Origin: Bradyrhizobium sp. MOS002 | Lineage (GTDB): Bacteria > Pseudomonadota > Alphaproteobacteria > Rhizobiales > Xanthobacteraceae | Assembly (NCBI RefSeq): GCF_003020115.1 | Contig: NZ_PYFX01000004.1 | Span: 248,001-312,000, forward strand | DNA: 64,000 nucleotides | Reading direction: 5' to 3' | In this document: piece by piece, positions 1 to 64,000 of the stretch | Layout of the letters: each line of letters begins with the position of its first letter | Position numbering within the stretch: position 1 is the first letter of the stretch | The notes under the pieces: model-generated | The model's database searches: none | What the model was told of the DNA's origin: nothing | The model's input: only the letters and a program-made list of their open reading frames with translations | Position numbers and translations under genes: made by a program

Positions 1-423
1 CTCAATCCGGCAGACTTCACCCGCGTCGAGAAGCTCGGTGTCGCGTTCGGCATCAGCCCGGGTATGACCCCCGACCTGCTGAAGGCCGCCACCCACAGCT
101 CCTTGCCGTTTGCGCCGGGTATCGCCACGGCGTCCGAGCTGATGATGGCGCTGTCCTACGGCTTCGACGTCGCAAAATTTTTTCCGGCCGAGCAGGCCGG
201 CGGCATCAAGGGGCTGCGCTCGCTGGGTGGGCCGTTCCCGAACGTGCGGTTCTGCCCCACTGGCGGCGTCGGCGAGGCCAATGCGGCGACCTGGCTCGCC
301 GAGCCCAATGTGGTCGCGGTCGGCGGTTCCTGGTTGTGTCCGACGGCGGAGATCAGGGCCGGGAACTGGGCCGGCATAACTGCCATCTGCCAGCGCACCC
401 TCCAGGCCCTTAAACCCGCGTGA
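1..423 (+). CDS. eda: KDPG aldolase, 3' part
   Basis: The frame is open from the first base, so the N-terminal part lies outside the window; 140 codons and a TGA stop are present. The protein matches 2-dehydro-3-deoxy-phosphogluconate aldolase, the Entner-Doudoroff enzyme that splits KDPG into pyruvate and glyceraldehyde 3-phosphate. Visible family features are the FAPGIATASE segment, the KFFPAE strand with its Lys/phosphate region, and the CPTGGV phosphate-binding loop, followed by the VAVGGSWLC strand. In the family the Schiff-base Lys lies in the KFFPAE segment. No frameshift is seen. The palindrome just downstream suggests the next gene is separately controlled. Confidence 0.9.
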   Translation, partial: LNPADFTRVEKLGVAFGISPGMTPDLLKAATHSSLPFAPGIATASELMMALSYGFDVAKFFPAEQAGGIKGLRSLGGPFPNVRFCPTGGVGEANAATWLAEPNVVAVGGSWLCPTAEIRAGNWAGITAICQRTLQALKPA

Positions 424-437
424 AGTCTTGCCATCCG

Positions 438-456
438 TGAGCTAAGACTTAGCTCA
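438..456. promoter_or_regulatory. Perfect 19-bp inverted repeat, candidate operator
   Basis: TGAGCTAAGACTTAGCTCA is a perfect 9-1-9 palindrome located 27 bp before the thiolase start. A second, overlapping inverted pair is AAGTCTT (423-429) with AAGACTT (444-450). There is no T-run after it, so it resembles a repressor operator more than a terminator. The binding protein is unknown. Confidence 0.45.
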
Positions 457-482
457 GCAAGAGAGCGCCAGGGAGAAAGACC

Positions 483-1652
483 ATGACCGCCAGCATCGTC
501 GGATGGGCGCATACGCCGTTCGGCAAGTTCGACACCGAGACCGTGGAAAGCCTTGTGGTGAAGGTCGCCAATGAGGCGCTGGCGGATGCCGGCATTTCGG
601 CCGGCGATGTCGACGAGATCGTGCTCGGCCATTTCAACGCCGGCTTCTCGCCCCAGGATTTTACCGCCTCGCTGGTGCTTCAGGCCGACCCGAAGCTGCG
701 CTTCAAGCCGGCGACCCGGGTCGAGAACGCCTGCGCCACCGGCTCCGCCGCCGTCCATCAGGGCGTGCGTGCGATCGCGGCCGGCGCGGCCAGGATTGTC
801 CTCGTTGTCGGCGTCGAGCAGATGACGCGCACGCCGGGGCCGGAGATCGGCAAGAATCTGCTCAAGGCGTCCTATCTGCCTGAGGACGGCGACACCGTCG
901 GCGGCTTCGCTGGCGTGTTCGGCAAGATCGCCAGCTCCTATTTCCAGAAATACGGCGACCAGTCCGACGCACTGGCGCTGATCGCGGCCAAGAACCACAA
1001 GAACGGTGTCGCCAATCCCTTCGCCCAGATGCGCAAGGACTTTGGCTTCGAGTTCTGCCGCGCCGAGAGCGAGAAGAACCCCTATGTTGCCGGCCCCCTG
1101 AAGCGCACCGACTGCTCGCTGGTCTCGGACGGTGCCGCTGCCCTGGTGCTGGCCGACGCGGAAACCGCCAAGGGCATGAGCAAGTCGATCGGCTTCCGCG
1201 CCACCGCGCACGCCCAGGATTTCCTGCCGATGTCCAAGCGTGACATCCTCCAGTTTGAGGGCTGCACGGTCGCCTGGCAGCGCGCGCTGGAGAAGGCGGG
1301 TGTTGCGCTCACCGATCTCTCTTTCGTCGAGACCCATGACTGCTTCACCGTCGCCGAGCTGATCGAGTACGAAGCGATGGGCCTGACGCCGAGGGGGCAG
1401 GGTGCCCGCGCCATCAAGGAAGGCTGGACGCTCAAGGACGGCAAGCTGCCGGTCAATCCGTCCGGTGGCCTGAAGGCCAAGGGCCATCCGATCGGCGCCA
1501 CCGGCGTCTCCATGCACGTGATGACTGCGATGCAGCTCGCCGGCCAAGCGCCTGAGGGCATGCAGCTCAAAAATGCAAAACTCGGCGGCATCTTCAACAT
1601 GGGCGGCGCCGCGGTCGCCAACTACGTCTCCGTGCTGGAGCCGCTGAAGTAA
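483..1652 (+). CDS. Thiolase family acyl-CoA acetyltransferase
   Basis: A 389-residue thiolase, the usual length. It probably cleaves or condenses a 3-ketoacyl-CoA in the cytoplasm. All catalytic elements are present: the nucleophilic Cys84 in ENACATGSAA, the HDCFTVAE segment, and the C-terminal GGLKAKGHPIGATG loop with its catalytic His. The sequence resembles the SCP2-type/acetyl-CoA acetyltransferase branch more than PhaA. The start has GGGAGAAA just upstream. It stands alone between two palindromes (438-456 and 1662-1692). The acyl substrate cannot be read from sequence; the CoA-transferase and thiolase-like genes 450 bp downstream suggest a shared acyl-CoA pathway. Confidence 0.88.
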   Translation: MTASIVGWAHTPFGKFDTETVESLVVKVANEALADAGISAGDVDEIVLGHFNAGFSPQDFTASLVLQADPKLRFKPATRVENACATGSAAVHQGVRAIAAGAARIVLVVGVEQMTRTPGPEIGKNLLKASYLPEDGDTVGGFAGVFGKIASSYFQKYGDQSDALALIAAKNHKNGVANPFAQMRKDFGFEFCRAESEKNPYVAGPLKRTDCSLVSDGAAALVLADAETAKGMSKSIGFRATAHAQDFLPMSKRDILQFEGCTVAWQRALEKAGVALTDLSFVETHDCFTVAELIEYEAMGLTPRGQGARAIKEGWTLKDGKLPVNPSGGLKAKGHPIGATGVSMHVMTAMQLAGQAPEGMQLKNAKLGGIFNMGGAAVANYVSVLEPLK

Positions 1653-1661
1653 GGGCTGCAG

Positions 1662-1692
1662 GGTGGGCAAAGCGCGAAGCGCCGTGCCCACC
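1662..1692. repeat. Hairpin after thiolase gene
   Basis: GGTGGGCA pairs with TGCCCACC around a small internal GCGC-GAA-GCGC stem, starting 10 bp after the thiolase stop. It is followed by CTTCTTCTT, which is pyrimidine-rich but not a clean U-run. It may be a transcription terminator or a dispersed palindrome. Confidence 0.4.
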
Positions 1693-1766
1693 TTCTTCTT
1701 GCGCTAGATCATGGTGGGCCCGCCCGGGGCCCTTAAAGCTCATGATCGATTTCCAGGGGATGCATC

Positions 1767-1973
1767 ATGAGCAATGACTACGAAGATTCGCTGTCGATGG
1801 ACGCACTCAACGATCGCATCGCGATTCTCCAGGACAATATCCGCCAGCTCATCGAGCAGGCCGCGGCCGCCTCGGGTGAGCAGAACGAGTCGCGGATCGC
1901 GGACCGCATCAACCAGCAGAATGAGGAGCTCGACCGTCTCCTCAAGGTTCGCGAATCCCGTCAGAAGAAATAG
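1767..1973 (+). CDS. Small coiled-coil protein, DUF1192-like
   Basis: A 68-residue acidic/charged protein preceded by CAGGGGATG. Its middle part (about residues 10-60) has heptad-like spacing of Leu, Ile and Ala with many Glu, Gln and Arg, so one long amphipathic helix or coiled coil is expected. No signal peptide, membrane segment or Cys is present. The pattern in which a short acidic head precedes LNDRIAILQDNIRQL resembles DUF1192-type small proteins, but this is a weak match by eye. No function can be assigned. Its codon use and GC content look like those of its neighbours. Confidence 0.65.
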   Translation: MSNDYEDSLSMDALNDRIAILQDNIRQLIEQAAAASGEQNESRIADRINQQNEELDRLLKVRESRQKK

Positions 1974-2095
1974 CGGCCCTTTCGCCGCCGGCGCATGCGG
2001 CCATACGCCGGCCGCCCTTGCGTACGCGCCGCCGCTGCCGTTAGCTGGACCGAAATCGCAGGGCTTACTTGAGCCCGTGCAATCGGGAGCGAACG

Positions 2096-3319
2096 ATGGG
2101 GCCGCTGAAGGGTATCAAGGTCGTCGACATGACCACCGTGCTGATGGGCCCCTATGCGACCCAGATGCTCGGCGACTACGGCGCAGACGTCATCAAAGTG
2201 GAGTCTCTGGACGGCGACGTCACCCGCCTGATCGGTCCGATGCGGCACGCCGGCATGGGCCCGGTGTTCCTCAACACCAACCGCAGCAAGCGCTCGATCT
2301 GCCTCGACCTGAAGAAGCCCGCCGGCCGCGAGGCGGTGCTGCGCTTGCTGAAAGACGCCGACGTTCTCGTCTACAACGTCCGCCCGCAGGCGATGGCGCG
2401 GCTTCAACTGGGCTATGACGTTGTTTCCAAGATCAATCCGCGTCTGGTCTATGCCGGCGTGTTCGGCTTCGGTCAGGACGGGCCGTATGCTGCAAAACCC
2501 GCCTATGACGATCTGATCCAGGGCGCCACCGCGCTGCCGGCCTTGATGGCGCAGACCGGTGACGGCGTGCCGCGCTACGTGCCGAACGCACTGGTCGATC
2601 GCATCGTAGGCTTGACCGCCGTGGGCGCGATCTGCGCCAGCCTCGTGCACCGCGACCGCACCGGACGCGGCCAGCGCGTCGACATCCCGATGTTCGAGAC
2701 CATGGCCGGCTTCGTCATGGGCGACCACATGGGCGGGCTCACCTACGAGCCTCCGCTCGACAAGGGCGGTTACGCTCGCCACCTCTCGCGCGACCGCCGG
2801 CCCTATAAGACAGCCGACGGCTATCTCAGCGTCATCGTCTACAACGACAAGCAGTGGGAAAACTTCTTCGAGGCGACGGGACGCGACGACCTGCGCGCCG
2901 ATCCCCGGTTCGCGAGCTTCGCCGGCCGCGCCGCCAACATCGACGTCGTCTATGCCGAGCTCGCGCGCATCTTCGAGACGCGCGCCACGGCGGAATGGAT
3001 CGACCTGCTGACCCAGGCGGACGTGCCGGTGATGCCGATGCACGACCTCGCGTCGATGCTGCACGATGAACATTTGGAGGCGACCAACTTTTTCCCGGTG
3101 GTGAACCATCCAACTGAAGGGCCGATCCGGAGCATGAGAGTGACGGCGACCTGGTCCGAGACCGAGGCCGAACCGGTGCGGCTCGCGCCACAGCTCAACG
3201 AGCACGGCGCGGAAATCCTGCGTGAGGCCGGCTATTCCGCGGACGAGATCGACGCCATGGTCCGCGATGGCGTCACCCGTTCGCCGCCCCGGAATGACGA
3301 TGCACAGGTACGCCCATGA
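2096..3319 (+). CDS. CaiB/BaiF class III CoA-transferase
   Basis: A 407-residue family III CoA-transferase, which moves CoA between organic acids through an aspartyl-CoA mixed anhydride. The N-terminal PLKGIKVVDMTTVLMGPYAT and GADVIKVE segments and the NRSKRSICLDLK strand are typical. Asp138 in AYDDLIQG is the expected catalytic residue. The ATG at 2096 is preferred to an in-frame TTG at 2069 because GGGAGCGA lies at the right distance. Its stop overlaps the start of the thiolase-like gene (ATGA), and that gene overlaps the DUF35 gene the same way, so the three are translationally coupled. It probably activates the acid whose CoA ester the next two proteins process; the acid is unknown. Confidence 0.88.
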   Translation: MGPLKGIKVVDMTTVLMGPYATQMLGDYGADVIKVESLDGDVTRLIGPMRHAGMGPVFLNTNRSKRSICLDLKKPAGREAVLRLLKDADVLVYNVRPQAMARLQLGYDVVSKINPRLVYAGVFGFGQDGPYAAKPAYDDLIQGATALPALMAQTGDGVPRYVPNALVDRIVGLTAVGAICASLVHRDRTGRGQRVDIPMFETMAGFVMGDHMGGLTYEPPLDKGGYARHLSRDRRPYKTADGYLSVIVYNDKQWENFFEATGRDDLRADPRFASFAGRAANIDVVYAELARIFETRATAEWIDLLTQADVPVMPMHDLASMLHDEHLEATNFFPVVNHPTEGPIRSMRVTATWSETEAEPVRLAPQLNEHGAEILREAGYSADEIDAMVRDGVTRSPPRNDDAQVRP

Positions 3320-4452
3320 GCTTCATCACCGGCGTCGGCCTCACATCTTTCGGCAAGCACGAAGGCTCGTCCTCGCTCGACCTGATGAGCAAGGCCGCGC
3401 AGGCCGCGCTCGACGATGCCGGGCTTAAGCGCACCGAGATCGACGGCATCCTCTGCGGCTACTCCACCGTCTCGCCGCACATCATGCTGGCGACCGTCTT
3501 TGCCGAGCATTTCGGCATTCGTCCCAGTTACGCCCACGCGGTCCAGGTCGGCGGCGCGACCGGGCTCGCGATGACCATGCTCGCCCATCATCTCGTCGAC
3601 GCAGGCGTCGCTCGCAATGTGCTCGTCGTGGCCGGCGAGAACCGCCTCACCGGGCAGAGCCGCGATGCCTCGATCCAGGCGCTGGCGCAGGTCGGCCATC
3701 CCGACTACGAGGTGCCGCTCGGCCCGACCATTCCTGCTTATTACGGTCTGGTCGCCACCCGCTACATGCACGAATACGGCGTCACGGAGGAAGACCTCGC
3801 CGAGTTCGCGGTGCTGATGCGCGCCCACGCCTGCACCCATCCCGGTGCGCAATTCCACGATCCCATCGGGGTTACTGATGTCATGGCCTCGAAGCCGGTG
3901 GCAATGCCGCTGAAGCTGCTCGATTGCTGCCCGGTGTCCGATGGCGGCGCCGCCTTCGTCATCAGCCGCGAGCGCACCGGAGAAGCCGGCGTGCGCATTC
4001 GCGGCTGTGCCCAGGCTCATACCCATCAGCACGTCACAGCGGCGCCCGCCTTGAGCGAACTCGGCGCCGAGATCTCCGTCGCCCGCGCCAAGGAGGCCAC
4101 CGGCCTGGCGATCTCCGACGTGCGCTACGCCGCGATCTACGACAGCTTTACGATCACGCTCGCGATGCTGCTGGAAGACCTCGGCCTCGCCGGTCGGGGC
4201 GAGGCAGCCGCGCGCGTGCGCGCCGGCCATTTCAGCCGCGACGGCGCCATGCCGCTGAACACCCATGGCGGCCTGCTCAGCTACGGTCATTGCGGCGTCG
4301 GCGGCGCCATGGCGCATCTGGTCGAGGCCCATCTGCAGATGACGGGACGGGCGGCGAATCGCCAGGTCCGCGATGCCTCGATCGCGCTGCTGCACGGCGA
4401 TGGCGGCGTGCTGTCGTCCCACGTGACCATGTTCCTGGAGCGGTTGCGATGA
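3316..4452 (+). CDS. Thiolase-like protein lacking the catalytic Cys
   Basis: A 378-residue thiolase-fold protein. Where true thiolases have N-A-C-A-T-G, this has V78-G-G80-A-T-G, so the acyl-accepting Cys is Gly80. The HDCFT segment is YDSFT (Tyr275, Ser277), while the C-terminal His325 is kept in SYGHCGVGG. It overlaps the CoA-transferase upstream and the DUF35 gene downstream by 4 bp each. In known systems such as Ltp2 with ChsH2-DUF35 in steroid side-chain degradation, a Cys-less thiolase-like protein plus a DUF35 partner forms an acyl-CoA retro-aldolase. A similar C-C cleaving activity is inferred here. An acyl carrier or lipid-transfer role is the alternative. Confidence 0.85.
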   Translation: MSFITGVGLTSFGKHEGSSSLDLMSKAAQAALDDAGLKRTEIDGILCGYSTVSPHIMLATVFAEHFGIRPSYAHAVQVGGATGLAMTMLAHHLVDAGVARNVLVVAGENRLTGQSRDASIQALAQVGHPDYEVPLGPTIPAYYGLVATRYMHEYGVTEEDLAEFAVLMRAHACTHPGAQFHDPIGVTDVMASKPVAMPLKLLDCCPVSDGGAAFVISRERTGEAGVRIRGCAQAHTHQHVTAAPALSELGAEISVARAKEATGLAISDVRYAAIYDSFTITLAMLLEDLGLAGRGEAAARVRAGHFSRDGAMPLNTHGGLLSYGHCGVGGAMAHLVEAHLQMTGRAANRQVRDASIALLHGDGGVLSSHVTMFLERLR

Positions 4453-4808
4453 ACGAGCGAATCGCGGATTGGACCCAAGGTGAGCAGGTCATCACCTTTC
4501 AGACCTGCACCGCATGCGGCCATGTGCAGTATTTTCGTCGCGCCTTCTGCGCGGTCTGCGGCGCGTCCGATCCGCGCGAGCAGCGCGCAAGCGGCAAGGG
4601 CAGGGTCTACGCGACGTCGCTGGTTTGCCGGGCCGCGACGCCTGAGACGCGCGCACACGTGCCCTACAACATCCTGCTGGTCGATTGCGCCGAGGGTTTT
4701 CGCATGATGGCGCATGGTGAGAAGGATCTTGCCATCGGCGACGAGGTCAATGTGAGCTTCAAACCGTTCGCCGGAAAACTGGTGCCGTTCTTCGCCAAAG
4801 CCAAATAG
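4449..4808 (+). CDS. DUF35 zinc-ribbon/OB-fold acyl-CoA partner protein
   Basis: A 119-residue protein with an N-terminal zinc ribbon (Cys20, Cys23, Cys34, Cys37; CxxC-x10-CxxC) followed by a beta-rich OB fold (about residues 48-119). It begins with ATG overlapping the stop of the thiolase-like gene, so the two should be made in fixed ratio. DUF35 proteins bind thiolase-like partners and, in the steroid aldolases, are required for activity and CoA-ester binding. This gives the main support for reading the preceding gene as an aldolase-type rather than a condensing enzyme. The operon ends here; a palindromic repeat follows. Confidence 0.88.
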   Translation: MNERIADWTQGEQVITFQTCTACGHVQYFRRAFCAVCGASDPREQRASGKGRVYATSLVCRAATPETRAHVPYNILLVDCAEGFRMMAHGEKDLAIGDEVNVSFKPFAGKLVPFFAKAK

Positions 4809-4823
4809 TGGGATTGGGACGCT

Positions 4824-4909
4824 GTAGCCCGGATGGAGCGCAGCGAAATCCGGGGTTCTCACCTCGTGGATAGACTTTCCCGGATTGCGCTTCGCTCCAT
4901 CCGGGCTAC
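4824..4909. repeat. Dispersed palindromic repeat, family A copy 1
   Basis: Arms GTAGCCCGGATGGAGCG... (4824-4854) and their near-perfect complement ending CATCCGGGCTAC (4879-4909) form a long hairpin. A second copy lies at 41391-41479. It is non-coding and sits 15 bp after the DUF35 stop, where the RNA hairpin could protect or end the transcript. Confidence 0.8.
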
Positions 4910-4930
4910 TGCCAAGAGCGACTAGTGGGA

Positions 4931-5017
4931 TTCGTCATTCGGGAGCGGTCCAAAGGACCGAGCCTGGAACGGGAATTCTGGGCCTGGCCTGTGCGAGGGC
5001 CACCCCGGAATGACGAA
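4931..5017. repeat. Dispersed palindromic repeat, family B
   Basis: Terminal inverted repeats TTCGTCATTC (4931-4940) and GAATGACGAA (5008-5017) enclose internal pairing segments such as GGTCC/GGACC. It lies directly behind the family A copy, so two different repeat families are stacked in one gap. Confidence 0.7.
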
Positions 5018-5038
5018 AGCTCTCACTCGACTCTTTAA

Positions 5039-5140
5039 CTAACGCCCGTAGAACAGGATGCTGGCGATGACGAGCATCGCCATCACCGCCAGCATATGCG
5101 CGAGCGCCTCCGAGGCCGCCCCCTTGGTGGCTTCCTTCAT
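5039..5140 (-). CDS. 33-residue single-span membrane peptide
   Basis: On the minus strand, GGAGAAAATGGC precedes an ATG that opens 33 codons ending TAG. The peptide starts MKEATKGAASEAL, then has one hydrophobic helix of about 18 residues (MLAVMAMLVIASILF) and ends YGR. A good Shine-Dalgarno, a charged head, a single transmembrane segment and a basic tail favour a real membrane microprotein. No family is recognised by eye. It is divergent from the gene at 5414 across a 273-bp gap containing a strong hairpin. Confidence 0.6.
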   Translation of the reverse strand: MKEATKGAASEALAHMLAVMAMLVIASILFYGR

Positions 5141-5233
5141 GCCATTTTCTCCCTAGACTTGGGCGTGACTCATCGTTGCGCGACTAGCGCACCCGACGGC
5201 CAATTGTTTTCTACTCGGAACACCCCTTGCGAG

Positions 5234-5267
5234 TATTCGCTGCGATCAAGTCCCCACGCAGCGAATA
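5234..5267. other. 11-bp perfect stem with 12-nt loop
   Basis: TATTCGCTGCG (5234-5244) and CGCAGCGAATA (5257-5267) are exact complements around the loop ATCAAGTCCCCA. No U-run follows on either strand. It sits in the divergent gap between the membrane peptide and the CMD-like gene. It may be an operator, a structured 5' leader or part of a small RNA; sequence alone does not decide. Confidence 0.45.
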
Positions 5268-5413
5268 TCGACTGTGCCAAGGTCGATCAGCAATGCGGCG
5301 GCATTTTGACTCGATGTTGTTGCTCCTGCGGACGCGCAAGAATACAGTTTCGTGGAACTTTCGCCGCGAACGACAAAAAGAATCAAGGCTTAGGGAAAAA
5401 CTTCAGGAAAATC

Positions 5414-5941
5414 ATGGCCCGCATCAACTACAGCGACCCGTCCAAGGCATCCGACCGCACCCGCGAAATCCTCGACAAGAATCGCAATGCCAACATCTTC
5501 CGGATGATGTCGCATTCGCCGAGCTATTTTGAGCAGTACTGTCGGCTCGGCGGCGCCATCCGTCACAAGGGCGAGCTCGATCCGATCGTGCGCGAGCTCG
5601 CGATCACCCGAACCGGCATCCTGTGCGAGGCGCCGTATGAGATCGTCGCACACAAGCGTATCGGCAAGAATGTCGGCGTCACCGACGAGCAGAACGAGGC
5701 GCTCGAGAACTGGCAGGCCGCGACCTGTTTCGACGAGACCCAGCGCGCCGCGCTCGCCTTCACCGACGAGATCGTGAAATTGAACAAGCCGACGGGTGCG
5801 ACCTTCAAGGCGATCGCGTCAAAACTGACGCCGGCCGCGCTGGTCGAGCTGCAGCTCTCGGTCGGCTTCTACATCATGACCTCGAAATTCCTCGAGACGT
5901 TCGAGATTGATCTCCAGCCCGTCACGGAAGTGGTGGGCTGA
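5414..5941 (+). CDS. Carboxymuconolactone decarboxylase-like (AhpD fold) protein
   Basis: A 175-residue all-helical protein of the CMD/AhpD family. The core segment ELAITRTGILCEAPYEIVAHKRIG corresponds to the region that carries CxxC in peroxidatic members. Here only Cys71 remains, Tyr75 replaces the area of the second Cys, and His80 is kept, so a thiol peroxidase cycle is unlikely. Members of this type act as decarboxylases or have unknown roles. The ATG at 5414 follows CAGGAAAATC; the frame is open further upstream but that part crosses the hairpin and lacks a good start. It is followed after 26 bp by the MazG-like gene, probably co-transcribed. Confidence 0.8.
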   Translation: MARINYSDPSKASDRTREILDKNRNANIFRMMSHSPSYFEQYCRLGGAIRHKGELDPIVRELAITRTGILCEAPYEIVAHKRIGKNVGVTDEQNEALENWQAATCFDETQRAALAFTDEIVKLNKPTGATFKAIASKLTPAALVELQLSVGFYIMTSKFLETFEIDLQPVTEVVG

Positions 5942-5967
5942 TCCAAAAACCGCGGCGAGGTTTGCCG

Positions 5968-6270
5968 ATGACGATCGATGAATACGCGGCCTGGGCCGCG
6001 AGCATTGCGAAAGTCGATGAGCATCCGTCCAACGAACGGCTGTCCTATCTGGGCCTCGGTCTCGCCGGCGAATCCGGCGAGGTCGCCGAGCACATCAAGA
6101 AGCTGCTGCGCGATGACTGGCTCGACCAGGCAGGCCTCGTCGAAGAGCTCGGGGACGTCATCTATTACTGGGCCTGCCTGTGTGCGGCGACCGGTCAGCA
6201 GCCGTCCGAATTGCTCAAGGCGAGTGCGGCCAAGATCAATCGGCGGATCAGCGAGGCGGCGGGCCGCTAG
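5968..6270 (+). CDS. MazG-like nucleotide pyrophosphohydrolase
   Basis: A 100-residue single-domain protein of the all-alpha NTP pyrophosphohydrolase superfamily, which hydrolyses (d)NTPs to monophosphate and pyrophosphate, often for house-cleaning. The metal-binding pattern is visible: Glu35-x-x-Glu38 in GESGEVAEH and Glu60-x-x-Asp63 in EELGDVIYYW. The ATG at 5968 is chosen over TTG at 5962 because GGCGAGG lies about 8 bp upstream. The exact substrate nucleotide cannot be told from sequence. The gene is followed by a dispersed repeat and then by a gene on the opposite strand. Confidence 0.82.
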   Translation: MTIDEYAAWAASIAKVDEHPSNERLSYLGLGLAGESGEVAEHIKKLLRDDWLDQAGLVEELGDVIYYWACLCAATGQQPSELLKASAAKINRRISEAAGR

Positions 6271-6290
6271 AGGGACGATTTTCCCTGCGG

Positions 6291-6419
6291 CCATCCTTCG
6301 GGACGCCTGCCGCAGGCGGGCCCCTCAGAATGAGGACCGAGCGCGCGGTTTCAACGCGTGCCGATGCCGCTTAGCCTCATCCTGAGGAGACCGCGAAGCG
6401 GTCGTCTCGAAGGACGAGG
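6291..6419. repeat. Dispersed intergenic repeat with inverted ends
   Basis: CATCCTTCGGGACGC at the left and CGTCTCGAAGGACGAGG at the right are roughly complementary. Inside, GCCTGCCGCAGGCGGGC and GACCGCGAAGCGGTC are local hairpins, and CTCAGAATGAGG faces CCTCATCCTGAGG. It fills the gap between the convergent MazG-like and glutaminase genes. No second copy was found in this window. Confidence 0.6.
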
Positions 6420-6424
6420 CGCGC

Positions 6425-8272
6425 TCAGGTGGACGTCAGAATATCGACCTTGGCGTTGGCGACAATCAGGCGGTCGGCCAGGAGCTTTGCCAGATTGCGC
6501 ATGATGCGCTCGCTTGCCCGCGGGTGCTGCTCGCGGAAACGCTCGAAATCCTTCAGCGGTACTTCGAAGGCGGTCGCCGCCATATCGGCGAAGACGTCGG
6601 CCGAGCGGGTCTGCTCCAGTAGCGCCATCTCGCCGAACGCCATGCCGGCGGTGAGCGTCGCCAGCCGGATGCCGTCGGGCAGCGTCACGTGGACCGCGCC
6701 GCTGCGCAGGAAGAACAGGGAATTGGCGGGATCGCCTGTGGTGAGGATCTTTGCGCCGGATTGGTACGTCCTGATGGTGCAGGTCGCGCCGAGTTCGGTC
6801 AGCTCTTTCTCGTTAAGGCCTTCGAGCAGCGGCTGCTCGGCAAGCTCCGTGGTCTCATGAAAATCGATCGAGCCGCCGTAGCGGTAGACGATCTGGTCTT
6901 CGGCCCATTCGATCGCGGTGTCGAGCAAATAGAAGTCGCGGACGTTCTTGAGCTCGGCGGTCCATTCTCGCAGGCTGTCCCATTCCTTGGTGGCGCGCCT
7001 GACGCCTGACAGGACGACGGTCACATTCAGCGCCGCCAGCTCCTCGAACGCTTCTGCCACGAGCCGCGCTCCGGCGCGGGTGGTGGAGGTGACGCGGTGC
7101 AGATCGAAGATCACGAATTGCGGCCGCGGCCGGCCGCCAAGCCGGCGCGAGACATAATCGACCGCCGACAGCGACAGCGTGCCGACCAGCTCGATGACCC
7201 GCACTTCCTGCTCGTGGGCCGCGAGAATATCGCGCTCCTGCGGGCGGCGCACGCGCCGCGACGGGCTCTTGCCGATGTCGTAGTCGGCGATGACGGCGTT
7301 GCGTGCATCGTCGCTGCGGTTGAGCATATGCAAATCGTAATGCGAGGACAGCGCCTCGCACACCTTGATGCCGCGCACGCTGTTGCCGTGCTTGTCGAGC
7401 CTTGGCGAATAGCTGCCGAGCCCGAGGCGGGCGGGGAGAGCGGCGAGAATTCCGCCGCCGACGCCACTCTTCGCAGGGATGCCGATCCGGTAGATCCATT
7501 CGCCGGCATAGTCGTACATGCCCGACGACGTCATCACCGACAGCGTGCGCGAGATCGCGTAAGGCGTCAGCACCTGCTCGCCAGTGACCGGGTTGACGCC
7601 GCGGTTGGCGAGCGTTGCCGCCATCACCGCGATGTCGCGCGCGGTGACCAGCACCGCGCATTGCCGGAAATAGACGTCGAGCACGGCAGCGACATTGTCC
7701 GAGATCACCGCATTGGTCTTGAGGAGATAGCCGATGGCGCGGTTGCGGTCGCCGGTCTGGCTTTCGGAAGCGTAGACGGCCTCGTCGACGGCGAGGTCGC
7801 GGCCGGCAAAACGACTGAGCGCGAGGCGAATTTGCTCGAAGGCGTCCGGACCCTTGCTGTCGTGGATCAGCCCGGTGCAGGCGATCGCGCCGGCATTGAC
7901 CATCGGGTTGAACGGATGGTTCTCCGAATTGAGCCGGATCGAGTTGAAGGGATCGCCTGAAGGTTCGACGCCGATCGCGCCCTCGACCCTGGTTGCGCCG
8001 AGCAGGTCCAGCGCCAGTGCGAACACGAACGGCTTTGACATCGACTGGATGGTGAAGGGCGCCCTGGAGTCGCCAACCTCGTAGACGTGACCGTCCAGGG
8101 TCGCGAGGCTGATGCCAAAACAGGCAGGATCGGCCTTGCTCAGCTCGGGAATGTAGTCGGCGACCGCACCCGAGGTCTCCGCCGAGAATTCGTTGAGGCA
8201 ATTGTCCAGAAACCGCAGCAAAGGCGGCTTCGAACGGGTCCAGGCGGTGGCGAGGGGCGAAAGCGGTTTCAT
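6425..8272 (-). CDS. glsA: Glutaminase A with STAS and cyclic-nucleotide-binding domains
   Basis: A 615-residue protein; typical GlsA is about 310. Residues 1 to about 330 are the serine-dependent beta-lactamase-fold glutaminase that converts glutamine to glutamate and ammonia, with the catalytic S77-M-S-K80 motif and HPFNPMVNAGAI. Residues of about 350-460 form a STAS domain, and about 480-610 a cyclic-nucleotide-binding (CAP_ED) domain with the phosphate-cassette-like FGEMALLEQTRSADVFA. Activity may therefore respond to a nucleotide or to a partner. AGAGAGG precedes the ATG, 22 bp after the stop of the TRAP permease, so it is the last gene of the transporter operon. That fits import of glutamine or glutamate. 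Confidence 0.9.
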   Translation of the reverse strand: MKPLSPLATAWTRSKPPLLRFLDNCLNEFSAETSGAVADYIPELSKADPACFGISLATLDGHVYEVGDSRAPFTIQSMSKPFVFALALDLLGATRVEGAIGVEPSGDPFNSIRLNSENHPFNPMVNAGAIACTGLIHDSKGPDAFEQIRLALSRFAGRDLAVDEAVYASESQTGDRNRAIGYLLKTNAVISDNVAAVLDVYFRQCAVLVTARDIAVMAATLANRGVNPVTGEQVLTPYAISRTLSVMTSSGMYDYAGEWIYRIGIPAKSGVGGGILAALPARLGLGSYSPRLDKHGNSVRGIKVCEALSSHYDLHMLNRSDDARNAVIADYDIGKSPSRRVRRPQERDILAAHEQEVRVIELVGTLSLSAVDYVSRRLGGRPRPQFVIFDLHRVTSTTRAGARLVAEAFEELAALNVTVVLSGVRRATKEWDSLREWTAELKNVRDFYLLDTAIEWAEDQIVYRYGGSIDFHETTELAEQPLLEGLNEKELTELGATCTIRTYQSGAKILTTGDPANSLFFLRSGAVHVTLPDGIRLATLTAGMAFGEMALLEQTRSADVFADMAATAFEVPLKDFERFREQHPRASERIMRNLAKLLADRLIVANAKVDILTST

Positions 8273-8294
8273 CGCCTCTCTTTGTGCAACGCAA

Positions 8295-10370
8295 TCAGGG
8301 CACGCGCAACCCGTCCGGCACCATGGTCTGCCGCCGGACCAGCAGCAGGGCGAGCAAAACCGTGGGGACGAGGATGGCGAGGCCGAGCGCCGTCACCTGC
8401 AGCTGGGACAGCGGCATGATGCCGCCGCCGGGGGTGGCCACCACGAACCCGCCGATCACCAGCAGCACGCGGATCGGCCATTCCAGCGCACCGGCGCCGC
8501 GGAGATCGCCGACGAAGGGCTGGTAGCCCTGGATGCCGCCGCAGATGAACAGCGTGCCGAACGCTGCAAGCGCCATCAAGCCGAGGCCGGCGAAATAGGG
8601 GCTCGGCCCCTGCAGCACCAGCGCCGGATTGAGCACGAAGAAGAACGGGATGAAATAGATGATGCTGCCGACCCACATCGATTCCCAGCCCGTCTTCATC
8701 GCAGGAGAGCCGGCAATGCCTGCGGCTGCGAATGAAGCAATCGCGACCGGCGGGGTGATCGACGACAGCATGCCCCAGTAGAAGATGAACATGTGCACGG
8801 CCATCTTGTTCAGCCCGAGCTTCTCCAGCGCGGGCGCGACCAGGATGGCGAGGAAGATGTAGCAGGCCGTCGTGGTCAGCCCGAGCCCGAGGATCAGGCT
8901 GGTGAGGGCGCACATGCCGAGCAGCAGGAACGGATTGTCGCCGGCGATGCGCAGCAGGTCGTTGGCGAGGCTCGACACCACGCCGGTCATGGAGAAGGCG
9001 CCGATCAGCAGGCCGCAGCCGGCGAGGATGCCGACGAGCTCGACGAAGGTGCGGCCGTTGACCTCGAGGAATTTGCCGATGGTCGCGACAGTCCAGCGCG
9101 TGTCCTTCGAGAACAGCTGGTTGAGGACCAGAAGCAGTGCGGTGGCGTAGAATGGCGCATGGCTCTCGCGCTTGAAGTGGAGCAGCATCACGATCAGGAG
9201 CGCGATCACGAAGACGTAGTACCAGCCATCCTTGATCGTATCCATGACCCGCGGCAGCTCCGCACGCGGAATGCCCTTCAGCCCGTGTCGTGCGGCATAG
9301 GAATCGACCTGCATGAACAGGCCGATATAATAGAGCGCGGCGGGAATGATGGCCGCGATCGCGACATCGGCGTAGCTGACATTGAGGAACTGCGCGATCA
9401 CGAAGGCGGTCGCGCCCATCACCGGCGGCGCCAGCACGGCGCCGGTCGAGGCGCAGGCCTCGATGGCGCCGGCATAGGAGGCGCGAAAGCCGCTCTTCTT
9501 CATGACGGGAATGGTCATGGTGCCGGCGGTGAGCACGTTGGAGATGATCGAGCCCGACATCATCCCGAGCAGGCCGCTGGCGAAGATGCAGACCTTCGCC
9601 GCGCCGCCGCGGAACGTGCCACACAGCGCGAAGGCGAGGTTGATGAAGAACTTTCCGGCGCCGGTCATCATCAGCGCGGTGCCGAACACCAGGAAGCCGA
9701 TCACGGTGTCGGCAAAGGCCTGGATGGGAATGCCGAGCAGGCTCTCGCCCGATAGCACATGATAGGCGGTCGCCTGCTCCAGCGTCGACTGGGTACCGCG
9801 GAACGGCCCGAGCCAGCTGGATTCCGCGAACAGCGGATAGACGGTGAAGGGGAGCACGCTCAGGAGCAGGCTCCAGCCGCCGGTTCGGCGCAGCGCCTCC
9901 ATCAGCATCACCCACATCACGAGACCCGCGGCGATCACGTTGTTCGGCGCGCCGCCGAATTCCCAGCCGGCCTCCGCGGCCTTGCGCACGTTCGACATCA
10001 ACAGCAATGCCGCCGCGAAAGTAGCGACGAAGAGGACGAGGTCGTACCACGGAATGCGGTCGAGCGGCGCGCGCTCGGTGCCCGGGAAGATCAAAAAGGT
10101 GAAGGGCAGCATCAGCGCGATCAGAAGATAAAAGTATTCCGTGTTGAGCTGGGTGTAGCCGATGAAGAAGCGCAGCGAGAATTGCTGGTTGATGCAGAGC
10201 AGAATGGTCGCCCCGGTCGCGGCGACGAGCGTCCAGCGCCAGGCGCCTCGCAGCGTGCGGACGCGCGTGACCTCCGCTTCCTGCATGTTGGCGGCGGCGC
10301 CATGCGGATCGTCGAATACGATCCGCTTGGCCTCGTCCTGCGGGGCGGTGGGGCTGGAAGAAGACATCAT
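8295..10370 (-). CDS. TRAP transporter fused DctQ-DctM permease
   Basis: A 691-residue, very hydrophobic inner-membrane protein. The first third has the four-helix DctQ-like part and the rest the 12-helix DctM-like sodium-driven permease (4TM/12TM fusion). Typical DctM stretches are GLLGMMSGSIISNVLTAGTM and EACASTGAVLAPPVMGATAF. Such fusions pair with TAXI-type binding proteins, and one is encoded directly upstream at 10509-11675. TAXI systems that have been studied transport glutamate/glutamine or dicarboxylates. The downstream glutaminase gene supports the former. The gap of 138 bp to the binding-protein gene holds a strong hairpin. Confidence 0.9.
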   Translation of the reverse strand: MMSSSSPTAPQDEAKRIVFDDPHGAAANMQEAEVTRVRTLRGAWRWTLVAATGATILLCINQQFSLRFFIGYTQLNTEYFYLLIALMLPFTFLIFPGTERAPLDRIPWYDLVLFVATFAAALLLMSNVRKAAEAGWEFGGAPNNVIAAGLVMWVMLMEALRRTGGWSLLLSVLPFTVYPLFAESSWLGPFRGTQSTLEQATAYHVLSGESLLGIPIQAFADTVIGFLVFGTALMMTGAGKFFINLAFALCGTFRGGAAKVCIFASGLLGMMSGSIISNVLTAGTMTIPVMKKSGFRASYAGAIEACASTGAVLAPPVMGATAFVIAQFLNVSYADVAIAAIIPAALYYIGLFMQVDSYAARHGLKGIPRAELPRVMDTIKDGWYYVFVIALLIVMLLHFKRESHAPFYATALLLVLNQLFSKDTRWTVATIGKFLEVNGRTFVELVGILAGCGLLIGAFSMTGVVSSLANDLLRIAGDNPFLLLGMCALTSLILGLGLTTTACYIFLAILVAPALEKLGLNKMAVHMFIFYWGMLSSITPPVAIASFAAAGIAGSPAMKTGWESMWVGSIIYFIPFFFVLNPALVLQGPSPYFAGLGLMALAAFGTLFICGGIQGYQPFVGDLRGAGALEWPIRVLLVIGGFVVATPGGGIMPLSQLQVTALGLAILVPTVLLALLLVRRQTMVPDGLRVP

Positions 10371-10441
10371 CGATCCCGCGTGGGCTGCTAACCGCTACTA
10401 AAACGAATGGCTGTTGGTTGAATCGAACGCGGCGGCAAGCT

Positions 10442-10469
10442 CCCCCTCTCCCGCAAGCGGGAGAGGGGG
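10442..10469. repeat. Perfect 13-bp hairpin between TRAP genes
   Basis: CCCCCTCTCCCGC and GCGGGAGAGGGGG are exact complements separated by AA. It lies 39 bp after the binding-protein stop and 72 bp before the permease start, inside one transcription unit. It could slow 3' decay or cause partial termination, giving more binding protein than permease. The core resembles the ends of the repeat at 43781. Confidence 0.6.
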
Positions 10470-10508
10470 CGAACTGCCTTCCTGGCAACCATCGATATCA
10501 TCGCAAAA

Positions 10509-11675
10509 TCAATCCTCGAACCCGTTCGGCATGTCGGCCTTCGCAAGCGCTGCCGCACGCGCCTTCATCCAGCCATCGAGGAATGTCTTGTCATCCGCAG
10601 GCGGATTGGATTTGCCGTACTCGGTCCACGCTGCGCCAAGCACCTCCTGGCGCTTGATCAGCTTGTTGTTGTGGGTGTCCTGCGCGTCGCTCCATTGCGC
10701 GGCTTCCTTAAGTGCCTTCACCGCGCCGGGATGCACCGGCACCACCCAATTCTTGGTCTGGCGATCGGCCGCAAGCCCACCGGCGCCGGGCGCGGAGTCC
10801 TTGTAGGAATCGTAATTTGCGATCATCGCCTTGGTGATCGCGTAAACTTGGTCAGCCGGTTGCGAGGCGTAGGCGACGAAGATCGGGTAGGGATAGTTGC
10901 CGAGCTCGATCGGCTTGTCCGGCGAGATGCCGGCGCCGCAGGTCGCGGTCTGCGGGAAAAAGAACGAGCCGACCTTCTGCATCCGCGCCCAGCCTTCCTT
11001 GTCCTTGGCGGGCAGCGGCGGCCAGATCAGGCCGCGCGGCGAGGTCTCGGCTTCCTTGGCGGGGCCGGTGATGGTGGTGCCGAAGGCTGCGTCGGTGTCG
11101 TTGTTGATCAGGCCCTTCCACATCGCGCCGTAGCTTGCGAACTCGACGACCTTGACGTCTTTCTGCGTCAGGCCGGCGAAGGCGAGCACCGCGAGCGAGT
11201 TCTGGTTCAGCGCCGGCGAGCCGACGACGAATCCGACACGTTTGCCCTTGAGATCCTTCAGCTCCTTCACGCCCGTATCCGCGGCCACGCCGAGCGTGCC
11301 GCAATTGCAGTCGACGGATGAGAGCAGGATCTGGAGCGGTTGCGGGCCCCATTCCCTGGAGCCGAACTCGAACACGCCTTCCTGCGCGAAATAGGTCCCC
11401 GATCCCATCGCCGCGGAGACCGCACGCTTGGCGCGCAGCGGCGCCAGGCGCGCGACGTCGTTGCCTGCGGGGAGCACGCGAACGTCGGTCGCGTATTTGT
11501 CCTTCATCATCTTGCCGACGCCGACCGCGATGTTGAAGCCGGCGGTACCGGTGTCATAGGCGGTGAACGTCAATGTCGCCGGCAGCTTGATGTCTTCGGC
11601 GGCTGCATAGCGTGTAGACGCAAAAGAAAGGCCCGCCACTAAGGCAGGCGCGAGCATGATCAGCCCACGAAGCAT
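10509..11675 (-). CDS. TAXI family TRAP solute-binding protein
   Basis: A 388-residue periplasmic binding protein with a Sec signal peptide (MLRGLIMLAPALVAGLSFASTRYAAA approximately; AAA-ED cleavage). The TAXI pattern is clear: an N-terminal LTFTAYDTGTAGFNIAVGVG segment, then LPAGNDVARLAPLRAKRAVSAAMGS, KDLKGKRVGFVVGSPA and a C-terminal HPGAVKALKEA. The start at 11675 is preferred to an ATG 12 bp upstream because GGAGGGAAAC lies between them and acts as the ribosome site. First component of the TRAP pair; the ligand is inferred to be an amino acid or dicarboxylate from the adjacent glutaminase gene. Confidence 0.9.
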   Translation of the reverse strand: MLRGLIMLAPALVAGLSFASTRYAAAEDIKLPATLTFTAYDTGTAGFNIAVGVGKMMKDKYATDVRVLPAGNDVARLAPLRAKRAVSAAMGSGTYFAQEGVFEFGSREWGPQPLQILLSSVDCNCGTLGVAADTGVKELKDLKGKRVGFVVGSPALNQNSLAVLAFAGLTQKDVKVVEFASYGAMWKGLINNDTDAAFGTTITGPAKEAETSPRGLIWPPLPAKDKEGWARMQKVGSFFFPQTATCGAGISPDKPIELGNYPYPIFVAYASQPADQVYAITKAMIANYDSYKDSAPGAGGLAADRQTKNWVVPVHPGAVKALKEAAQWSDAQDTHNNKLIKRQEVLGAAWTEYGKSNPPADDKTFLDGWMKARAAALAKADMPNGFED

Positions 11676-11720
11676 GTTTCCCTCCAATGATCCTCGCGTT
11701 TGCCGCGACGATTTTCTTTC

Positions 11721-11750
11721 TTTGTTTGAAACAGGTTTTGTTTGAAACAG
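11721..11750. promoter_or_regulatory. Tandem palindromes upstream of TRAP operon
   Basis: TTTGTTTGAAACAG occurs twice, at 11721-11734 and 11737-11750 (16-bp period). Each copy contains the palindrome TGTTT-G-AAACA. The pair is 46-75 bp upstream of the TAXI start, within the expected promoter region, and looks like a two-site operator. The binding protein is unknown. Confidence 0.5.
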
Positions 11751-11841
11751 ATCATGTCATCGCGATCAGGCGATGGCAACGCCGTACCGCGAACGCAGCA
11801 ATGAGGCTGACAGATTGTCGCGGAAACGACGGAGAATGCAG

Positions 11842-12063
11842 TCAGTTCGCGACGATCGCGATCGCCTGTCCCTCGGCAACGACGTCGTCGAGCTTCACCA
11901 GGATAGATGTGATCTCGCCGCTCACAGGAGAAAGCACAGGTATCTCCATCTTCATCGCTTCGACCAGCACAATCTCATCACCATCCGCAACGGTTCCTCC
12001 AACTTGCACGGGAGTTGAGCAGATGCGACCCGCGATCTCCGTAACGATCTTAATCTCTGGCAT
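11842..12063 (-). CDS. Stand-alone biotin carboxyl carrier protein
   Basis: A 73-residue biotinyl domain and nothing else. The biotin acceptor is Lys38 in VLVEAMKMEIPV, with the flanking GTVADGDEIV and SPVSGEITSI strands of the beta barrel. An in-frame ATG 27 bp upstream exists, but GAAGGCG before the 12063 start is the better site. Such carriers shuttle CO2 between biotin carboxylase and a carboxyltransferase. A carboxyltransferase beta subunit is encoded divergently at 13062, but no biotin carboxylase is in the window, so one must come from elsewhere. It could be transcribed with the TRAP genes (166-bp gap) or alone. Confidence 0.87.
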   Translation of the reverse strand: MPEIKIVTEIAGRICSTPVQVGGTVADGDEIVLVEAMKMEIPVLSPVSGEITSILVKLDDVVAEGQAIAIVAN

Positions 12064-12116
12064 GCCATCGCCTTCTTCTTGTGGTCGCAAAATGCCTGAG
12101 GTAGTTTCTTCTGCAA

Positions 12117-12142
12117 GCGGAATTTAATTCCGCACAGCGGAA
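12117..12142. promoter_or_regulatory. IclR-type operator with three half-sites
   Basis: GCGGAATTTAATTCCGC (12117-12133) is a perfect 8-1-8 palindrome. Its right half TTCCGC is also the left half of TTCCGC-ACA-GCGGAA (12128-12142). So three GCGGAA half-sites alternate in 26 bp. It lies in the 94-bp gap between the divergent biotin-carrier and IclR genes, 15 bp before the IclR start, and fits an autoregulated divergent operator. Confidence 0.65.
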
Positions 12143-12157
12143 CAAGCGGTAGGGATC

Positions 12158-13132
12158 ATGGGACGACGTTCGGAGCGGTTGAGTAGGCAAGGTGCGCTCG
12201 CCGGCGATGCCGGTGAGGGTGATGTCATCCAGGTGGTGTCGCGCGCGTTCGACGTGTTGCGATGCTTCGAGGGCCACGATAGCAGGCTCGGCAATCTCGA
12301 AATTTCAAATCGCTGTGGCCTGCCGCGCTCGACGGTGTCGCGGCTCACGCACACGCTGACGCGGATGGGGCAATTGGTCTATCTGCCGCGCGATCAGAAA
12401 TATCGCATCGGGCCGAGCGCGGTGGCGATGAGCGCCTCGATGATGAAGGGCGCGCAACTGCGCTCCATGATCCGCCAGCGGCTGCAGGAAGTCGCCGAGC
12501 AACTGCCGGGCACCGTCGGCTTCGTGGTCCCCGATCGCTTCCATCTCGTCTATCTCCAGTTCGCGCGTTCGGCTTCTGCGCTCGGCCTGCACGAGGGCAC
12601 CGGCAGCCGTATCTCGATGGCCTCGACCGCTGCGGGCGCTGCCTACACCGCGGCATTGGCGCCCGAGATCGGCGATGCCTTCATCGCGGACATGGAGCGG
12701 GAAGCTCCCGAGGCTGCAAAAATCCTGCGGCCCCGCATCGAGGCCAACCGGCAGTCGCTGCATGAGCGTGGGTATGTCGTGGCGTGCGGCCTGTGGAGCC
12801 CGCATATCAACGGGCTCGCGGTGCCGATCTGGTCGCCGCAGTACCAGACCTTCGTCGTCATCACGATCGGTCTTCTGTCGGCGATGTACGACGAGGAGCG
12901 CCTGCATGCCGAGGTCGCGCCGCTGATGCTCGCGCTCGGCCGGTCGCTCGGCAGCCTGATGGAGGGCGCGGAAGGCGACGTTTTCAACGCCCGCATCCCG
13001 CGTAAACCGGTCGCCATGGCCGTGCACAACAATAACAAGCCGATCAATTCGGAGGGAGTGAATGAACTGGAAGCCGGAACTCGACGAGCTCGCCCGGCGC
13101 GAAGCCTTCGCGCGGGAGATGGGCGGCGTTGA
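12158..13132 (+). CDS. IclR family transcriptional regulator
   Basis: A 324-residue regulator with an N-terminal winged HTH (about residues 22-85; LGNLEISNRCGLPRSTVSRLTHTL is the helix-turn-helix) and a C-terminal effector-binding IclR/GAF-like domain (about 100-285). AGGG precedes the ATG. It is divergent from the biotin-carrier/TRAP group and the GCGGAA operator lies in between. The 3' end runs 71 bp into the carboxylase gene in another frame, so the last about 24 residues are encoded by doubly used DNA and are Arg-rich and poorly typical. It likely senses a substrate of the transporter or carboxylase; the effector is unknown. Confidence 0.87.
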   Translation: MGRRSERLSRQGALAGDAGEGDVIQVVSRAFDVLRCFEGHDSRLGNLEISNRCGLPRSTVSRLTHTLTRMGQLVYLPRDQKYRIGPSAVAMSASMMKGAQLRSMIRQRLQEVAEQLPGTVGFVVPDRFHLVYLQFARSASALGLHEGTGSRISMASTAAGAAYTAALAPEIGDAFIADMEREAPEAAKILRPRIEANRQSLHERGYVVACGLWSPHINGLAVPIWSPQYQTFVVITIGLLSAMYDEERLHAEVAPLMLALGRSLGSLMEGAEGDVFNARIPRKPVAMAVHNNNKPINSEGVNELEAGTRRARPARSLRAGDGRR

Positions 13133-14621
13133 CAAGGTCAAGCGTCAGCATGACCAGGGCCGACTGACTGTTCGGGAACGTATCGACAGACTGACCGACA
13201 AAGGCAGCTTTCACGAGATCGGTGCCGTCTCCGGCGTCGGCGAGTACGATTCCAGCGGCGAGTTGCAGAAACTGACGCCGGCGAACTGCGTGTTCGGCCG
13301 CGCGCGCGTCGAAGGCCGCACCGTCGTCGTGGTCGGCGACGATTTCACCGTGCGCGGCGGCTCGGCGGACGCGTCCATCTCCGCAAAACCGCTGATGGCG
13401 GAGGAGATGGCGCATGATTTCCGCCTGCCCATCGTTCGCATCATCGAAGGCTCCGGCGGCGGCGGCTCGGTCAAGACCATTGAGACCAAGGGCGCGGCCA
13501 ACTTGCCGGGCGGCATCGGCGGCACACGCTGGTATCGCTTCACGACGGAGAATTTGTCGCGCGTGCCCGTGGTCGCGCTCGGCCTCGGCTCGGTCGCAGG
13601 GCTCGGTGCGGCGCGTCTCGCCGCCAGCCACTATTCCATCATGACCCGGAAGTCCGCGATGTTCGTCGCTGGTCCGCCGGTGGTGAAGGCGCTGGGGCAG
13701 GACCTCTCGAAGGAAGAGCTCGGAGGTGCCGACATCCAGACCCGCGCCGGCGCGGTCGATCATGCCGTCGACACCGAGGAGGAGGCCTTCGCCTGCGCGC
13801 GGCGATTCCTGTCCTATCTGCCGTCGTCGGTTGACGGGCTGCCGCCGACCTTGCCCTGCACCGACAATCCGGAGCGCGCCGAAGAGGCGCTAATGAGCGC
13901 GGTGCCACGCAACCGCAAGCAGGTCTACAAGATACGGCCGATCGTCGAACAGGTCGTGGACAAGGGCTCGTTCTTCGAGGTCGCCAAGAATTTCGGCAAG
14001 CCGATCATGGTCGGCCTGGCGCGGCTCGAGGGCAGGGCGGTGATGGTGCTCGCCAGCGACAGCTTTCACTATGGCGGCTCCTGGACGGCTGATGCCTGCC
14101 AGAAGGTGGTGCGCTGGGTCGACTTCGCCGAGACCTTCCATTTGCCGATCGTCTATCTCATGGACTGCCCCGGCTTCATGATCGGCCTCGATGCGGAGAA
14201 GGCGGGCACCATCCGCCATGGCGTTCGCGCCATGGCGGCGGTCAATCAGACCACGGTGCCCTGGTGCACGGTGATCCTGCGCAACGCCTTCGGCGTCGCA
14301 GGCGTGGTGCATCAGCCCGCCGACCGCTTCTCGATTCGCTACGCCTGGCCTTCGGCCTATTGGGGCTCGCTCCCGCTCGAAGGCGGCATCGAAGCCGCTT
14401 ACCGCGCCGACATCGATGCGGCCGAGGACAAGGCGGCCAAGCTGGAGGAGATACAGGACCGCCTCAACAAGCTGCGCTCGCCGTTCCGCTCCGCCGAAAA
14501 GTTCTGGGTGGAGGAGATCATCGATCCCAGGAAGACGCGGTCGCTGCTGTGCGAGTTTGCGCGGCTGGCGGAGCCATTGCGAAAGCCGGGGCCGCCGGGG
14601 AATTTTTCGATCAGGCCGTAG
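13062..14621 (+). CDS. Acyl-CoA carboxylase beta (carboxyltransferase) subunit
   Basis: A 519-residue carboxyltransferase of the propionyl/methylcrotonyl-CoA carboxylase beta type, transferring CO2 from carboxybiotin to an acyl-CoA. Both crotonase-like halves are present: the acyl-CoA half with EGSGGGGSVKTIETKG, GLGSVAGLGAARLAASHYSIM, and the biotin half with FHYGGSWTADACQK, DCPGFMIGLDAEK. The start follows GGAGGGAGTG. It begins inside the end of the IclR gene, so regulator and enzyme are coupled. With the 73-residue carrier at 11842 it makes two of the three functions of the enzyme; the biotin carboxylase is missing locally. Acyl specificity is not predictable by eye. Confidence 0.88.
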   Translation: MNWKPELDELARREAFAREMGGVDKVKRQHDQGRLTVRERIDRLTDKGSFHEIGAVSGVGEYDSSGELQKLTPANCVFGRARVEGRTVVVVGDDFTVRGGSADASISAKPLMAEEMAHDFRLPIVRIIEGSGGGGSVKTIETKGAANLPGGIGGTRWYRFTTENLSRVPVVALGLGSVAGLGAARLAASHYSIMTRKSAMFVAGPPVVKALGQDLSKEELGGADIQTRAGAVDHAVDTEEEAFACARRFLSYLPSSVDGLPPTLPCTDNPERAEEALMSAVPRNRKQVYKIRPIVEQVVDKGSFFEVAKNFGKPIMVGLARLEGRAVMVLASDSFHYGGSWTADACQKVVRWVDFAETFHLPIVYLMDCPGFMIGLDAEKAGTIRHGVRAMAAVNQTTVPWCTVILRNAFGVAGVVHQPADRFSIRYAWPSAYWGSLPLEGGIEAAYRADIDAAEDKAAKLEEIQDRLNKLRSPFRSAEKFWVEEIIDPRKTRSLLCEFARLAEPLRKPGPPGNFSIRP

Positions 14622-14722
14622 CTTCAGCCGTCACTGCGAGCCGCTGATGCCGACCTCCGCCGAATGCCAGTTGGGCAAAATTGATCTATCGCAACGCCAC
14701 GCGTCCGATTGTCTGCAAGCGT

Positions 14723-14737
14723 CTCGTTTGAAACGAG
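14723..14737. promoter_or_regulatory. 15-bp palindrome before small membrane gene
   Basis: CTCGTTT-G-AAACGAG is a perfect 7-1-7 inverted repeat ending 11 bp before the ATG of the small gene at 14749; its right arm runs into the GAGGGAGAG ribosome site. An RNA hairpin here could hide that site, or a repressor could bind the DNA. Its core TTTGAAA matches the palindromes at 11721-11750. Confidence 0.4.
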
Positions 14738-14748
14738 GGAGAGACGTC

Positions 14749-14868
14749 ATGACAAATGCGGGTAACGCGCTGCTTTGGACGGGCATATTTTTCTGTCTGT
14801 CGTTCGCTTCAATTTTTGTAGTCTGGTTTGCCGAACGGTTGCGTGCGGGCTTCGTGAGGAAGCCGTAA
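14749..14868 (+). CDS. 39-residue single-span membrane protein
   Basis: GAGGGAGAG lies 5-6 bp before an ATG opening 39 codons with a TAA stop. The peptide has a short polar head, a hydrophobic helix (about residues 7-27, ALLWTGIFFCLSFASIFVVW) and a basic tail (RLRAGFVRKP), consistent with an inner-membrane protein oriented N-out/C-in. No family is recognised. It lies between the carboxylase and GMC genes with 127 and 172 bp gaps, so it is probably its own unit. Confidence 0.6.
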   Translation: MTNAGNALLWTGIFFCLSFASIFVVWFAERLRAGFVRKP

Positions 14869-15040
14869 AGCTTCCCAGGTTGGGTAGCTCGTCAGTTGCA
14901 GCCTGGCGGTTGGTGCCTGCCGATAGGGCGCCTTCGAGGTTGCCGGCGTCTGTGCTCCGCTTTGCCGCGGCAGCGATGACGTGACGTCAAAACAATAACG
15001 CGCTACGCTTCTTGGGCAAGAACAAGAGGAAGCGCCAATC

Positions 15041-16738
15041 GTGTACGACTTCATTATCGTGGGCGGCGGCTCGGCGGGGTCCGTGCTGGCCCACCGGCTC
15101 TCCGCGAAGAGCGCCAACAAGGTCCTGCTCTGCGAGGCCGGACAGGACACACCACCCGGAGACGAGCCGGCCGAGATCAGGGACAGCTATCCGGGGACGG
15201 CCTATTTCGATCCGCGCTTCCACTGGACCGAGCTCAAGGTCACGACCCAGATCGTCAGCCACAACAATCCGGACGTAGGGCGTCCGCCCTTGCGCAAATA
15301 CGAGCAGGCACGCGTGCTTGGCGGCGGCTCCTCGATCAACGGCCAGATGGCCAACCGCGGCGCGCCGACCGACTACGACGAATGGGAATCGCGCGGCGCT
15401 GCGGGGTGGAGCTGGAGCGATGTGCTGCCCTTCTTCAAGAAGGTCGAGCGCGACCTCGATTTCGACGGCCCGTACCACGGCAAGGACGGCCGGATCCCGG
15501 TTCGCCGAATCCCGAGGGAGCACTGGACGCGGCATTCGCAGGCGTTCGCGCAAGCCTTCCAACAGGCCGGACATCAGTTCCTGCCGGACCAGAATGGCGA
15601 GTTCGTCGACGGGTTTTTCCCGGTGACGCATTCGAACCAGGCCGAGCAACGCGTCTCGGCTGCCATGGGCTATCTCGATCGCGACACGCGCAAGCGCGCC
15701 AACCTCACGATCTCCACCAACACGCAAGTCAGGGAGTTGCTGTTCGAAGGCACGCGGTGCGTCGGCGTGAAAGCTGTGGTCGACGGGCGGGAGCAGGAAT
15801 TCCGCGGCCGCGAGATCATTCTCTCCAGCGGCGCCATCCATTCGCCGGCGCATCTGCTGCGCGCCGGCATCGGCCCGGTCGGTCACCTCAAGGATATGGG
15901 CATTCCCGTGCTGATGGGGCTGCAGGGCGTCGGCCAGCGCCTGATGGATCATCCCTCGATCTCGCTGTCGTCCTTTGTCCGCCGCGGCGCGCGGATGAAC
16001 GAGCACACCAGGCGCCACATGCAGCTCGGCCTGCGTTACTCGTCCGGGCTCGAAGGCGTACCCAAAGGCGACATGTTCGTCGTCCTGCTCAGCAAATCGG
16101 CCTGGCACGCCGTCGGCGAGCAGATCGGATCGCTGCTGACATTCGTCAACAAGACCTATTCCGAGACCGGACAGGTCAAGCTTGCCTCGCGCGATCCGGC
16201 GGCCGAGCCGATAGTCGAGTTCAATTTGTTGTCCGATCGGCGCGACCTCGATCGCCTGATGAGCGGTTTCCGCAAGATGGCGGCTGTGCAGATGAGCGAC
16301 GTCGTCAGGGCCGTAACGGACAAGCCGTTCCCGGCCTCCTATACCGACCGCGTGCGCAAGATCGGCGTGGTCAATACCAAAAACAGGATTCTCACCAAGA
16401 TCGCCGCGGCCCTGATGGACGGGCCGGCAGCGCTGCGCCACTACATGATCGACAATTTCGTGGTCGAGGGTTTCAGCTTCGACGACGTCATCAACGATGA
16501 CGAGGCGCTGGAAGCCTTCGTGCGCAAGGCGACCATTGGCGTGTGGCACGCCTCCTGCTCTTGCCGCATGGGCCGGGACGACGATCCGATGGCGGTGGTC
16601 GATCCAGAAGGGCGCGTCAAGGGCGTGCAGGGCCTGCGCGTCGTCGATGCCTCGATCTTCCCGGTGGTGCCCTGCGCCAACACCAATTTTCCGGTCCTGA
16701 TGTCGGCGGAGAAGATCGCGGCCGCGATCATGCAGTGA
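15041..16738 (+). CDS. GMC family FAD-dependent oxidoreductase
   Basis: A 565-residue glucose-methanol-choline family flavoenzyme. The FAD-binding motif is at the N terminus (FIIVGGGSAGSVLAHRLS), followed by the GMC signature area GGGSSINGQMANRG and the C-terminal VWHASCSCRMG and VVDASIFPVVPCANTNFPVLMSAEKIA segments with the active-site His/Asn region. No signal peptide is present, so it is cytoplasmic or peripheral. The start is GTG, preceded by AGAGGA. Family members oxidise alcohols such as choline or aliphatic and aromatic alcohols; the substrate is not known here. It stands as a single gene. Confidence 0.88.
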   Translation: MYDFIIVGGGSAGSVLAHRLSAKSANKVLLCEAGQDTPPGDEPAEIRDSYPGTAYFDPRFHWTELKVTTQIVSHNNPDVGRPPLRKYEQARVLGGGSSINGQMANRGAPTDYDEWESRGAAGWSWSDVLPFFKKVERDLDFDGPYHGKDGRIPVRRIPREHWTRHSQAFAQAFQQAGHQFLPDQNGEFVDGFFPVTHSNQAEQRVSAAMGYLDRDTRKRANLTISTNTQVRELLFEGTRCVGVKAVVDGREQEFRGREIILSSGAIHSPAHLLRAGIGPVGHLKDMGIPVLMGLQGVGQRLMDHPSISLSSFVRRGARMNEHTRRHMQLGLRYSSGLEGVPKGDMFVVLLSKSAWHAVGEQIGSLLTFVNKTYSETGQVKLASRDPAAEPIVEFNLLSDRRDLDRLMSGFRKMAAVQMSDVVRAVTDKPFPASYTDRVRKIGVVNTKNRILTKIAAALMDGPAALRHYMIDNFVVEGFSFDDVINDDEALEAFVRKATIGVWHASCSCRMGRDDDPMAVVDPEGRVKGVQGLRVVDASIFPVVPCANTNFPVLMSAEKIAAAIMQ

Positions 16739-16876
16739 GCTGGCGCGGCTTTTTCGGGTCGGGGAACTGCCTTGTCGTCGCTGACCATTCGGGATCCTTG
16801 GTCAGACCGTAAAGCTAAAATGGGGCGACAAGAACGGTTCCGCTTCAGACGGTCTGGCGGACATGCGCCGGAGACG

Positions 16877-16902
16877 GGAACTTGGAACCCGCCTTGGGCG
16901 TT
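16877..16902 (+). promoter_or_regulatory. Candidate EcfG (general stress) promoter
   Basis: GGAAC (16877-16881) and CGTT (16899-16902) are separated by 17 bp, which fits the alphaproteobacterial EcfG consensus GGAAC-N16/17-CGTT. It would start transcription about 95 bp before the KaiC-like gene, on the correct strand, in a gap with no other gene. Confidence 0.45.
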
Positions 16903-17006
16903 CTTTGCCAGATTTCGCCTTACGGCTGCGACTTGGCCGCTGACCGCGCGGCCCGTCTCGGGGCTGGAGCGCATTTTTCGGCGATGGAGCTTCACGGGGG
17001 GTCCCA

Positions 17007-18521
17007 ATGATCAATTCATCGAGCCGGGCGCAAACCAGCGACCCCGGAGAGTTGCCCAGGATTTCGACCGGCAGTGACGGCCTCGACGATATCCTCTACG
17101 GCGGGCTCGACCCCAATCGCATGTACCTCTACGAGGGTCGGCCCGGCTCGGGCAAGACCACGATGGCGCTGCAATTCCTTCTCGAGGGCGCCCGCTGCGG
17201 TGAACGCGTGCTCTATATCTCCTTGTCGGAAACCAAGCGTGAGCTGACGCTGGTTGCGCAGCGGCACGGCTGGTCGCTGCAAGGCGTCGACATCTTCGAA
17301 CTGGTGCCGCCGGAAACGACGCTCGACCCGGAGCGCGAGCTCACCGTCTTCCACCCCGCCGAAATGGAGCTGAGCGAAACCACGGGCCTGATATTCAAGG
17401 AGGTCGAACGGATCAATCCCGCGCGCGTGGTGCTGGACAGCCTGTCCGAGCTGCGTCTCCTTGCGCAGAACCCGCTCCGGTACCGGCGACAGGTTCTGGC
17501 CCTGAAGCACTTTTTCACCAACCGCAATTGCACGGTCATCCTCCTCGACGATCTCTCGTCCTCCCAGGACGATCTGCAACTCCATTCGATCGCGCATGGC
17601 GTCGTGATGCTCGAACAGCTCGCCATTGATTATGGCGCGGAGCGCCGGCGGCTTCGCGTGATCAAGATGCGCGGCATTCGATTTCGCGGCGGCTTCCACG
17701 ATTTCATGATCGAGGCGGGAGGGGTGCGGATATTCCCCCGTCTGGTGGCGGCGGAACATCACACCTCGTTTATCGGTGAGTTGACGCCGAGCGGCAATGC
17801 GGAGCTCGACCAGCTCCTCGGAGGAGGGCTCGAGCGTGGCACCAGTGCGCTGCTTTTGGGCGCCGCCGGTGTCGGCAAGTCTTCTCTCGCGCTGACCTAT
17901 GCGATCGCGGCGGCGGATCGCGGTGAGCATACGGTGTTCTTTGCCTTCGATGAAGGTCGCGGTACGGTGGAAGCGCGAGCTCGTACGCTTGGCCTGCCTC
18001 TTGAAAACCATCTGCAATCGGGACTCATCCGATTTAAACAGATCGATCCCGCCGAGATGTCCCCCGGCGAATTCGCCGCCAATGTGCGCGAGAGCGTCGA
18101 AAAGGATAACGCCCGTATTGTTATCATCGACAGTCTGAACGGCTACCTCAACGCAATGCCGGATGAGCGATTTCTCATCCTCCAGATGCATGAGCTGCTG
18201 AGCTATCTCGGACAGAAAGGCGTGCTGACCGTCCTGATCCTCGCTCAGCATGGGCTGGTCGGTCCGATGGAAACGGCTCTCGATATCAGCTATTTGAGCG
18301 ATGCCGTGCTCATGCTGCGCTATTTCGAAGTCGGCGGAACGGTGCGGCGTGCGCTCTCGGTCGTGAAGAAACGCAGCGGCAATCATGAAAATTCCATCCG
18401 CGAGTTTCGTCTTGGCCGTGCCGGCATTACGGTCGGTCCTCCGCTGACCGGGTTCAGCGGCATCTTTTCCGGGAATCCGCGTTACTCGGGCACGGAGATG
18501 CCGGAAGGGCTGTCGGAATGA
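17007..18521 (+). CDS. KaiC-like dual RecA-domain ATPase
   Basis: A 504-residue protein close in size to cyanobacterial KaiC, with two RecA-type domains. CI carries Walker A GRPGSGKTT (44-52); CII carries GAAGVGKSS with Lys291. The catalytic Glu segments are SLSE75 and AFDE, each with one Glu instead of the usual pair. The position of the KaiC Ser431/Thr432 autophosphorylation pair reads DISYLSDAV, that is Ser428/Tyr429. The ATG follows GGGGGG. Its stop overlaps the start of a hybrid histidine kinase (ATGA), so the pair should signal together. No KaiA or KaiB gene is nearby. A stress or timing role is inferred, not shown. Confidence 0.87.
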   Translation: MINSSSRAQTSDPGELPRISTGSDGLDDILYGGLDPNRMYLYEGRPGSGKTTMALQFLLEGARCGERVLYISLSETKRELTLVAQRHGWSLQGVDIFELVPPETTLDPERELTVFHPAEMELSETTGLIFKEVERINPARVVLDSLSELRLLAQNPLRYRRQVLALKHFFTNRNCTVILLDDLSSSQDDLQLHSIAHGVVMLEQLAIDYGAERRRLRVIKMRGIRFRGGFHDFMIEAGGVRIFPRLVAAEHHTSFIGELTPSGNAELDQLLGGGLERGTSALLLGAAGVGKSSLALTYAIAAADRGEHTVFFAFDEGRGTVEARARTLGLPLENHLQSGLIRFKQIDPAEMSPGEFAANVRESVEKDNARIVIIDSLNGYLNAMPDERFLILQMHELLSYLGQKGVLTVLILAQHGLVGPMETALDISYLSDAVLMLRYFEVGGTVRRALSVVKKRSGNHENSIREFRLGRAGITVGPPLTGFSGIFSGNPRYSGTEMPEGLSE

Positions 18522-20224
18522 GCGCCGATCGCGATCATTGCGTCCTCGTGTTTGCTCCGATCGGCCGCGATGGACCGGCATCGGTCGAGCTTTTCCGCAA
18601 TTCGAATCTCGTCGCAATCAATTGTCGAGGTCTGCCTGAACTGGTCACCGAGATGTCGGCGGGCGTGGGCGCGGTCCTTCTCGCCGAGGAGGGCTTGTTC
18701 GGGAAGGATACCCAGCCGCTGGCACATTGGATCGAGAGGCAACCGCCCTGGTCCGACCTGCCCTTTGTCATTCTCACCAGCCACCGAGAACAGCCGGCGG
18801 TGGTTGCCTGGCGCCGCAGCATCGTCGAGACACTCCGCAACGTTTCGCTGCTCGAGCGCCCGGTTCAGCCGATCACGCTGACGAGCGCAATTCAATCCGC
18901 AATGCGGGCCCGCCGGCGGCAATATGAAATTCGGACCTTGCTGCAGGCGCGCGAGCGGACGGCCCAGGAGCTCGAGAAGCTCGTGGTCGAGCGCACCCGT
19001 GCCCTCGAGGAGGCCAACAAGCATCTGCGGGCCGAAATGGAAGAGCGCGCCCGCGTCGAGGAGACCCTTCGTCAGGCCCAGAAGATCGAAGCCATCGGAC
19101 AATTGACCGGCGGAGTAGCTCACGACTTCAATAATCTGCTGATGGTCATCTCCGGTGGATTGGACATGCTCGACCGGCAGACCGATCCTGATCGGCGGCG
19201 TCGTCTGTTGGAAGGAATGGTTCAGGCGGCGCAGCGTGGTGCCGGCCTGACCCGGCAGCTTCTGGCTTTTTCACGGCGGCAGAAGCTCCGGCCCGAGGCC
19301 GTCGACATCCCAGCGCAGATCGGCGGCATGCGCGAATTGCTCGATCGGAGCCTGAGAGGCGACGTTCACGTCGAGTTCGATTTTCCGGAGGGGCTTTGGC
19401 CGGTGGAGGTCGATCCGGGAGAGCTCGAACTGGTCGTTCTCAACCTGGCGGTCAACGCCCGCGATGCGATGCCGAACGGTGGCACGATCGTTGTCCGTGG
19501 CGAGAACCTGGCCGGCCTGAACGAGAACGAGATCGCGGGGGACTACGTTCGTCTGTCCGTGGTGGACGGGGGCGTCGGTATGAGCCCCGAGATCCTGGCG
19601 CGGGTCTTCGAACCGTTCTTCACGACCAAGGATGTCGGGAAAGGCTCGGGCCTGGGGCTTGCTCAGGTCCACGGATTTGCGACGCAATCACGCGGGATGG
19701 TTCGAATAAAATCCATCGTCGACGAGGGCACCAGCATCGAGCTCTATTTGCCGCGATCCAGGAATATCCCATCGGGTGAACGGCATCTCATCGACCTGAA
19801 CAGGGCTCGACCCAAGAAGGCCAATCATGGCCGAATTCTCCTCGTCGAAGACGACGACGAGGTCGCCGCGCTGGTCAGCGAGATGCTTGCGCAGCTCGGT
19901 TACCAGGTCACGCGCGCGGCCAGCGCTGCGGCGGCTCTCGGTGCCTTGGCCGACGGCCGCTCCGTCGATCTGGTGTTTTCCGATATCATGATGCCGGGCG
20001 GCATGAACGGTGTCGAACTCGCGCGCGAGATTCAGAGACGGCGAAGCGACATCCCGGTCCTGCTGACGAGCGGATACGCCGAAGCCGCGGTTCACGACGC
20101 CGCAATGGCTGGAATCCGGATCCTGTCGAAACCCTACCACATCGACGAGCTCGCCGCCGCGCTTGGCGCCGCAAAGTCGGACTTTCGAATCGGCGCGGAA
20201 ACTAAGCGCTCGGGGGCGTCGTGA
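18518..20224 (+). CDS. Hybrid histidine kinase with C-terminal receiver
   Basis: A 568-residue soluble kinase without membrane segments. Residues 1 to about 130 look like a degenerate receiver (GAVLLAEEG near the phosphoacceptor site, FVILTSH, LLERPVQPITL with Arg for the usual Lys). A coiled coil follows (about 138-195). The HisKA box has His202 in GGVAHDFNNLL; the HATPase domain has NLAVNARDAM, DGGVGMS and GSGLGLAQVHGF. A true receiver ends the protein with Asp489 in VFSDIMMPGG and the Lys in LSKPYHIDEL. It is coupled to the KaiC-like gene by a 4-bp overlap, so KaiC state probably feeds into this kinase. No separate output regulator is adjacent. Confidence 0.9.
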   Translation: MSADRDHCVLVFAPIGRDGPASVELFRNSNLVAINCRGLPELVTEMSAGVGAVLLAEEGLFGKDTQPLAHWIERQPPWSDLPFVILTSHREQPAVVAWRRSIVETLRNVSLLERPVQPITLTSAIQSAMRARRRQYEIRTLLQARERTAQELEKLVVERTRALEEANKHLRAEMEERARVEETLRQAQKIEAIGQLTGGVAHDFNNLLMVISGGLDMLDRQTDPDRRRRLLEGMVQAAQRGAGLTRQLLAFSRRQKLRPEAVDIPAQIGGMRELLDRSLRGDVHVEFDFPEGLWPVEVDPGELELVVLNLAVNARDAMPNGGTIVVRGENLAGLNENEIAGDYVRLSVVDGGVGMSPEILARVFEPFFTTKDVGKGSGLGLAQVHGFATQSRGMVRIKSIVDEGTSIELYLPRSRNIPSGERHLIDLNRARPKKANHGRILLVEDDDEVAALVSEMLAQLGYQVTRAASAAAALGALADGRSVDLVFSDIMMPGGMNGVELAREIQRRRSDIPVLLTSGYAEAAVHDAAMAGIRILSKPYHIDELAAALGAAKSDFRIGAETKRSGAS

Positions 20225-20280
20225 TCGGGGCTCTGGCACCGCCTCGACAAGCCGCGCTCTATCGGGCGCTGCCGACTTAG

Positions 20281-21048
20281 CTAGTGAATGATCTGGTTTA
20301 AAAATGCCTTCGCCCGTTCCGTGCGAGGATCTCGAAAGAATGTTTCCGGTTCTGCTTCCTCGATGATGTTACCGCGATCCATGAAGACCACCCGGTCGGC
20401 GACCTCCCGGGCGAATCCCATCTCGTGCGTCACGCACACCATCGTCATTCCCTCTTTCGCCAGCTCGACCATGGTTTCCAGTACCTCCTTGACCATCTCG
20501 GGGTCGAGAGCCGATGTCGGTTCGTCGAACAGCATGATCTTGGGCTGCATGCACAGCGCTCGCGCGATGGCGACACGTTGCTGCTGACCGCCCGACAATT
20601 GCGCAGGATACTTGTCGGCCTGATCCTGAATGCGGACCTTCCGCAGCAGGTCGAGTGCGCGATCGCGCGCCTCAGACTGCGAAATCCCGCGAACCTTAAT
20701 CGGAGCCAGCATGCAGTTCTCCGCGACGGTGAGGTGCGGAAAAAGGTTGAAGCTCTGAAATACCATCCCGACTTCACAACGTACGCTGTTGATGTCGGCG
20801 ATGCGGTTGGTCAGCTCGACACCATCGACGATAATCCTGCCTGCATCGTGCTTCTCGATATGGTTGATGCACCGGATGAGGGTAGACTTACCGGAGCCTG
20901 ATGGTCCGCAGAGCACGATCTTCTCGCCCCTGTCGACCTTGAGGGTGACGTCGTTCAGCGCAGTGAATGCGCCAAACCGCTTCATCACGTTCTCGACGAC
21001 GACGATCTCGGCGGGCCGTGTGGCATTGCTGACAGTCGCTTGCGGCAT
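20281..21048 (-). CDS. gltL: Glutamate/aspartate-type ABC transporter ATPase
   Basis: A 255-residue polar-amino-acid ABC ATPase. Walker A is GPSGSGKST, the Q-loop is [12 protein letters not shown], the signature [15 protein letters not shown], Walker [15 protein letters not shown], and the switch His is in [20 protein letters not shown] precedes the ATG at 21048, which is preferred to an upstream in-frame ATG. It is the last gene of the leftward five-gene cluster and energises the two permeases encoded just upstream. The symbol rests on the strong GltI resemblance of the binding protein, not on the ATPase itself. Confidence 0.88.
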
Positions 21049-21088
21049 GTTCGTCTCCCAAATGCGAGGCGGTTCGGTACCCCGATGG

Positions 21089-21781
21089 TCAGCGGGCCGC
21101 GGCAGCAGCATATCGCTTGCGAAGGGTGGCGACGCACTGGGACGCCGCAGAACTGATGACGAGATAGGCTACTGCTATGACGAGATACATTTCGACGAGG
21201 CGGCCGTTGAGCTGCGCGAGCTTGGAGGCGGCACCGAGAAGATCCGTCAACGACAGGACATAGACGAGAGAAGTGTCCTGAAACAGGATGATCGTCTGGC
21301 TCAGGATAATCGGGCTTGCCACCCGCAGGACCTGCGGGAGGACAATGTGGCGGTAGGTGTCGTAGGTGGACAGCGCGAGGGCTTGGCAGGCCTCAAACTG
21401 GCCCTTGTTCACGGCACGCAGTCCAACGCGGATGATCTCGGAATAGTAGGCCGCCTCGAACAAGCCGAAAGTGATGAAGGCGGTATAGGTGGCGCCGATC
21501 GGGATGGGGCGGCCGTTGCCGCTAAGGTGCCCGAGCACGATCGGTACCAAGAAGAAAAACCAGAACAGAACGAGGATCAGCGGGATCGACCGGATGATCG
21601 CCACGTAGCCGCGGATGATCTGGGCGACCAAGGGAATCTCGAAGTGCTGCGCCAACGCAAGGCAGGTTCCGAGAATCATGCCGATGGCGAACGCGGCGGC
21701 TGTGAGCGACAGTGAGAACAGCAGGCCCGACCAGAGATAGGGCCATGATTGCGCGACGATCGAGAAATCGAGGGCGTTCAT
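21089..21781 (-). CDS. gltK: Amino-acid ABC transporter permease, GltK-like
   Basis: A 230-residue HisM/GltK-type inner-membrane permease with about five transmembrane helices. The cytoplasmic EAA loop reads [28 protein letters not shown], which docks onto the ATPase. Its start overlaps the stop of the other permease by 4 bp (ATGA), so the two form a heterodimer made in equal amounts. The 40-bp gap to the ATPase gene keeps them in one operon. Confidence 0.88.
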
Positions 21782-22569
21782 TTCGCGGCCTCCATGGCGC
21801 CGGGCAAGGCGCCTTGCTGCACTTCGCCAGAGAGATCCTGGTCAGCCGGGAGCGTGGCGGGCGCGCTACCCGGAATCCGGACGGCTCTGTCGATCAGCGC
21901 CATGGCTTGATAGGCAATCAGTGCCAGACAGAGATAGACGATGGTCGCCGCGCCAAAGGCAGTGAATGTCTGGAACGTTGCTTCACTGATCTGGCGTGCC
22001 TGGGCAGTCAGTTCCATCAAGCCGATCGTGAGTGCGACGGAGGTGTTCTTGTAGATGCCCATCACCTCGCTGGTGAGGCTCGGCACGATGAGGCGCAAGG
22101 CCTGCGGCACGATGACGTGTCGATAGGTGAGGTAACCGCTGAGGCCGAGGGCGTTGGCGGCTTCGAGCTGTCCCTTTGGGAGCGCCTCGATGCCGGCCCG
22201 GACCTGCTCGGCTATGCGGGAAGCCGTGTAGAGCCCGAGGCAAAGAAGTGCCGGGAAGAACGATGCCCATGGCGGCGGGATCTGCTTGATTGCATCTCCG
22301 ATTGCGCTCGGCACCACCTCCGGGAAAACAAAATACCAGAGGAACATCTGCACCAAGACAGGGATGTTTCGGAATATCTCGACATAGAGCCGGGCCGGGA
22401 GCGCGAAGAAGCGATTCTGGACCGTGCGGCCTACGCCGACGACGATTCCGATGCCAAAGGCTATCCACCAGCCGAAGAAGGCCAGGGCCAGGGTCCAGCC
22501 GAGACCCGACAGCAGCCAGTCGATATAGCGCTGGCCATCCGCCGCCTGTTCAAAAAGCACTCCGAACAT
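21778..22569 (-). CDS. gltJ: Amino-acid ABC transporter permease, GltJ-like
   Basis: A 263-residue permease of the HisM family, with several hydrophobic helices and the EAA loop LEAANALGLSGYLTYRHVIVPQALRLIVPSL. It is slightly longer than its partner, as GltJ is relative to GltK, and follows the binding-protein gene after 62 bp, the same order as gltIJKL in enterobacteria. Its C-terminal tail beyond the last helix is Pro/Ala-rich. It forms the membrane channel with the 21089-21781 product. Confidence 0.86.
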   Translation of the reverse strand: MFGVLFEQAADGQRYIDWLLSGLGWTLALAFFGWWIAFGIGIVVGVGRTVQNRFFALPARLYVEIFRNIPVLVQMFLWYFVFPEVVPSAIGDAIKQIPPPWASFFPALLCLGLYTASRIAEQVRAGIEALPKGQLEAANALGLSGYLTYRHVIVPQALRLIVPSLTSEVMGIYKNTSVALTIGLMELTAQARQISEATFQTFTAFGAATIVYLCLALIAYQAMALIDRAVRIPGSAPATLPADQDLSGEVQQGALPGAMEAAK

Positions 22570-22631
22570 CGCGAGTCCTCCGGTTACAGGTGCGAACGAG
22601 GATCACCTTGCGAGACGATCAGCTCCGTCAA

Positions 22632-23540
22632 CTAGTCGACGGCATCGCTGGGATGCGCGATCCGCTGCGTCAACTCGTCGGTGAGCGGAAATGCGAGGTT
22701 CTCACCCTTGGGCGGGATCGGCTTGGTGAACCATTTTGCGTAGGTCTTCTCGAATTGGCCTGATGCCATTTGCTTGGAGAGAACGTCGTCGACGAGTGCC
22801 TTGAAGCCGGCATCGCCCTTCGTGAACATCAGCCCGTAGTAGATCTTCGCGTAACCTTCGGGAAGAAACAGGAGTGCGTCCGGATTCGGCGCCGCAGCCT
22901 TGAGCCCGGCGAGGAGAATATCGTCCTCCATGAAGGCGGCCGCACGGCCGGTGTTCAACATGAGGAAGGATTCCGCATGGTCCTTGGCTTGGACGATGTT
23001 GAGGCCGAGCTGTTCCTTGGCGTTGACGCCCTGCGCGAAGCCGACCGCGTTGGAGCCTTGGGTGACGACGATCGTCTTGCCTTTCAGGTCGCCGGCGGTC
23101 TTGACGCCACTGGCGGCCTTGACCAGCCACCGCGGCTGGCTGACGAACGTGGCGACCGAAAACGAGACCTGTTCCTGCCGCTTCTTGTCATTCGCGGTGC
23201 CGCCGCATTCGATGTCGACGGTCCCGCTCTGGATCAGCGGTATCCGGTTCGACGAGTTCACCGGGGTGAAGCTGACCTTGAGATTGGGCAATCTCAGCTC
23301 CTCCTTGACGCGATCGACGATCGCCGCGCAGAGATCGAGCGAGAAACCGACGGGCTTCTGGTCGGGCCCGAGGTACGAGAACGGTATTGAGGCCTCACGG
23401 TGGCCGATCGTAATCGAACCGCTGGATTTGATCTTGTCCAGCGTCGGGCTATCCGCCGCCGCGGAGGGGCTTGCGTTGATAGCTAAGAGCGCCGGGAGAA
23501 GTCCCAATACCTGAACGAGCTGCTTCATGGTTTTTGCCAT
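22632..23540 (-). CDS. gltI: Glutamate/aspartate periplasmic binding protein, GltI-like
   Basis: A 302-residue periplasmic binding protein with a Sec signal peptide ending around SPSAAA-DS. It resembles E. coli GltI over its length: TLDKIKSSGSITIGHREASIPFSYLG, NSSNRIPLIQSGTVDIECGGTAND, AKDHAESFLMLNTGRAAAFMEDDILLAG and KWFTKPIPPKGENLAF. The start is uncertain: ATG 23540 is used; ATG 23528 is also possible, and a TTG at 23561 overlaps the PLP-enzyme stop. None has a strong Shine-Dalgarno, which suggests coupling to the upstream gene. The expected ligand is L-glutamate or L-aspartate. Confidence 0.87.
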   Translation of the reverse strand: MAKTMKQLVQVLGLLPALLAINASPSAAADSPTLDKIKSSGSITIGHREASIPFSYLGPDQKPVGFSLDLCAAIVDRVKEELRLPNLKVSFTPVNSSNRIPLIQSGTVDIECGGTANDKKRQEQVSFSVATFVSQPRWLVKAASGVKTAGDLKGKTIVVTQGSNAVGFAQGVNAKEQLGLNIVQAKDHAESFLMLNTGRAAAFMEDDILLAGLKAAAPNPDALLFLPEGYAKIYYGLMFTKGDAGFKALVDDVLSKQMASGQFEKTYAKWFTKPIPPKGENLAFPLTDELTQRIAHPSDAVD

Positions 23541-23557
23541 CCCATCGTTTGTCGAAT

Positions 23558-24718
23558 TCAAGCTGCAGCCGAGGAGCGTCCGAGCCCTCGCCGGCGAATG
23601 ACGTCGATCAGGCGATCGATATCCGCCGCGGTGTTGAACATGCCGAGCGAGACGCGGATGCCGTCACGTTCGGGCGAAACGCGCACGCCGTTCTCCTCGA
23701 AATGCCCGAGCCAGTCCGCTGCGGGCAGGGCGATGACGTAGATGTGCGGAGCGCGGTGCTTTCGATCGCGCGGGCCAACCAGGCGGACGTCCAGTTCGTC
23801 CAGGCGCGCGATCAGGTGATCGCCGAGGTCGAAGCAGTGGTTCTGGATGTTCTGCACCCCGATCTGCTCGATCATGTCGAGGGAAGCACCCAGAGCATGG
23901 ATCGCGGGCAGATTGAAGTTGCCAAGTTCGAAGCGCCTGGCGGTCGGTGAGGGAGCCATTTTGTCGGGACGCGCGATGAGGTCGTTCGGGATATCGGCGA
24001 GGCTCGCGGCCGCCATATAGGTCGGTTCCAGCTCTCCAAGGGATTTGTCCCAATAGAGAAGCCCAAGCCCTTGCGGAACGAGCAATCCCTTATGGCTGCC
24101 GGAGCCGATGAAGCTGGCGCCGATCGCCTTCGCGTCAACAGGTACGACGCCGATCGCCTGCATCACGTCGACGACGAAGTAGAGCTTCTTCCTGGCGCAC
24201 ATCGCGCCGACGCTCTCGATGTCAAAGCGGTGACCGGCATGGAAGGTCACATGCGACATCGAGATCGCACGCGTCTTGTCGTCAATGAAGGCAGCAAAGC
24301 TGTCGCCATCGACGATATCCGTCATCGGAACGAAGCGGATTTCCACGCCCTTCCGCTGCAGATTGAGGAACGCGTAGGCGTTGTTCGGATGATCGCCGTG
24401 GATCATCAGAACATTGTCCCCGGCCTGGAGCGGCAGTGCGTTTGCCGCGATGTTCATGCTTTCCGACGTGTTTTTCGTGAAGGCGATCTGGTCCGGTGTC
24501 ACGCCGAGAAAGCGAGCGACCTTGGCGCGGGTCTGCTCCACCCGGTCGAGCCAGACGCTCTTCGGGCCAGCCGTCTCGAAGCTCTCGCGAAGGAAGAGCT
24601 CGATCGCGGCTTTCACCGGGCGCGCAAGCGGCGTTTGAAATCCCGAGTCCAGATAAACCATCCGTTCAACGGCAGGGAATTCCTTCCTCACGGCGTCCAC
24701 GTCGTAGTGACGAGACAT
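23558..24718 (-). CDS. Class V aminotransferase-fold PLP enzyme
   Basis: A 386-residue fold-type I PLP enzyme of the class V group (cysteine desulfurase/isopenicillin N epimerase-like). The PLP Lys is Lys210 in GSGSHKGLLVPQGLG; Asp184 and Gln187 in FVVDVMQAIG contact the ring; NTSESMNIAANAL binds the phosphate. No conserved desulfurase Cys loop is evident near the C terminus, so an epimerase, lyase or aminotransferase is more likely than an Fe-S cluster enzyme. The ATG at 24718 follows CAGGAGATGTGC; an ATG 6 bp upstream abuts that site. It is the first gene of the GltIJKL-like operon and probably acts on the imported amino acid or a derivative. Confidence 0.85.
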   Translation of the reverse strand: MSRHYDVDAVRKEFPAVERMVYLDSGFQTPLARPVKAAIELFLRESFETAGPKSVWLDRVEQTRAKVARFLGVTPDQIAFTKNTSESMNIAANALPLQAGDNVLMIHGDHPNNAYAFLNLQRKGVEIRFVPMTDIVDGDSFAAFIDDKTRAISMSHVTFHAGHRFDIESVGAMCARKKLYFVVDVMQAIGVVPVDAKAIGASFIGSGSHKGLLVPQGLGLLYWDKSLGELEPTYMAAASLADIPNDLIARPDKMAPSPTARRFELGNFNLPAIHALGASLDMIEQIGVQNIQNHCFDLGDHLIARLDELDVRLVGPRDRKHRAPHIYVIALPAADWLGHFEENGVRVSPERDGIRVSLGMFNTAADIDRLIDVIRRRGLGRSSAAA

Positions 24719-24853
24719 GCACATCTCCTGTTGAGCGCGCCGTCGGGACTTGGCAGCCGGCCAAGCGACGGAGCGACATTTCGAAACGGCGAGACTACGT
24801 TGCACAAATTTTAGTCAATCGCCGGCAGCGCCAAGAATATGAGCTTTACGGAT

Positions 24854-24875
24854 TTGGACAAATGAAATTGTCGAA
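24854..24875. promoter_or_regulatory. Imperfect inverted repeat in divergent promoter region
   Basis: TTGGACAA-N6-TTGTCGAA matches at 7 of 8 positions. It lies in the 221-bp gap between the PLP enzyme and IclR genes, in the most AT-rich stretch of this part of the window (24,800-24,910). It is a candidate site for the IclR protein at 24940. Confidence 0.35.
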
Positions 24876-24939
24876 TATCAATAGATTTAATTCCGAAAAA
24901 TGATAATTAGTTGCGCTGCCAATTCCAGCCGGTAGGGAA

Positions 24940-25737
24940 ATGACGAAGCAAGTTGAGAGGGATGGACCCTTGGACCGCGCCCTCGCGATCGTTCGGCATG
25001 TTGCTGACCAACGTAAAGCCGTCTCAGCGGCAGAGATCGCGAAGGCTCTCTCGCTGCCTCTTCCAACGGCGCACAGGTTGATCGGAAATCTTGAAGGCCG
25101 CGGACTGCTTCAGAAGGCGTTGGGGACCAAGCGTTACGTTGTGGGCAATCAACTCGTCACACTGTCCGCGACTGTGATCGGAGCGGCCTTCCGCACCGCG
25201 CGGCGGCACGCGGTGCTTCGAGGGGTCGCGGCAGAAATCGGCGAACAATGCGAAATCGGCGTCGTGCGCGATAATTCCGTCGCCTATGTGGACAGCGTTC
25301 GCGTTTCGGAGCCGCAAGGTCTTCAGTTCAATCCGGGAGAAGCGGCGCCGCTACATTGCACGTCCACCGGAAAGATCTACATGAGCGGATTGCCCGAGCG
25401 GACCCGGGCGAAGCTGTGCCGCGCACTCGCTCTGACCAAATTCACTGAAACGACGATTGTCGATGTCCAGGCGCTGATGAAGGTGCTCGAAGAGACGCGG
25501 CAGCGCGGCTGGGCCAAAACGAACGAAGAGTACGTGAAAGGCGTGGTGGGGTGTGCCGTGCCCATCCTGTCCCCGGATCGAGAACTCATCGCTTGCCTGG
25601 GTGTCTCCGTACCCGCGGCTCGCGTGAGCTTCGCTGAACTGGATCGATTTATCGGCCCGCTGCAAAAGGCTGCGGCTCTGCTGTCGGAGACCATTTTGCA
25701 GGTTGAAGGAGATGACGACGCAGATGCCCAACGATGA
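24940..25737 (+). CDS. IclR family transcriptional regulator
   Basis: A 265-residue IclR protein. The winged HTH spans about residues 10-75 (VSAAEIAKALSLPLPTAHRLIGNLEGRGLL), and the effector domain about 85-255 with HCTSTGKIYMSGLPE and CAVPILSPDRELIACLGVSVPA. It is divergent from the PLP-enzyme/GltIJKL operon and the only regulator there, so it most likely controls that operon in response to the imported amino acid or its product. It differs clearly in sequence from the IclR protein at 12158. GTAGGGAA precedes the ATG. Confidence 0.88.
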   Translation: MTKQVERDGPLDRALAIVRHVADQRKAVSAAEIAKALSLPLPTAHRLIGNLEGRGLLQKALGTKRYVVGNQLVTLSATVIGAAFRTARRHAVLRGVAAEIGEQCEIGVVRDNSVAYVDSVRVSEPQGLQFNPGEAAPLHCTSTGKIYMSGLPERTRAKLCRALALTKFTETTIVDVQALMKVLEETRQRGWAKTNEEYVKGVVGCAVPILSPDRELIACLGVSVPAARVSFAELDRFIGPLQKAAALLSETILQVEGDDDADAQR

Positions 25738-25873
25738 CAGCCTGCTCCTGTTTTGCCCGACGAGTCAAATCGATTTCGGTAAAGCGTAAGTCATTGATCC
25801 ACCACGCCCCGGCTACTGTGCATGGGGTTGTTTTCGCATTTTTTGTTTGAGCCCGCCCCGCGGGGCGCGTTGC

Positions 25874-27049
25874 TCACGCGCTTTCCGTCTCCCGATGCAC
25901 GTCGTGCACCACCAGCCCCATGCCTTCGTCGGGCATCTTGATCCAGTCGCGGCGCTTCAGGGTGCGCTTGGTGTCTTCGTAGCCGGAGGTCCAGTGCTCG
26001 CGCATCGAGGTGCCCGAGAATTCGTGGTCCTTGGCGTCGCCCTCATACGCCTTCTGCTGATAGATCAGATGCAGGATCGCGATCTCCGGCATGTGGCGCA
26101 GGCTCGACTTGAGTTTGCGCTCCTCCTCGGAGAGCTGCTCGTCGGGCAGCTTCGCCAAGGCCTTGTAGAGCAGGACCTTGAGGTTGTGGGTGCGGCGGTA
26201 GACATCGGTGTTGTGGCGGGTGCGCGAGGAATACATGATGTCCTTTTGGCGGGCCATCACGTCCTGGATCGAGCGCGGCAGCACGCCCCGCGCGCTGAAG
26301 AGATCGACCTGGAACACCAGCGAATTGAGCGCGTCCTCCTGGTCGAGCAGGTGCTGGAGCGGCGTGTTGGAGACGATGCCGCCGTCCCAGAAATGATCGG
26401 TGCCGATCCGTACCATCGGCAGGGCCGGCGGCAGAGCGCCGGAAGCCATGATGTGCTCCGGCTCGATCTCGTCATGGGAATTGTCGAAATAAATGAAATT
26501 GCCAGAGAGCACGTTCACGGCGCCGACCGCGAAGCGAACCTTCTTCTCGTTGATGAGGTCGAAGTCGACGAGTTCGAGCAGGCTCTCCTTCAGCGGCATC
26601 GTGTCGTAATAGCTGGTGGCGGTCCGGGCGCCGACCGGGCTGAGCCAGGGATTGACCTGATGCGGGCTGAAGAAGCCCGGCTGGCCCATCGCCGACGTCA
26701 TCCATGCGCTGGTGAGATTGCGCCACTGCCGGAAGATGTCTCCGTCAGGCGTGTAGTGCCAGATCTTGCGGTTGGTGATGCGCTCCCAGAAGATGCGCAG
26801 CGCCTCGAGCCGCTTCTCCGGCTTGTTGCCGGCGATGATGGCGGAGTTGATCGCGCCGATCGAGACGCCGCAGACCCAGTCGGGCTCGATGCCGGCCTCG
26901 TGCAGTGCCTGGTAGACGCCGGCCTGGTAGGCGCCGAGCGCGCCGCCACCTTGCAGCACTAGCGCGACGCGGTCGCAGCGCTCGGGCCGCCAGCCTCGTG
27001 AGGGAGACTGATGTGTCTGATGAAGCGGTTGCGATGTGCGAGCGTCCAT
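25874..27049 (-). CDS. Patatin-like phospholipase
   Basis: A 391-residue patatin-family protein. The oxyanion loop is LQGGGALGAY, the nucleophile Ser63 lies in GVSIGA, and the catalytic Asp in FWDGGIVSNTP, so the Ser-Asp dyad is complete. After the patatin core comes a C-terminal region of about 120 residues rich in charged helices. The ATG at 27049 follows GGAGGCATCACC, better than an in-frame start 90 bp upstream. No signal peptide, so it may act on intracellular lipid or polyester granules. It is divergent from acetoacetate decarboxylase across a 229-bp gap. Confidence 0.88.
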   Translation of the reverse strand: MDARTSQPLHQTHQSPSRGWRPERCDRVALVLQGGGALGAYQAGVYQALHEAGIEPDWVCGVSIGAINSAIIAGNKPEKRLEALRIFWERITNRKIWHYTPDGDIFRQWRNLTSAWMTSAMGQPGFFSPHQVNPWLSPVGARTATSYYDTMPLKESLLELVDFDLINEKKVRFAVGAVNVLSGNFIYFDNSHDEIEPEHIMASGALPPALPMVRIGTDHFWDGGIVSNTPLQHLLDQEDALNSLVFQVDLFSARGVLPRSIQDVMARQKDIMYSSRTRHNTDVYRRTHNLKVLLYKALAKLPDEQLSEEERKLKSSLRHMPEIAILHLIYQQKAYEGDAKDHEFSGTSMREHWTSGYEDTKRTLKRRDWIKMPDEGMGLVVHDVHRETESA

Positions 27050-27278
27050 GGTGATGCCTCCTGCTTCTTCAAACGATTGCGTCAGGCGGTGACGGCGTGA
27101 TGACAATTCTGGCGCCGGTGCATCGCTTGCATGCGCCATGATCGTCTTGGGAATGGCTACGGTCGTGCGGCTGACGGAAATCCTTCACATCGCAGTCAAT
27201 GACGGCGGCTAGCAATCTGCATCGACGCCTGACGCTGCCGGGCGGGCATCACATGAGCACCACGAGAGGAGACCAGCG

Positions 27279-28061
27279 ATGCGCAGGGAAGATTTGCTGA
27301 GGCTTCCGTCGATGCCGGCGGCTGGGCCGAGCTATCCGGCCGGGCCCTATCGCTTCGTCAACCGCGAATTTCTCGTCATCACCTACGAGACCGATCCGGA
27401 CCTGATCCGCGCCGGCCTGCCTGAGCCGCTGGAGCCGATCGACCAGCCGATCGTGCATTACGAATGGATCCGGATGCCAGACTCGTCCGGCTTCGGCAGC
27501 TACACCGAGTCCGGCCTCGTCATCCCCGCGCGCCTGCACGGCGAGGAGGTCAACTTCGTCTCGCAGATGTATCTGGACGATGATCCGCCGATCGCCGCCG
27601 GCCGCGAGATCTGGGGTTTTCCCAAGAAATACGCCCATCCCAAGCTCGAGATCGTCAAGGACACGCTGACGGGCACGCTGGAATATGCCGGCCAGCTCGT
27701 CGCCATGGGCACGATGGGTTACAAGCACGAGAGCATGGCCGGCAACGGCGATCTGACCCGGGCGACGCTGTCGAAAACGCAGATCAATCTGAAGATGATC
27801 CCCGGCGTCGACGGCCGCCTCGAGATCTGCCAGCTCGTTGCGATCAACCTCATCGACATCGTGCCGAAGGGATCCTGGATGGGGCCGGGCCGGCTGCATC
27901 TGGTGCCGCATGTCAACGCGCCCGTCGCTGACTTCCCGGTCCGCCGCTGCCTCGGCGCGCATCATTACATCGCTGACCTGACGCTGCCGTTCGGCCGCGT
28001 CGTGCACGACTACATCAGGGAAGCCGAGGCGGCGGCCTCGACCGCGCTGGCGGCCGAGTAG
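27279..28061 (+). CDS. adc: Acetoacetate decarboxylase
   Basis: A 260-residue acetoacetate decarboxylase, which converts acetoacetate to acetone and CO2 by Schiff-base chemistry. The active-site Lys pair is Lys116-Lys117 in IWGFPKKYAHPK, almost the numbering of the clostridial enzyme (115/116), and the GREIWGF segment is typical. AGAGGAGA lies before the ATG. In rhizobia, acetoacetate comes from polyhydroxybutyrate breakdown; together with the divergent patatin gene this suggests storage-polymer or ketone metabolism. Some Adc-fold proteins have other aldolase/dehydratase activities, so the substrate is probable, not certain. Confidence 0.88.
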   Translation: MRREDLLRLPSMPAAGPSYPAGPYRFVNREFLVITYETDPDLIRAGLPEPLEPIDQPIVHYEWIRMPDSSGFGSYTESGLVIPARLHGEEVNFVSQMYLDDDPPIAAGREIWGFPKKYAHPKLEIVKDTLTGTLEYAGQLVAMGTMGYKHESMAGNGDLTRATLSKTQINLKMIPGVDGRLEICQLVAINLIDIVPKGSWMGPGRLHLVPHVNAPVADFPVRRCLGAHHYIADLTLPFGRVVHDYIREAEAAASTALAAE

Positions 28062-28171
28062 GGCATCATCATCAAACTGTAACAATGCCGTAATTGAGTA
28101 CCCGCGAGGGTCCGGACGATGCCGTCAGCCATCTTCCGGAGCGGGGCGTTCGTTGACGGTTGGGGTTGGTC

Positions 28172-29191
28172 ATGGCTGAGCCGGCGAAGCTTGTCAGCGC
28201 GATATCGGATTCCGTGCCTGGCATTCCCGGCCTGGTGTGGGCATTCCGGCTCCACAGCGACGGCGGCGCCGAGGCGCTGCCGATCGAGCATCCGATCGAG
28301 TTCAGTCACGACGGCCGGCTCTGGCTGCATTTCAACCTCACGGACACGCGTTCACGGCCGTGGATCGTCGCGTCACAGCTGCCGCCGCTCGCGCGCGAGC
28401 TCTTGCTGTCCAACGACACCTTCCAGCAGCTTCACGTCATCGACAACTGCGTCTACGGCGTGTTCTCCGACCTCGTGCGCGACATCGACAGCGCGACGGA
28501 GGAGACCGCGTTCCTGCGCTTCGCGATGACCGAGCGGCTCCTGATCAGCGGCCGCCATCAGGCGCTGTGCTCGGCGGATGCGACGCGCCGGGTGCTCGAA
28601 GGCGGCTACCGCGTCGACAACGTCGCCCATCTGCTCGAAAAGATCGTCGACGAGGTCGCAGACACGCTGGACCGGATGGCCGACAAGCTCGGCCAGGAGA
28701 TCGACGAGATCGAGGAGCGGATTTTGGCCGACGACGCCAAGCCGGAGATGCGCCGCAATCTCGGCCGGCTGCGCCGGACCTGCGTCAGGCTGCATCGCCA
28801 GCTCACCGGCCTGCGTACGCTGTTCCATCGCCTCGACCAGAAGAACACCGACCACCTGTCGCCGGACTTGCGTATCCAGGCCGGCAAGCTGGCGCAGCGG
28901 CTCGACGGCCTCGACCACGATATCGTCGAGCTGCGCGAACGCAGCCGCCTGCTCGAGGAGGAGCTGCGTTTCAAGAACGAGGAGGAAAGCAACAACCACC
29001 TCCACACGCTCTCGATCGTGACCTCGCTGTTGCTGCCGCCGACGCTGATCACCGGCATTTTTGGTATGAACACCAAGGGCCTGCCGCTGACCGATGTCGA
29101 GAGCGGATTTCTCGTGGCGGCGCTGCTGATGGCCTCGTCGGTCGGTGCCGCCTATCTCTTCATGCGGCGCACGGGCATCTTCAAGAAATAG
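28172..29191 (+). CDS. CorA/ZntB-type divalent metal transporter
   Basis: A 339-residue CorA superfamily protein. A large cytoplasmic N-terminal domain (1 to about 270) ends in long charged helices (LREIDEIEERI and ELRERSRLLEEELRF regions), followed by two C-terminal transmembrane helices with the signature GMN in GIFGMNTKGLPL. The loop sequence after GMN (TKGLP) is closer to ZntB than to the Mg-specific CorA (GMNFxxMPE), so Zn or other divalent metal transport is inferred. A TTG 12 bp upstream is an alternative start. No metal-responsive regulator is adjacent. Confidence 0.86.
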   Translation: MAEPAKLVSAISDSVPGIPGLVWAFRLHSDGGAEALPIEHPIEFSHDGRLWLHFNLTDTRSRPWIVASQLPPLARELLLSNDTFQQLHVIDNCVYGVFSDLVRDIDSATEETAFLRFAMTERLLISGRHQALCSADATRRVLEGGYRVDNVAHLLEKIVDEVADTLDRMADKLGQEIDEIEERILADDAKPEMRRNLGRLRRTCVRLHRQLTGLRTLFHRLDQKNTDHLSPDLRIQAGKLAQRLDGLDHDIVELRERSRLLEEELRFKNEEESNNHLHTLSIVTSLLLPPTLITGIFGMNTKGLPLTDVESGFLVAALLMASSVGAAYLFMRRTGIFKK

Positions 29192-29201
29192 CGTATCGAT
29201 C

Positions 29202-30605
29202 GTGAGTTCGCGTGGTGCTCAATCTCCATTGCGACGGGCGGCTGCGATCGCACTGGCTTCGGCAATGGCGAGCACCGGCGCGCTCGCCGGTGCCAAGGAC
29301 GAGAGCGCGGCGGAGTGGCTGGCTCCAAAATGGTTCAACGCGTGGCATGACGGCCTCGCCAACAAGGGTCTGAATTTCGGCGCCACCTACATCGCCGACA
29401 ATATCGGCAACGTTTCGGGCGGCGTTAAGCGCGGCGCCATCCATTTCGGCAGGCTCGACCTGTCGGTCGATGCCGATCTCGACAAGCTGGTCGGCTGGAC
29501 CGGTGGCCGATTCTACGCCAATGCCTTCGTAATCTACGGGCGAGGCCTAAGCCGCAACTACGTCATGAATCTCGCGACCATCAGCGAGATCGAGGCGTTG
29601 CCGGACCAGCGGCTCTACAATGCCTATTTCGAGCAGAGCTTCTTCAACGACAGGCTGAACATCAGGGCCGGCCAGCAGGCCGCCGATGTCGAGTTCTTCG
29701 ACAGCCAGACCGACGACCTCTTCATCAACGGCACGTTCGGCTGGCCGGCGATCAAGGCGTCCAACCTTCCGGCCGGCGGCCCGGCGCCGCCGATCGCGGT
29801 CCCCGGCATTCGCATCAAGGCCGCGCTGACGGATCAGATCACGGCGTTCGGTGCTGTCTTCAACGGCGATCCGTCAGGACCTGGCGATGCAGATCCGCAG
29901 CTTCGCGACCATCATGGTCTCGCCTTTCGCGTCAACGATCCGCCGTGGGTGATCGGGCAAGTTCGCTTCAACTACGCCATCGATATCGGCGGCCGCCCGC
30001 TCGCCGGCAATGTCACGCCGGGTGCCTGGAAGCATTATGGCTCCTTCGACAGCCAGCGCTTTACGGCGGAGGGGCAGTCGATCGCCGATCCCGGCGGCAG
30101 CGGCATTCCGGCGAAGCTTCGCGGAAATTACGGAATCTTCGCGGTCATCGAACAGGTGCTCTACCGCCCGCCGGAGGTCAAGGACAACAGCACGTCGGCC
30201 TCGCTCCCGGGTGTCACCGCGTTCGGCCGCATCGCCTACAGCCCGCCGGACCGCAACCTGATCGATCTCTATCTCGACGGCGGCATCGGCTTTGTTGGCT
30301 TCGTACCCGGTCGTCCGCTCGATCGCTTCGGCGTGGCGGCGGCCTACATGCGCATCTCGAACACTGCGCGCAACCTCGATCTCGACACGCAATCCTTCAC
30401 GGGCGTCCAAAGTCCCGTGCGCAGCAACGAGACGCTGATCGAGATGATCTACGAGGCGCATATCAAGCCGGGCTGGCTGATCGCGCCTTATTTCCAATAC
30501 GTGTTCCGCGCCTCGGGCGGCATCCCCAACCCGAACGACCCGAGCGGTGTCGCGCGGATCGGTGACGCCGCAGTCTTCGGCGTCACCACCACGATCAGGT
30601 ACTAA
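29202..30605 (+). CDS. OprB-like carbohydrate porin
   Basis: A 467-residue outer-membrane protein of the OprB carbohydrate-selective porin family. The N terminus has a twin-Arg-like basic start and a hydrophobic stretch AAAIALASAMASTGALAGA, a plausible signal peptide. The barrel shows alternating strands (FYANAFVIYGRGLS, LNIRAGQQAADVEFFDSQ) and ends with an aromatic residue (TTTIRY), as outer-membrane barrels do. The start is taken as GTG 29202 because an earlier frame would overlap the CorA gene and spoil the signal peptide; there is no strong ribosome site. Its stop overlaps the end of the convergent MFS gene by 4 bp. Confidence 0.82.
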   Translation: MSSRGAQSPLRRAAAIALASAMASTGALAGAKDESAAEWLAPKWFNAWHDGLANKGLNFGATYIADNIGNVSGGVKRGAIHFGRLDLSVDADLDKLVGWTGGRFYANAFVIYGRGLSRNYVMNLATISEIEALPDQRLYNAYFEQSFFNDRLNIRAGQQAADVEFFDSQTDDLFINGTFGWPAIKASNLPAGGPAPPIAVPGIRIKAALTDQITAFGAVFNGDPSGPGDADPQLRDHHGLAFRVNDPPWVIGQVRFNYAIDIGGRPLAGNVTPGAWKHYGSFDSQRFTAEGQSIADPGGSGIPAKLRGNYGIFAVIEQVLYRPPEVKDNSTSASLPGVTAFGRIAYSPPDRNLIDLYLDGGIGFVGFVPGRPLDRFGVAAAYMRISNTARNLDLDTQSFTGVQSPVRSNETLIEMIYEAHIKPGWLIAPYFQYVFRASGGIPNPNDPSGVARIGDAAVFGVTTTIRY

Positions 30606-31897
30606 GCCATCGCGGCTTGCGGCTTTGGCTTCGGTTGTCGCGAGAGCGTCAGCACGATCAGTGAGGCGAACACGCAGAGCGCGCCGGCGATGAAGAAGGC
30701 GGGCAGGTAGCTCTGATAGACCGTCCGCGAGAAACCGGCGCCGAAGGCGGCGGTGCCCGCGCCGAGCTGGTGGCCCGCAAAGATCCAGCCGAACACCAGA
30801 TTGGCGCGCTCGGGTCCGAATTTCTGCGCGGTGAGCCGCACCGTGGGCGGCACGGTTGCGATCCAGTCGAGCCCGTAGAACATCGCAAAGATCGAGAGCC
30901 CATAGAACGAGAAATCGCTGAAGGGGAGGAAGATCAGCGAGAGCCCGCGCAGGCCGTAATACCAGAACAGCAAATAGCGGTTGTCGTAGCGGTCCGACAG
31001 CCAGCCCGACATGATGGTGCCGAAGAAGTCGAAGATGCCCATCGCAGCCAGCAGGCCCGCGGCCTGCACCTGCGGGATGCCGAAATCGAGGCACATCGGG
31101 ATCAGATGCACCTGCACGAGGCCATTGGTGGATGCGCCGCAGACGAAGAACGTCGCAAACAGGACCCAGAATGCGCTGCTCTTCGAGGCGTCGCGCAGCG
31201 TGCCGAGCGCGACGCCGGTGATCGAGCCATGGCTGACGGGCGGGGCGGGCAGGGGTGTGGTGCCTTCGTCGCCGAACGGGCGCAGGCCCAAATCGCTGGG
31301 ACGGTCGCGCATCGCGAGCAGCACCGCGAGGGCGGAAACACCGAGCGCGATGCAGACGAAGCCGAGCGCAAGCCGCCAGCCGAAGCGTTCGGTGAGGCTT
31401 GCCAGCAGCGGCAGGAACACGAGCTGACCGGTCGCGACGCTCGCGGTCATGATGCCGACGACCAGGCCGCGCCGCGCCGCGAACCAGCGCGTCGCGATGG
31501 TGGCGCCGAGCACCAGCGCGGTCATGCCGGTGCCGATCCCGATCACCACGCCCCACAACGCGACGAGCTGCCAGACCTCTGTCATGCCGAGCGAGAGCAC
31601 CAGCGCCGAGACGACGATGAGCTGCGCGGTGAGCGTGACGTTGCGCAGGCCGTAGCGGTTGAGCAGGGCTGCCGCGAACGGCGCCATCAGCCCGAACAGG
31701 ATGAAGCGGATCGACAGCGCGGAGGAGATCTCCGCCGTGCTCCAGCCGAACTCCTTCTGAAGCGGAATGATGAACACGCCGGGCGCGCCGACCGTTCCGG
31801 CGCTAATCAGCGCGGTGAGGAAGGTCACGCCGACCATCACCCAGCCGTAGTGGATATTGCGGCGGCCGAGCGTTGCCGCGAGCCAGTTCGAGATCAT
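30602..31897 (-). CDS. MFS transporter, monocarboxylate/oxalate-formate type
   Basis: A 431-residue 12-helix major facilitator. It has the motif-A-like loop LNRYGLRN between helices 2 and 3 and GWLSDRYDNR between helices 8 and 9, and a helix-1 segment NIHYGWVMVGVTFL that is common in the oxalate/formate antiporter and monocarboxylate porter group. It most likely exports or imports small organic acids. The gene is convergent with the porin and separated by 109 bp from the thiolase gene upstream. The gap holds a 9-bp inverted repeat. Confidence 0.86.
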   Translation of the reverse strand: MISNWLAATLGRRNIHYGWVMVGVTFLTALISAGTVGAPGVFIIPLQKEFGWSTAEISSALSIRFILFGLMAPFAAALLNRYGLRNVTLTAQLIVVSALVLSLGMTEVWQLVALWGVVIGIGTGMTALVLGATIATRWFAARRGLVVGIMTASVATGQLVFLPLLASLTERFGWRLALGFVCIALGVSALAVLLAMRDRPSDLGLRPFGDEGTTPLPAPPVSHGSITGVALGTLRDASKSSAFWVLFATFFVCGASTNGLVQVHLIPMCLDFGIPQVQAAGLLAAMGIFDFFGTIMSGWLSDRYDNRYLLFWYYGLRGLSLIFLPFSDFSFYGLSIFAMFYGLDWIATVPPTVRLTAQKFGPERANLVFGWIFAGHQLGAGTAAFGAGFSRTVYQSYLPAFFIAGALCVFASLIVLTLSRQPKPKPQAAMA

Positions 31898-31966
31898 TGG
31901 GCCTCAATCTTGATGGGCAGGCGAGAGACCTGCGCAAGTTTGCAGAATGGCACGGGACTCGTTTGT

Positions 31967-31994
31967 CGGAAATGACGGAGTCCCCTCATTTCCG
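31967..31994. promoter_or_regulatory. Inverted repeat between thiolase and MFS genes
   Basis: CGGAAATGA (31967-31975) and TCATTTCCG (31986-31994) are exact complements with a 10-nt loop. It lies 13 bp after the thiolase stop and 70-97 bp before the MFS start. Without a U-run it may be an operator for the MFS gene or a weak 3' hairpin of the thiolase mRNA. Confidence 0.35.
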
Positions 31995-32006
31995 GACTTT
32001 CTCATG

Positions 32007-33203
32007 TCAGTGCGTCAAGCGCTCCACCGCGATCGCGGTGGCTTCGCCGCCGCCGATGCAGAGCGCCGCCACGCCGCGCTTGAGGTTTTGCGCCTCGAGC
32101 GCATGCAGCAGCGTCACGATCAGCCGTGCGCCGGTGGCGCCGATGGGATGGCCGAGCGCGCAGGCACCGCCGTTGATGTTGAGCTTCTCGCGCGGAATGC
32201 CGAGGTCGCGCTGCGCCGCCATCGCCACCACGGCAAAGGCTTCGTTGATCTCGAACAGATCGACATCGTCGGCGCTCCAGCCGACCTTGTCGAGCAGCTT
32301 GCGGATCGCCGGGATCGGCGCCGTGGTGAACCATTGCGGCTCCTGGCTGTGGGTGGCGTGGCCCTTGATCTCGGCCAGCGCAGGCAGCCCATTGCGATCG
32401 GCGAGCGAGCGCTTCGTCAGCACCAGCGCAGCAGCGCCGTCGGCGTTGGCGGAGGAGGCCGCGGGCGTGATGGTGCCGTTGGCGCGGAAGGCCGGCTTCA
32501 ACCCGGGGATCTTTGCGGGATCGACCTTCAGCGGATGCTCGTCATTGGCGACGATGCGGGGGCCTGCCTTCTCGCTCAGCGTGATCGGCGCGATTTCGGC
32601 CTTGAACGCGCCGCCCTCGACGGCTTTACGTGCGCGGCTCAACGTTTCCATCGCATAGGCGTCCTGGTCCTTGCGGGTGAACTGATAGGCTTCGGCGGTG
32701 GCCTCGCCGAAATCGCCCATGGAGCGGCCGGTCTCGTAGGCGTCTTCGAGCCCGTCCATCATCATGTGGTCGATGATGCGGTCGTGGCCGGCGCGATAGC
32801 CGCCGCGCGCCTTGGCGAGCAGATACGGCGCGTTGCTCATGCTTTCCATGCCGCCGGAGACGACGATCTCGGCCGAGCCGGCGCGAATGATGTCGTGCGC
32901 CAACATGGTCGCTTTCATGCCGGAGCCGCAGACCTTGTTGACGGTGGTGGCACCGGTGGCATCGGGCAGGCCGGCGGCACGCGCAGCCTGGCGCGCCGGG
33001 GCCTGGCCCTGGCCGGCGGGAAGCACGCAGCCCATGAAAACCTCATCGACCTTCTCCGGCGCAAGCTTGGCACGCTCCAGTGCCGCGCCGATCACATGCG
33101 ATCCGAGCTTGTGTGCGGGGAGGGGCGACAGCTCGCCCATGAAGCGGCCGAGCGGGCTACGAACGGCGGAGACGATGACGACGGGATCGGAGGCTTCGGC
33201 CAT
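32007..33203 (-). CDS. Classical thiolase (acetyl-CoA acetyltransferase)
   Basis: A 398-residue thiolase with all catalytic residues: nucleophile Cys92 in NKVCGSGMKA, the NEAFAVVAM segment, His in GGACALGHPIGATGAR, and the second Cys in ALCIGGGEATA. The start follows GGGGAGGCTCCC region on the minus strand. It belongs to the PhaA/AtoB-like branch, unlike the SCP2-type thiolase at 483. It may make acetoacetyl-CoA or finish beta-oxidation. A TATGAT palindrome lies 36-52 bp upstream. Confidence 0.9.
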   Translation of the reverse strand: MAEASDPVVIVSAVRSPLGRFMGELSPLPAHKLGSHVIGAALERAKLAPEKVDEVFMGCVLPAGQGQAPARQAARAAGLPDATGATTVNKVCGSGMKATMLAHDIIRAGSAEIVVSGGMESMSNAPYLLAKARGGYRAGHDRIIDHMMMDGLEDAYETGRSMGDFGEATAEAYQFTRKDQDAYAMETLSRARKAVEGGAFKAEIAPITLSEKAGPRIVANDEHPLKVDPAKIPGLKPAFRANGTITPAASSANADGAAALVLTKRSLADRNGLPALAEIKGHATHSQEPQWFTTAPIPAIRKLLDKVGWSADDVDLFEINEAFAVVAMAAQRDLGIPREKLNINGGACALGHPIGATGARLIVTLLHALEAQNLKRGVAALCIGGGEATAIAVERLTH

Positions 33204-33238
33204 CGGGGAGGCTCCCTAAGATGTCGGATATGTAAGAT

Positions 33239-33255
33239 TATGATCATCATATGAT
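33239..33255. promoter_or_regulatory. TATGAT/ATCATA palindromes before thiolase
   Basis: TATGAT-C-ATCATA (33239-33251) is a perfect 6-1-6 palindrome that overlaps the 10-bp palindrome ATCATATGAT (33246-33255). Half-sites match those at 34371-34388. It lies 36 bp upstream of the thiolase start. Confidence 0.45.
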
Positions 33256-33365
33256 GCGGCGCAAAAAATGCAACTGCGTCGGGCATGAGAAATTGTCGTG
33301 GGTCGGATGAGATTTGCTTGTTCGACCGGGGGACGCTGTGTGACGGGGTGTCCATCCCACACAAT

Positions 33366-33470
33366 GGTGTCATCGCCCCTTGATCGGGCGATCCAGTGTT
33401 CCACAGGCGGCGCGCGGATACGGAGAGGCCGCGGCGTACTGGATGCCCCGCTTTCGCGGAGCATGACACC
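33366..33470. repeat. Dispersed repeat, family D copy 1
   Basis: Ends GGTGTCAT and ATGACACC are exact inverted repeats. Inside are ATCGCCC...GGGCGAT and the segments GATCCAGT / GTACTGGATGCCCCGC shared with the copies at 50620 and 58596; here it lies in the opposite orientation to those. It sits between the enoyl-CoA hydratase 3' end and the thiolase promoter. Confidence 0.75.
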
Positions 33471-33483
33471 GTCTTTGTGGTGC

Positions 33484-34254
33484 CTACCGCTTCCGATTCA
33501 CGAAGGCGCCCATCAGCCGCGTCGGCTCGTCCGTCAGGAACGACTCGCCGAACACTTTCACGCTCAAATCCACCGACTCCGTCAGCGGCAGTTCCTCCCA
33601 CTGGCGCAGCAAGGCCTTCTGCGACCGCAGTGCCTCGGGGCCGCATTCGAGCAGGGCGTTCACGAGGTGCTCGACCTCGGCATCGAGCCCGCCCTCCGGC
33701 GCGACCTTGTCGACCAATCCCCATGCCAGCGCCGTCGGCGCGTCGATGTTCTCCGCGGTCATCACCAGCCAGCGCGCGCGGGCCCACCCGATCAGGCGCG
33801 GAAGCAGCGCGGCATGGATCACCGAGGGAATGCCGACGCGCACCTCCGGCATGCCGAAATGCGCATCATGGGCGGCGATCCGGAAATCGCAGGCTGCCGC
33901 AACTTCGAGCCCGCCGCCGAGGCACCAGCCGGGCATGCGCGCGATCATCGGGGCCGGGAAGGCGCGCACGGCCTCGCAGAGGTCGCGCAGGCGGCTGATG
34001 AAGGCCTCGGCGGACTTTTGGTCGAGCTTGGCCATCTCCTTGATGTCGGCGCCGCCGATCATGCTTTTCTCGCTCTGGCCGCGCAGCACCGCAACCCGGA
34101 TGCTGCGGTCGGAGGAGAGCTGCTGCAAGCCTTCGCGGACCGCGTCGGTGACGGGGGAGCCCAAAATGTTCAGCGAGCCGGCGTTGCAGATGGCGACGTG
34201 AACGACGCCGCGCGCATCGCGCGTCACGCCGCAGTGGTGGTTGAGCATTTCCAT
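33484..34254 (-). CDS. Enoyl-CoA hydratase/isomerase family protein
   Basis: A 256-residue crotonase-fold protein. Oxyanion-hole segments are SMIGGADIKEMAK and GWCLGGGLEVAAACDFRIAA, and FGMPEVRVGI holds the region of the catalytic Glu. It probably hydrates an enoyl-CoA or isomerises one; the valine operon at 36.6-41.4 kb lacks a hydratase, and this one could serve it. The ATG at 34254 is used because the longer frame adds an atypical N terminus that overlaps the divergent promoter region; no strong ribosome site is visible. Confidence 0.85.
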   Translation of the reverse strand: MEMLNHHCGVTRDARGVVHVAICNAGSLNILGSPVTDAVREGLQQLSSDRSIRVAVLRGQSEKSMIGGADIKEMAKLDQKSAEAFISRLRDLCEAVRAFPAPMIARMPGWCLGGGLEVAAACDFRIAAHDAHFGMPEVRVGIPSVIHAALLPRLIGWARARWLVMTAENIDAPTALAWGLVDKVAPEGGLDAEVEHLVNALLECGPEALRSQKALLRQWEELPLTESVDLSVKVFGESFLTDEPTRLMGAFVNRKR

Positions 34255-34370
34255 GAGGGGATCTCTGAGTTTCGTGGACGTTGGAATGCCTGTCGGGATC
34301 ACTTCCGGGCCGAAACGCATTGCTTGTCAAGCGGGCGGGAGGGAGTTGCCAGGGCGAAGCCCGCAGCATA

Positions 34371-34388
34371 GTATGATGGAAATCATAC
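34371..34388. promoter_or_regulatory. Perfect 7-4-7 palindrome, candidate operator
   Basis: GTATGAT-GGAA-ATCATAC ends 12 bp before the PaaI thioesterase ATG and lies in the divergent gap with the enoyl-CoA hydratase gene. It shares TATGAT/ATCATA half-sites with 33239-33255. The TetR protein encoded at 35000 is a possible binder, by proximity only. Confidence 0.5.
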
Positions 34389-34400
34389 AAAGAGGCCGCG

Positions 34401-34940
34401 ATGACCAACGTCGATCAACCCGACCTGCTTTCCCCCGCGCAGCGGCGCGAGCGGGTGGTGGAGTGGCAGGTGCCTGCGCCGGTTGCGAAAGTGGCGATGG
34501 GCTTGTCAGGCATGGACGCGATGCTGGGCATCCGCGACGGACGTTTGCCGCCGCCACCTTTTGCCAAGCTGATCGGCTTCGTCATGGCCGTGGTCGAGCC
34601 GGGTCGGATCGTCATGGAACTCGAGCCGCGCGAGGATCTCGAGAACACCATCGGCCTCCTGCACGGAGCCACAGCCGCCGCGCTGATCGACACCGCCATG
34701 GGGTGTGCGATCTCGACCAGGCTGGAGTCCGGGCAGGGCTCCGTCACCCTCGATCTCAAAATGACCTTTCTGCGTCCGCTCTCGGTCCGGTCCGGGCTGA
34801 TCTCCGCCGAGGGCAAAGTGATCAAGCTGGGACGCCAGACCAGCTATACCGAGGGCTTCGTCCGCGACGGTAAGGGGGCACTTGCGGTGCACGCAACGGC
34901 GACCTTTTCCATGATCGGCAACAATTTTACAGGGAATTAA
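34401..34940 (+). CDS. PaaI-type hotdog acyl-CoA thioesterase
   Basis: A 179-residue hotdog-fold protein of the PaaI/YbgC-like thioesterase group. The helix motif is TIGLLHGATAAALIDTAMGCAIST with the HGG-like HGA and a downstream Asp, and strands VTLDLKMTFLRPL and ISAEGKVIKLGRQTSYTEGFV complete the fold. It would hydrolyse an acyl- or aryl-CoA to release CoA. An N-terminal extension of about 45 residues precedes the fold. It is followed after 59 bp by a TetR regulator gene, possibly in one unit. Confidence 0.86.
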   Translation: MTNVDQPDLLSPAQRRERVVEWQVPAPVAKVAMGLSGMDAMLGIRDGRLPPPPFAKLIGFVMAVVEPGRIVMELEPREDLENTIGLLHGATAAALIDTAMGCAISTRLESGQGSVTLDLKMTFLRPLSVRSGLISAEGKVIKLGRQTSYTEGFVRDGKGALAVHATATFSMIGNNFTGN

Positions 34941-34999
34941 TGCGCCGTCCGGCCGATATCCATGTTATTAGATGACCTCCGACATTCAATGAGACTCGC

Positions 35000-35620
35000 A
35001 TGCGCTATTCCCGGGAACACAAGCAGGAAACCCACGACCGCATCGTGAAGAAGGCCTCCGTGCGGCTGCGCGAAAAGGGCGCCCACGGCATCGGCGTCGC
35101 CGACCTCATGAAGGAAGCGGGCCTGACCCATGGCGGCTTCTACGCCCATTTCGATTCCCGCGAGGCGCTGGTGATCGAGGCGTTCGACTACGCCATGGAC
35201 CGCTCGATGGAGCACTGGCGCAAGCAATCGGATCAGGTCGCGCCGGAGAAGCAGCTCCCCCAGATCGTCGAGACCTATCTCTCGACGGTGCATCGCGACA
35301 ACCCCGGTCACGGCTGCTCGATCCCCGCGCTCGGCGCCGAGATCGCCCGCGAGAGCCCGAAGACGCGAAAGGCCTTTGCCGGCAAGCTCGACGAGATGAT
35401 CGAGATGATGACCGATTTCATCCCAAATCTGCCGCGCAAGGCCGCGCGCAAGCAGGCGATCGCGACGCTGGCGACCATGGCCGGCACCATGCTGCTCGCG
35501 CGCATCGCCGGCTCGAGCGAGCTGTCGGACGAGGTGTTGAAGACGGGCAAGGACAGCGCGCTCGATGGCGCGAAGCGTGAGCCAAAGGTAACGGCGGCGA
35601 AGAAGCCGAAGCAGAGCTAG
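35000..35620 (+). CDS. TetR/AcrR family transcriptional regulator
   Basis: A 206-residue TetR protein. The N-terminal HTH (about residues 10-55) reads KGAHGIGVADLMKEAGLTHGGFYAHFDSREAL, and the C-terminal ligand domain follows, with a Lys-rich tail (about 190-206). The region around GHGCSIPALGAEIARES is typical of the C-terminal domain found in regulators of the YcdC/NemR-like group. It sits among acyl-CoA genes and may respond to an acyl-CoA or a reactive electrophile. It is convergent with the LysR gene, with only 3 bp between the stops. Confidence 0.88.
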   Translation: MRYSREHKQETHDRIVKKASVRLREKGAHGIGVADLMKEAGLTHGGFYAHFDSREALVIEAFDYAMDRSMEHWRKQSDQVAPEKQLPQIVETYLSTVHRDNPGHGCSIPALGAEIARESPKTRKAFAGKLDEMIEMMTDFIPNLPRKAARKQAIATLATMAGTMLLARIAGSSELSDEVLKTGKDSALDGAKREPKVTAAKKPKQS

Positions 35621-35623
35621 GCT

Positions 35624-36532
35624 TCACGGCCCCGCAAACAACGCCCGCTCGCGCTCCACAATCTCGGAAATATAATCCGCCACCGCACGGATCCTCGCGA
35701 GATCCTTGCTGTCGGCGTGCATCAGCATCCAGAAGGTGCGGGTGATCGAGACCTCTTCCGCCAGCACCGCAATCAGCTGCGGATAGTCGGCCGCCATGAA
35801 GTGCGGCAGCACGGCGATACCGAAGCCGGCGAGCGTGGCGTTGAGTTGTGCGATCAGGTTGGCGCTGCGCAAGCGTGCGGAGATCTTCGGCGACACCTGC
35901 GGCAGATAGTCGAGCTCGGGCGTGAACAAGAGCTCCTCGATATAGCCGACGAATCGATGCTGCGGCAGGACCTCGCGCGAGGTGATTTTCGGGAAGCGGT
36001 CGAGATAGGCGGGCGCGGCATAGAGTCCGAGCCGGTAATCGAGCAGCTTGCGGCCGACGATGCGGCCTTCCTTGGGCATGGTCAGGCTGATGGCGATATC
36101 GGCCTCGCGCTTGGAGAGGCTGAACAGCCGCGCGGTGGCCACGAGTTGCAAATCGAGATCGGGATACCGGTCGGCGAACTGAGCGAGCCGCGGCGCCAGG
36201 AACGCGGTCCCAAAACCGTCGGGGGCCCCGATCCGCACCGTGCCGGTCAGCCGCGCCACCGACCCGCCGACCTGCTCCTGGTTGGCGACGATGGTCGATT
36301 CCAAGGCTTCCGCGCTGTCGGCGACGCGCTGGCCGGCCTCCGTCAGCAGGTAGCCGGTCTTGCGCCGGTCAAACAGCTTGGCCGAGAGGTGCTTCTCCAG
36401 CCGGTCGACGCGGCGGATGACGGTGGCATGGTCGACGCCGAGCTGTTTTGCCGCAGCCGAAACCGAGCCGCCCCGCACGATGGCCAGCACGAAGCGGAAG
36501 TCGTCCCAGTCGATAGCGCCTTGATCCAGCAT
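35624..36532 (-). CDS. LysR family transcriptional regulator
   Basis: A 302-residue LysR protein: winged HTH at about 5-65 (GGSVSAAAKQLGVDHATVIRRVDRLEKHL) and a type 2 periplasmic-binding-like effector domain at about 90-295. The start at 36532 gives a normal N terminus; ATGs further upstream add a non-conserved stretch. It is divergent from mmsA and the valine operon, with a perfect ATCCTAT-N13-ATAGGAT dyad in between, so it is inferred to activate that operon, as regulators adjacent to mmsAB do in other bacteria. Confidence 0.88.
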   Translation of the reverse strand: MLDQGAIDWDDFRFVLAIVRGGSVSAAAKQLGVDHATVIRRVDRLEKHLSAKLFDRRKTGYLLTEAGQRVADSAEALESTIVANQEQVGGSVARLTGTVRIGAPDGFGTAFLAPRLAQFADRYPDLDLQLVATARLFSLSKREADIAISLTMPKEGRIVGRKLLDYRLGLYAAPAYLDRFPKITSREVLPQHRFVGYIEELLFTPELDYLPQVSPKISARLRSANLIAQLNATLAGFGIAVLPHFMAADYPQLIAVLAEEVSITRTFWMLMHADSKDLARIRAVADYISEIVERERALFAGP

Positions 36533-36567
36533 TTTCGCACATCTATGGTGCATTATCTCAGACTTGA

Positions 36568-36594
36568 ATCCTATAAAATGCAGGTCGATAGGAT
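36568..36594. promoter_or_regulatory. LysR-type binding dyad
   Basis: ATCCTAT (36568-36574) and ATAGGAT (36588-36594) are exact inverted repeats around 13 bp, containing the T-N11-A spacing expected for LysR regulators. It is 35 bp from the LysR start and 39 bp from the mmsA start, in the 101-bp divergent gap. Confidence 0.65.
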
Positions 36595-36633
36595 TTGTCA
36601 AAGCGTTCAAGCTCGCCTCAAGGAGACCATTCC

Positions 36634-38130
36634 ATGCGTTCAGTCGGACATTTCATTGGTGGCAAGGAGGTCAAGGGCACCTCGGGCCGTACCGCCGACG
36701 TTTTCGAGCCGATGACCGGTGACGTCCAGGCCAAGGTGGCGCTGGCGTCCAAGGCCGAGGTCCGCGCCGCCGTGGAAAACGCCCGCGCCGCGCAGCCGGA
36801 ATGGGCCGCGACCAATCCGCAGCGCCGCGCCCGCGTCATGATGAAGTTCGTCGAGCTGGTGCAGCGCGACTACGACAAGCTGGCCGAACTGCTCGCTCGC
36901 GAGCATGGCAAGACGGTTCCCGACGCCAAGGGTGACATCCAGCGCGGCCTGGAAGTCGCGGAATTTGCCTGCGGCATCCCGCATCTGATGAAGGGCGAAT
37001 ACACCGAAGGTGCCGGCCCCGGCATCGACATCTACTCCATGCGCCAGGCGCTCGGCGTCGTCGCCGGCATCACGCCGTTCAATTTCCCGGCGATGATCCC
37101 GATGTGGAAGTTCGCCCCCGCGATCGCCTGCGGCAACGCCTTCATTCTGAAGCCGTCGGAGCGCGATCCCGGCGTGCCGATGATGCTCGCGGAACTGATG
37201 ATCGAGGCGGGCCTGCCGGCCGGCATCCTCAATGTCGTCAACGGCGACAAGGAAGCGGTCGACGCCATCCTCGACGATCCCGACATCAAGGCCGTCGGCT
37301 TCGTCGGCTCCACGCCGATCGCGCAATACATCTACGAGCGCGCCGCCCAGACCGGCAAGCGCTGCCAGTGTTTTGGCGGCGCCAAGAACCACGCGATCAT
37401 CATGCCCGACGCCGACATGGACCAGGCGGTCGACGCACTGATCGGCGCCGGCTATGGTTCGGCCGGCGAACGCTGCATGGCCGTGTCCGTCGCAGTCCCC
37501 GTCGGCAAGTCCACCGCCGACCGCTTGATGGAAAAGCTGATCCCGCGCGTCGAGTCGCTCAAGATCGGCACCTCGATTGATCCGTCCGCCGATTACGGTC
37601 CCCTGGTGACGCGGGAGGCGGTCGAGAAGGTCAAGGGCTACATCGACATCGGCATCAAGGAAGGCGCGACGCTCGCCGTCGACGGCCGCGGCTTCAAGAT
37701 GCAGGGCTATGAGAACGGCTTCTATCTCGGCGGTTCGCTGTTCGACAACGTCACCAAGGACATGCGGATCTACAAGGAAGAGATTTTTGGCCCCGTGCTC
37801 TCGGTCGTGCGCGCGCACGACTACAAGGAAGCACTGGCGCTGCCGTCGGAGCATGATTACGGCAACGGCGTTGCGATCTTCACCCGCGACGGCGATGCCG
37901 CGCGCGACTTCGCGGCCAAGGTCAATGTCGGCATGGTCGGCATCAACGTGCCGATCCCGGTGCCGATCGCCTATTACACCTTCGGCGGCTGGAAGAAGTC
38001 GGGCTTCGGCGATCTCAACCAGCACGGCCCGGATTCGGTCCGCTTCTACACCAAGACCAAGACGGTGACCTCGCGCTGGCCGTCCGGCGTCAAGGAAGGC
38101 GCGGAGTTCTCGATCCCGCTGATGAAGTAA
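36634..38130 (+). CDS. mmsA: CoA-acylating methylmalonate-semialdehyde dehydrogenase
   Basis: A 498-residue aldehyde dehydrogenase. The nucleophile is Cys281 in GSAGERCMAVSVAV, a sequence typical of MMSDH, and GKRCQCFGGAKNHAIIMPDADMD and NPFxxPMxxxP-like TPFNFPAMIPMW also match. Unlike hydrolytic ALDHs, this family uses CoA and yields propionyl-CoA from methylmalonate semialdehyde (or acetyl-CoA from malonate semialdehyde) in valine and inositol catabolism. AGGAG lies 8 bp before the ATG 36634. It is the first gene of the valine operon. Confidence 0.93.
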   Translation: MRSVGHFIGGKEVKGTSGRTADVFEPMTGDVQAKVALASKAEVRAAVENARAAQPEWAATNPQRRARVMMKFVELVQRDYDKLAELLAREHGKTVPDAKGDIQRGLEVAEFACGIPHLMKGEYTEGAGPGIDIYSMRQALGVVAGITPFNFPAMIPMWKFAPAIACGNAFILKPSERDPGVPMMLAELMIEAGLPAGILNVVNGDKEAVDAILDDPDIKAVGFVGSTPIAQYIYERAAQTGKRCQCFGGAKNHAIIMPDADMDQAVDALIGAGYGSAGERCMAVSVAVPVGKSTADRLMEKLIPRVESLKIGTSIDPSADYGPLVTREAVEKVKGYIDIGIKEGATLAVDGRGFKMQGYENGFYLGGSLFDNVTKDMRIYKEEIFGPVLSVVRAHDYKEALALPSEHDYGNGVAIFTRDGDAARDFAAKVNVGMVGINVPIPVPIAYYTFGGWKKSGFGDLNQHGPDSVRFYTKTKTVTSRWPSGVKEGAEFSIPLMK

Positions 38131-38140
38131 ACTCCTCAGC

Positions 38141-38227
38141 CGTCATTGCGAGGAGCCCTTGCGACGAAGCAATCCAGCACCTTTCCGCGGAGGCAGTCTG
38201 GATTGCTTCGCTTCGCTCGCAATGACG
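38141..38227. repeat. Dispersed palindromic repeat, family C copy 1
   Basis: CGTCATTGCGAGGAG... with GCGACGAAGCAATCCAG is complementary to CTGGATTGCTTCGCTTCGCTCGCAATGACG, forming a long hairpin. Copies lie at 46084-46167 and 55102-55188. This one separates mmsA from the acyl-CoA dehydrogenase gene within the operon. Confidence 0.85.
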
Positions 38228-38249
38228 AGAGAAAAATGAGCAGCCCATC

Positions 38250-39395
38250 ATGCAGTTCGCTCTGAACGAGGATCAGATCGCGGTTCGCGATATGGCGTTG
38301 GCGTTTGCAGCGGAGAAGATTGCGCCGCACGCGCTGCGCTGGGACGAGGAGAAACATTTTCCCGTCGAGGTCATGCGCGAGGCCGCCACGCTCGGCATGG
38401 GCGGCATCTACATCCGCGAGGATGTCGGCGGCTCCGCCATGACGCGGTTCGACGCGGCGCTGATCTTCGAGGCGCTGGCGACGGGCTGCCCGACCACCTC
38501 GGCCTTCATCTCCATCCACAACATGGCGTCCTGGATGATCGATGCCTACGGCAGCGACACCCAGCGCCACAAATGGCTGCCCAAGCTCTGCACCATGGAG
38601 CTGATCGCGAGCTACTGCCTGACCGAGCCGGGCGCCGGCTCGGACGCGGCAGCGCTCCGCACCCGCGCTGTGCGCGACGGCGATCATTACGTCCTCAACG
38701 GCCAGAAGCAGTTCATCTCCGGTGCCGGCGGCACGGATCTCCTGGTCACGATGGTCCGGACCGGTGCCGACGGCCCGGGCGGCATTTCGACGCTCGTGAT
38801 CGACGGCAAGACGCCGGGCGTCTCCTTCGGCGCCAACGAGCGCAAGATGGGTTGGAACGCACAGCCGACCCGCGCCGTGCTGTTCGAGAACGCCCGAGTG
38901 CCGGTCGCCAACCGCTTGAGCGAGGAGGGCGTAGGCTTCAAGATCGCGATGGCGGGCCTCGACGGCGGGCGTCTCAACATCACGGCGTGTTCTCTTGGGG
39001 GTGCCCAAACGGCGCTCGACAAGGCGCGCGGCTACATGAAGGAGCGCAAGGCCTTCGGAAAGCGCCTCGACGAATTCCAGGCGCTGCAATTCAAGCTCGC
39101 CGACATGGCGATCGAGCTGGAGGCCGCGCGCACTTTCCTGTGGCGCGCCGCCGCGGCGCTCGATCGGAAGGATCCCGACGCCACCATGCTGTGCGCGATG
39201 GCAAAACGCTTCGGCACCGATGTCGGCTTCGAGGTCGCCAACAACGCGCTCCAGCTTCATGGCGGCTACGGCTATCTCAGCGAATACGGCATCGAGAAGA
39301 TCGTGCGCGATTTGCGCGTGCACCAGATTCTCGAAGGCACCAATGAAATCATGCGGCTGATCGTGGCGCGCAAGCTGATCGAGGGCGCGCGATGA
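38250..39395 (+). CDS. Acyl-CoA dehydrogenase, probably isobutyryl-CoA
   Basis: A 381-residue acyl-CoA dehydrogenase. It has YCLTEPGAGSDAAALRT (FAD and substrate contact), the RKAFGKRLDEFQALQFKLADM and LQLHGGYGYLSEYGIEKIVRDLRVHQILEGTNEIMR signatures; the catalytic base is Glu362 in ILEGT. Position between mmsA and the hydrolase/mmsB genes indicates the isobutyryl-CoA dehydrogenase of valine breakdown, feeding electrons to ETF. It overlaps the next gene by 4 bp (ATGA). Specificity for 2-methyl-branched substrates is inferred from context. Confidence 0.9.
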   Translation: MQFALNEDQIAVRDMALAFAAEKIAPHALRWDEEKHFPVEVMREAATLGMGGIYIREDVGGSAMTRFDAALIFEALATGCPTTSAFISIHNMASWMIDAYGSDTQRHKWLPKLCTMELIASYCLTEPGAGSDAAALRTRAVRDGDHYVLNGQKQFISGAGGTDLLVTMVRTGADGPGGISTLVIDGKTPGVSFGANERKMGWNAQPTRAVLFENARVPVANRLSEEGVGFKIAMAGLDGGRLNITACSLGGAQTALDKARGYMKERKAFGKRLDEFQALQFKLADMAIELEAARTFLWRAAAALDRKDPDATMLCAMAKRFGTDVGFEVANNALQLHGGYGYLSEYGIEKIVRDLRVHQILEGTNEIMRLIVARKLIEGAR

Positions 39396-40459
39396 GTGGA
39401 GCGGAGGAGGGCGATCTGATCGTTCGCCGCGAGGGTGCGGCGGGCGTGATCCGGCTCAACCGCCCCAAGGCGCTCAACGCCATGACGCTGGAGATGTCGA
39501 TCGGCGTCGACGCGGCGCTGGACCAGTTCGAAGCCGATCCGGAAGTGGCCGTTATCATCCTGGAAGGCGCGGGCGAACGCGGCCTCTGCGCCGGCGGCGA
39601 TATTCGCGGCCTCTGGGAGAGCTCGCGCGACGGCGGCGATCTCGGCGCGCGGTTCTGGCGCCAGGAATACGTCATGAATGCGCGGATCGCGAAATATCCA
39701 AAACCCTATGTCGCGTTCATGGACGGCCTCGTGATGGGCGGCGGCGTCGGGCTATCGGGCCACGCCAGCCATCGCGTCGTGACCGATCGCACCAAGCTTG
39801 CGATGCCCGAGGTCGGGCTCGGCTTCTTCCCTGATGTCGGCGGCACCTGGTTGCTGTCGCGCTCGCCCGGCGAGATCGGCACTTATTTCGGCCTGACCGG
39901 CCAGACCATGAACGGCCCCGATGCGATCCACGCGAAGTTTGCCGACGCGGTGGTACCGGCAGCCAAATGGCCGGAGTTGCGCGACGCGCTGACCAAGGTT
40001 CGCCAGGGCGTCACCGCGGCCGATGTCAGCAAGCTTATCAAAGGTTTTGCGACCGGGGAGACCGCGGGTCCGGTCGCCGCAAAAGAGCCGGCGATCGACG
40101 CACTGTTCGGCTTCGACCGCATGGAAGACATCTTTGCCGCGCTGAGGCGCGACGGTTCCGAGTTCGCGCTGGCGACATTGAAGACGCTCAACGAAAAATC
40201 GCCGCGCGGCATGGTGGTGACGCTGAAGCTTTTGCGGCTGGCGCGCACCGCGTCGAGCCTGGAGGAGTGCCTGGTGCGCGAATACCGGGCTGCGCTGGAA
40301 GTCTTCCGCAGCGACGACTTTCGCGAAGGCGTGCGCGCAGCCGTGATCGACAAGGACCGCAATCCGACCTGGTCGCCATCGCGGATCGAGGACGTCACGC
40401 CGGACATGCTTGCGCTGTATCTCGCCGAGATTGGCGCCGGCGAATTGAAGTTCAACTAA
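39392..40459 (+). CDS. 3-hydroxyisobutyryl-CoA hydrolase
   Basis: A 355-residue crotonase-superfamily protein of the ECH_2/HIBCH type, longer than plain enoyl-CoA hydratases. GERGLCAGGDIRGLWESS and DGLVMGGGVGLSGHASHRVVTDRTKLAMPEVGLGFFPDVGGTWLLSR are visible and include the catalytic Glu/Asp region (PEVGLGFFPDVG). It releases free 3-hydroxyisobutyrate, which the mmsB product then oxidises. The start overlaps the acyl-CoA dehydrogenase stop. Confidence 0.88.
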   Translation: MSGAEEGDLIVRREGAAGVIRLNRPKALNAMTLEMSIGVDAALDQFEADPEVAVIILEGAGERGLCAGGDIRGLWESSRDGGDLGARFWRQEYVMNARIAKYPKPYVAFMDGLVMGGGVGLSGHASHRVVTDRTKLAMPEVGLGFFPDVGGTWLLSRSPGEIGTYFGLTGQTMNGPDAIHAKFADAVVPAAKWPELRDALTKVRQGVTAADVSKLIKGFATGETAGPVAAKEPAIDALFGFDRMEDIFAALRRDGSEFALATLKTLNEKSPRGMVVTLKLLRLARTASSLEECLVREYRAALEVFRSDDFREGVRAAVIDKDRNPTWSPSRIEDVTPDMLALYLAEIGAGELKFN

Positions 40460-40489
40460 TCAACGAAACGTTCAGCGGAGGAAATGAAG

Positions 40490-41377
40490 ATGGCCACGAT
40501 CGCATCTATCGGTCTCGGCAACATGGGCGGGCCCATGGCCGCCAATCTGGTCAAGGCCGGCCACAAGGTCGTCGCTTTCGACCTCGCCGAGGCCTCCCGT
40601 AACCAGGCCAAGGCCGACGGTGCCGGCATCGCCGAGAGCGCTGCGGCCGCCGTGAAAGGCGCCGACGTGGTCGTCACCATGCTGCCGGCCGGCAAGCATG
40701 TGCTCGGCGTGTGGGGCGAGGTCGTCCCTGTGATGACCAAGGGCGCGCTGGTGATCGACTCCTCCACCATCGACGTCGAGAGCGCGCGGCAGGCGCATGC
40801 GCTGGCGGCCAAGCACGGGGTGCTTTCGGTCGACGCCCCGGTCTCCGGCGGCACCGGCGGCGCCAAGGGTGCGACACTCACCTTCATGTGCGGCGGCGAG
40901 GACAACGCGTTTGCTGCGGCAAAACCCGTGCTGGAGAACATGGGCAAGAAGATCGTGCATTGCGGCGGTGCCGGCGCGGGCCAGGCGGCAAAGATCTGCA
41001 ACAACATGATCCTCGGCATTTCCATGATCGCGGTAAGCGAGGCATTCGCGTTGGCTGAGAAGCTCGGGCTCTCGCATCAGGCGCTGTTCGACGTCGCCTC
41101 GACCTCGTCGGGCCAGTGCTGGTCGCTGACGACCTATTGCCCGGTGCCCGGGCCAGTACCGACCTCGCCCGCCAACAACGACTACAAGCCGGGCTTTGCT
41201 TCGGCACTGATGGTGAAGGATCTGACGCTGGCGCAGGACGCGGCGAAGGCCGCCGGCGCGGCAACGCCGCTCGGCCGGCACGCGCAGGAAATTTACCAGG
41301 CCTTCGACAGGGACGGCCAGGGTGGGGTGGATTTTTCCGGAATTATCAAGCACGTTCGCAGCCTCGCTGGGAAATAG
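40490..41377 (+). CDS. mmsB: 3-hydroxyisobutyrate dehydrogenase
   Basis: A 295-residue NAD-dependent beta-hydroxyacid dehydrogenase. The Rossmann motif is ASIGLGNMGGPMAANLVKAGH, the substrate loop DAPVSGGTGGAKGATLTFMCGG, and the catalytic Lys lies in GAGQAAKICNNMIL, with the C-terminal NNDYKPGFASALMVKDLTLAQDAAK typical of MmsB. ATG 40490 is preferred to ATG 40484 because GGAGG then stands 8 rather than 2 bp away. It converts 3-hydroxyisobutyrate to methylmalonate semialdehyde, the MmsA substrate. Confidence 0.92.
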   Translation: MATIASIGLGNMGGPMAANLVKAGHKVVAFDLAEASRNQAKADGAGIAESAAAAVKGADVVVTMLPAGKHVLGVWGEVVPVMTKGALVIDSSTIDVESARQAHALAAKHGVLSVDAPVSGGTGGAKGATLTFMCGGEDNAFAAAKPVLENMGKKIVHCGGAGAGQAAKICNNMILGISMIAVSEAFALAEKLGLSHQALFDVASTSSGQCWSLTTYCPVPGPVPTSPANNDYKPGFASALMVKDLTLAQDAAKAAGAATPLGRHAQEIYQAFDRDGQGGVDFSGIIKHVRSLAGK

Positions 41378-41390
41378 CGAGGCTTTGCTC

Positions 41391-41479
41391 GTAGCCCGGA
41401 TGGAGCGAAGCGAAATCCGGGACAGCCGCTTCCAATTGCACAATCGCCCCCGGATTGCGCTTCGCTCTCTCCGGGCTAC
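41391..41479. repeat. Dispersed palindromic repeat, family A copy 2
   Basis: GTAGCCCGGATGGAGCGAAGCGAAATCCGGG and its near complement ending CTCTCCGGGCTAC match the copy at 4824-4909. It begins 14 bp after the mmsB stop, so it again lies at an operon end. Confidence 0.8.
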
Positions 41480-41509
41480 GCTCGAAGGTCAATTCGACGG
41501 GCTCTCACC

Positions 41510-43228
<1,719 letters not shown>

Positions 43229-43708
43229 GTGAACGAAGTCTGGAAGAAGCCGCCGATGACGCTGGACGCCTATCAGGCCATGGTCGGCAAGGAGATCGGC
43301 GTGTCGTCGTGGCACCTGATCGACCAACCCCGTATCGACACCTATGCCGACGTGATCGAGGATCACCAGTTCATTCACGTTGACCCGGAGCGTGCGAAGA
43401 AGGAGACGGCGTTCGGCACCACCATCGCGCACGGCTTCCTCACGATGTCGCTGCTGTCGATCATGTCCTACGAGGTGATGCCCGTCATCGCGGGCACCAC
43501 GATGGGGGTCAATTACGGTTTCGACAAGCTGCGTTTCATCTCGCCGGTGCGTTCGGGAAAACGCGTTCGCGGCCGTTTCGTGCTGGCGGAAGCCAAGCTG
43601 CGCAAGCCGAATGAATTGCAGTCGCGCACCAACGTCACCGTGGAGATCGAAGGCGAGGACAAGCCCGCACTGGTCGCGGAGTGGCTGGGGTTGATCTATT
43701 TTGCCTGA
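43229..43708 (+). CDS. MaoC-family (R)-enoyl-CoA hydratase
   Basis: A 159-residue hotdog protein of the MaoC/R-hydratase type. The catalytic Asp/His motif is in YADVIEDHQFIHVDPERAK and FGTTIAHGFLTMSLLS. It would hydrate trans-2-enoyl-CoA to (R)-3-hydroxyacyl-CoA. The start is GTG immediately after the synthetase TAA, with GGAGTGAG inside the end of that gene. Together with the SDR product at 43947 it resembles the hydratase plus dehydrogenase of the peroxisomal multifunctional-enzyme pathway. Confidence 0.87.
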   Translation: MNEVWKKPPMTLDAYQAMVGKEIGVSSWHLIDQPRIDTYADVIEDHQFIHVDPERAKKETAFGTTIAHGFLTMSLLSIMSYEVMPVIAGTTMGVNYGFDKLRFISPVRSGKRVRGRFVLAEAKLRKPNELQSRTNVTVEIEGEDKPALVAEWLGLIYFA

Positions 43709-43780
43709 GGCGGGCCGGCATGGCCGGGCTTGACCCGGTCCTCCATCGCTGGTCAAAAAGCTGTCCAGATCGCGCTCGTG

Positions 43781-43924
43781 CACCCTCTCCCCTTGCGGGA
43801 GAGGGTGGCGAAATCGAGCGGAGCGAGATGAAGCCGGGTGAGGGGTATCTCTCCACACGCTCATCTGCCGAGACAGACCCCTCATCCGGCGCTTCGCGCC
43901 ACCTTCTCCCACAAGGGGAGAAGG
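43781..43924. repeat. Dispersed intergenic repeat, GGGAGA-ended
   Basis: CACCCTCTCCCCTTGCGGGAGAGGGTGGC at the left faces CGCCACCTTCTCCCACAAGGGGAGAAGG at the right. Between are GATGAAGCCGGGTGAGGGG and its near complement CCCCTCATCCGGCGC, giving a long cruciform. It fills the gap between the MaoC and SDR genes. The short hairpin at 10442-10469 looks like a solo end of this type. Confidence 0.75.
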
Positions 43925-43946
43925 GAAGACAGCATAAGGAAGCACA

Positions 43947-44864
43947 ATGGCAATCAGGTTCGACGGACGCGTCGCCATCGTCACCGGCGCGGGCAATGGC
44001 CTCGGGCGGGCGCATGCGCTGGGATTGGCGAGCCGCGGCGCCAAGGTCGTGGTCAACGATTTCGGCGGCGCGCGCGACGGCAGCGGCGGCTCGCTGTCGC
44101 CGGCGGAAGCCGTGGTCGAGGAGATCCGCAAGGCCGGCGGCATCGCCATGGCCGACGGCGCCGACGTCTCCAATTTCGAGCAGGTCACCGCAATGGTCGA
44201 GCGCGCCACCAAGGAGTGGGGCAGCGTCGACCTCGTGTGTGCCAATGCCGGCATCTTGCGCGACAAGTCGTTCGGCAAGATGGAAGCGGCCGATTTCCAG
44301 AAGGTGCTCGACGTGCACCTCGTCGGCACTTTCTATTGCTGCAAGGCGGCCTGGGCCGGCATGCGCGATCGCAACTACGGTCGCATCGTGCTGACGACGT
44401 CGTCCTCCGGCCTCTACGGTAATTTCGGCCAGGCCAATTACGGTGCGGCCAAGTCCGGCATGGTCGGCCTGATGAACGTGCTGGCCGAGGAAGGCCGCAA
44501 GTCCGACATCCGCGTCAACATCATTTCGCCGACGGCGGCAACCCGCATGACGGAGGAGCTGCTGCCGCCGCAGGCGCTGCAGTTGATGAAGCCGAACGCG
44601 ATCACGCCCGCAGTCGAGTACATGCTGAGCGAGGACGCGCCGACCCGCACCATCATGGGTGCAGGCGCCGGCTCGTTCGCGGTGATCAAGATCGTCGAGA
44701 GCGAAGGCATCAACCTGCCGGAGTCCGAGTGGACCCCGGACGCGGTTGCGGCCCATTTCGCCGAGATCAGCGACATGTCGAAGGCGAAGGCGCTGCAGGG
44801 GGCTTTCGAGCAGACGCAGAAATACGTGGCGCAGGCCGCTGCGCGCGCCGGGGTAAAACTCTGA
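43947..44864 (+). CDS. SDR-family 3-hydroxyacyl-CoA dehydrogenase-like protein
   Basis: A 305-residue short-chain dehydrogenase. NAD(P) motif VAIVTGAGNGLGRAHALGLASRGAKVVVNDFGG, NAG motif CANAGILRD, and active site Ser-Tyr-Lys in TSSSGLYGNFGQANYGAAKSG. The sequence DFGGARDGSGGS and the C-terminal extension (about 240-305) resemble the dehydrogenase part of peroxisomal multifunctional enzyme type 2, which oxidises (R)-3-hydroxyacyl-CoA. It overlaps the next gene by 4 bp. Confidence 0.88.
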   Translation: MAIRFDGRVAIVTGAGNGLGRAHALGLASRGAKVVVNDFGGARDGSGGSLSPAEAVVEEIRKAGGIAMADGADVSNFEQVTAMVERATKEWGSVDLVCANAGILRDKSFGKMEAADFQKVLDVHLVGTFYCCKAAWAGMRDRNYGRIVLTTSSSGLYGNFGQANYGAAKSGMVGLMNVLAEEGRKSDIRVNIISPTAATRMTEELLPPQALQLMKPNAITPAVEYMLSEDAPTRTIMGAGAGSFAVIKIVESEGINLPESEWTPDAVAAHFAEISDMSKAKALQGAFEQTQKYVAQAAARAGVKL

Positions 44865-46078
44865 CAGCCGTCGCCGTCATCGGCGCCGGCCCTGCCGGGC
44901 TGATGGCGGCTGAAGCGCTCGTGCAGGGTGGTGCTCGCGTCACGGTCTACGATTCGATGCCGTCCGCAGGCCGCAAATTCCTGATGGCCGGCCGCGGCGG
45001 GCTCAATCTCACCCACAGCGAACCGCTGCCGCAGTTTTTGGCGCGCTATCGCGAGGCGGCGCCGAAGTTAACAGCGGCGATCGACGCCTTTCCGCCGGAC
45101 GCTCTGCGCGCGTGGAGCGAGGCGCTGGGCGAGCCGACCTTTGTCGGCTCCAGCGGGCGTGTGTTTCCGAAAGCATTCAAGGCGTCGCCCTTGCTGCGTG
45201 CCTGGCTGCGACGGCTCGATGCCTCCGGCGTGCGCTTTGCCTTTCGCCAGCGCTGGATGGGTTGGGACGGGGAAGGACGACTGGTCTTTGACGCACCCGG
45301 CGGCGCCGCCGCCATTGCCGCGGACGCCACCGTGCTGGCACTCGGCGGCGCAAGCTGGCCGCGACTAGGCTCCGATGGCGGCTGGACTGCGATCCTAGCC
45401 GACAAGGGCGTTGCGATCTCGCCGCTGCGGCCGGCGAACTCCGGCTTCACCGTCGACTGGTCCGAAATCTTTCGCACGCGCTTCGAAGGCCAGCCGCTCA
45501 AGGGCATCACGCTGTCCTTCGGCGCGCGGCGCGCGCGCGGCGAGGCCATGATCACAAGCGGTGGGATCGAGGGTGGGGCGATCTATGCGATGTCGGCCGA
45601 ACTGCGCGAGGCGATTGCGGCGAACGGCGAAGCGGTCCTGCACGTCGCGTTGCGGCCGGATGTCCATCATGGCGAACTCGTCAAGCGCCTGTCCGCCTCG
45701 CGCGGCAAGCAATCGTTCTCCAATTTCCTGCGCAAGGCTGCGCAGCTGTCGCCGGTCGCGGTCGGGCTGCTGCAGGAAGCCACCATCGGTGCTGGCCGGT
45801 CGTTGTCGGCAATGTCGGCGGAACAATTGGCAGAGCTCATCAACGCCGTACCGATCAAGCTGGCGGGCGTGGCGCCGATCGCGCGCGCGATCTCCAGCGC
45901 CGGCGGGATTTCCTTCGACGAGCTCGACGCCAACTTCATGATCCGCAAGCTGCCGGACGTGTTCGCGGCCGGTGAGATGCTGGACTGGGAGGCGCCGACG
46001 GGTGGCTATTTGCTCCAGGCCTCGTTCGCGACGGGCGGTGCCGCGGGCAGGGGCGCGTTGAAGCGGCTAAGGCGCTAA
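44861..46078 (+). CDS. BaiN/HI0933-like flavoprotein (TIGR03862 type)
   Basis: A 405-residue NAD(P)/FAD-dependent protein. The FAD motif at the very N terminus is AVIGAGPAGLMAAEALVQGG, followed by the family segment AGRKFLMAGRGGLNLTHSEP and the C-terminal GGISFDELDANFMIRKLPDVFAAGEMLDWEAPTGGYLLQASFATG. No ATG, GTG or TTG is in frame between 44729 and the FAD motif. CTG at 44861 overlaps the SDR stop (CTGA) and gives the expected short N terminus, with GGGG about 8 bp upstream, so a CTG start is inferred. Function is unclear; relatives include the bile-acid 2-enoate reductase BaiN. Confidence 0.83.
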   Translation: MTAVAVIGAGPAGLMAAEALVQGGARVTVYDSMPSAGRKFLMAGRGGLNLTHSEPLPQFLARYREAAPKLTAAIDAFPPDALRAWSEALGEPTFVGSSGRVFPKAFKASPLLRAWLRRLDASGVRFAFRQRWMGWDGEGRLVFDAPGGAAAIAADATVLALGGASWPRLGSDGGWTAILADKGVAISPLRPANSGFTVDWSEIFRTRFEGQPLKGITLSFGARRARGEAMITSGGIEGGAIYAMSAELREAIAANGEAVLHVALRPDVHHGELVKRLSASRGKQSFSNFLRKAAQLSPVAVGLLQEATIGAGRSLSAMSAEQLAELINAVPIKLAGVAPIARAISSAGGISFDELDANFMIRKLPDVFAAGEMLDWEAPTGGYLLQASFATGGAAGRGALKRLRR

Positions 46079-46083
46079 CCACT

Positions 46084-46167
46084 GTCATTGCGAGCGTAGC
46101 GAAGCAATCCAGAATCTTTCCGCGGCGACAGTCTGGATTGCTTCGTCGCTTCGCTCCTCGCAATGGC
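46084..46167. repeat. Dispersed palindromic repeat, family C copy 2
   Basis: GTCATTGCGAG...GAAGCAATCCAGAAT and CTGGATTGCTTCGTCGCTTCGCTCCTCGCAATGGC form the same hairpin as at 38141 and 55102. Here it lies between convergent genes. Confidence 0.85.
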
Positions 46168-46183
46168 GATTGTGGAAGCAGCC

Positions 46184-47263
46184 CTACCTCAGCTTGCCCC
46201 GTGCCGCCACCGGCAGCGTGCCGATGATCTCCTCGCCGCGCACCATCACGACTTCGTCCATCATGTTGACGACGACGCAGACATGATTGGGCACGACCCG
46301 CACGACGTCGCCGACATTGGGTCGGGTGTTGCTGCGGGAGAGGTCGAGGAAGCCGTGCTCCTCGGCAAAGCGTGCGATCTTCGCTTCGGGGTGCTCCAAG
46401 ATCAGGCCGTGGCCGTCGAGGCCGCCGGTGTCCGTCGTCAGCGTCTTCGAGCCGGCGTCCAGAATGCCGCGCTCGGGCGCGGCGCGGCTCACCACGGTTG
46501 AATAGATGTGCAGTGCGCAGTCGTCCCAGGTGGCAACGCCGGCGGCGACCTGCATGCGGTCGTTGTAGATGTAGGTGCCGAAGCGATGCTCGGTGCCGCC
46601 CTTGAGCTTGCCGAGATTCTTCAGGTTCGGCGTGCCGCCGGTCGAGACGATTTTTGCATCCAGCCCGTGCGCGCGCACGCCGGCCAGAGCTTCGTCATAG
46701 AATTTTTGCGCGTCCGCCCAGCCGGTCTCGGTCGGATACATCATGAAGCCGGCGAATTGCAGTCCCTTGGATGCAGCAATCTCCTGCGCCAGCGCAATGG
46801 CTTCAGCTGGCGTCTCGACGCCGGCGCGCTTGCGTCCCGTGTCGCATTCGACCACGACCGACAGCGGTCGGCCTGAGGCAGCGGCAGCCTTGGGCAGGCC
46901 GGCGACGACGGTCGAATTGTCGGCGGCGACCGTCATGTTCGCCTTTGCCTGCAGCGCCCCTAACCGCGCCATCTTCTCGTCGCCGAGCAGGTTGTAGCTG
47001 ATCAGGATGTCGTCGATGCCGGCATTGGTCATGATCTCGGCCTCGCCGAGCTTCTGGCAGGTGATGCCCTTGGCGCCTGCAGCAATCTGCATCTTGGCGA
47101 TCGTGGGGTTCTTGTGCGTCTTGATGTGGGGACGGTTGGCGATCCCGGCGTTATCGCAGGCCTTCTGGATGCGCGCGATGTTGCGCTCGACCTTGTCCAT
47201 GTCGATGACGGCGCAGGGCGTGCCGTATTCGCGGGCGATTTTGGCGGCAAGGGTCGTTGTCAT
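46184..47263 (-). CDS. D-threonine aldolase/D-serine dehydratase-like PLP enzyme
   Basis: A 359-residue fold-type III PLP enzyme (alanine-racemase N-terminal barrel plus D-serine-dehydratase-like C-terminal domain). The PLP Lys is Lys48 in RPHIKTHKNP. The C-terminal part carries FGTYIYNDRM, ILDAGSKTLTTDTG and PNHVCVVVNMMDEV with the metal-binding His and Cys (H-x-C). D-threonine aldolase splits D-3-hydroxy-amino acids to glycine and an aldehyde and needs a divalent metal; D-serine dehydratase is the alternative. ATG 47263 follows AGAGACTT. Confidence 0.86.
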   Translation of the reverse strand: MTTTLAAKIAREYGTPCAVIDMDKVERNIARIQKACDNAGIANRPHIKTHKNPTIAKMQIAAGAKGITCQKLGEAEIMTNAGIDDILISYNLLGDEKMARLGALQAKANMTVAADNSTVVAGLPKAAAASGRPLSVVVECDTGRKRAGVETPAEAIALAQEIAASKGLQFAGFMMYPTETGWADAQKFYDEALAGVRAHGLDAKIVSTGGTPNLKNLGKLKGGTEHRFGTYIYNDRMQVAAGVATWDDCALHIYSTVVSRAAPERGILDAGSKTLTTDTGGLDGHGLILEHPEAKIARFAEEHGFLDLSRSNTRPNVGDVVRVVPNHVCVVVNMMDEVVMVRGEEIIGTLPVAARGKLR

Positions 47264-47326
47264 GGAAGTCTCTGAGTTGGCGCGCATTCGTTTGCAAAAG
47301 CGGTGCCCACTTTTGCGAAATGCACG

Positions 47327-49132
<1,806 letters not shown>

Positions 49133-49140
49133 GCGGTGTC

Positions 49141-49638
49141 TCAGTCCTGTCTTGTTGCGGCCTGGTCGGCGCGGCGGCGCTGAATGCGGCGGATGGTCTG
49201 GTCGAGCGTCGACAGAAACGTCGAGCGGTCGCGCGGCGAATAGGATTTCGGACCGCCGGTGACTTCGCCGGCCGAGCGCAAATCGGTCATCAGGTTGCGG
49301 ACCGCGAGCGTCATCCCGATCGATTCCTCGGTAAACGCCTTGCCGTTGGACGCAATCACATCGGCGCCGGCCTTCACGCAGCGGCTCGCGAGCGGAATAT
49401 CCGAGGTAATGACGATATCGCCAGGCCCGGCGCGTTCCGCGATCCAGTCATCGGCCGCGTCCATCCCGGCACCCGCGGCGACCCGCTCGATCAGCGGATC
49501 CTGGGGCACGCGGATGAAATTGCCTGCGACGACGCTCACGGGCAGGCCGTGCCTGCCAGCGACGCGATAGATCTCGTCCTTCACCGGACAGGCGTCAGCG
49601 TCGACATAGATGCGCGTGGTGTTTTGAGGGTTCGTCAT
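49141..49638 (-). CDS. YaiI/YqxD family (UPF0178) protein
   Basis: A 165-residue protein. The N-terminal [30 protein letters not shown] and the central [36 protein letters not shown] are hallmarks of UPF0178, a PIN-like nuclease fold with conserved Asp residues. The biochemical role is not established. ATG 49638 gives the normal N terminus ([14 protein letters not shown]). It is 8 bp upstream of the ABC-F gene. Confidence 0.88.
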
Positions 49639-49779
49639 TGTCCGTAGATGGGGCTTGCGAAGCGGTTCCGCAGCAGCCGCGTGGTACCCCATTCGGGCCG
49701 CAAAGGCGAGGGGATTGACCCCGGTTCCTCAGGGCCTACGATCGGTCTGAAACAACAAGAATTTGGGGAAAGCCAAGCC

Positions 49780-50580
49780 ATGCCGAACCGGCTCGAAACC
49801 TATCGTGTCGAGGCCTACAACACGGCCAAGCAGTCCGAAAACAAGATGCATGACGACACGGTGGCGCGCCGCTTCGGCTTTTCCGGCGGGCTGGTCCCCG
49901 GCGTCGACGTCTTCGCCTACATGATGCATGTGCCGGTGGCGCGCTGGGGCCGCGATTTCCTGTCGCGCGGACTGATCGAGGCGCGTTTCATCAAGCCGGT
50001 CTATGACGGCGAGACCGCCGACGTCGATGCGACCGAGCACAATGGCCTGCTCACGATCGAGGTGTTCAGCCGCACCGAGCTCTGTGCCACCGGCACGGCG
50101 TCGCTGCCGGCGACTGCGACTGCGGTGTCGTTGAGCGACTATGTCGAGGTTCCTGCGATTGCCGAGCGCAAACCGGTCAGCCCGGCGACGTTCCCGACAG
50201 GCAGATGGTTCGGCACGACGCCGCGCCGCTGGGCCGGGCAGGATGCCGCCGACTATCTCGCCGACATCCGTGAAGCCGATTCGATCTTCGCGCGCGAGGG
50301 GCTCGGCCATCCCGGCCTGATCCAGCGCGTCATGAATCGCGTGCTGGTGGACAACACGATCCTCGGCCCGTGGATCCATGTCGGCAGCCGCATGCAATTG
50401 CTGTCGGCCGCACGCGCCGGTGACGAGATCACCGCGCGGGCCAAAGTCACCGCGAACTACGAGAAGAAGGGCCATCGTTTCGTCGAGCTCGACGCGCTGG
50501 TGGTCGCCAACGGCACGACGCCGCTGGCGCACTGCCAGCACACCGCGATCTACCAGCCGCGCGAGCAGGCGGCGGCGTAG
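49780..50580 (+). CDS. MaoC-like hotdog protein, probable acyl dehydratase
   Basis: A 266-residue protein with hotdog-like segments: an N-terminal half with DDTVARRFGFSGGLVPGVDVFAYMMHVPVARWG, where HDD...GFSGGLVPG replaces the usual hydratase loop, and a C-terminal half with VHVGSRMQLLSAARAGDEITARAKVTANYEKKGHRFVELDALVVANG. This looks like a double-hotdog MaoC relative; the catalytic His is not clearly conserved. GGGGA lies before the ATG. A single gene between opposite-strand neighbours; substrate unknown. Confidence 0.75.
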   Translation: MPNRLETYRVEAYNTAKQSENKMHDDTVARRFGFSGGLVPGVDVFAYMMHVPVARWGRDFLSRGLIEARFIKPVYDGETADVDATEHNGLLTIEVFSRTELCATGTASLPATATAVSLSDYVEVPAIAERKPVSPATFPTGRWFGTTPRRWAGQDAADYLADIREADSIFAREGLGHPGLIQRVMNRVLVDNTILGPWIHVGSRMQLLSAARAGDEITARAKVTANYEKKGHRFVELDALVVANGTTPLAHCQHTAIYQPREQAAA

Positions 50581-50619
50581 GGCGCGGGCGGAGAGAGGCA
50601 AGTACACCGCTCCAAGCTC

Positions 50620-50723
50620 GGTGTCATGCCCCGCGAAGGCGGGGCATCCAGTACGCCGCGGCTTCTCCGTGAATCACTGCTGCCTCCGAGTACTGGATCG
50701 CCCGGTCGAGCCGGGCGATGACA
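50620..50723. repeat. Dispersed repeat, family D copy 2
   Basis: GTGTCATGCCCCGCGAAGGCGGGGCATCCAGTACGCCGCGG at the left; TACTGGATCGCCCGGTCGAGCCGGGCGATGACA at the right. Copies at 33366 (reverse) and 58596. It sits between the ends of two convergent genes. Confidence 0.8.
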
Positions 50724-50752
50724 GCGTGCGTGTGGAAGGCAGAAGGGCAGCC

Positions 50753-53125
50753 CTACGCCGCTTTCCCCTTCGCATCCTGGATCGCGCGCCACACGCGCTC
50801 CGGCGTCAGCGGCATGTCGATGTGCTTGATGCCGTAGTCGGAGAGCGCGTCGATCACCGCGTTCACGACCGTCGACAGGCTGCCGGCGCAGCCGGCTTCG
50901 CCGCAGCCCTTGCTGCCGAGCGGATTGGTGGTGGCCGGCACCGGGTGGTCGCCGACCGTCATGTTCGGAACGTCCTCGGCGCGGGGCAGTGCGTAGTCCA
51001 TCAGCGAGCCCGTGATCGGCTGGCCGCTCTCGTCGTAGCGGACGTGCTCCATCAGCGCCTGGCCGATGCCCTGGACGACGCCGCCGTGGAGTTGGCCCGC
51101 GACCAGCAGCGGGTTGATCACCGTGCCGAAATCGTTGACCGCGCTGTAGCGCACGATCTGCACGACGCCGGTTTCAGGGTCGATCTCGACCTCGGCGACA
51201 TGACAGCCGTTCGGGAAGGCCGAGGGCACCGGTTCGCTGGTGTGATCGACGTCGAGGCTGTCGGGCACGCCCTCCGGCATCTTGCCGTCGTGCAAGCGCT
51301 TGGCGAGCTCCATGATGTCGATGCTGCGGTCGGTGCCGGCGATCGTGAAACTGCCGCCTTCGAATTCAATGTCGGCTTCGGATGCCTCCAGCATATGCGC
51401 GGCGGCGCGCTTGCCCTTTTCGATCACGAGCTTGGCGGCGCCCACGATCGCCATGCCGGTCGCGGTGATCGAGCGCGAGCCGCCGGTGCCATTGCCGGTG
51501 TGCACGATATCGCTGTCGCCCTGCACCAGCTTGACGTTGTCGAAGGGCACGCCGAGCTGCGCACACAGCACCTGCGCGAATGCGGATGCGTGGCCCTGGC
51601 CGTAATCGAGCGTACCGGTGATGAGCTGCACGGAGCCGTCGGGATCGAACACGATCTTGCCGAGCTCGACGCCGGGAGGTGCGGTCACCTCCAGATAGGA
51701 GCCGACGGCGATGCCGCGCAGCTTGCCGGACTTCTTGCTCTCCTTCTTGCGCTTGGCAAAATTCTCGTGGTCGGAGATTTCGAGCGCCTTGTTGAAGACA
51801 GCCTGGAAGTCGCCGCTGTCATAGGTGACGCCGGAGGACGCGGCGAACGGCATCTGGTTCTGCTTGATGAAGTTGCGCTTGCGCAAGGTCAGCCGGTTGA
51901 TGCCCATCTCGTCGGCGGCGCGGTCGATCAGCCGCTCCATGTAGTAGTTCGCCTCGGGCCGGCCGGCGCCGCGATAGGCGCCCATCAGCGTGGTGTTGGT
52001 CAGCACCGTCTTGATGTCGACGGCCATCAACGGTGTGCGATAGACGCTGGAAAAGTTCTTGCTGGTGTTGAGCGAGAGCGGACTGGGCGCTACGCCGGTG
52101 ATGTAGGCACCGAGATTGCCGTAGCCCGAGAGCTTGGCGGCGAGGAAATGCCCCTCGGCGTCCAGCGCGAGCTCGGCGTGAATCTTCTGCGCACGGCCGT
52201 GGCTGTCGGACAAGAAGCTGGTCGAGCGTTCGTCCAGCCATTTCACCGGCCGTCCCAATTCCTTGGTCGCGTACAGGATGCACATGTACTCGGGATAATT
52301 GACGTTCTTCATGCCGAAGGAGCCGCCGACATTGGCGGTGAGGATGCGGACCTTCTCGTTCGGCACCTTCAGGTTCTTGGCGAGGTTGGCGCGGTTGCCG
52401 GCGACGCCCTGCGTCGGCATCTGGATGGTGTAGCGCTCGGTCTTCTTGTCGTAGGAGGCAAGGCCAACGCGAGGCTCCATCGAGACCACGGCGACGCGGG
52501 TGTTCTCGATGTCGACCTTGGTCACGTGAGCGGCGCTGGCGAAGGCGGCGTTGACCTTCTCGATGTCGCCATAGTGGTAGTCGAGCGCGACATTGTTCGG
52601 GATATGGTCGTAGAGTTGCGGCGCGCCGGGTTTCGCGGCTTGCTCGGGATCGGTCACAGCCGGCAGCGGCTCGATATCGAGTTCGACCGCCTCGGCCGCG
52701 TCGCGCGCCTGGGCCAGCGTCTCCGCCACCACGAAGGCGACGGGATCGCCGACGAAGCGGACCTTGTCGGTTGCGAGCGGCTGGCGGTTGGTCTGGAGCA
52801 GGGGCGAGCCGTCACGGCTCTTCAGCGGCAGGCCGCAGGTGAAGGGGCCGTAGCCGGCCGCATCGAGGTCTTTGCCGGTCCACACCCCCAGCACGCCCGG
52901 CATGGCCCTGGCGGCATCGATGTTGATGCCGCGAATGACGCCGTGGGCATGGGTCGAGCGGACGATCGCGGCGTGGGCCTGGCCCGGCAGGTTGAAATCG
53001 TCGGTGTAGCGGCCCTTGCCGCGCACCAGCGTGTCGTCCTCCTTGCGGCGGACAGGCTGCCCGACACCATATTTTTGCAGTGCAATAGCGTTTTCGAGCG
53101 TGGAAGATTTGGTGTGTTCTTGCAT
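50753..53125 (-). CDS. Molybdenum hydroxylase large subunit, form II CoxL-like
   Basis: A 790-residue xanthine-dehydrogenase-family molybdopterin-binding subunit. It has the aldehyde oxidase a/b hammerhead (about 25-150) and the Mo-binding domain with NVGGSFGMKN and GTGGSRSITATG; AYRGAGR at 383-389 is the form II motif, not the AYRCSFR-like motif of true CO dehydrogenase. The active-site Glu lies in GSKGCGEAG near the C terminus. ATG 53125 is preferred to an upstream TTG. No FAD (CoxM) or 2Fe-2S (CoxS) subunit gene is adjacent, so it must use partners from elsewhere. Substrate unknown; aldehydes or N-heterocycles are typical. Confidence 0.88.
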   Translation of the reverse strand: MQEHTKSSTLENAIALQKYGVGQPVRRKEDDTLVRGKGRYTDDFNLPGQAHAAIVRSTHAHGVIRGINIDAARAMPGVLGVWTGKDLDAAGYGPFTCGLPLKSRDGSPLLQTNRQPLATDKVRFVGDPVAFVVAETLAQARDAAEAVELDIEPLPAVTDPEQAAKPGAPQLYDHIPNNVALDYHYGDIEKVNAAFASAAHVTKVDIENTRVAVVSMEPRVGLASYDKKTERYTIQMPTQGVAGNRANLAKNLKVPNEKVRILTANVGGSFGMKNVNYPEYMCILYATKELGRPVKWLDERSTSFLSDSHGRAQKIHAELALDAEGHFLAAKLSGYGNLGAYITGVAPSPLSLNTSKNFSSVYRTPLMAVDIKTVLTNTTLMGAYRGAGRPEANYYMERLIDRAADEMGINRLTLRKRNFIKQNQMPFAASSGVTYDSGDFQAVFNKALEISDHENFAKRKKESKKSGKLRGIAVGSYLEVTAPPGVELGKIVFDPDGSVQLITGTLDYGQGHASAFAQVLCAQLGVPFDNVKLVQGDSDIVHTGNGTGGSRSITATGMAIVGAAKLVIEKGKRAAAHMLEASEADIEFEGGSFTIAGTDRSIDIMELAKRLHDGKMPEGVPDSLDVDHTSEPVPSAFPNGCHVAEVEIDPETGVVQIVRYSAVNDFGTVINPLLVAGQLHGGVVQGIGQALMEHVRYDESGQPITGSLMDYALPRAEDVPNMTVGDHPVPATTNPLGSKGCGEAGCAGSLSTVVNAVIDALSDYGIKHIDMPLTPERVWRAIQDAKGKAA

Positions 53126-53335
53126 GGAATTGACCTGAAAAGCCGGCAATTGCGCGGTTTGGGGGCGCCTGGGGGACCGGACCCCTCAAAAATAGCCCAC
53201 CGGCCCGTTCACGACAACGCACGAATGGGCATGGTCCCATGTGATGCGTTGTTGCGCAGGATTGGCGCGCTGCTAAGGTTTCAGGCGAAAAAGCAATTCC
53301 AGATCGGCCCAACCGGCCGCGGAAAGACAGTTTGT

Positions 53336-54403
53336 ATGAATGACCACACGCGGCTCCGCGACGGCCTTGGGCCGCACGGTGAGCTGGGGTCGATGGCGGC
53401 GGCGTTCGCCACTGAACCGGCCGTCGGCGCGCAAGCGCCGGGAACCGGCGTCTACGCGGCGCTCGACCTCGGCACCAACAATTGCAGGCTCCTGATCGCC
53501 TGTCCGACCCACGACGGCTTTCGCGTGGTCGATTCCTTCTCGCGCATCATCCGGCTCGGCGAGGGCGTCTCGGCGACCGGGTGCATCAGCGAGGCCGCGA
53601 TCGAGCGCGCCATCGTGGCGCTCGGCATCTGCCGCGACAAGATCAACCTGCGCAAAGCGCGGCGGCTGCGGCTGATCGCCACCGAAGCCTGCCGCGCCGC
53701 CTCGAACGCCGAAGGCTTTCGCAGCCGCGTCGCTGCCGAGACCGGGATCGAGCTCGAGGTGATCGACCGCGAGACCGAGGCGGCGCTCGCCGTGCTCGGC
53801 TGCTCGCCGCTGGTCGATCCCAGGGGGCGCGGCGCGATCCTGTTCGATATCGGCGGCGGCTCGACCGAGCTGGTGCGGATCGAGCGCGACGCCGCAAATC
53901 CGGAGCCGCGCATCAAAGCCTGGATGTCGATTCCGTTCGGCGTGGTCACGCTTGCCGAGCAGTTCGGGGGGCGCGACGTGACGCCGGAGATCTACGCGGC
54001 GATGGAGCGCGAGGTCGCCCATCACATCAAGCCGTTCGCCGAACAGCATGGCGGCGATCTCGCCGACATGCATCTGCTCGGCACGTCAGGCACTGTGACG
54101 ACGCTCGCCGGCATCCATCTCAATCTCGCCCGCTACGACCGCCGCCGCATCGACAGCGTCTGGATGAACGATACCGACGTCACCGCGACCATCAACAAGC
54201 TGCTCGGTATGAGCTACGAGGAGCGCGCCGGCAACAGCTGCATCAGCATCGAGCGCGCCGATCTCGTCCTGGCCGGCTGCGCCATCCTCGACGCGATCCG
54301 CCGCGCCTTTCCGCTGCCACGCCTGCGCGTCGCCGACCGGGGCCTGCGCGAAGGCATGCTGGTCGAGATGATGCGCGAAGACGGCGCGCTCAGGAGCTGG
54401 TGA
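53336..54403 (+). CDS. Ppx/GppA family phosphatase
   Basis: A 355-residue actin-like ATPase-fold phosphatase. YAALDLGTNNCRLLIA is the phosphate-1 motif and ILFDIGGGSTELVRIE the phosphate-2 motif; LLGTSGTVTTLAGI follows in the C-terminal half. The family hydrolyses exopolyphosphate or pppGpp. This short form lacks the extra C-terminal domain of E. coli Ppx (513 residues), as is usual in alphaproteobacteria. It lies 1 bp upstream of rlmE, a common pairing in this group. The frame stays open far upstream, across the antisense strand of the molybdenum-enzyme gene, which is not coding. Confidence 0.88.
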   Translation: MNDHTRLRDGLGPHGELGSMAAAFATEPAVGAQAPGTGVYAALDLGTNNCRLLIACPTHDGFRVVDSFSRIIRLGEGVSATGCISEAAIERAIVALGICRDKINLRKARRLRLIATEACRAASNAEGFRSRVAAETGIELEVIDRETEAALAVLGCSPLVDPRGRGAILFDIGGGSTELVRIERDAANPEPRIKAWMSIPFGVVTLAEQFGGRDVTPEIYAAMEREVAHHIKPFAEQHGGDLADMHLLGTSGTVTTLAGIHLNLARYDRRRIDSVWMNDTDVTATINKLLGMSYEERAGNSCISIERADLVLAGCAILDAIRRAFPLPRLRVADRGLREGMLVEMMREDGALRSW

Positions 54404-54404
54404 G

Positions 54405-55091
54405 ATGGCCAAGGACACCACCGGCCGCTTGCACGTTCAGGTCAAGACCCACGGCAAGCGCAAATTGTCGTCGAAGCTCTGGCTGGAGCGGCAGCTCAAC
54501 GATCCCTATGTCATCAAGGCGAAGGCGCTCGGCTATCGCTCGCGCGCCGCGTTCAAGCTGTTGGAGATCGACGACAAATACCGGCTGCTCAAGCACGGCA
54601 TGGCGGTGGTCGATCTCGGCGCTGCGCCAGGCGGCTGGAGCCAGATCGCCGCCAAGCGCGTCGGCTCGGTCGACGGCACGGGCAAGGTCATCGCGATCGA
54701 CCTGCTGGAAATCCCCGAGATTGCCGGGGTCGAGTTCGCACAGCTCGACTTCATGGACAACGACGCGCCGGACAAGCTCAAGGCCATGCTCGACGGCGGC
54801 GCCGACATCGTGATGTCCGACATGGCTGCCAACACCACCGGTCATCGCAAGACCGACCAGCTTCGCATCGTCGGCCTGATCGAGACCGCCGCCGCGTTCG
54901 CCTGCGACGTGCTGAAGCCGGGCGGGACCTTCCTGGCGAAGGCGTTCCAGAGCGGCGCCGACGCCGAGCTGCTCGCCCAGCTCAAGCGCGATTTCGCCAC
55001 GGTGCGCCACGTCAAGCCGGCCGCGAGCCGTGCGGATTCCTCGGAGCGCTACGTGCTCGCGACGGGATTTCGGGGCGGGGCGACAGAATAG
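54405..55091 (+). CDS. rlmE: 23S rRNA 2'-O-methyltransferase RlmE (FtsJ)
   Basis: A 228-residue SAM-dependent methyltransferase that modifies U2552 of 23S rRNA. The SAM motif VVDLGAAPGGWSQIAAKRVG and the DFMDNDAP, SDMAANTTGHRKTD and GGTFLAKAFQS segments carry the K-D-K-E tetrad region. An N-terminal basic extension (residues 1-25, GRLHVQVKTHGKRKL) precedes the WLERQLNDPYV start of the fold, as in other alphaproteobacteria. It starts 1 bp after the Ppx/GppA stop. Confidence 0.93.
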   Translation: MAKDTTGRLHVQVKTHGKRKLSSKLWLERQLNDPYVIKAKALGYRSRAAFKLLEIDDKYRLLKHGMAVVDLGAAPGGWSQIAAKRVGSVDGTGKVIAIDLLEIPEIAGVEFAQLDFMDNDAPDKLKAMLDGGADIVMSDMAANTTGHRKTDQLRIVGLIETAAAFACDVLKPGGTFLAKAFQSGADAELLAQLKRDFATVRHVKPAASRADSSERYVLATGFRGGATE

Positions 55092-55101
55092 CAACAAACT
55101 C

Positions 55102-55188
55102 CGTCATTGCGAGGAGTTCTTGCGACGAAGCAATCCAGACTGTCTCCGCGGAGGGATTCTGGATTGCTTCGCTTCGCTCGCAATGACG
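55102..55188. repeat. Dispersed palindromic repeat, family C copy 3
   Basis: CGTCATTGCGAGGAGTTCTTGCGACGAAGCAATCCAGA and CTGGATTGCTTCGCTTCGCTCGCAATGACG form the hairpin. It is the copy most like that at 38141, and again fills the gap between convergent genes. Confidence 0.87.
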
Positions 55189-55195
55189 AGATAGG

Positions 55196-56686
55196 CTACC
55201 CCAGCCGCTGATCCCGCACGTCCTGCGTATCCTCGGTCGCCGCCTTGACGGCCGCCTTGGCGGCGCCTTTGCCCGCACCCTTGCGGCTCGCGATCTCCAC
55301 CGCCTTGCGGCCGGAGACTTCGTGGCCGGCATCGGCGGGCATCTGCCAGAAGAACCAGCTCGACGCCGCCGAGGTCAGGGCGATCACGACGAAGGCCGGC
55401 GCAAACACGGTGGCGTCGAGTTCGCTGACGTGGCTGAACCACATCGTCGTCTCCACGGAGGCCGCGCCGACCGCGACACCGGCCGAGACCGCGAGCTGCT
55501 GGTTGACGCTGACGAGCGTGGTGGCGCGGCTCATCTGCGCGTGCTCGACCTCGGCATAGGCAACCGTGTTGATCGCGGTGAACTCGAGCGAACGGAAGAA
55601 CCCGCCGACCACCAGGATGATCATGATGATCAGCAGCGGCGTCGTCACCGTGAAGAGCGCGCATGCGGCGAGGAAAACCGCACTGATGATCGCGTTCACC
55701 GTCATCAGGTTGCGGAAGCCGAAGGTGCGGATGATGCGCGCGGCCAGCGCTTTCATACCCATGGCGCCGAGCGAGGAGCCAAACGTGACGAGGCCGGACT
55801 TGAACGGCGAGAGGCCGAAGCCGATCTGCATCAGCAGCGGCAACAGGAACGGCAGCGCACCGATGCCGAGCCGGAACATGAAGCCGCCGAAAATGGCCGC
55901 GCGCAGCGTCGGCAGCCTCAGCAGCGTGAAGTCAAGCACCGGCGATCCCGTTCGCCGCGCGTGAAGGACATACAGCGTCATCGAGATCGATCCGCCGGCG
56001 ACCAGGGCGGCAACCGTGCTCCATGGCAGCAGATTGAGTCCGGCAACCGACAGCCCGAAGGCAATGCCGGCGAGCCCGAGGCCTGCGAGCACCATGCCGT
56101 AGAGGTCGAACGGCTCTCGTTCCTCGCTCTTGATGGGATCGATGAAGCGCAAGGCCATGAAGATGCCGAGCAGCCCGATCGGGATGTTGATCAGGAAGAT
56201 CCAGTGCCAGGAGGCGTAAGTCGTGATGAAGCCGCCGAGCGGCGGCCCGATCACGGGGCCGATCAGGGCAGGGACCGTCACCCACGCCATGGCATTGACC
56301 AGCGCGCTCTTGTCGACCGACCGCAACAGCACGAGGCGCCCGACTGGCGTCATCATCGCCCCGCCCATGCCTTGCAGGATGCGGGCGAACACGAAATCGG
56401 TGACCGATGTCGAGAGCGCGCAGCCGACCGAGCCGACCATGAACACGCCGACGGCAATCGCAAACACCATGCGCGCGCCGAACCGGTCGGCGGTCCAGCC
56501 GCTCGCCGGGATGAACACCGCAAGCGACAGCAGATAGGAGGTGATCGCGAGCTTGAGCGTCAGTGGGCTGGTGCCGATATCGGCCGCGATCGCGGGCAGC
56601 GACGTGGCGATCACCGTCGAGTCCATGTTCTCCATAAAGAGAGCGGTGGCCACGATCAGCGGAATGACGCGTTGCTTGTCGACCAT
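55196..56686 (-). CDS. DHA2-type MFS drug efflux transporter
   Basis: A 496-residue transporter with about 14 hydrophobic helices, as in the DHA2 (EmrB-like) family. MENMDSTVIATSLPAIAADIGTS is the helix-1 motif D1, GWTADRFGARMVFAIAV is motif A, and ARILQGMGGAMMTPVGRLVLLRS motif B; PVIGPPLGGFITTYASWHWIFLINIPIG is motif C. It probably exports hydrophobic drugs or metabolites by proton antiport. A Lys/Ala-rich cytoplasmic tail (about 455-496) is unusual in length. No adjacent membrane-fusion protein or regulator gene. Confidence 0.87.
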   Translation of the reverse strand: MVDKQRVIPLIVATALFMENMDSTVIATSLPAIAADIGTSPLTLKLAITSYLLSLAVFIPASGWTADRFGARMVFAIAVGVFMVGSVGCALSTSVTDFVFARILQGMGGAMMTPVGRLVLLRSVDKSALVNAMAWVTVPALIGPVIGPPLGGFITTYASWHWIFLINIPIGLLGIFMALRFIDPIKSEEREPFDLYGMVLAGLGLAGIAFGLSVAGLNLLPWSTVAALVAGGSISMTLYVLHARRTGSPVLDFTLLRLPTLRAAIFGGFMFRLGIGALPFLLPLLMQIGFGLSPFKSGLVTFGSSLGAMGMKALAARIIRTFGFRNLMTVNAIISAVFLAACALFTVTTPLLIIMIILVVGGFFRSLEFTAINTVAYAEVEHAQMSRATTLVSVNQQLAVSAGVAVGAASVETTMWFSHVSELDATVFAPAFVVIALTSAASSWFFWQMPADAGHEVSGRKAVEIASRKGAGKGAAKAAVKAATEDTQDVRDQRLG

Positions 56687-58567
<1,881 letters not shown>

Positions 58568-58595
58568 GCGCACTCCGCACGTGCCAAGAAGACGA

Positions 58596-58695
58596 TGTCA
58601 TGCCCCGCGAACGCGGGGCATCCAGTACGCCGCGGCCTTTCGGCTCAATCATAACCGTCTCGGTACTGGATCGTCCGCCTTCGCGGGCGATGACA
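58596..58695. repeat. Dispersed repeat, family D copy 3
   Basis: TGTCATGCCCCGCGAACGCGGGGCATCCAGTACGCCGCGG...GTACTGGATCGTCCGCCTTCGCGGGCGATGACA matches the copies at 33366 and 50620, same orientation as 50620. It starts 29 bp after guaB. Confidence 0.8.
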
Positions 58696-58775
58696 GCGAG
58701 AGTGTGCTTTTGTATTGACGCAGCTGCCTCCCTCCGCTTCCGTTCGCGCCGAAGCATAATCAGGAGGAAGCCATC

Positions 58776-59798
58776 ATGTCCCAAGGCAAACGCATCGTTC
58801 TCGCCGCGCGTCCCGTCGGCGAGCCAAAGCGGTCCGATTTCCGCATCGAGGAATTCGCCGTGCCGACGCCTGCGGCAGGTGAAGTCCTGCTGCGAACGAT
58901 CTGGCTCTCGCTCGATCCCTATATGCGCGGGCGCATGAGCGACGGTCCGTCCTACGCGACGCCGGTGCCCGTCGGTGGTGTGATGGAAGCCGGTACGGTC
59001 TGCGAGGTCGCAGCCTCCAACAATCCGAGCTTCGCCAAGGGCGACATCGTGCTCTCGCGCGGGGGCTGGCAGACGCACGCGATCTCCGACGGCAAGGGGC
59101 TGAACAAGATCGATCCGAAGCTCGCGCCGATCTCGACGGCAATCGGCGTGCTGGGCATGCCCGGCATGACCGCCTACACGGGCCTGCTCGATATCGGCAA
59201 GCCGCAGCAAGGCGAGACCGTCGTCGTGGCCGGCGCCTCCGGTGCGGTCGGCTCGGCGGTGGGACAGATCGCGAAGATCAAGGGCGCACGTGCGGTCGGC
59301 ATCGCCGGCGGCAAGGACAAATGCGATTACGTCGTGAAGGAGCTCGGCTTCGATGCCTGCATCGATCACCGCGATCCCGATCTGGCCGCGAAGCTGAAGG
59401 AGGCCTGTCCGAAAGGCATCGACGTCTATTTCGAGAATGTCGGCGGCGCCGTGTTCGAGGCGGTCTTCCCGCTGCTCAATGCGTTCGCGCGCGTGCCGGT
59501 CTGCGGCCTCATCGCCCATTACAACGACACTGAAGCGAAGCCGCCGAAATGGGCCGCCAGCATGATGCGCGCGACCCTGACCAAGCGGCTGACCTTCCGC
59601 GGCTTCATCGTCTCCGACTTCGCCTCCCGCCATGGCGACTTCCTGCGCGACATGTCCGGCTGGGTCCGCGAGGGCAGGGTCAAGTACAAGGAGTTCGTCA
59701 CCGAGGGCCTGGAGAGCGCGCCCGAAGCCTTCATGGGGCTTCTCAAGGGGGCCAATTTCGGCAAGCAGCTGGTGCGGGTCGGGCCCGACAAAGCTTGA
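58776..59798 (+). CDS. NADP-dependent MDR oxidoreductase (CurA/PTGR type)
   Basis: A 340-residue zinc-free medium-chain dehydrogenase. The N-terminal GroES-like domain has SLDPYMRGRMSDGPSYATPVPVGGVMEAGTVCEV; the Rossmann part has GMPGMTAYTGLLDIGKPQQGETVVVAGASGAVGSAVGQIAKIKGARAVGIAGG and YFENVGGAVFEAVFPLL. These match the CurA/prostaglandin-reductase group, which reduces alpha,beta-unsaturated ketones and aldehydes with NADPH. A single gene with CAGGAGG before the ATG. Physiological substrate unknown. Confidence 0.9.
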   Translation: MSQGKRIVLAARPVGEPKRSDFRIEEFAVPTPAAGEVLLRTIWLSLDPYMRGRMSDGPSYATPVPVGGVMEAGTVCEVAASNNPSFAKGDIVLSRGGWQTHAISDGKGLNKIDPKLAPISTAIGVLGMPGMTAYTGLLDIGKPQQGETVVVAGASGAVGSAVGQIAKIKGARAVGIAGGKDKCDYVVKELGFDACIDHRDPDLAAKLKEACPKGIDVYFENVGGAVFEAVFPLLNAFARVPVCGLIAHYNDTEAKPPKWAASMMRATLTKRLTFRGFIVSDFASRHGDFLRDMSGWVREGRVKYKEFVTEGLESAPEAFMGLLKGANFGKQLVRVGPDKA

Positions 59799-59853
59799 TC
59801 CGCCGTTCTCGGCCCCCTCGGCGGCCGGGTATGGTTAACAAAGAGTGACCGAT

Positions 59854-59890
59854 CGGCCACACCCGCCCGTAAAAGCCGCAGGTGTGACCG
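59854..59890. other. Stem-loop upstream of small membrane gene
   Basis: CGGCCACACC (59854-59863) pairs with GGTGTGACCG (59881-59890) at 9 of 10 positions around a 17-nt loop. It lies between the MDR oxidoreductase stop and the small gene at 59950, without a U-run. Confidence 0.35.
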
Positions 59891-59949
59891 TCGGTTCATT
59901 GACGGGCCCGCGAAGGCATTGAATCATTGCGCATATTTCAGGTGCGATG

Positions 59950-60246
59950 ATGTTAGAGATTGTTGTTTTCTGCGTAATCCTGCTGGCTGCCGGTTATTGG
60001 GCGACGATGTTTGTCATGGGCCGTCGCGACGACGTCATCCATGGCAAGTTCGTTCACACCGAGGACGTTGGTGCATTCGCGCAATCCGCGATGCCCACGC
60101 CCACGCCGCCATTCCCCAAGCGTCCGGCCAAAGCCGCGCGGCCTGCCAATGTTCCGCCGGCCGGTAACGGGGCCAAGCCGGTGAACAGCGACGCGCTGCA
60201 GTCCCTGCTTGCCGCGATCCAGCAGGATCTCAAAAGCGTCGCTTGA
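59950..60246 (+). CDS. Small membrane-anchored protein with Pro-rich linker
   Basis: A 98-residue protein. Residues 2-23 (LEIVVFCVILLAAGYWATMFVM) form an N-terminal transmembrane helix or uncleaved signal anchor. A Pro/Ala/Lys-rich linker follows (about 45-75, PTPTPPFPKRPAKAARPAN), and a short amphipathic helix ends the protein (SLLAAIQQDLKSVA). An ATG 3 bp upstream is also possible; AGGTG favours 59950. No family recognised. It is convergent with the metallophosphoesterase gene. Confidence 0.65.
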   Translation: MLEIVVFCVILLAAGYWATMFVMGRRDDVIHGKFVHTEDVGAFAQSAMPTPTPPFPKRPAKAARPANVPPAGNGAKPVNSDALQSLLAAIQQDLKSVA

Positions 60247-60280
60247 GCGGTGACAGGCAGCGCTAATGCTCGCCGCCGAT

Positions 60281-61105
60281 CTAGGCGAGCAGCTCCTCGA
60301 TATCGATATCGACCTGGCCGGCGGCCCTGACGTGGCGAACCTCGAAGCCGTCGGGCTGGAAGCGGTACTCCACGAGCCCGACCTCCTTGATGGCGATCCG
60401 GTCCTGGCGCGCATCGTTGATCTTGAAGCCGGCTGACGGCGCCCAGACGTGGCGGGTGTGGCGCCAGGTGAAGTCGCGCCGCTGGTGCACGTGACCGCTG
60501 GCGATGAGGCGCAAATCGACATGCGCAAACATCTCGATCAGTCGCGCGCGTGCCGGTTGCGGCACGTAGCGGATCGAGGTCTCCGGCGTCTCGGGGTCGT
60601 CGGGCCCGTTGAGAAATACCGGCTTGTGCACGAACAGCGCGACCGGCTTGCCGTTCGCGCGCGAAACTTCCGAGGCGAGCCAGTCGAACTGCTCGGCCTC
60701 GAAGGCGAGCCGTGAGTTCATCACCAGCGAATTGAGGCCGATGAAGCGCCAGCCCGCGGCCTCGAACGACCAATGGTCCTCGCCGATGATCTGGCGGAAT
60801 TGCTGACGGTGCGCTTCCGCGACCGGCGGCTTCGGAGCAGGGCCAGTCGCGGTCGGATTGTCGCCGATGTCGTGATTGCCGGGGATGTAGCGGCAGGCGA
60901 CGGGCAGGGCGTCGTGAAGGCCCTTGGCGAATTCGACGTCGTCGCGGCTGGTCGGCCCATCGAACGAGACGTCGCCGGTGTTGACGACGAGATCGGGCCT
61001 ATCGGTGTCGATATGCTCGCTGATCGCCTGGAAGTTGGCGATCAGGCCGGGGAAGCGCCGGCCAAGATGGGTTTCGGAAATCTGTGTCAGGCGAAATTCG
61101 GACAT
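60281..61105 (-). CDS. Calcineurin-like metallophosphoesterase
   Basis: A 274-residue phosphoesterase. Metal-binding blocks are visible: VVNTGDVSFDGP (Asp45), YIPGNHDIGD (Asn77-His78), ALFVHKPVF (His) and ASGHVHQRRD (two His). The first block, normally D-x-H, is S-E11-T-H13 here, so the usual Asp ligand is Glu. The family includes cAMP and cyclic-dinucleotide phosphodiesterases and Mre11-like nucleases; the overall layout resembles CpdA-like class III phosphodiesterases. The ATG at 61105 removes a non-conserved upstream extension. Confidence 0.83.
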   Translation of the reverse strand: MSEFRLTQISETHLGRRFPGLIANFQAISEHIDTDRPDLVVNTGDVSFDGPTSRDDVEFAKGLHDALPVACRYIPGNHDIGDNPTATGPAPKPPVAEAHRQQFRQIIGEDHWSFEAAGWRFIGLNSLVMNSRLAFEAEQFDWLASEVSRANGKPVALFVHKPVFLNGPDDPETPETSIRYVPQPARARLIEMFAHVDLRLIASGHVHQRRDFTWRHTRHVWAPSAGFKINDARQDRIAIKEVGLVEYRFQPDGFEVRHVRAAGQVDIDIEELLA

Positions 61106-61173
61106 GGTCCAATCATAGGCCCGGCCAGGCGTCGGGACGATGACGGCGCGTACGGTCAGCGATCGAACAATGT

Positions 61174-61821
61174 TTAAAGCACGCGGTAGCGGATCGTGTA
61201 GGCGTCCTGCGGTGCGACGGGGCCTGCCAGCGGCGAAGCGATGCGGTCGGCGAGGTGCCAAGGACCGAACTGAGAGCCGAACTGCTCGGAGCGATGCGGT
61301 TCGGCCGGCAGGCGGAGGCGGAACTCGAAGGTGCCCTTGCCGGGCAGGTTCACGACCAGCACGCGGCCCGCGGTGCGGTGGTTGAGCGCCACCGCGCCGC
61401 GCAGCACGGAGCGGCCATCACCGAGCTCCCGCACGCCGTCGACTAGCGCCAGCGTCTGGTTGCAGTCGGTATGCAGCTCGATTTGGGTGTCGGACACCGC
61501 CGCCAAGGTCTCCTTGGGCATGCGGATCTCGAACTCGACCGTCGGTTTCGACGGATTGAGGCCGAGATAGGCCAGCGCGGCATGGCGCATGTCATAGGCG
61601 GCAAAGGCGAACAGCGCGAGGGCGGCGAGCGCAGCGAGGCCATGCCTGAGGACATCGCGCCAGGTTCGATAGCTCATGCGGAAGTAGACCGTCATCGCCA
61701 GCGCCACCGCAAGCGCCGTCGCGATGCCTGCCAGCGCCGACATCAGGATGCCAAACCGGCCGTCGGCGGACTCGGTCAAAGCACCAGTCAGGCTGCCGAT
61801 CTGGCTGAAGAGGGTGTTCAT
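61174..61821 (-). CDS. Two-helix membrane protein of unknown function
   Basis: A 215-residue protein with two hydrophobic helices (about residues 25-46 and 60-78) separated by a basic loop (FRMSYRTWRDVLRHG), then a soluble C-terminal domain of about 130 residues predicted to be beta-rich (VEFEIRMPKETLA, RVLVVNLPGKGTFEFRLRLP). The C-terminal part looks periplasmic or cytosolic beta-sandwich-like; I do not recognise the family. GGCGAGAGA precedes the ATG 61821. Confidence 0.7.
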   Translation of the reverse strand: MNTLFSQIGSLTGALTESADGRFGILMSALAGIATALAVALAMTVYFRMSYRTWRDVLRHGLAALAALALFAFAAYDMRHAALAYLGLNPSKPTVEFEIRMPKETLAAVSDTQIELHTDCNQTLALVDGVRELGDGRSVLRGAVALNHRTAGRVLVVNLPGKGTFEFRLRLPAEPHRSEQFGSQFGPWHLADRIASPLAGPVAPQDAYTIRYRVL

Positions 61822-61989
61822 GGCGGTCTCTCGCCTTGCGCGCCCCAAGGGGCAAAATCGCTTTAACTATCGACAGTTGGTCGCCTCATCGGGAACGCCG
61901 GTTCAACTCGTTGATTGTCAGGACCAGCGGTGACGGCTAATGGACGCTAGCTGCGCCGTCCGCCGGATGGGAAATCCCGGGAAATTCCG

Positions 61990-62412
61990 ATGTCCGTTCA
62001 AATGGTTTTGCTGCCGGTCTTCGTGCAGGTCGGTCTCACCTTCGCGCTCCTGATCGCCATGGCGCTGGGACGCCGGCGCGCGCTCGTCTCCGGCGAGACC
62101 AAGAGCCGTGACATTGCGCTGGGCGAGCCCAACTGGCCCAAGGGTGCCACACAATTCGCCAATTGCTACCGCAACCAGTTCGAACTGCCGGTGCTGTTCT
62201 ATGTCCTGATCGCGCTGGCGCTCCCCTTGCGCCATGCCGATCTCTTCATCGTGCTGATGTCCTGGGTGTTCGTGGTGACGCGCTTCGTCCATGCCGGGGT
62301 CTTCGTCTCCTCCAACAATCTCGGGCGGCGCTCCACGATCTGGCTTGCCGGCGTGCTCGTCCTGCTCGCGATGTGGATCTACTTCGCGCTGAAAATGCTG
62401 TTGCTGATCTAG
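61990..62412 (+). CDS. MAPEG family membrane protein
   Basis: A 140-residue protein with four hydrophobic helices, the fold of MAPEG (microsomal GST-like) proteins. The conserved region is NCYRNQFELPVLFYVLIALAL, with the Glu and Asn that mark the family, and RFVHAGVFVSSNNLGRRSTIWLAG. Bacterial members are integral membrane proteins of uncertain substrate, some with glutathione-dependent activity. The next gene starts 34 bp downstream. Confidence 0.87.
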   Translation: MSVQMVLLPVFVQVGLTFALLIAMALGRRRALVSGETKSRDIALGEPNWPKGATQFANCYRNQFELPVLFYVLIALALPLRHADLFIVLMSWVFVVTRFVHAGVFVSSNNLGRRSTIWLAGVLVLLAMWIYFALKMLLLI

Positions 62413-62446
62413 GCGCTACTCGCCGATCCTGATCTGAAAGATTCAA

Positions 62447-63745
62447 ATGACTCCCGCTGCCCGGCTGTCCGCAGCCATCGAACTGATCGACACCATCGAG
62501 AAAGACCGCGTGCCCGCGGCCAAGGCATTGAAGGAGTGGGGCACCGCGCACCGCTTCGCCGGCTCCGGCGACCGCGCCGCCATTGCCGGCCTCGTCTGGG
62601 ACGTGCTGCGCCGCTATGCCTCGAGCGCGTACCTGTTGGATTCGGACACCGCGCGAGCGCGGCTGATCGGCATGCTTCGCCTCGAGCGCAACATGGATGC
62701 GGCCACGATGGCCGCGCTGTTCGACGGCAGCCGCTTTGCCCCCGCCCCGTTGACCGAGGCCGAGCAGGCCGCGCTCGCCTCGCGGTCCCTTGACGATGCC
62801 CCTGCCGCGATCGCCGGCGACTATCCGGAATGGCTGGATCCATATTTGGCAAAAGCGTTCGGCGAAGAGCGCGTCGCGGAGGCGGCCGCGATGGCGAGCC
62901 GGGCGCCGCTCGACCTGCGTGTCAACACGCTAAAATCCAATCGCGACAAGGCGCTGGGGGCGCTTGCTCACCTTCATGCGAAACCGACGCATTGGTCCGC
63001 AACCGGCCTGCGCATCGAGCTTTCGGCCGATGCGCGCAACCCCGGCATCCAGGCCGAAGAGGATTTCATCAAGGGCGCCATCGAAGTGCAGGATGAGGGG
63101 TCGCAGCTTGCGGCTGCCTTGACCGCGGCAAAACCGGGCGAGCAGGTGATCGATCTCTGTGCGGGGGCCGGGGGCAAGACGCTGGCGCTCGCCGCGATGA
63201 TGCAGGGCAAGGGCCGGCTGATCGCGACCGACAGCGACAAGCGACAGCTTGCGCCCATTCACGAACGCCTGTCGCGCGCCGGCGTCCACAATGCCGACGT
63301 GCGCACGCCCAAGGGCGAGGCCGATCCGCTGGCCGAGATCAGTGCCACCGCCGATCTCGTGGTGATCGACGCGCCGTGCACGGGTACCGGCACCTGGCGC
63401 CGCAACCCCGATGCCAAATGGCGCATGCGCCCGGGCGCGCTGGAGATTCGCCTGCGGGACCAGACCGCGGTGCTCGAGCGCGCGGTTCCGCTGCTCAAGG
63501 CCGGCGGCCGCATCGCCTACATCACCTGCTCGGTGCTTTCAGAGGAGAACGGCGAGCAGGTGAGGGCGTTCACCGGCCGCCATCCCGAGTTCGCGGTGGT
63601 GCCGCCCGAGCAGACCGCGAGCGTGCTCTGGGACAAGTCGGAGGAGTTTGCACAAGCCGCGCTGCAATCGCCGGAGGGCTGGCTGATGACGCCACGGCGG
63701 ACTGGGACGGACGGGTTCTTCGTCTCGGTGCTGAAGAAGGCATAA
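62447..63745 (+). CDS. RsmB/NOP family rRNA cytosine-C5 methyltransferase
   Basis: A 432-residue SAM-dependent m5C methyltransferase. The N-terminal part (about 1-150) is a NusB-like RNA-binding region; the catalytic domain has the SAM motif VIDLCAGAGGKTLALAA, Cys in DAPCTGTGTWRRNPDAKWR (motif IV) and the nucleophilic Cys in YITCSVLSEENGEQV (motif VI). Both Cys residues required by the family are present. It is probably RsmB or a close paralog; the precise rRNA target is not fixed by sequence. It ends in a bidirectional terminator shared with the cold-shock gene. Confidence 0.88.
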   Translation: MTPAARLSAAIELIDTIEKDRVPAAKALKEWGTAHRFAGSGDRAAIAGLVWDVLRRYASSAYLLDSDTARARLIGMLRLERNMDAATMAALFDGSRFAPAPLTEAEQAALASRSLDDAPAAIAGDYPEWLDPYLAKAFGEERVAEAAAMASRAPLDLRVNTLKSNRDKALGALAHLHAKPTHWSATGLRIELSADARNPGIQAEEDFIKGAIEVQDEGSQLAAALTAAKPGEQVIDLCAGAGGKTLALAAMMQGKGRLIATDSDKRQLAPIHERLSRAGVHNADVRTPKGEADPLAEISATADLVVIDAPCTGTGTWRRNPDAKWRMRPGALEIRLRDQTAVLERAVPLLKAGGRIAYITCSVLSEENGEQVRAFTGRHPEFAVVPPEQTASVLWDKSEEFAQAALQSPEGWLMTPRRTGTDGFFVSVLKKA

Positions 63746-63782
63746 CGCACCCCCGTCACCGCGGGTGCGGCGGCCCCAAAAC

Positions 63783-63819
63783 AAAAACCCCGCGAACCGG
63801 AACCCGGTCGCGGGGTTTT
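63783..63819. terminator. Bidirectional rho-independent terminator
   Basis: CCCCGCG (63788-63794), a bulged A, ACCGG, loop AAC, CCGGT and CGCGGGG (63809-63815) form a 12-bp stem. It is preceded by AAAAA and followed by TTTT, so it works for the RsmB-like gene and for the convergent cold-shock gene. Confidence 0.85.
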
Positions 63820-63869
63820 CTAGCTCTACGTTCTGCCGGTACGTCCGTGGTCAGAACGGTGCGCGGGCT

Positions 63870-64000
63870 TTAGCCGACGCGGAGATTGTCAGCCGAGGAC
63901 TTGCCGCTGCGACGATCGGCGACGATGTCGAACGAGACCTTCTGACCTTCGTTGAGGGTCGAGAGGCCAGCGCGCTCGACGGCGCTGATGTGCACGAACA
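63870..64000 (-). CDS. CspA-type cold-shock protein, 3' part
   Basis: The last 43 codons of a cold-shock domain protein, continuing beyond the window. The RNP2 motif FVHIS is visible, followed by AVERAGLSTLNEGQKVSFDI and the C-terminal RSGKSSADNLRVG. These small OB-fold proteins bind single-stranded RNA and DNA. The N-terminal part with the RNP1 motif is outside the window. Confidence 0.92.
   Translation of the reverse strand, partial: FVHISAVERAGLSTLNEGQKVSFDIVADRRSGKSSADNLRVG

Follow-up and report, generated by a model that had tools for sequence, protein, structure and literature searches.

What reaction could be carried out by a thiolase-like protein that lacks the nucleophilic cysteine of thiolases and is encoded between a CoA-transferase and a DUF35 protein? 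This arrangement is found in the window, a 64,000-nucleotide stretch of Bradyrhizobium sp. MOS002 DNA, where the first-pass annotation had read the three genes as a set that activates an acid by CoA transfer and splits its beta-hydroxyacyl-CoA. Judging from sequence comparisons, the thiolase-like protein and the DUF35 protein probably form an acyl-CoA retro-aldolase that acts like Ltp2, Sal, and IpfD.

Gene order and the THIO-DUF35 pair

The trio lies on the forward strand and consists of a family III (CaiB/BaiF) CoA-transferase of 407 amino acids (CoAT; 2096..3319), a Cys-less SCP2-thiolase-like protein of 378 amino acids that we propose to be the retro-aldolase (THIO; 3316..4452), and its proposed partner, a DUF35 protein of 119 amino acids with a ChsH2-type zinc ribbon and OB fold (4449..4808). 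The genes had been described as overlapping by 4 bp each; their coordinates and strands proved correct, and both junctions read ATGA. Pfam assigns CoA_transf_3 to CoAT (1e-110), Thiolase_N and Thiolase_C_1 to THIO, and zf-ChsH2 and OB_ChsH2_C to the DUF35 protein.

Upstream on the same strand, an SCP2-type thiolase (483..1652) retains the Cys, HDCF, and GHP motifs and scores 700 bits against NF005704/PRK07516 (cut-off, 412). A copy of it, 88 to 100% identical, is found upstream in 79 of 80 related loci; these are the best 80 of 322 and include one record titled Frankia sp. RB7 and one titled Bradyrhizobiaceae bacterium. Between this thiolase and CoAT is a small open reading frame of about 68 codons (1767..1973, forward strand), coiled-coil-like by eye and with look-alikes, also by eye, in loci L012, L145, and L186. 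A carboxymuconolactone decarboxylase-family protein (5414..5941, forward strand) is encoded downstream, as it is in most of the best 80 loci. Scanning positions 1600 to 5500 revealed no sigma-70-like promoter and three terminator-like sites, against 2.8 in shuffled sequences.

THIO and DUF35 are a robust, strongly conserved gene pair. DUF35 adjoins THIO in 26 of the 28 neighborhoods fetched, a tally that counts L148 as lacking DUF35, with a short DUF35-like match upstream at the same place (L105). With starts placed by tblastn, the 4-bp THIO/DUF35 overlap recurs in 73 of the best 80 of 322 loci. Where THIO is absent, DUF35 is absent too, in all six informative loci, these losses not all being independent; the count leaves out L200, whose contig ends after an acyl-CoA dehydrogenase gene, and L203, which is another locus, and L199, where a truncated THIO is accompanied by a retained DUF35, was not scored as a co-loss. 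The zinc ribbon of DUF35, said at the outset to be an intact Cys4 site, is so: Cys20, Cys23, Cys34, and Cys37 are invariant in all nine proteins compared.

CoAT, neighboring genes, and operon history

CoAT precedes THIO in 78 of the best 80 of 322 loci, with a contig end in one of the remaining two, and it does so in one sister genus as well. The 4-bp overlap between them occurs in merely 17 of these 80 loci and is lineage-specific. Some other Bradyrhizobium and the sister genus have an acyl-CoA dehydrogenase gene (ACAD) between CoAT and THIO, so the trio has probably arisen by shortening of a longer operon; in the window, there is no ACAD gene within the trio and no hydratase gene adjoining it. 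The 3' end of CoAT includes 13 bp of a palindromic repeat that is dispersed (3287..3299, forward strand), and the overlap might have been a scar of repeat-mediated deletion. Of 72 loci examined, 39 have the exact 11-base core of this repeat, which the window itself carries, in the 300 bases preceding THIO; these include 2 of 5 with ACAD in between. We dropped the deletion scar since the core is present in 1 of 14 loci with the overlap versus 36 of 38 with a gap of 60 to 300 bp.

THIO was detected in 131 of 146 Bradyrhizobium-genus genomes and ACAD in 143, including 13 of the 15 lacking THIO (thresholds, 1e-180 and 1e-170, respectively; truncated THIO is therefore scored as missing). With ACAD near-ubiquitous, we rejected its co-occurrence with THIO as functional evidence. 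Tables read by eye place the ACAD copy adjacent in 55 genomes, at contig ends in 2, and elsewhere in 73. The ACAD copy at G000:C7:76025-77188 shares 83% identity with its sister-genus counterpart, and seven such copies form one clade; among the 55 genomes with an adjacent ACAD, one (G662) also carries a copy of about 82%. The rooting of the tree is weak, and relocation or an old paralogue fits the C7 copy equally well. The MaoC/CitE genes beside it were rejected as evidence for the missing hydratase, as the MaoC match is absent in 4 of 12 genomes; in three further of the 12, it is located away from ACAD.

Asp168 is retained in CoAT and aligns with an Asp of 4ed9 and 10uh; we take it to be the catalytic residue. 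As to the substrate class, all seven NCBIfam matches are far under their cut-offs. In other genera, the surroundings of the pair vary. An ADP-forming CoA ligase gene stands next to it in 13 of the 28 neighborhoods, being the commoner activating neighbor outside Bradyrhizobium and the sister genus, and a MaoC-type gene adjoins it in 7. Azospirillum and Roseovarius have two small MaoC genes after the pair, an order reminiscent of ChsH1-ChsH2-Ltp2. In a Paracoccaceae operon (L210), a ligase and a PhaJ-like hydratase are encoded together with THIO and DUF35, the hydratase gene being adjacent. Carboxylate transporters, hydratases, and dehydrogenases are also encoded around the pair, and seven neighborhoods, all from one genus (L131-L134 and L136-L138), lack any match to a CoA ligase, CoAT, or MaoC protein.

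The first-pass annotation had made CoA transfer part of the module, and this stands for Bradyrhizobium and the sister genus, where CoAT keeps its place before THIO, but less so in other genera, where ADP-forming ligases are the more frequent activators beside the pair. CoA transfer does not define the THIO-DUF35 module. Do CoAT and the pair, then, serve different pathways as mere neighbors? CoAT and ACAD remain in several genomes lacking THIO-DUF35; therefore, one shared pathway is not required, and both the scarcity of the CoAT/THIO overlap and the other activating enzymes beside the pair would also suit separate pathways. Yet the order of CoAT and THIO in 78 of the best 80 loci and in the sister genus, together with the frequent adjacency of some CoA ligase elsewhere, makes this separation rather doubtful. 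It would in any case be compatible with THIO-DUF35 being a retro-aldolase.

Residues of THIO and their counterparts in known enzymes

The residues reported earlier for THIO are correctly numbered: by alignment, Gly80 occupies the column of the nucleophilic Cys, Tyr275-Asp276-Ser277-Phe278 replaces HDCF, and His325 is retained. Since the neighboring thiolase (483..1652) keeps Cys, HDCF, and GHP, these changes are specific to THIO. Gly80 and Tyr275 are present in all 125 aligned relatives, His325 in 123, and Ser277 in 104; 90 of the relatives are close kin (84 to 97% identical) and non-independent, and the 35 others all retain Gly80 and Tyr275. Judged by this conservation, the changes are not due to chance.

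Gly80 and Tyr275 are also common to the three thiolase-fold retro-aldolases that we aligned with THIO: TcLtp2, CtSal, and IpfD. According to the accessible portions of PMC12329534 and PMC9195938, Ltp2, Sal, and IpfD are the Gly/Tyr enzymes with an assigned reaction, and all are retro-aldolases. Sal-Shy, the bile-acid side-chain aldolase of Comamonas testosteroni (PDB 9MYR; PMC12329534, in part), shares with the window pair the fold, the Gly, a Tyr within YDxF/Y, and a DUF35 subunit. The same text describes Tyr302 of CtSal, which falls in the Tyr275 column, as essential and models Gly89 in contact with the hydroxyl. THIO and Sal are 31.1% identical over 347 positions, and they differ at the acid, which in Sal is Cys304 with Gln352 at the 325 column, whereas THIO has Ser277 and His325; the zinc site of Sal's DUF35 is Cys3His rather than Cys4. 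Ltp2-ChsH2, the cholesterol side-chain aldolase of Thermomonospora curvata (PDB 6OK1), has the same fold, the Gly, and a Tyr in YDHF, and its DUF35 partner has a Cys4 ribbon like that of the window (PMC12329534, available text). Here, identity is 32.1% over 358 positions; the acid is Tyr344, with His296 at the 277 column, and a two-residue gap follows the acid relative to THIO. IpfD-IpfE of the ibuprofen pathway (pIBU218, NZ_CP059320.1; loci assigned from gene order) resembles the window in that activator, thiolase-like protein, and DUF35 are clustered, with Gly and YDAF in IpfD; in that pathway, propionyl-CoA is released after the acid has been activated (PMC9195938, in part). IpfD is 30.4% identical to THIO and has Tyr at the His325 column, IpfE is by eye without the four ribbon Cys, and the cluster contains an AMP-forming ligase and a ring dioxygenase instead of a CoA-transferase.

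Among Gly/Tyr proteins, the residues at columns 277 and 325 are Ser/His in 35, Ala/His in 17, Cys/His in 5, Cys/Gln in 3 (CtSal among them), and His/Tyr in 1 (Ltp2), with Ala/Tyr in IpfD; L207 was dropped from this tally. Gln at 325 occurs solely with Cys at 277 (3 of 3, two being close relatives), and Ser or Ala at 277 solely with His or Tyr at 325. Ltp2 Tyr344 and CtSal Gln352 share one column, matching what PMC12329534, as far as available, states. His325 lies at this column and is the likeliest candidate for the proton donor in THIO; Ser277 as the acid is disfavored because the CtSal C304S variant is inactive (PMC12329534, in part).

Phylogeny and curated models likewise set THIO apart. 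Tyr-type proteins separate from three Cys-bearing thiolases (support, 92); the window clade (support, 100) is distinct from the one formed by Ltp2, Sal, and IpfD (support, 94), in which IpfD joins Ltp2 (support, 100). These trees omit the near-duplicates L005-L083 as well as TbSLP, and the final tree also omits L207. We rejected placing THIO in the Ltp2 subfamily (YDSF and His325 versus YDHF and Tyr344; other clade) or in the Sal subfamily (Ser277/His325 versus Cys304/Gln352; Cys4 versus Cys3His in DUF35). BbsAB with benzylsuccinate CoA-transferase offers a similar parts list of thiolase-like protein, DUF35, and family III CoA-transferase, but the matches are weak and BbsAB is a thiolase by name, while THIO is without the Cys; NCBIfam scores of 119.6 of 750 and 20.1 of 250 bits led us to reject THIO as BbsB. 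The best PDB sequence match (190.5 bits; 35.7% identity) is 4u4e, an uncharacterized thiolase of Sphaerobacter thermophilus that has the same Gly/Tyr/Ser/His set and falls outside the window clade. THIO lies in a clade apart from Ltp2, Sal, and IpfD, with a candidate Tyr275/His325 pair unlike those of these studied enzymes. To our knowledge, such a Tyr/His pair is without tested precedent.

The predicted model of THIO (pLDDT, 91.6; pTM, 0.92) has an SCP2-thiolase fold and matches Sal 9myr (Z, 51.5; rmsd, 2.4 over 370) and Ltp2 6ok1 (Z, 49.2; rmsd, 2.0 over 357). We rejected the fold as proof of aldolase chemistry, as the genuine thiolase 6esq (Z, 54.1) and TbSLP, the SCP2-thiolase-like protein of Trypanosoma brucei (5AB6/5AB7; Z, 54.4; top match), fit as well. 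A rival reading gives THIO an acyltransfer, decarboxylation, or retro-Claisen hydrolysis reaction on the thiolase fold, as in TbSLP or PhlC-type acylases, and casts His325 as the residue that activates CoA or water. His325 is the GHP-motif His kept by thiolases, and the accessible text of PMC12329534 reports very slow malonyl-CoA decarboxylation by TbSLP and DUF35 subunits in PhlABC acylase and benzoylsuccinyl-CoA thiolase. The same text, however, has TbSLP itself proposed as an aldolase, with YDCF and a Cys at the 277 column where THIO has Ser277, and reports that CtSal did not decarboxylate malonyl-CoA. As Gly80, Tyr275, and Ser277 moreover eliminate both Cys of SCP2-thiolase chemistry, and the three Gly/Tyr enzymes of assigned reaction are retro-aldolases, we consider these activities unlikely for THIO.

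Putative reaction and its significance

How might a THIO-DUF35 retro-aldolase work? The two proteins would assemble into a heteromeric enzyme. CoAT would load CoA onto an acid that already bears a beta-hydroxyl or onto one that acquires it through desaturation and hydration, the enzymes of this indirect route being encoded elsewhere. THIO would bind the beta-hydroxyacyl-CoA in the thiolase cleft, where the Gly80 backbone may provide space for the beta-hydroxyl and a hold on it; Tyr275 would accept the beta-hydroxyl proton, the Calpha-Cbeta bond would cleave, and the acyl-CoA enolate would be protonated by His325 rather than Ser277. Cleavage would release a carbonyl product (an aldehyde or ketone) together with a shortened acyl-CoA, for example acetyl-CoA or propionyl-CoA; DUF35 would support the fold and shape the cleft. 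The aldolase proposed at first reading is strengthened by the shared Gly80 and Tyr275, the DUF35 pairing, and the ligase, MaoC, and dehydrogenase neighbors; the fold does not discriminate, and the case is one made from sequence.

Aldol chemistry is reversible, so the pair could instead add an acyl-CoA enolate to an aldehyde, yielding a beta-hydroxyacyl-CoA, and transketolase and polyol genes in two neighborhoods could handle short aldehydes; we think this direction very improbable, as the surrounding ligases, carboxylate transporters, hydratases, and dehydrogenases read as catabolism. That THIO is a noncatalytic, structural partner of the intact thiolase, with one DUF35 between both, hardly deserves credence despite the conservation of that thiolase upstream (79 of the best 80 of 322 loci), for Gly80 and Tyr275 are invariant in 125 relatives, unlike in a decaying copy, and no second thiolase is annotated within 9 kb of the pair on three named plasmids, where annotation is incomplete.

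In the literature covered, which largely leaves out subscription journals and preprints, we recognized no report on the window clade or the Bradyrhizobium trio. On named plasmids, clade members carry the annotation "thiolase family protein" or "thiolase." The curated model that scores highest for THIO, short of its cut-off, bears the name acetyl-CoA acetyltransferase. With Gly80, Tyr275, and Ser277, THIO is without the nucleophilic Cys and the HDCF required of SCP2 thiolases, and the acetyltransferase reaction is very probably beyond the ability of clade members. If they are aldolases, a widespread gene set is misannotated.

We suggest tentatively, and with a little less than even confidence, that these proteins may represent a third class of thiolase-fold acyl-CoA aldolases, with a Tyr/His pair and a nonsteroid role: portable two-gene C-C scissors placed behind varied activators (CoA-transferase, AMP-forming ligase, or ADP-forming ligase) and, in some cases, MaoC hydratases, spread over Alpha- and Betaproteobacteria, at least one actinobacterial plasmid, and most Bradyrhizobium-genus genomes, and serving an undiscovered soil or plant acid. 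If true, the aldolase branch of the thiolase fold would serve catabolism in general and not be a specialty of steroid breakdown, and for Bradyrhizobium it would point to an unrecognized carbon source.

The active site of THIO and its place in the family

The window (G000:C34:248001-312000, on contig C34 of genome G000) has Bradyrhizobium as its nearest named relatives among the best 80 of 322 related loci, one of which carries the record title Frankia sp. RB7. Within 2096-4808, on the forward strand, lie the genes for a family III CoA-transferase (CoAT, 407 amino acids), an SCP2-thiolase-like protein (THIO, 378 amino acids), and, third, a DUF35 protein (119 amino acids). Pfam concurs with these names, which the first-pass annotation had proposed. 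The start codons of the THIO and DUF35 genes each share 4 bp with the preceding stop codon. Upstream of the trio lies the gene for an SCP2 thiolase (483-1652) in which the Cys, HDCF, and GHP motifs are all present; a small open reading frame of about 68 codons (1767-1973), with look-alikes in relatives by eye, lies in the interval between this gene and CoAT.

In THIO, Gly80 occupies the column of the nucleophilic Cys, Tyr275-Asp-Ser277-Phe replaces HDCF, and His325 is the His of the GHP motif. An alignment of 125 relatives (90 close, 12 at 55 to 61% identity, 2 at 45 to 46%, and 21 at 36 to 43%) retains Gly80 and Tyr275 throughout, His325 in 123, and Ser277 in 104. The column of His325 takes in Tyr344 of Ltp2 from Thermomonospora curvata and Gln352 of Sal from Comamonas testosteroni (CtSal), which are equivalent according to the CtSal paper (PMC12329534); the same paper reports no activity for CtSal C304S and C304H. 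We tabulated the residues at columns 277 and 325 in 65 rows, of which one, the mistranslated locus L207, was excluded. Among proteins with Gly at 80 and Tyr at 275, the pairs are Ser/His (35), Ala/His (17), Cys/His (5), Cys/Gln (3), and His/Tyr (1), while three thiolases have Cys in column 80 and His in column 275. IpfD, which we assigned in the ipf cluster of pIBU218 from gene order and the description in PMC9195938, has Ala/Tyr. Thus compared, Gln at 325 occurs only with Cys at 277, and Ser or Ala at 277 pairs with His or Tyr at 325. Given these pairings and the inactive CtSal variants, the simplest reading of the sequences is that the proton donor has moved from one position to another within this branch of the fold; in THIO it would be His325. 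The window's genome has two further Gly/Tyr-type genes adjoining DUF35 genes (L156 on contig C56 and L157 on contig C23), 32 to 33% identical to THIO, with the pairs Ser/His and Ala/His.

A maximum-likelihood tree, from which the near-duplicates L005-L083 were omitted, places THIO in a 31-member clade (support of 100) with proteins of Methylobacterium, Comamonas, Cnuibacter, Azospirillum, Roseovarius, and Paracoccaceae plasmids. Ltp2, Sal, and IpfD form a separate clade (support of 94), and the Tyr-type proteins as a whole split from three Cys-bearing thiolases (support of 92). The AlphaFold model of THIO (pLDDT of 91.6, pTM of 0.92) matches TbSLP (Z of 54.4), a true thiolase (54.1), Sal (51.5), and Ltp2 (49.2) roughly equally; therefore, the predicted fold by itself is uninformative on chemistry. 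Thiolase-fold aldolases with DUF35 partners are already known, namely, Ltp2 and Sal from structure and assay, and IpfD through pathway studies cited in the ibuprofen paper (PMC9195938). Since the THIO clade lacks the defining residues of both Ltp2 and Sal and is separate from their clade, its sequences mark it as a variant outside these two subfamilies, within the known kind of thiolase-fold aldolases. We recognized no paper on this clade among those listed by our literature searches. Plasmid pIBU218 also carries, apart from the ipf genes, a CoA-transferase/aldolase set of another subfamily (L216:5519-9137, NZ_CP059320.1), ordered CaiB CoA-transferase, enoyl-CoA hydratase, DUF35, and an Ltp2-like protein 58.9% identical to Ltp2 of T. 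curvata.

Association with DUF35 and gene neighborhoods

THIO and DUF35 overlap by 4 bp in 73 of the best 80 of 322 loci. In a wider set of 28 neighborhoods (20 genome loci and 8 named plasmids), DUF35 adjoins THIO in 26, 24 detected by tblastn and 2 by annotation (L210 and L213). Six genomes that have CoAT and an acyl-CoA dehydrogenase (ACAD) gene and lack THIO also lack DUF35 (L195-L198, L201, and L202); these genomes are related, and the losses are not necessarily independent. One locus (L199, genome G724) has a truncated THIO of about 227 codons and keeps DUF35, ACAD, and CoAT. We consider it very probable that THIO and DUF35 form a complex.

The other neighbors vary. Counting genes on the same strand as the pair, 13/28 neighborhoods have an adjacent ADP-forming CoA ligase (within about 3 kb) and 7/28 an adjacent MaoC-type gene (within about 1.7 kb). 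Plasmids of Methylobacterium aquaticum and Comamonas endophytica combine THIO-DUF35 with an ADP-forming ligase, AtuA-family genes, and tricarboxylate transporters; the actinobacterium Cnuibacter (L211) has THIO-DUF35-ligase; and a Paracoccaceae plasmid (L210) has, consecutively, a ligase, a small gene, a PhaJ-like hydratase, THIO, and a zinc-ribbon protein. In Azospirillum and Roseovarius, two MaoC genes follow THIO-DUF35, an order reminiscent of ChsH1-ChsH2-Ltp2. In seven loci of one genus (L131-L134 and L136-L138), matches to the ligase, CoAT, and MaoC were sought and none was found; gene calls in four of them (L131, L132, L136, and L137) place a gene of one cluster immediately upstream of THIO, its L131 member being a zinc alcohol dehydrogenase by Pfam. 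Many of the neighborhoods, though not all, thus have a context of acyl-CoA catabolism, and the enzyme of the activating step, which the first-pass annotation gave as CoA transfer, is exchangeable.

Variation of the operon

Among the best 80 of 322 loci, the closest relatives, CoAT and THIO overlap by 4 bp in 17 and are separated by less than 60 bp in 13 and by 60 to 300 bp in 41; in a single locus, 1.2 kb of other DNA separates them, and another locus lacks CoAT. An ACAD gene lies between them in six, plus one further locus cut by a contig end. A palindromic repeat occupies the gap in 36 of the 38 tested loci with 60 to 300 bp but was found in only 1 of the 14 tested overlap loci, so we refrain from interpreting the overlap as a scar of this repeat. 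A 13-bp piece of it, CCCCGGAATGACG, occurs twice in the window (0.17 copies expected), at 3287-3299, inside the 3' end of CoAT, and at 5003-5015.

When the comparison was extended to 146 genomes from the genus, THIO was present in 131, ACAD in 143, and both in 130; because ACAD is nearly universal, this co-occurrence is uninformative. By eye, the two genes are adjacent in 55 of the 130, at contig ends in 2, and apart in 73. A sister genus (G236, L144) has the order thiolase, AMP-forming ligase, CoAT, ACAD, THIO, DUF35, and ADP-forming ligase, most of which recurs in one genome of the genus (L207). With ACAD in place in the sister genus and in 55 genomes, the arrangement in the window is most likely a reduced form. 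The closest ACAD homolog in the window's genome (C7:76025-77188) is 83% identical to the sister-genus gene. It adjoins MaoC, a CitE-like lyase (HpcH/HpaI), and an AMP-forming ligase (L154); in some relatives, MaoC is absent or located elsewhere.

Proposed reaction and substrate

From its sequence, THIO is best read as a retro-aldolase, a reading we hold with moderate confidence, and CoAT fairly likely serves the same pathway as THIO-DUF35. An acid would be converted to its CoA thioester, and THIO would take up a beta-hydroxyacyl-CoA and cleave it, with Tyr275 as the base and His325 as the acid, into an aldehyde or ketone and a shorter acyl-CoA; DUF35 would be a structural partner shaping the cleft. 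The sequence and neighborhood data of the THIO clade hold no pointer to a steroid substrate. In the Paracoccaceae plasmid and Cnuibacter, the neighbors of THIO-DUF35 include split transketolase genes together with SDR-type and glycerol dehydrogenase genes, which hints at a short hydroxylated substrate or an aldehyde product. The minimal sets, consisting of an activator, THIO, and DUF35, suggest that the substrate may be a beta-hydroxy or unsaturated acid imported from outside.
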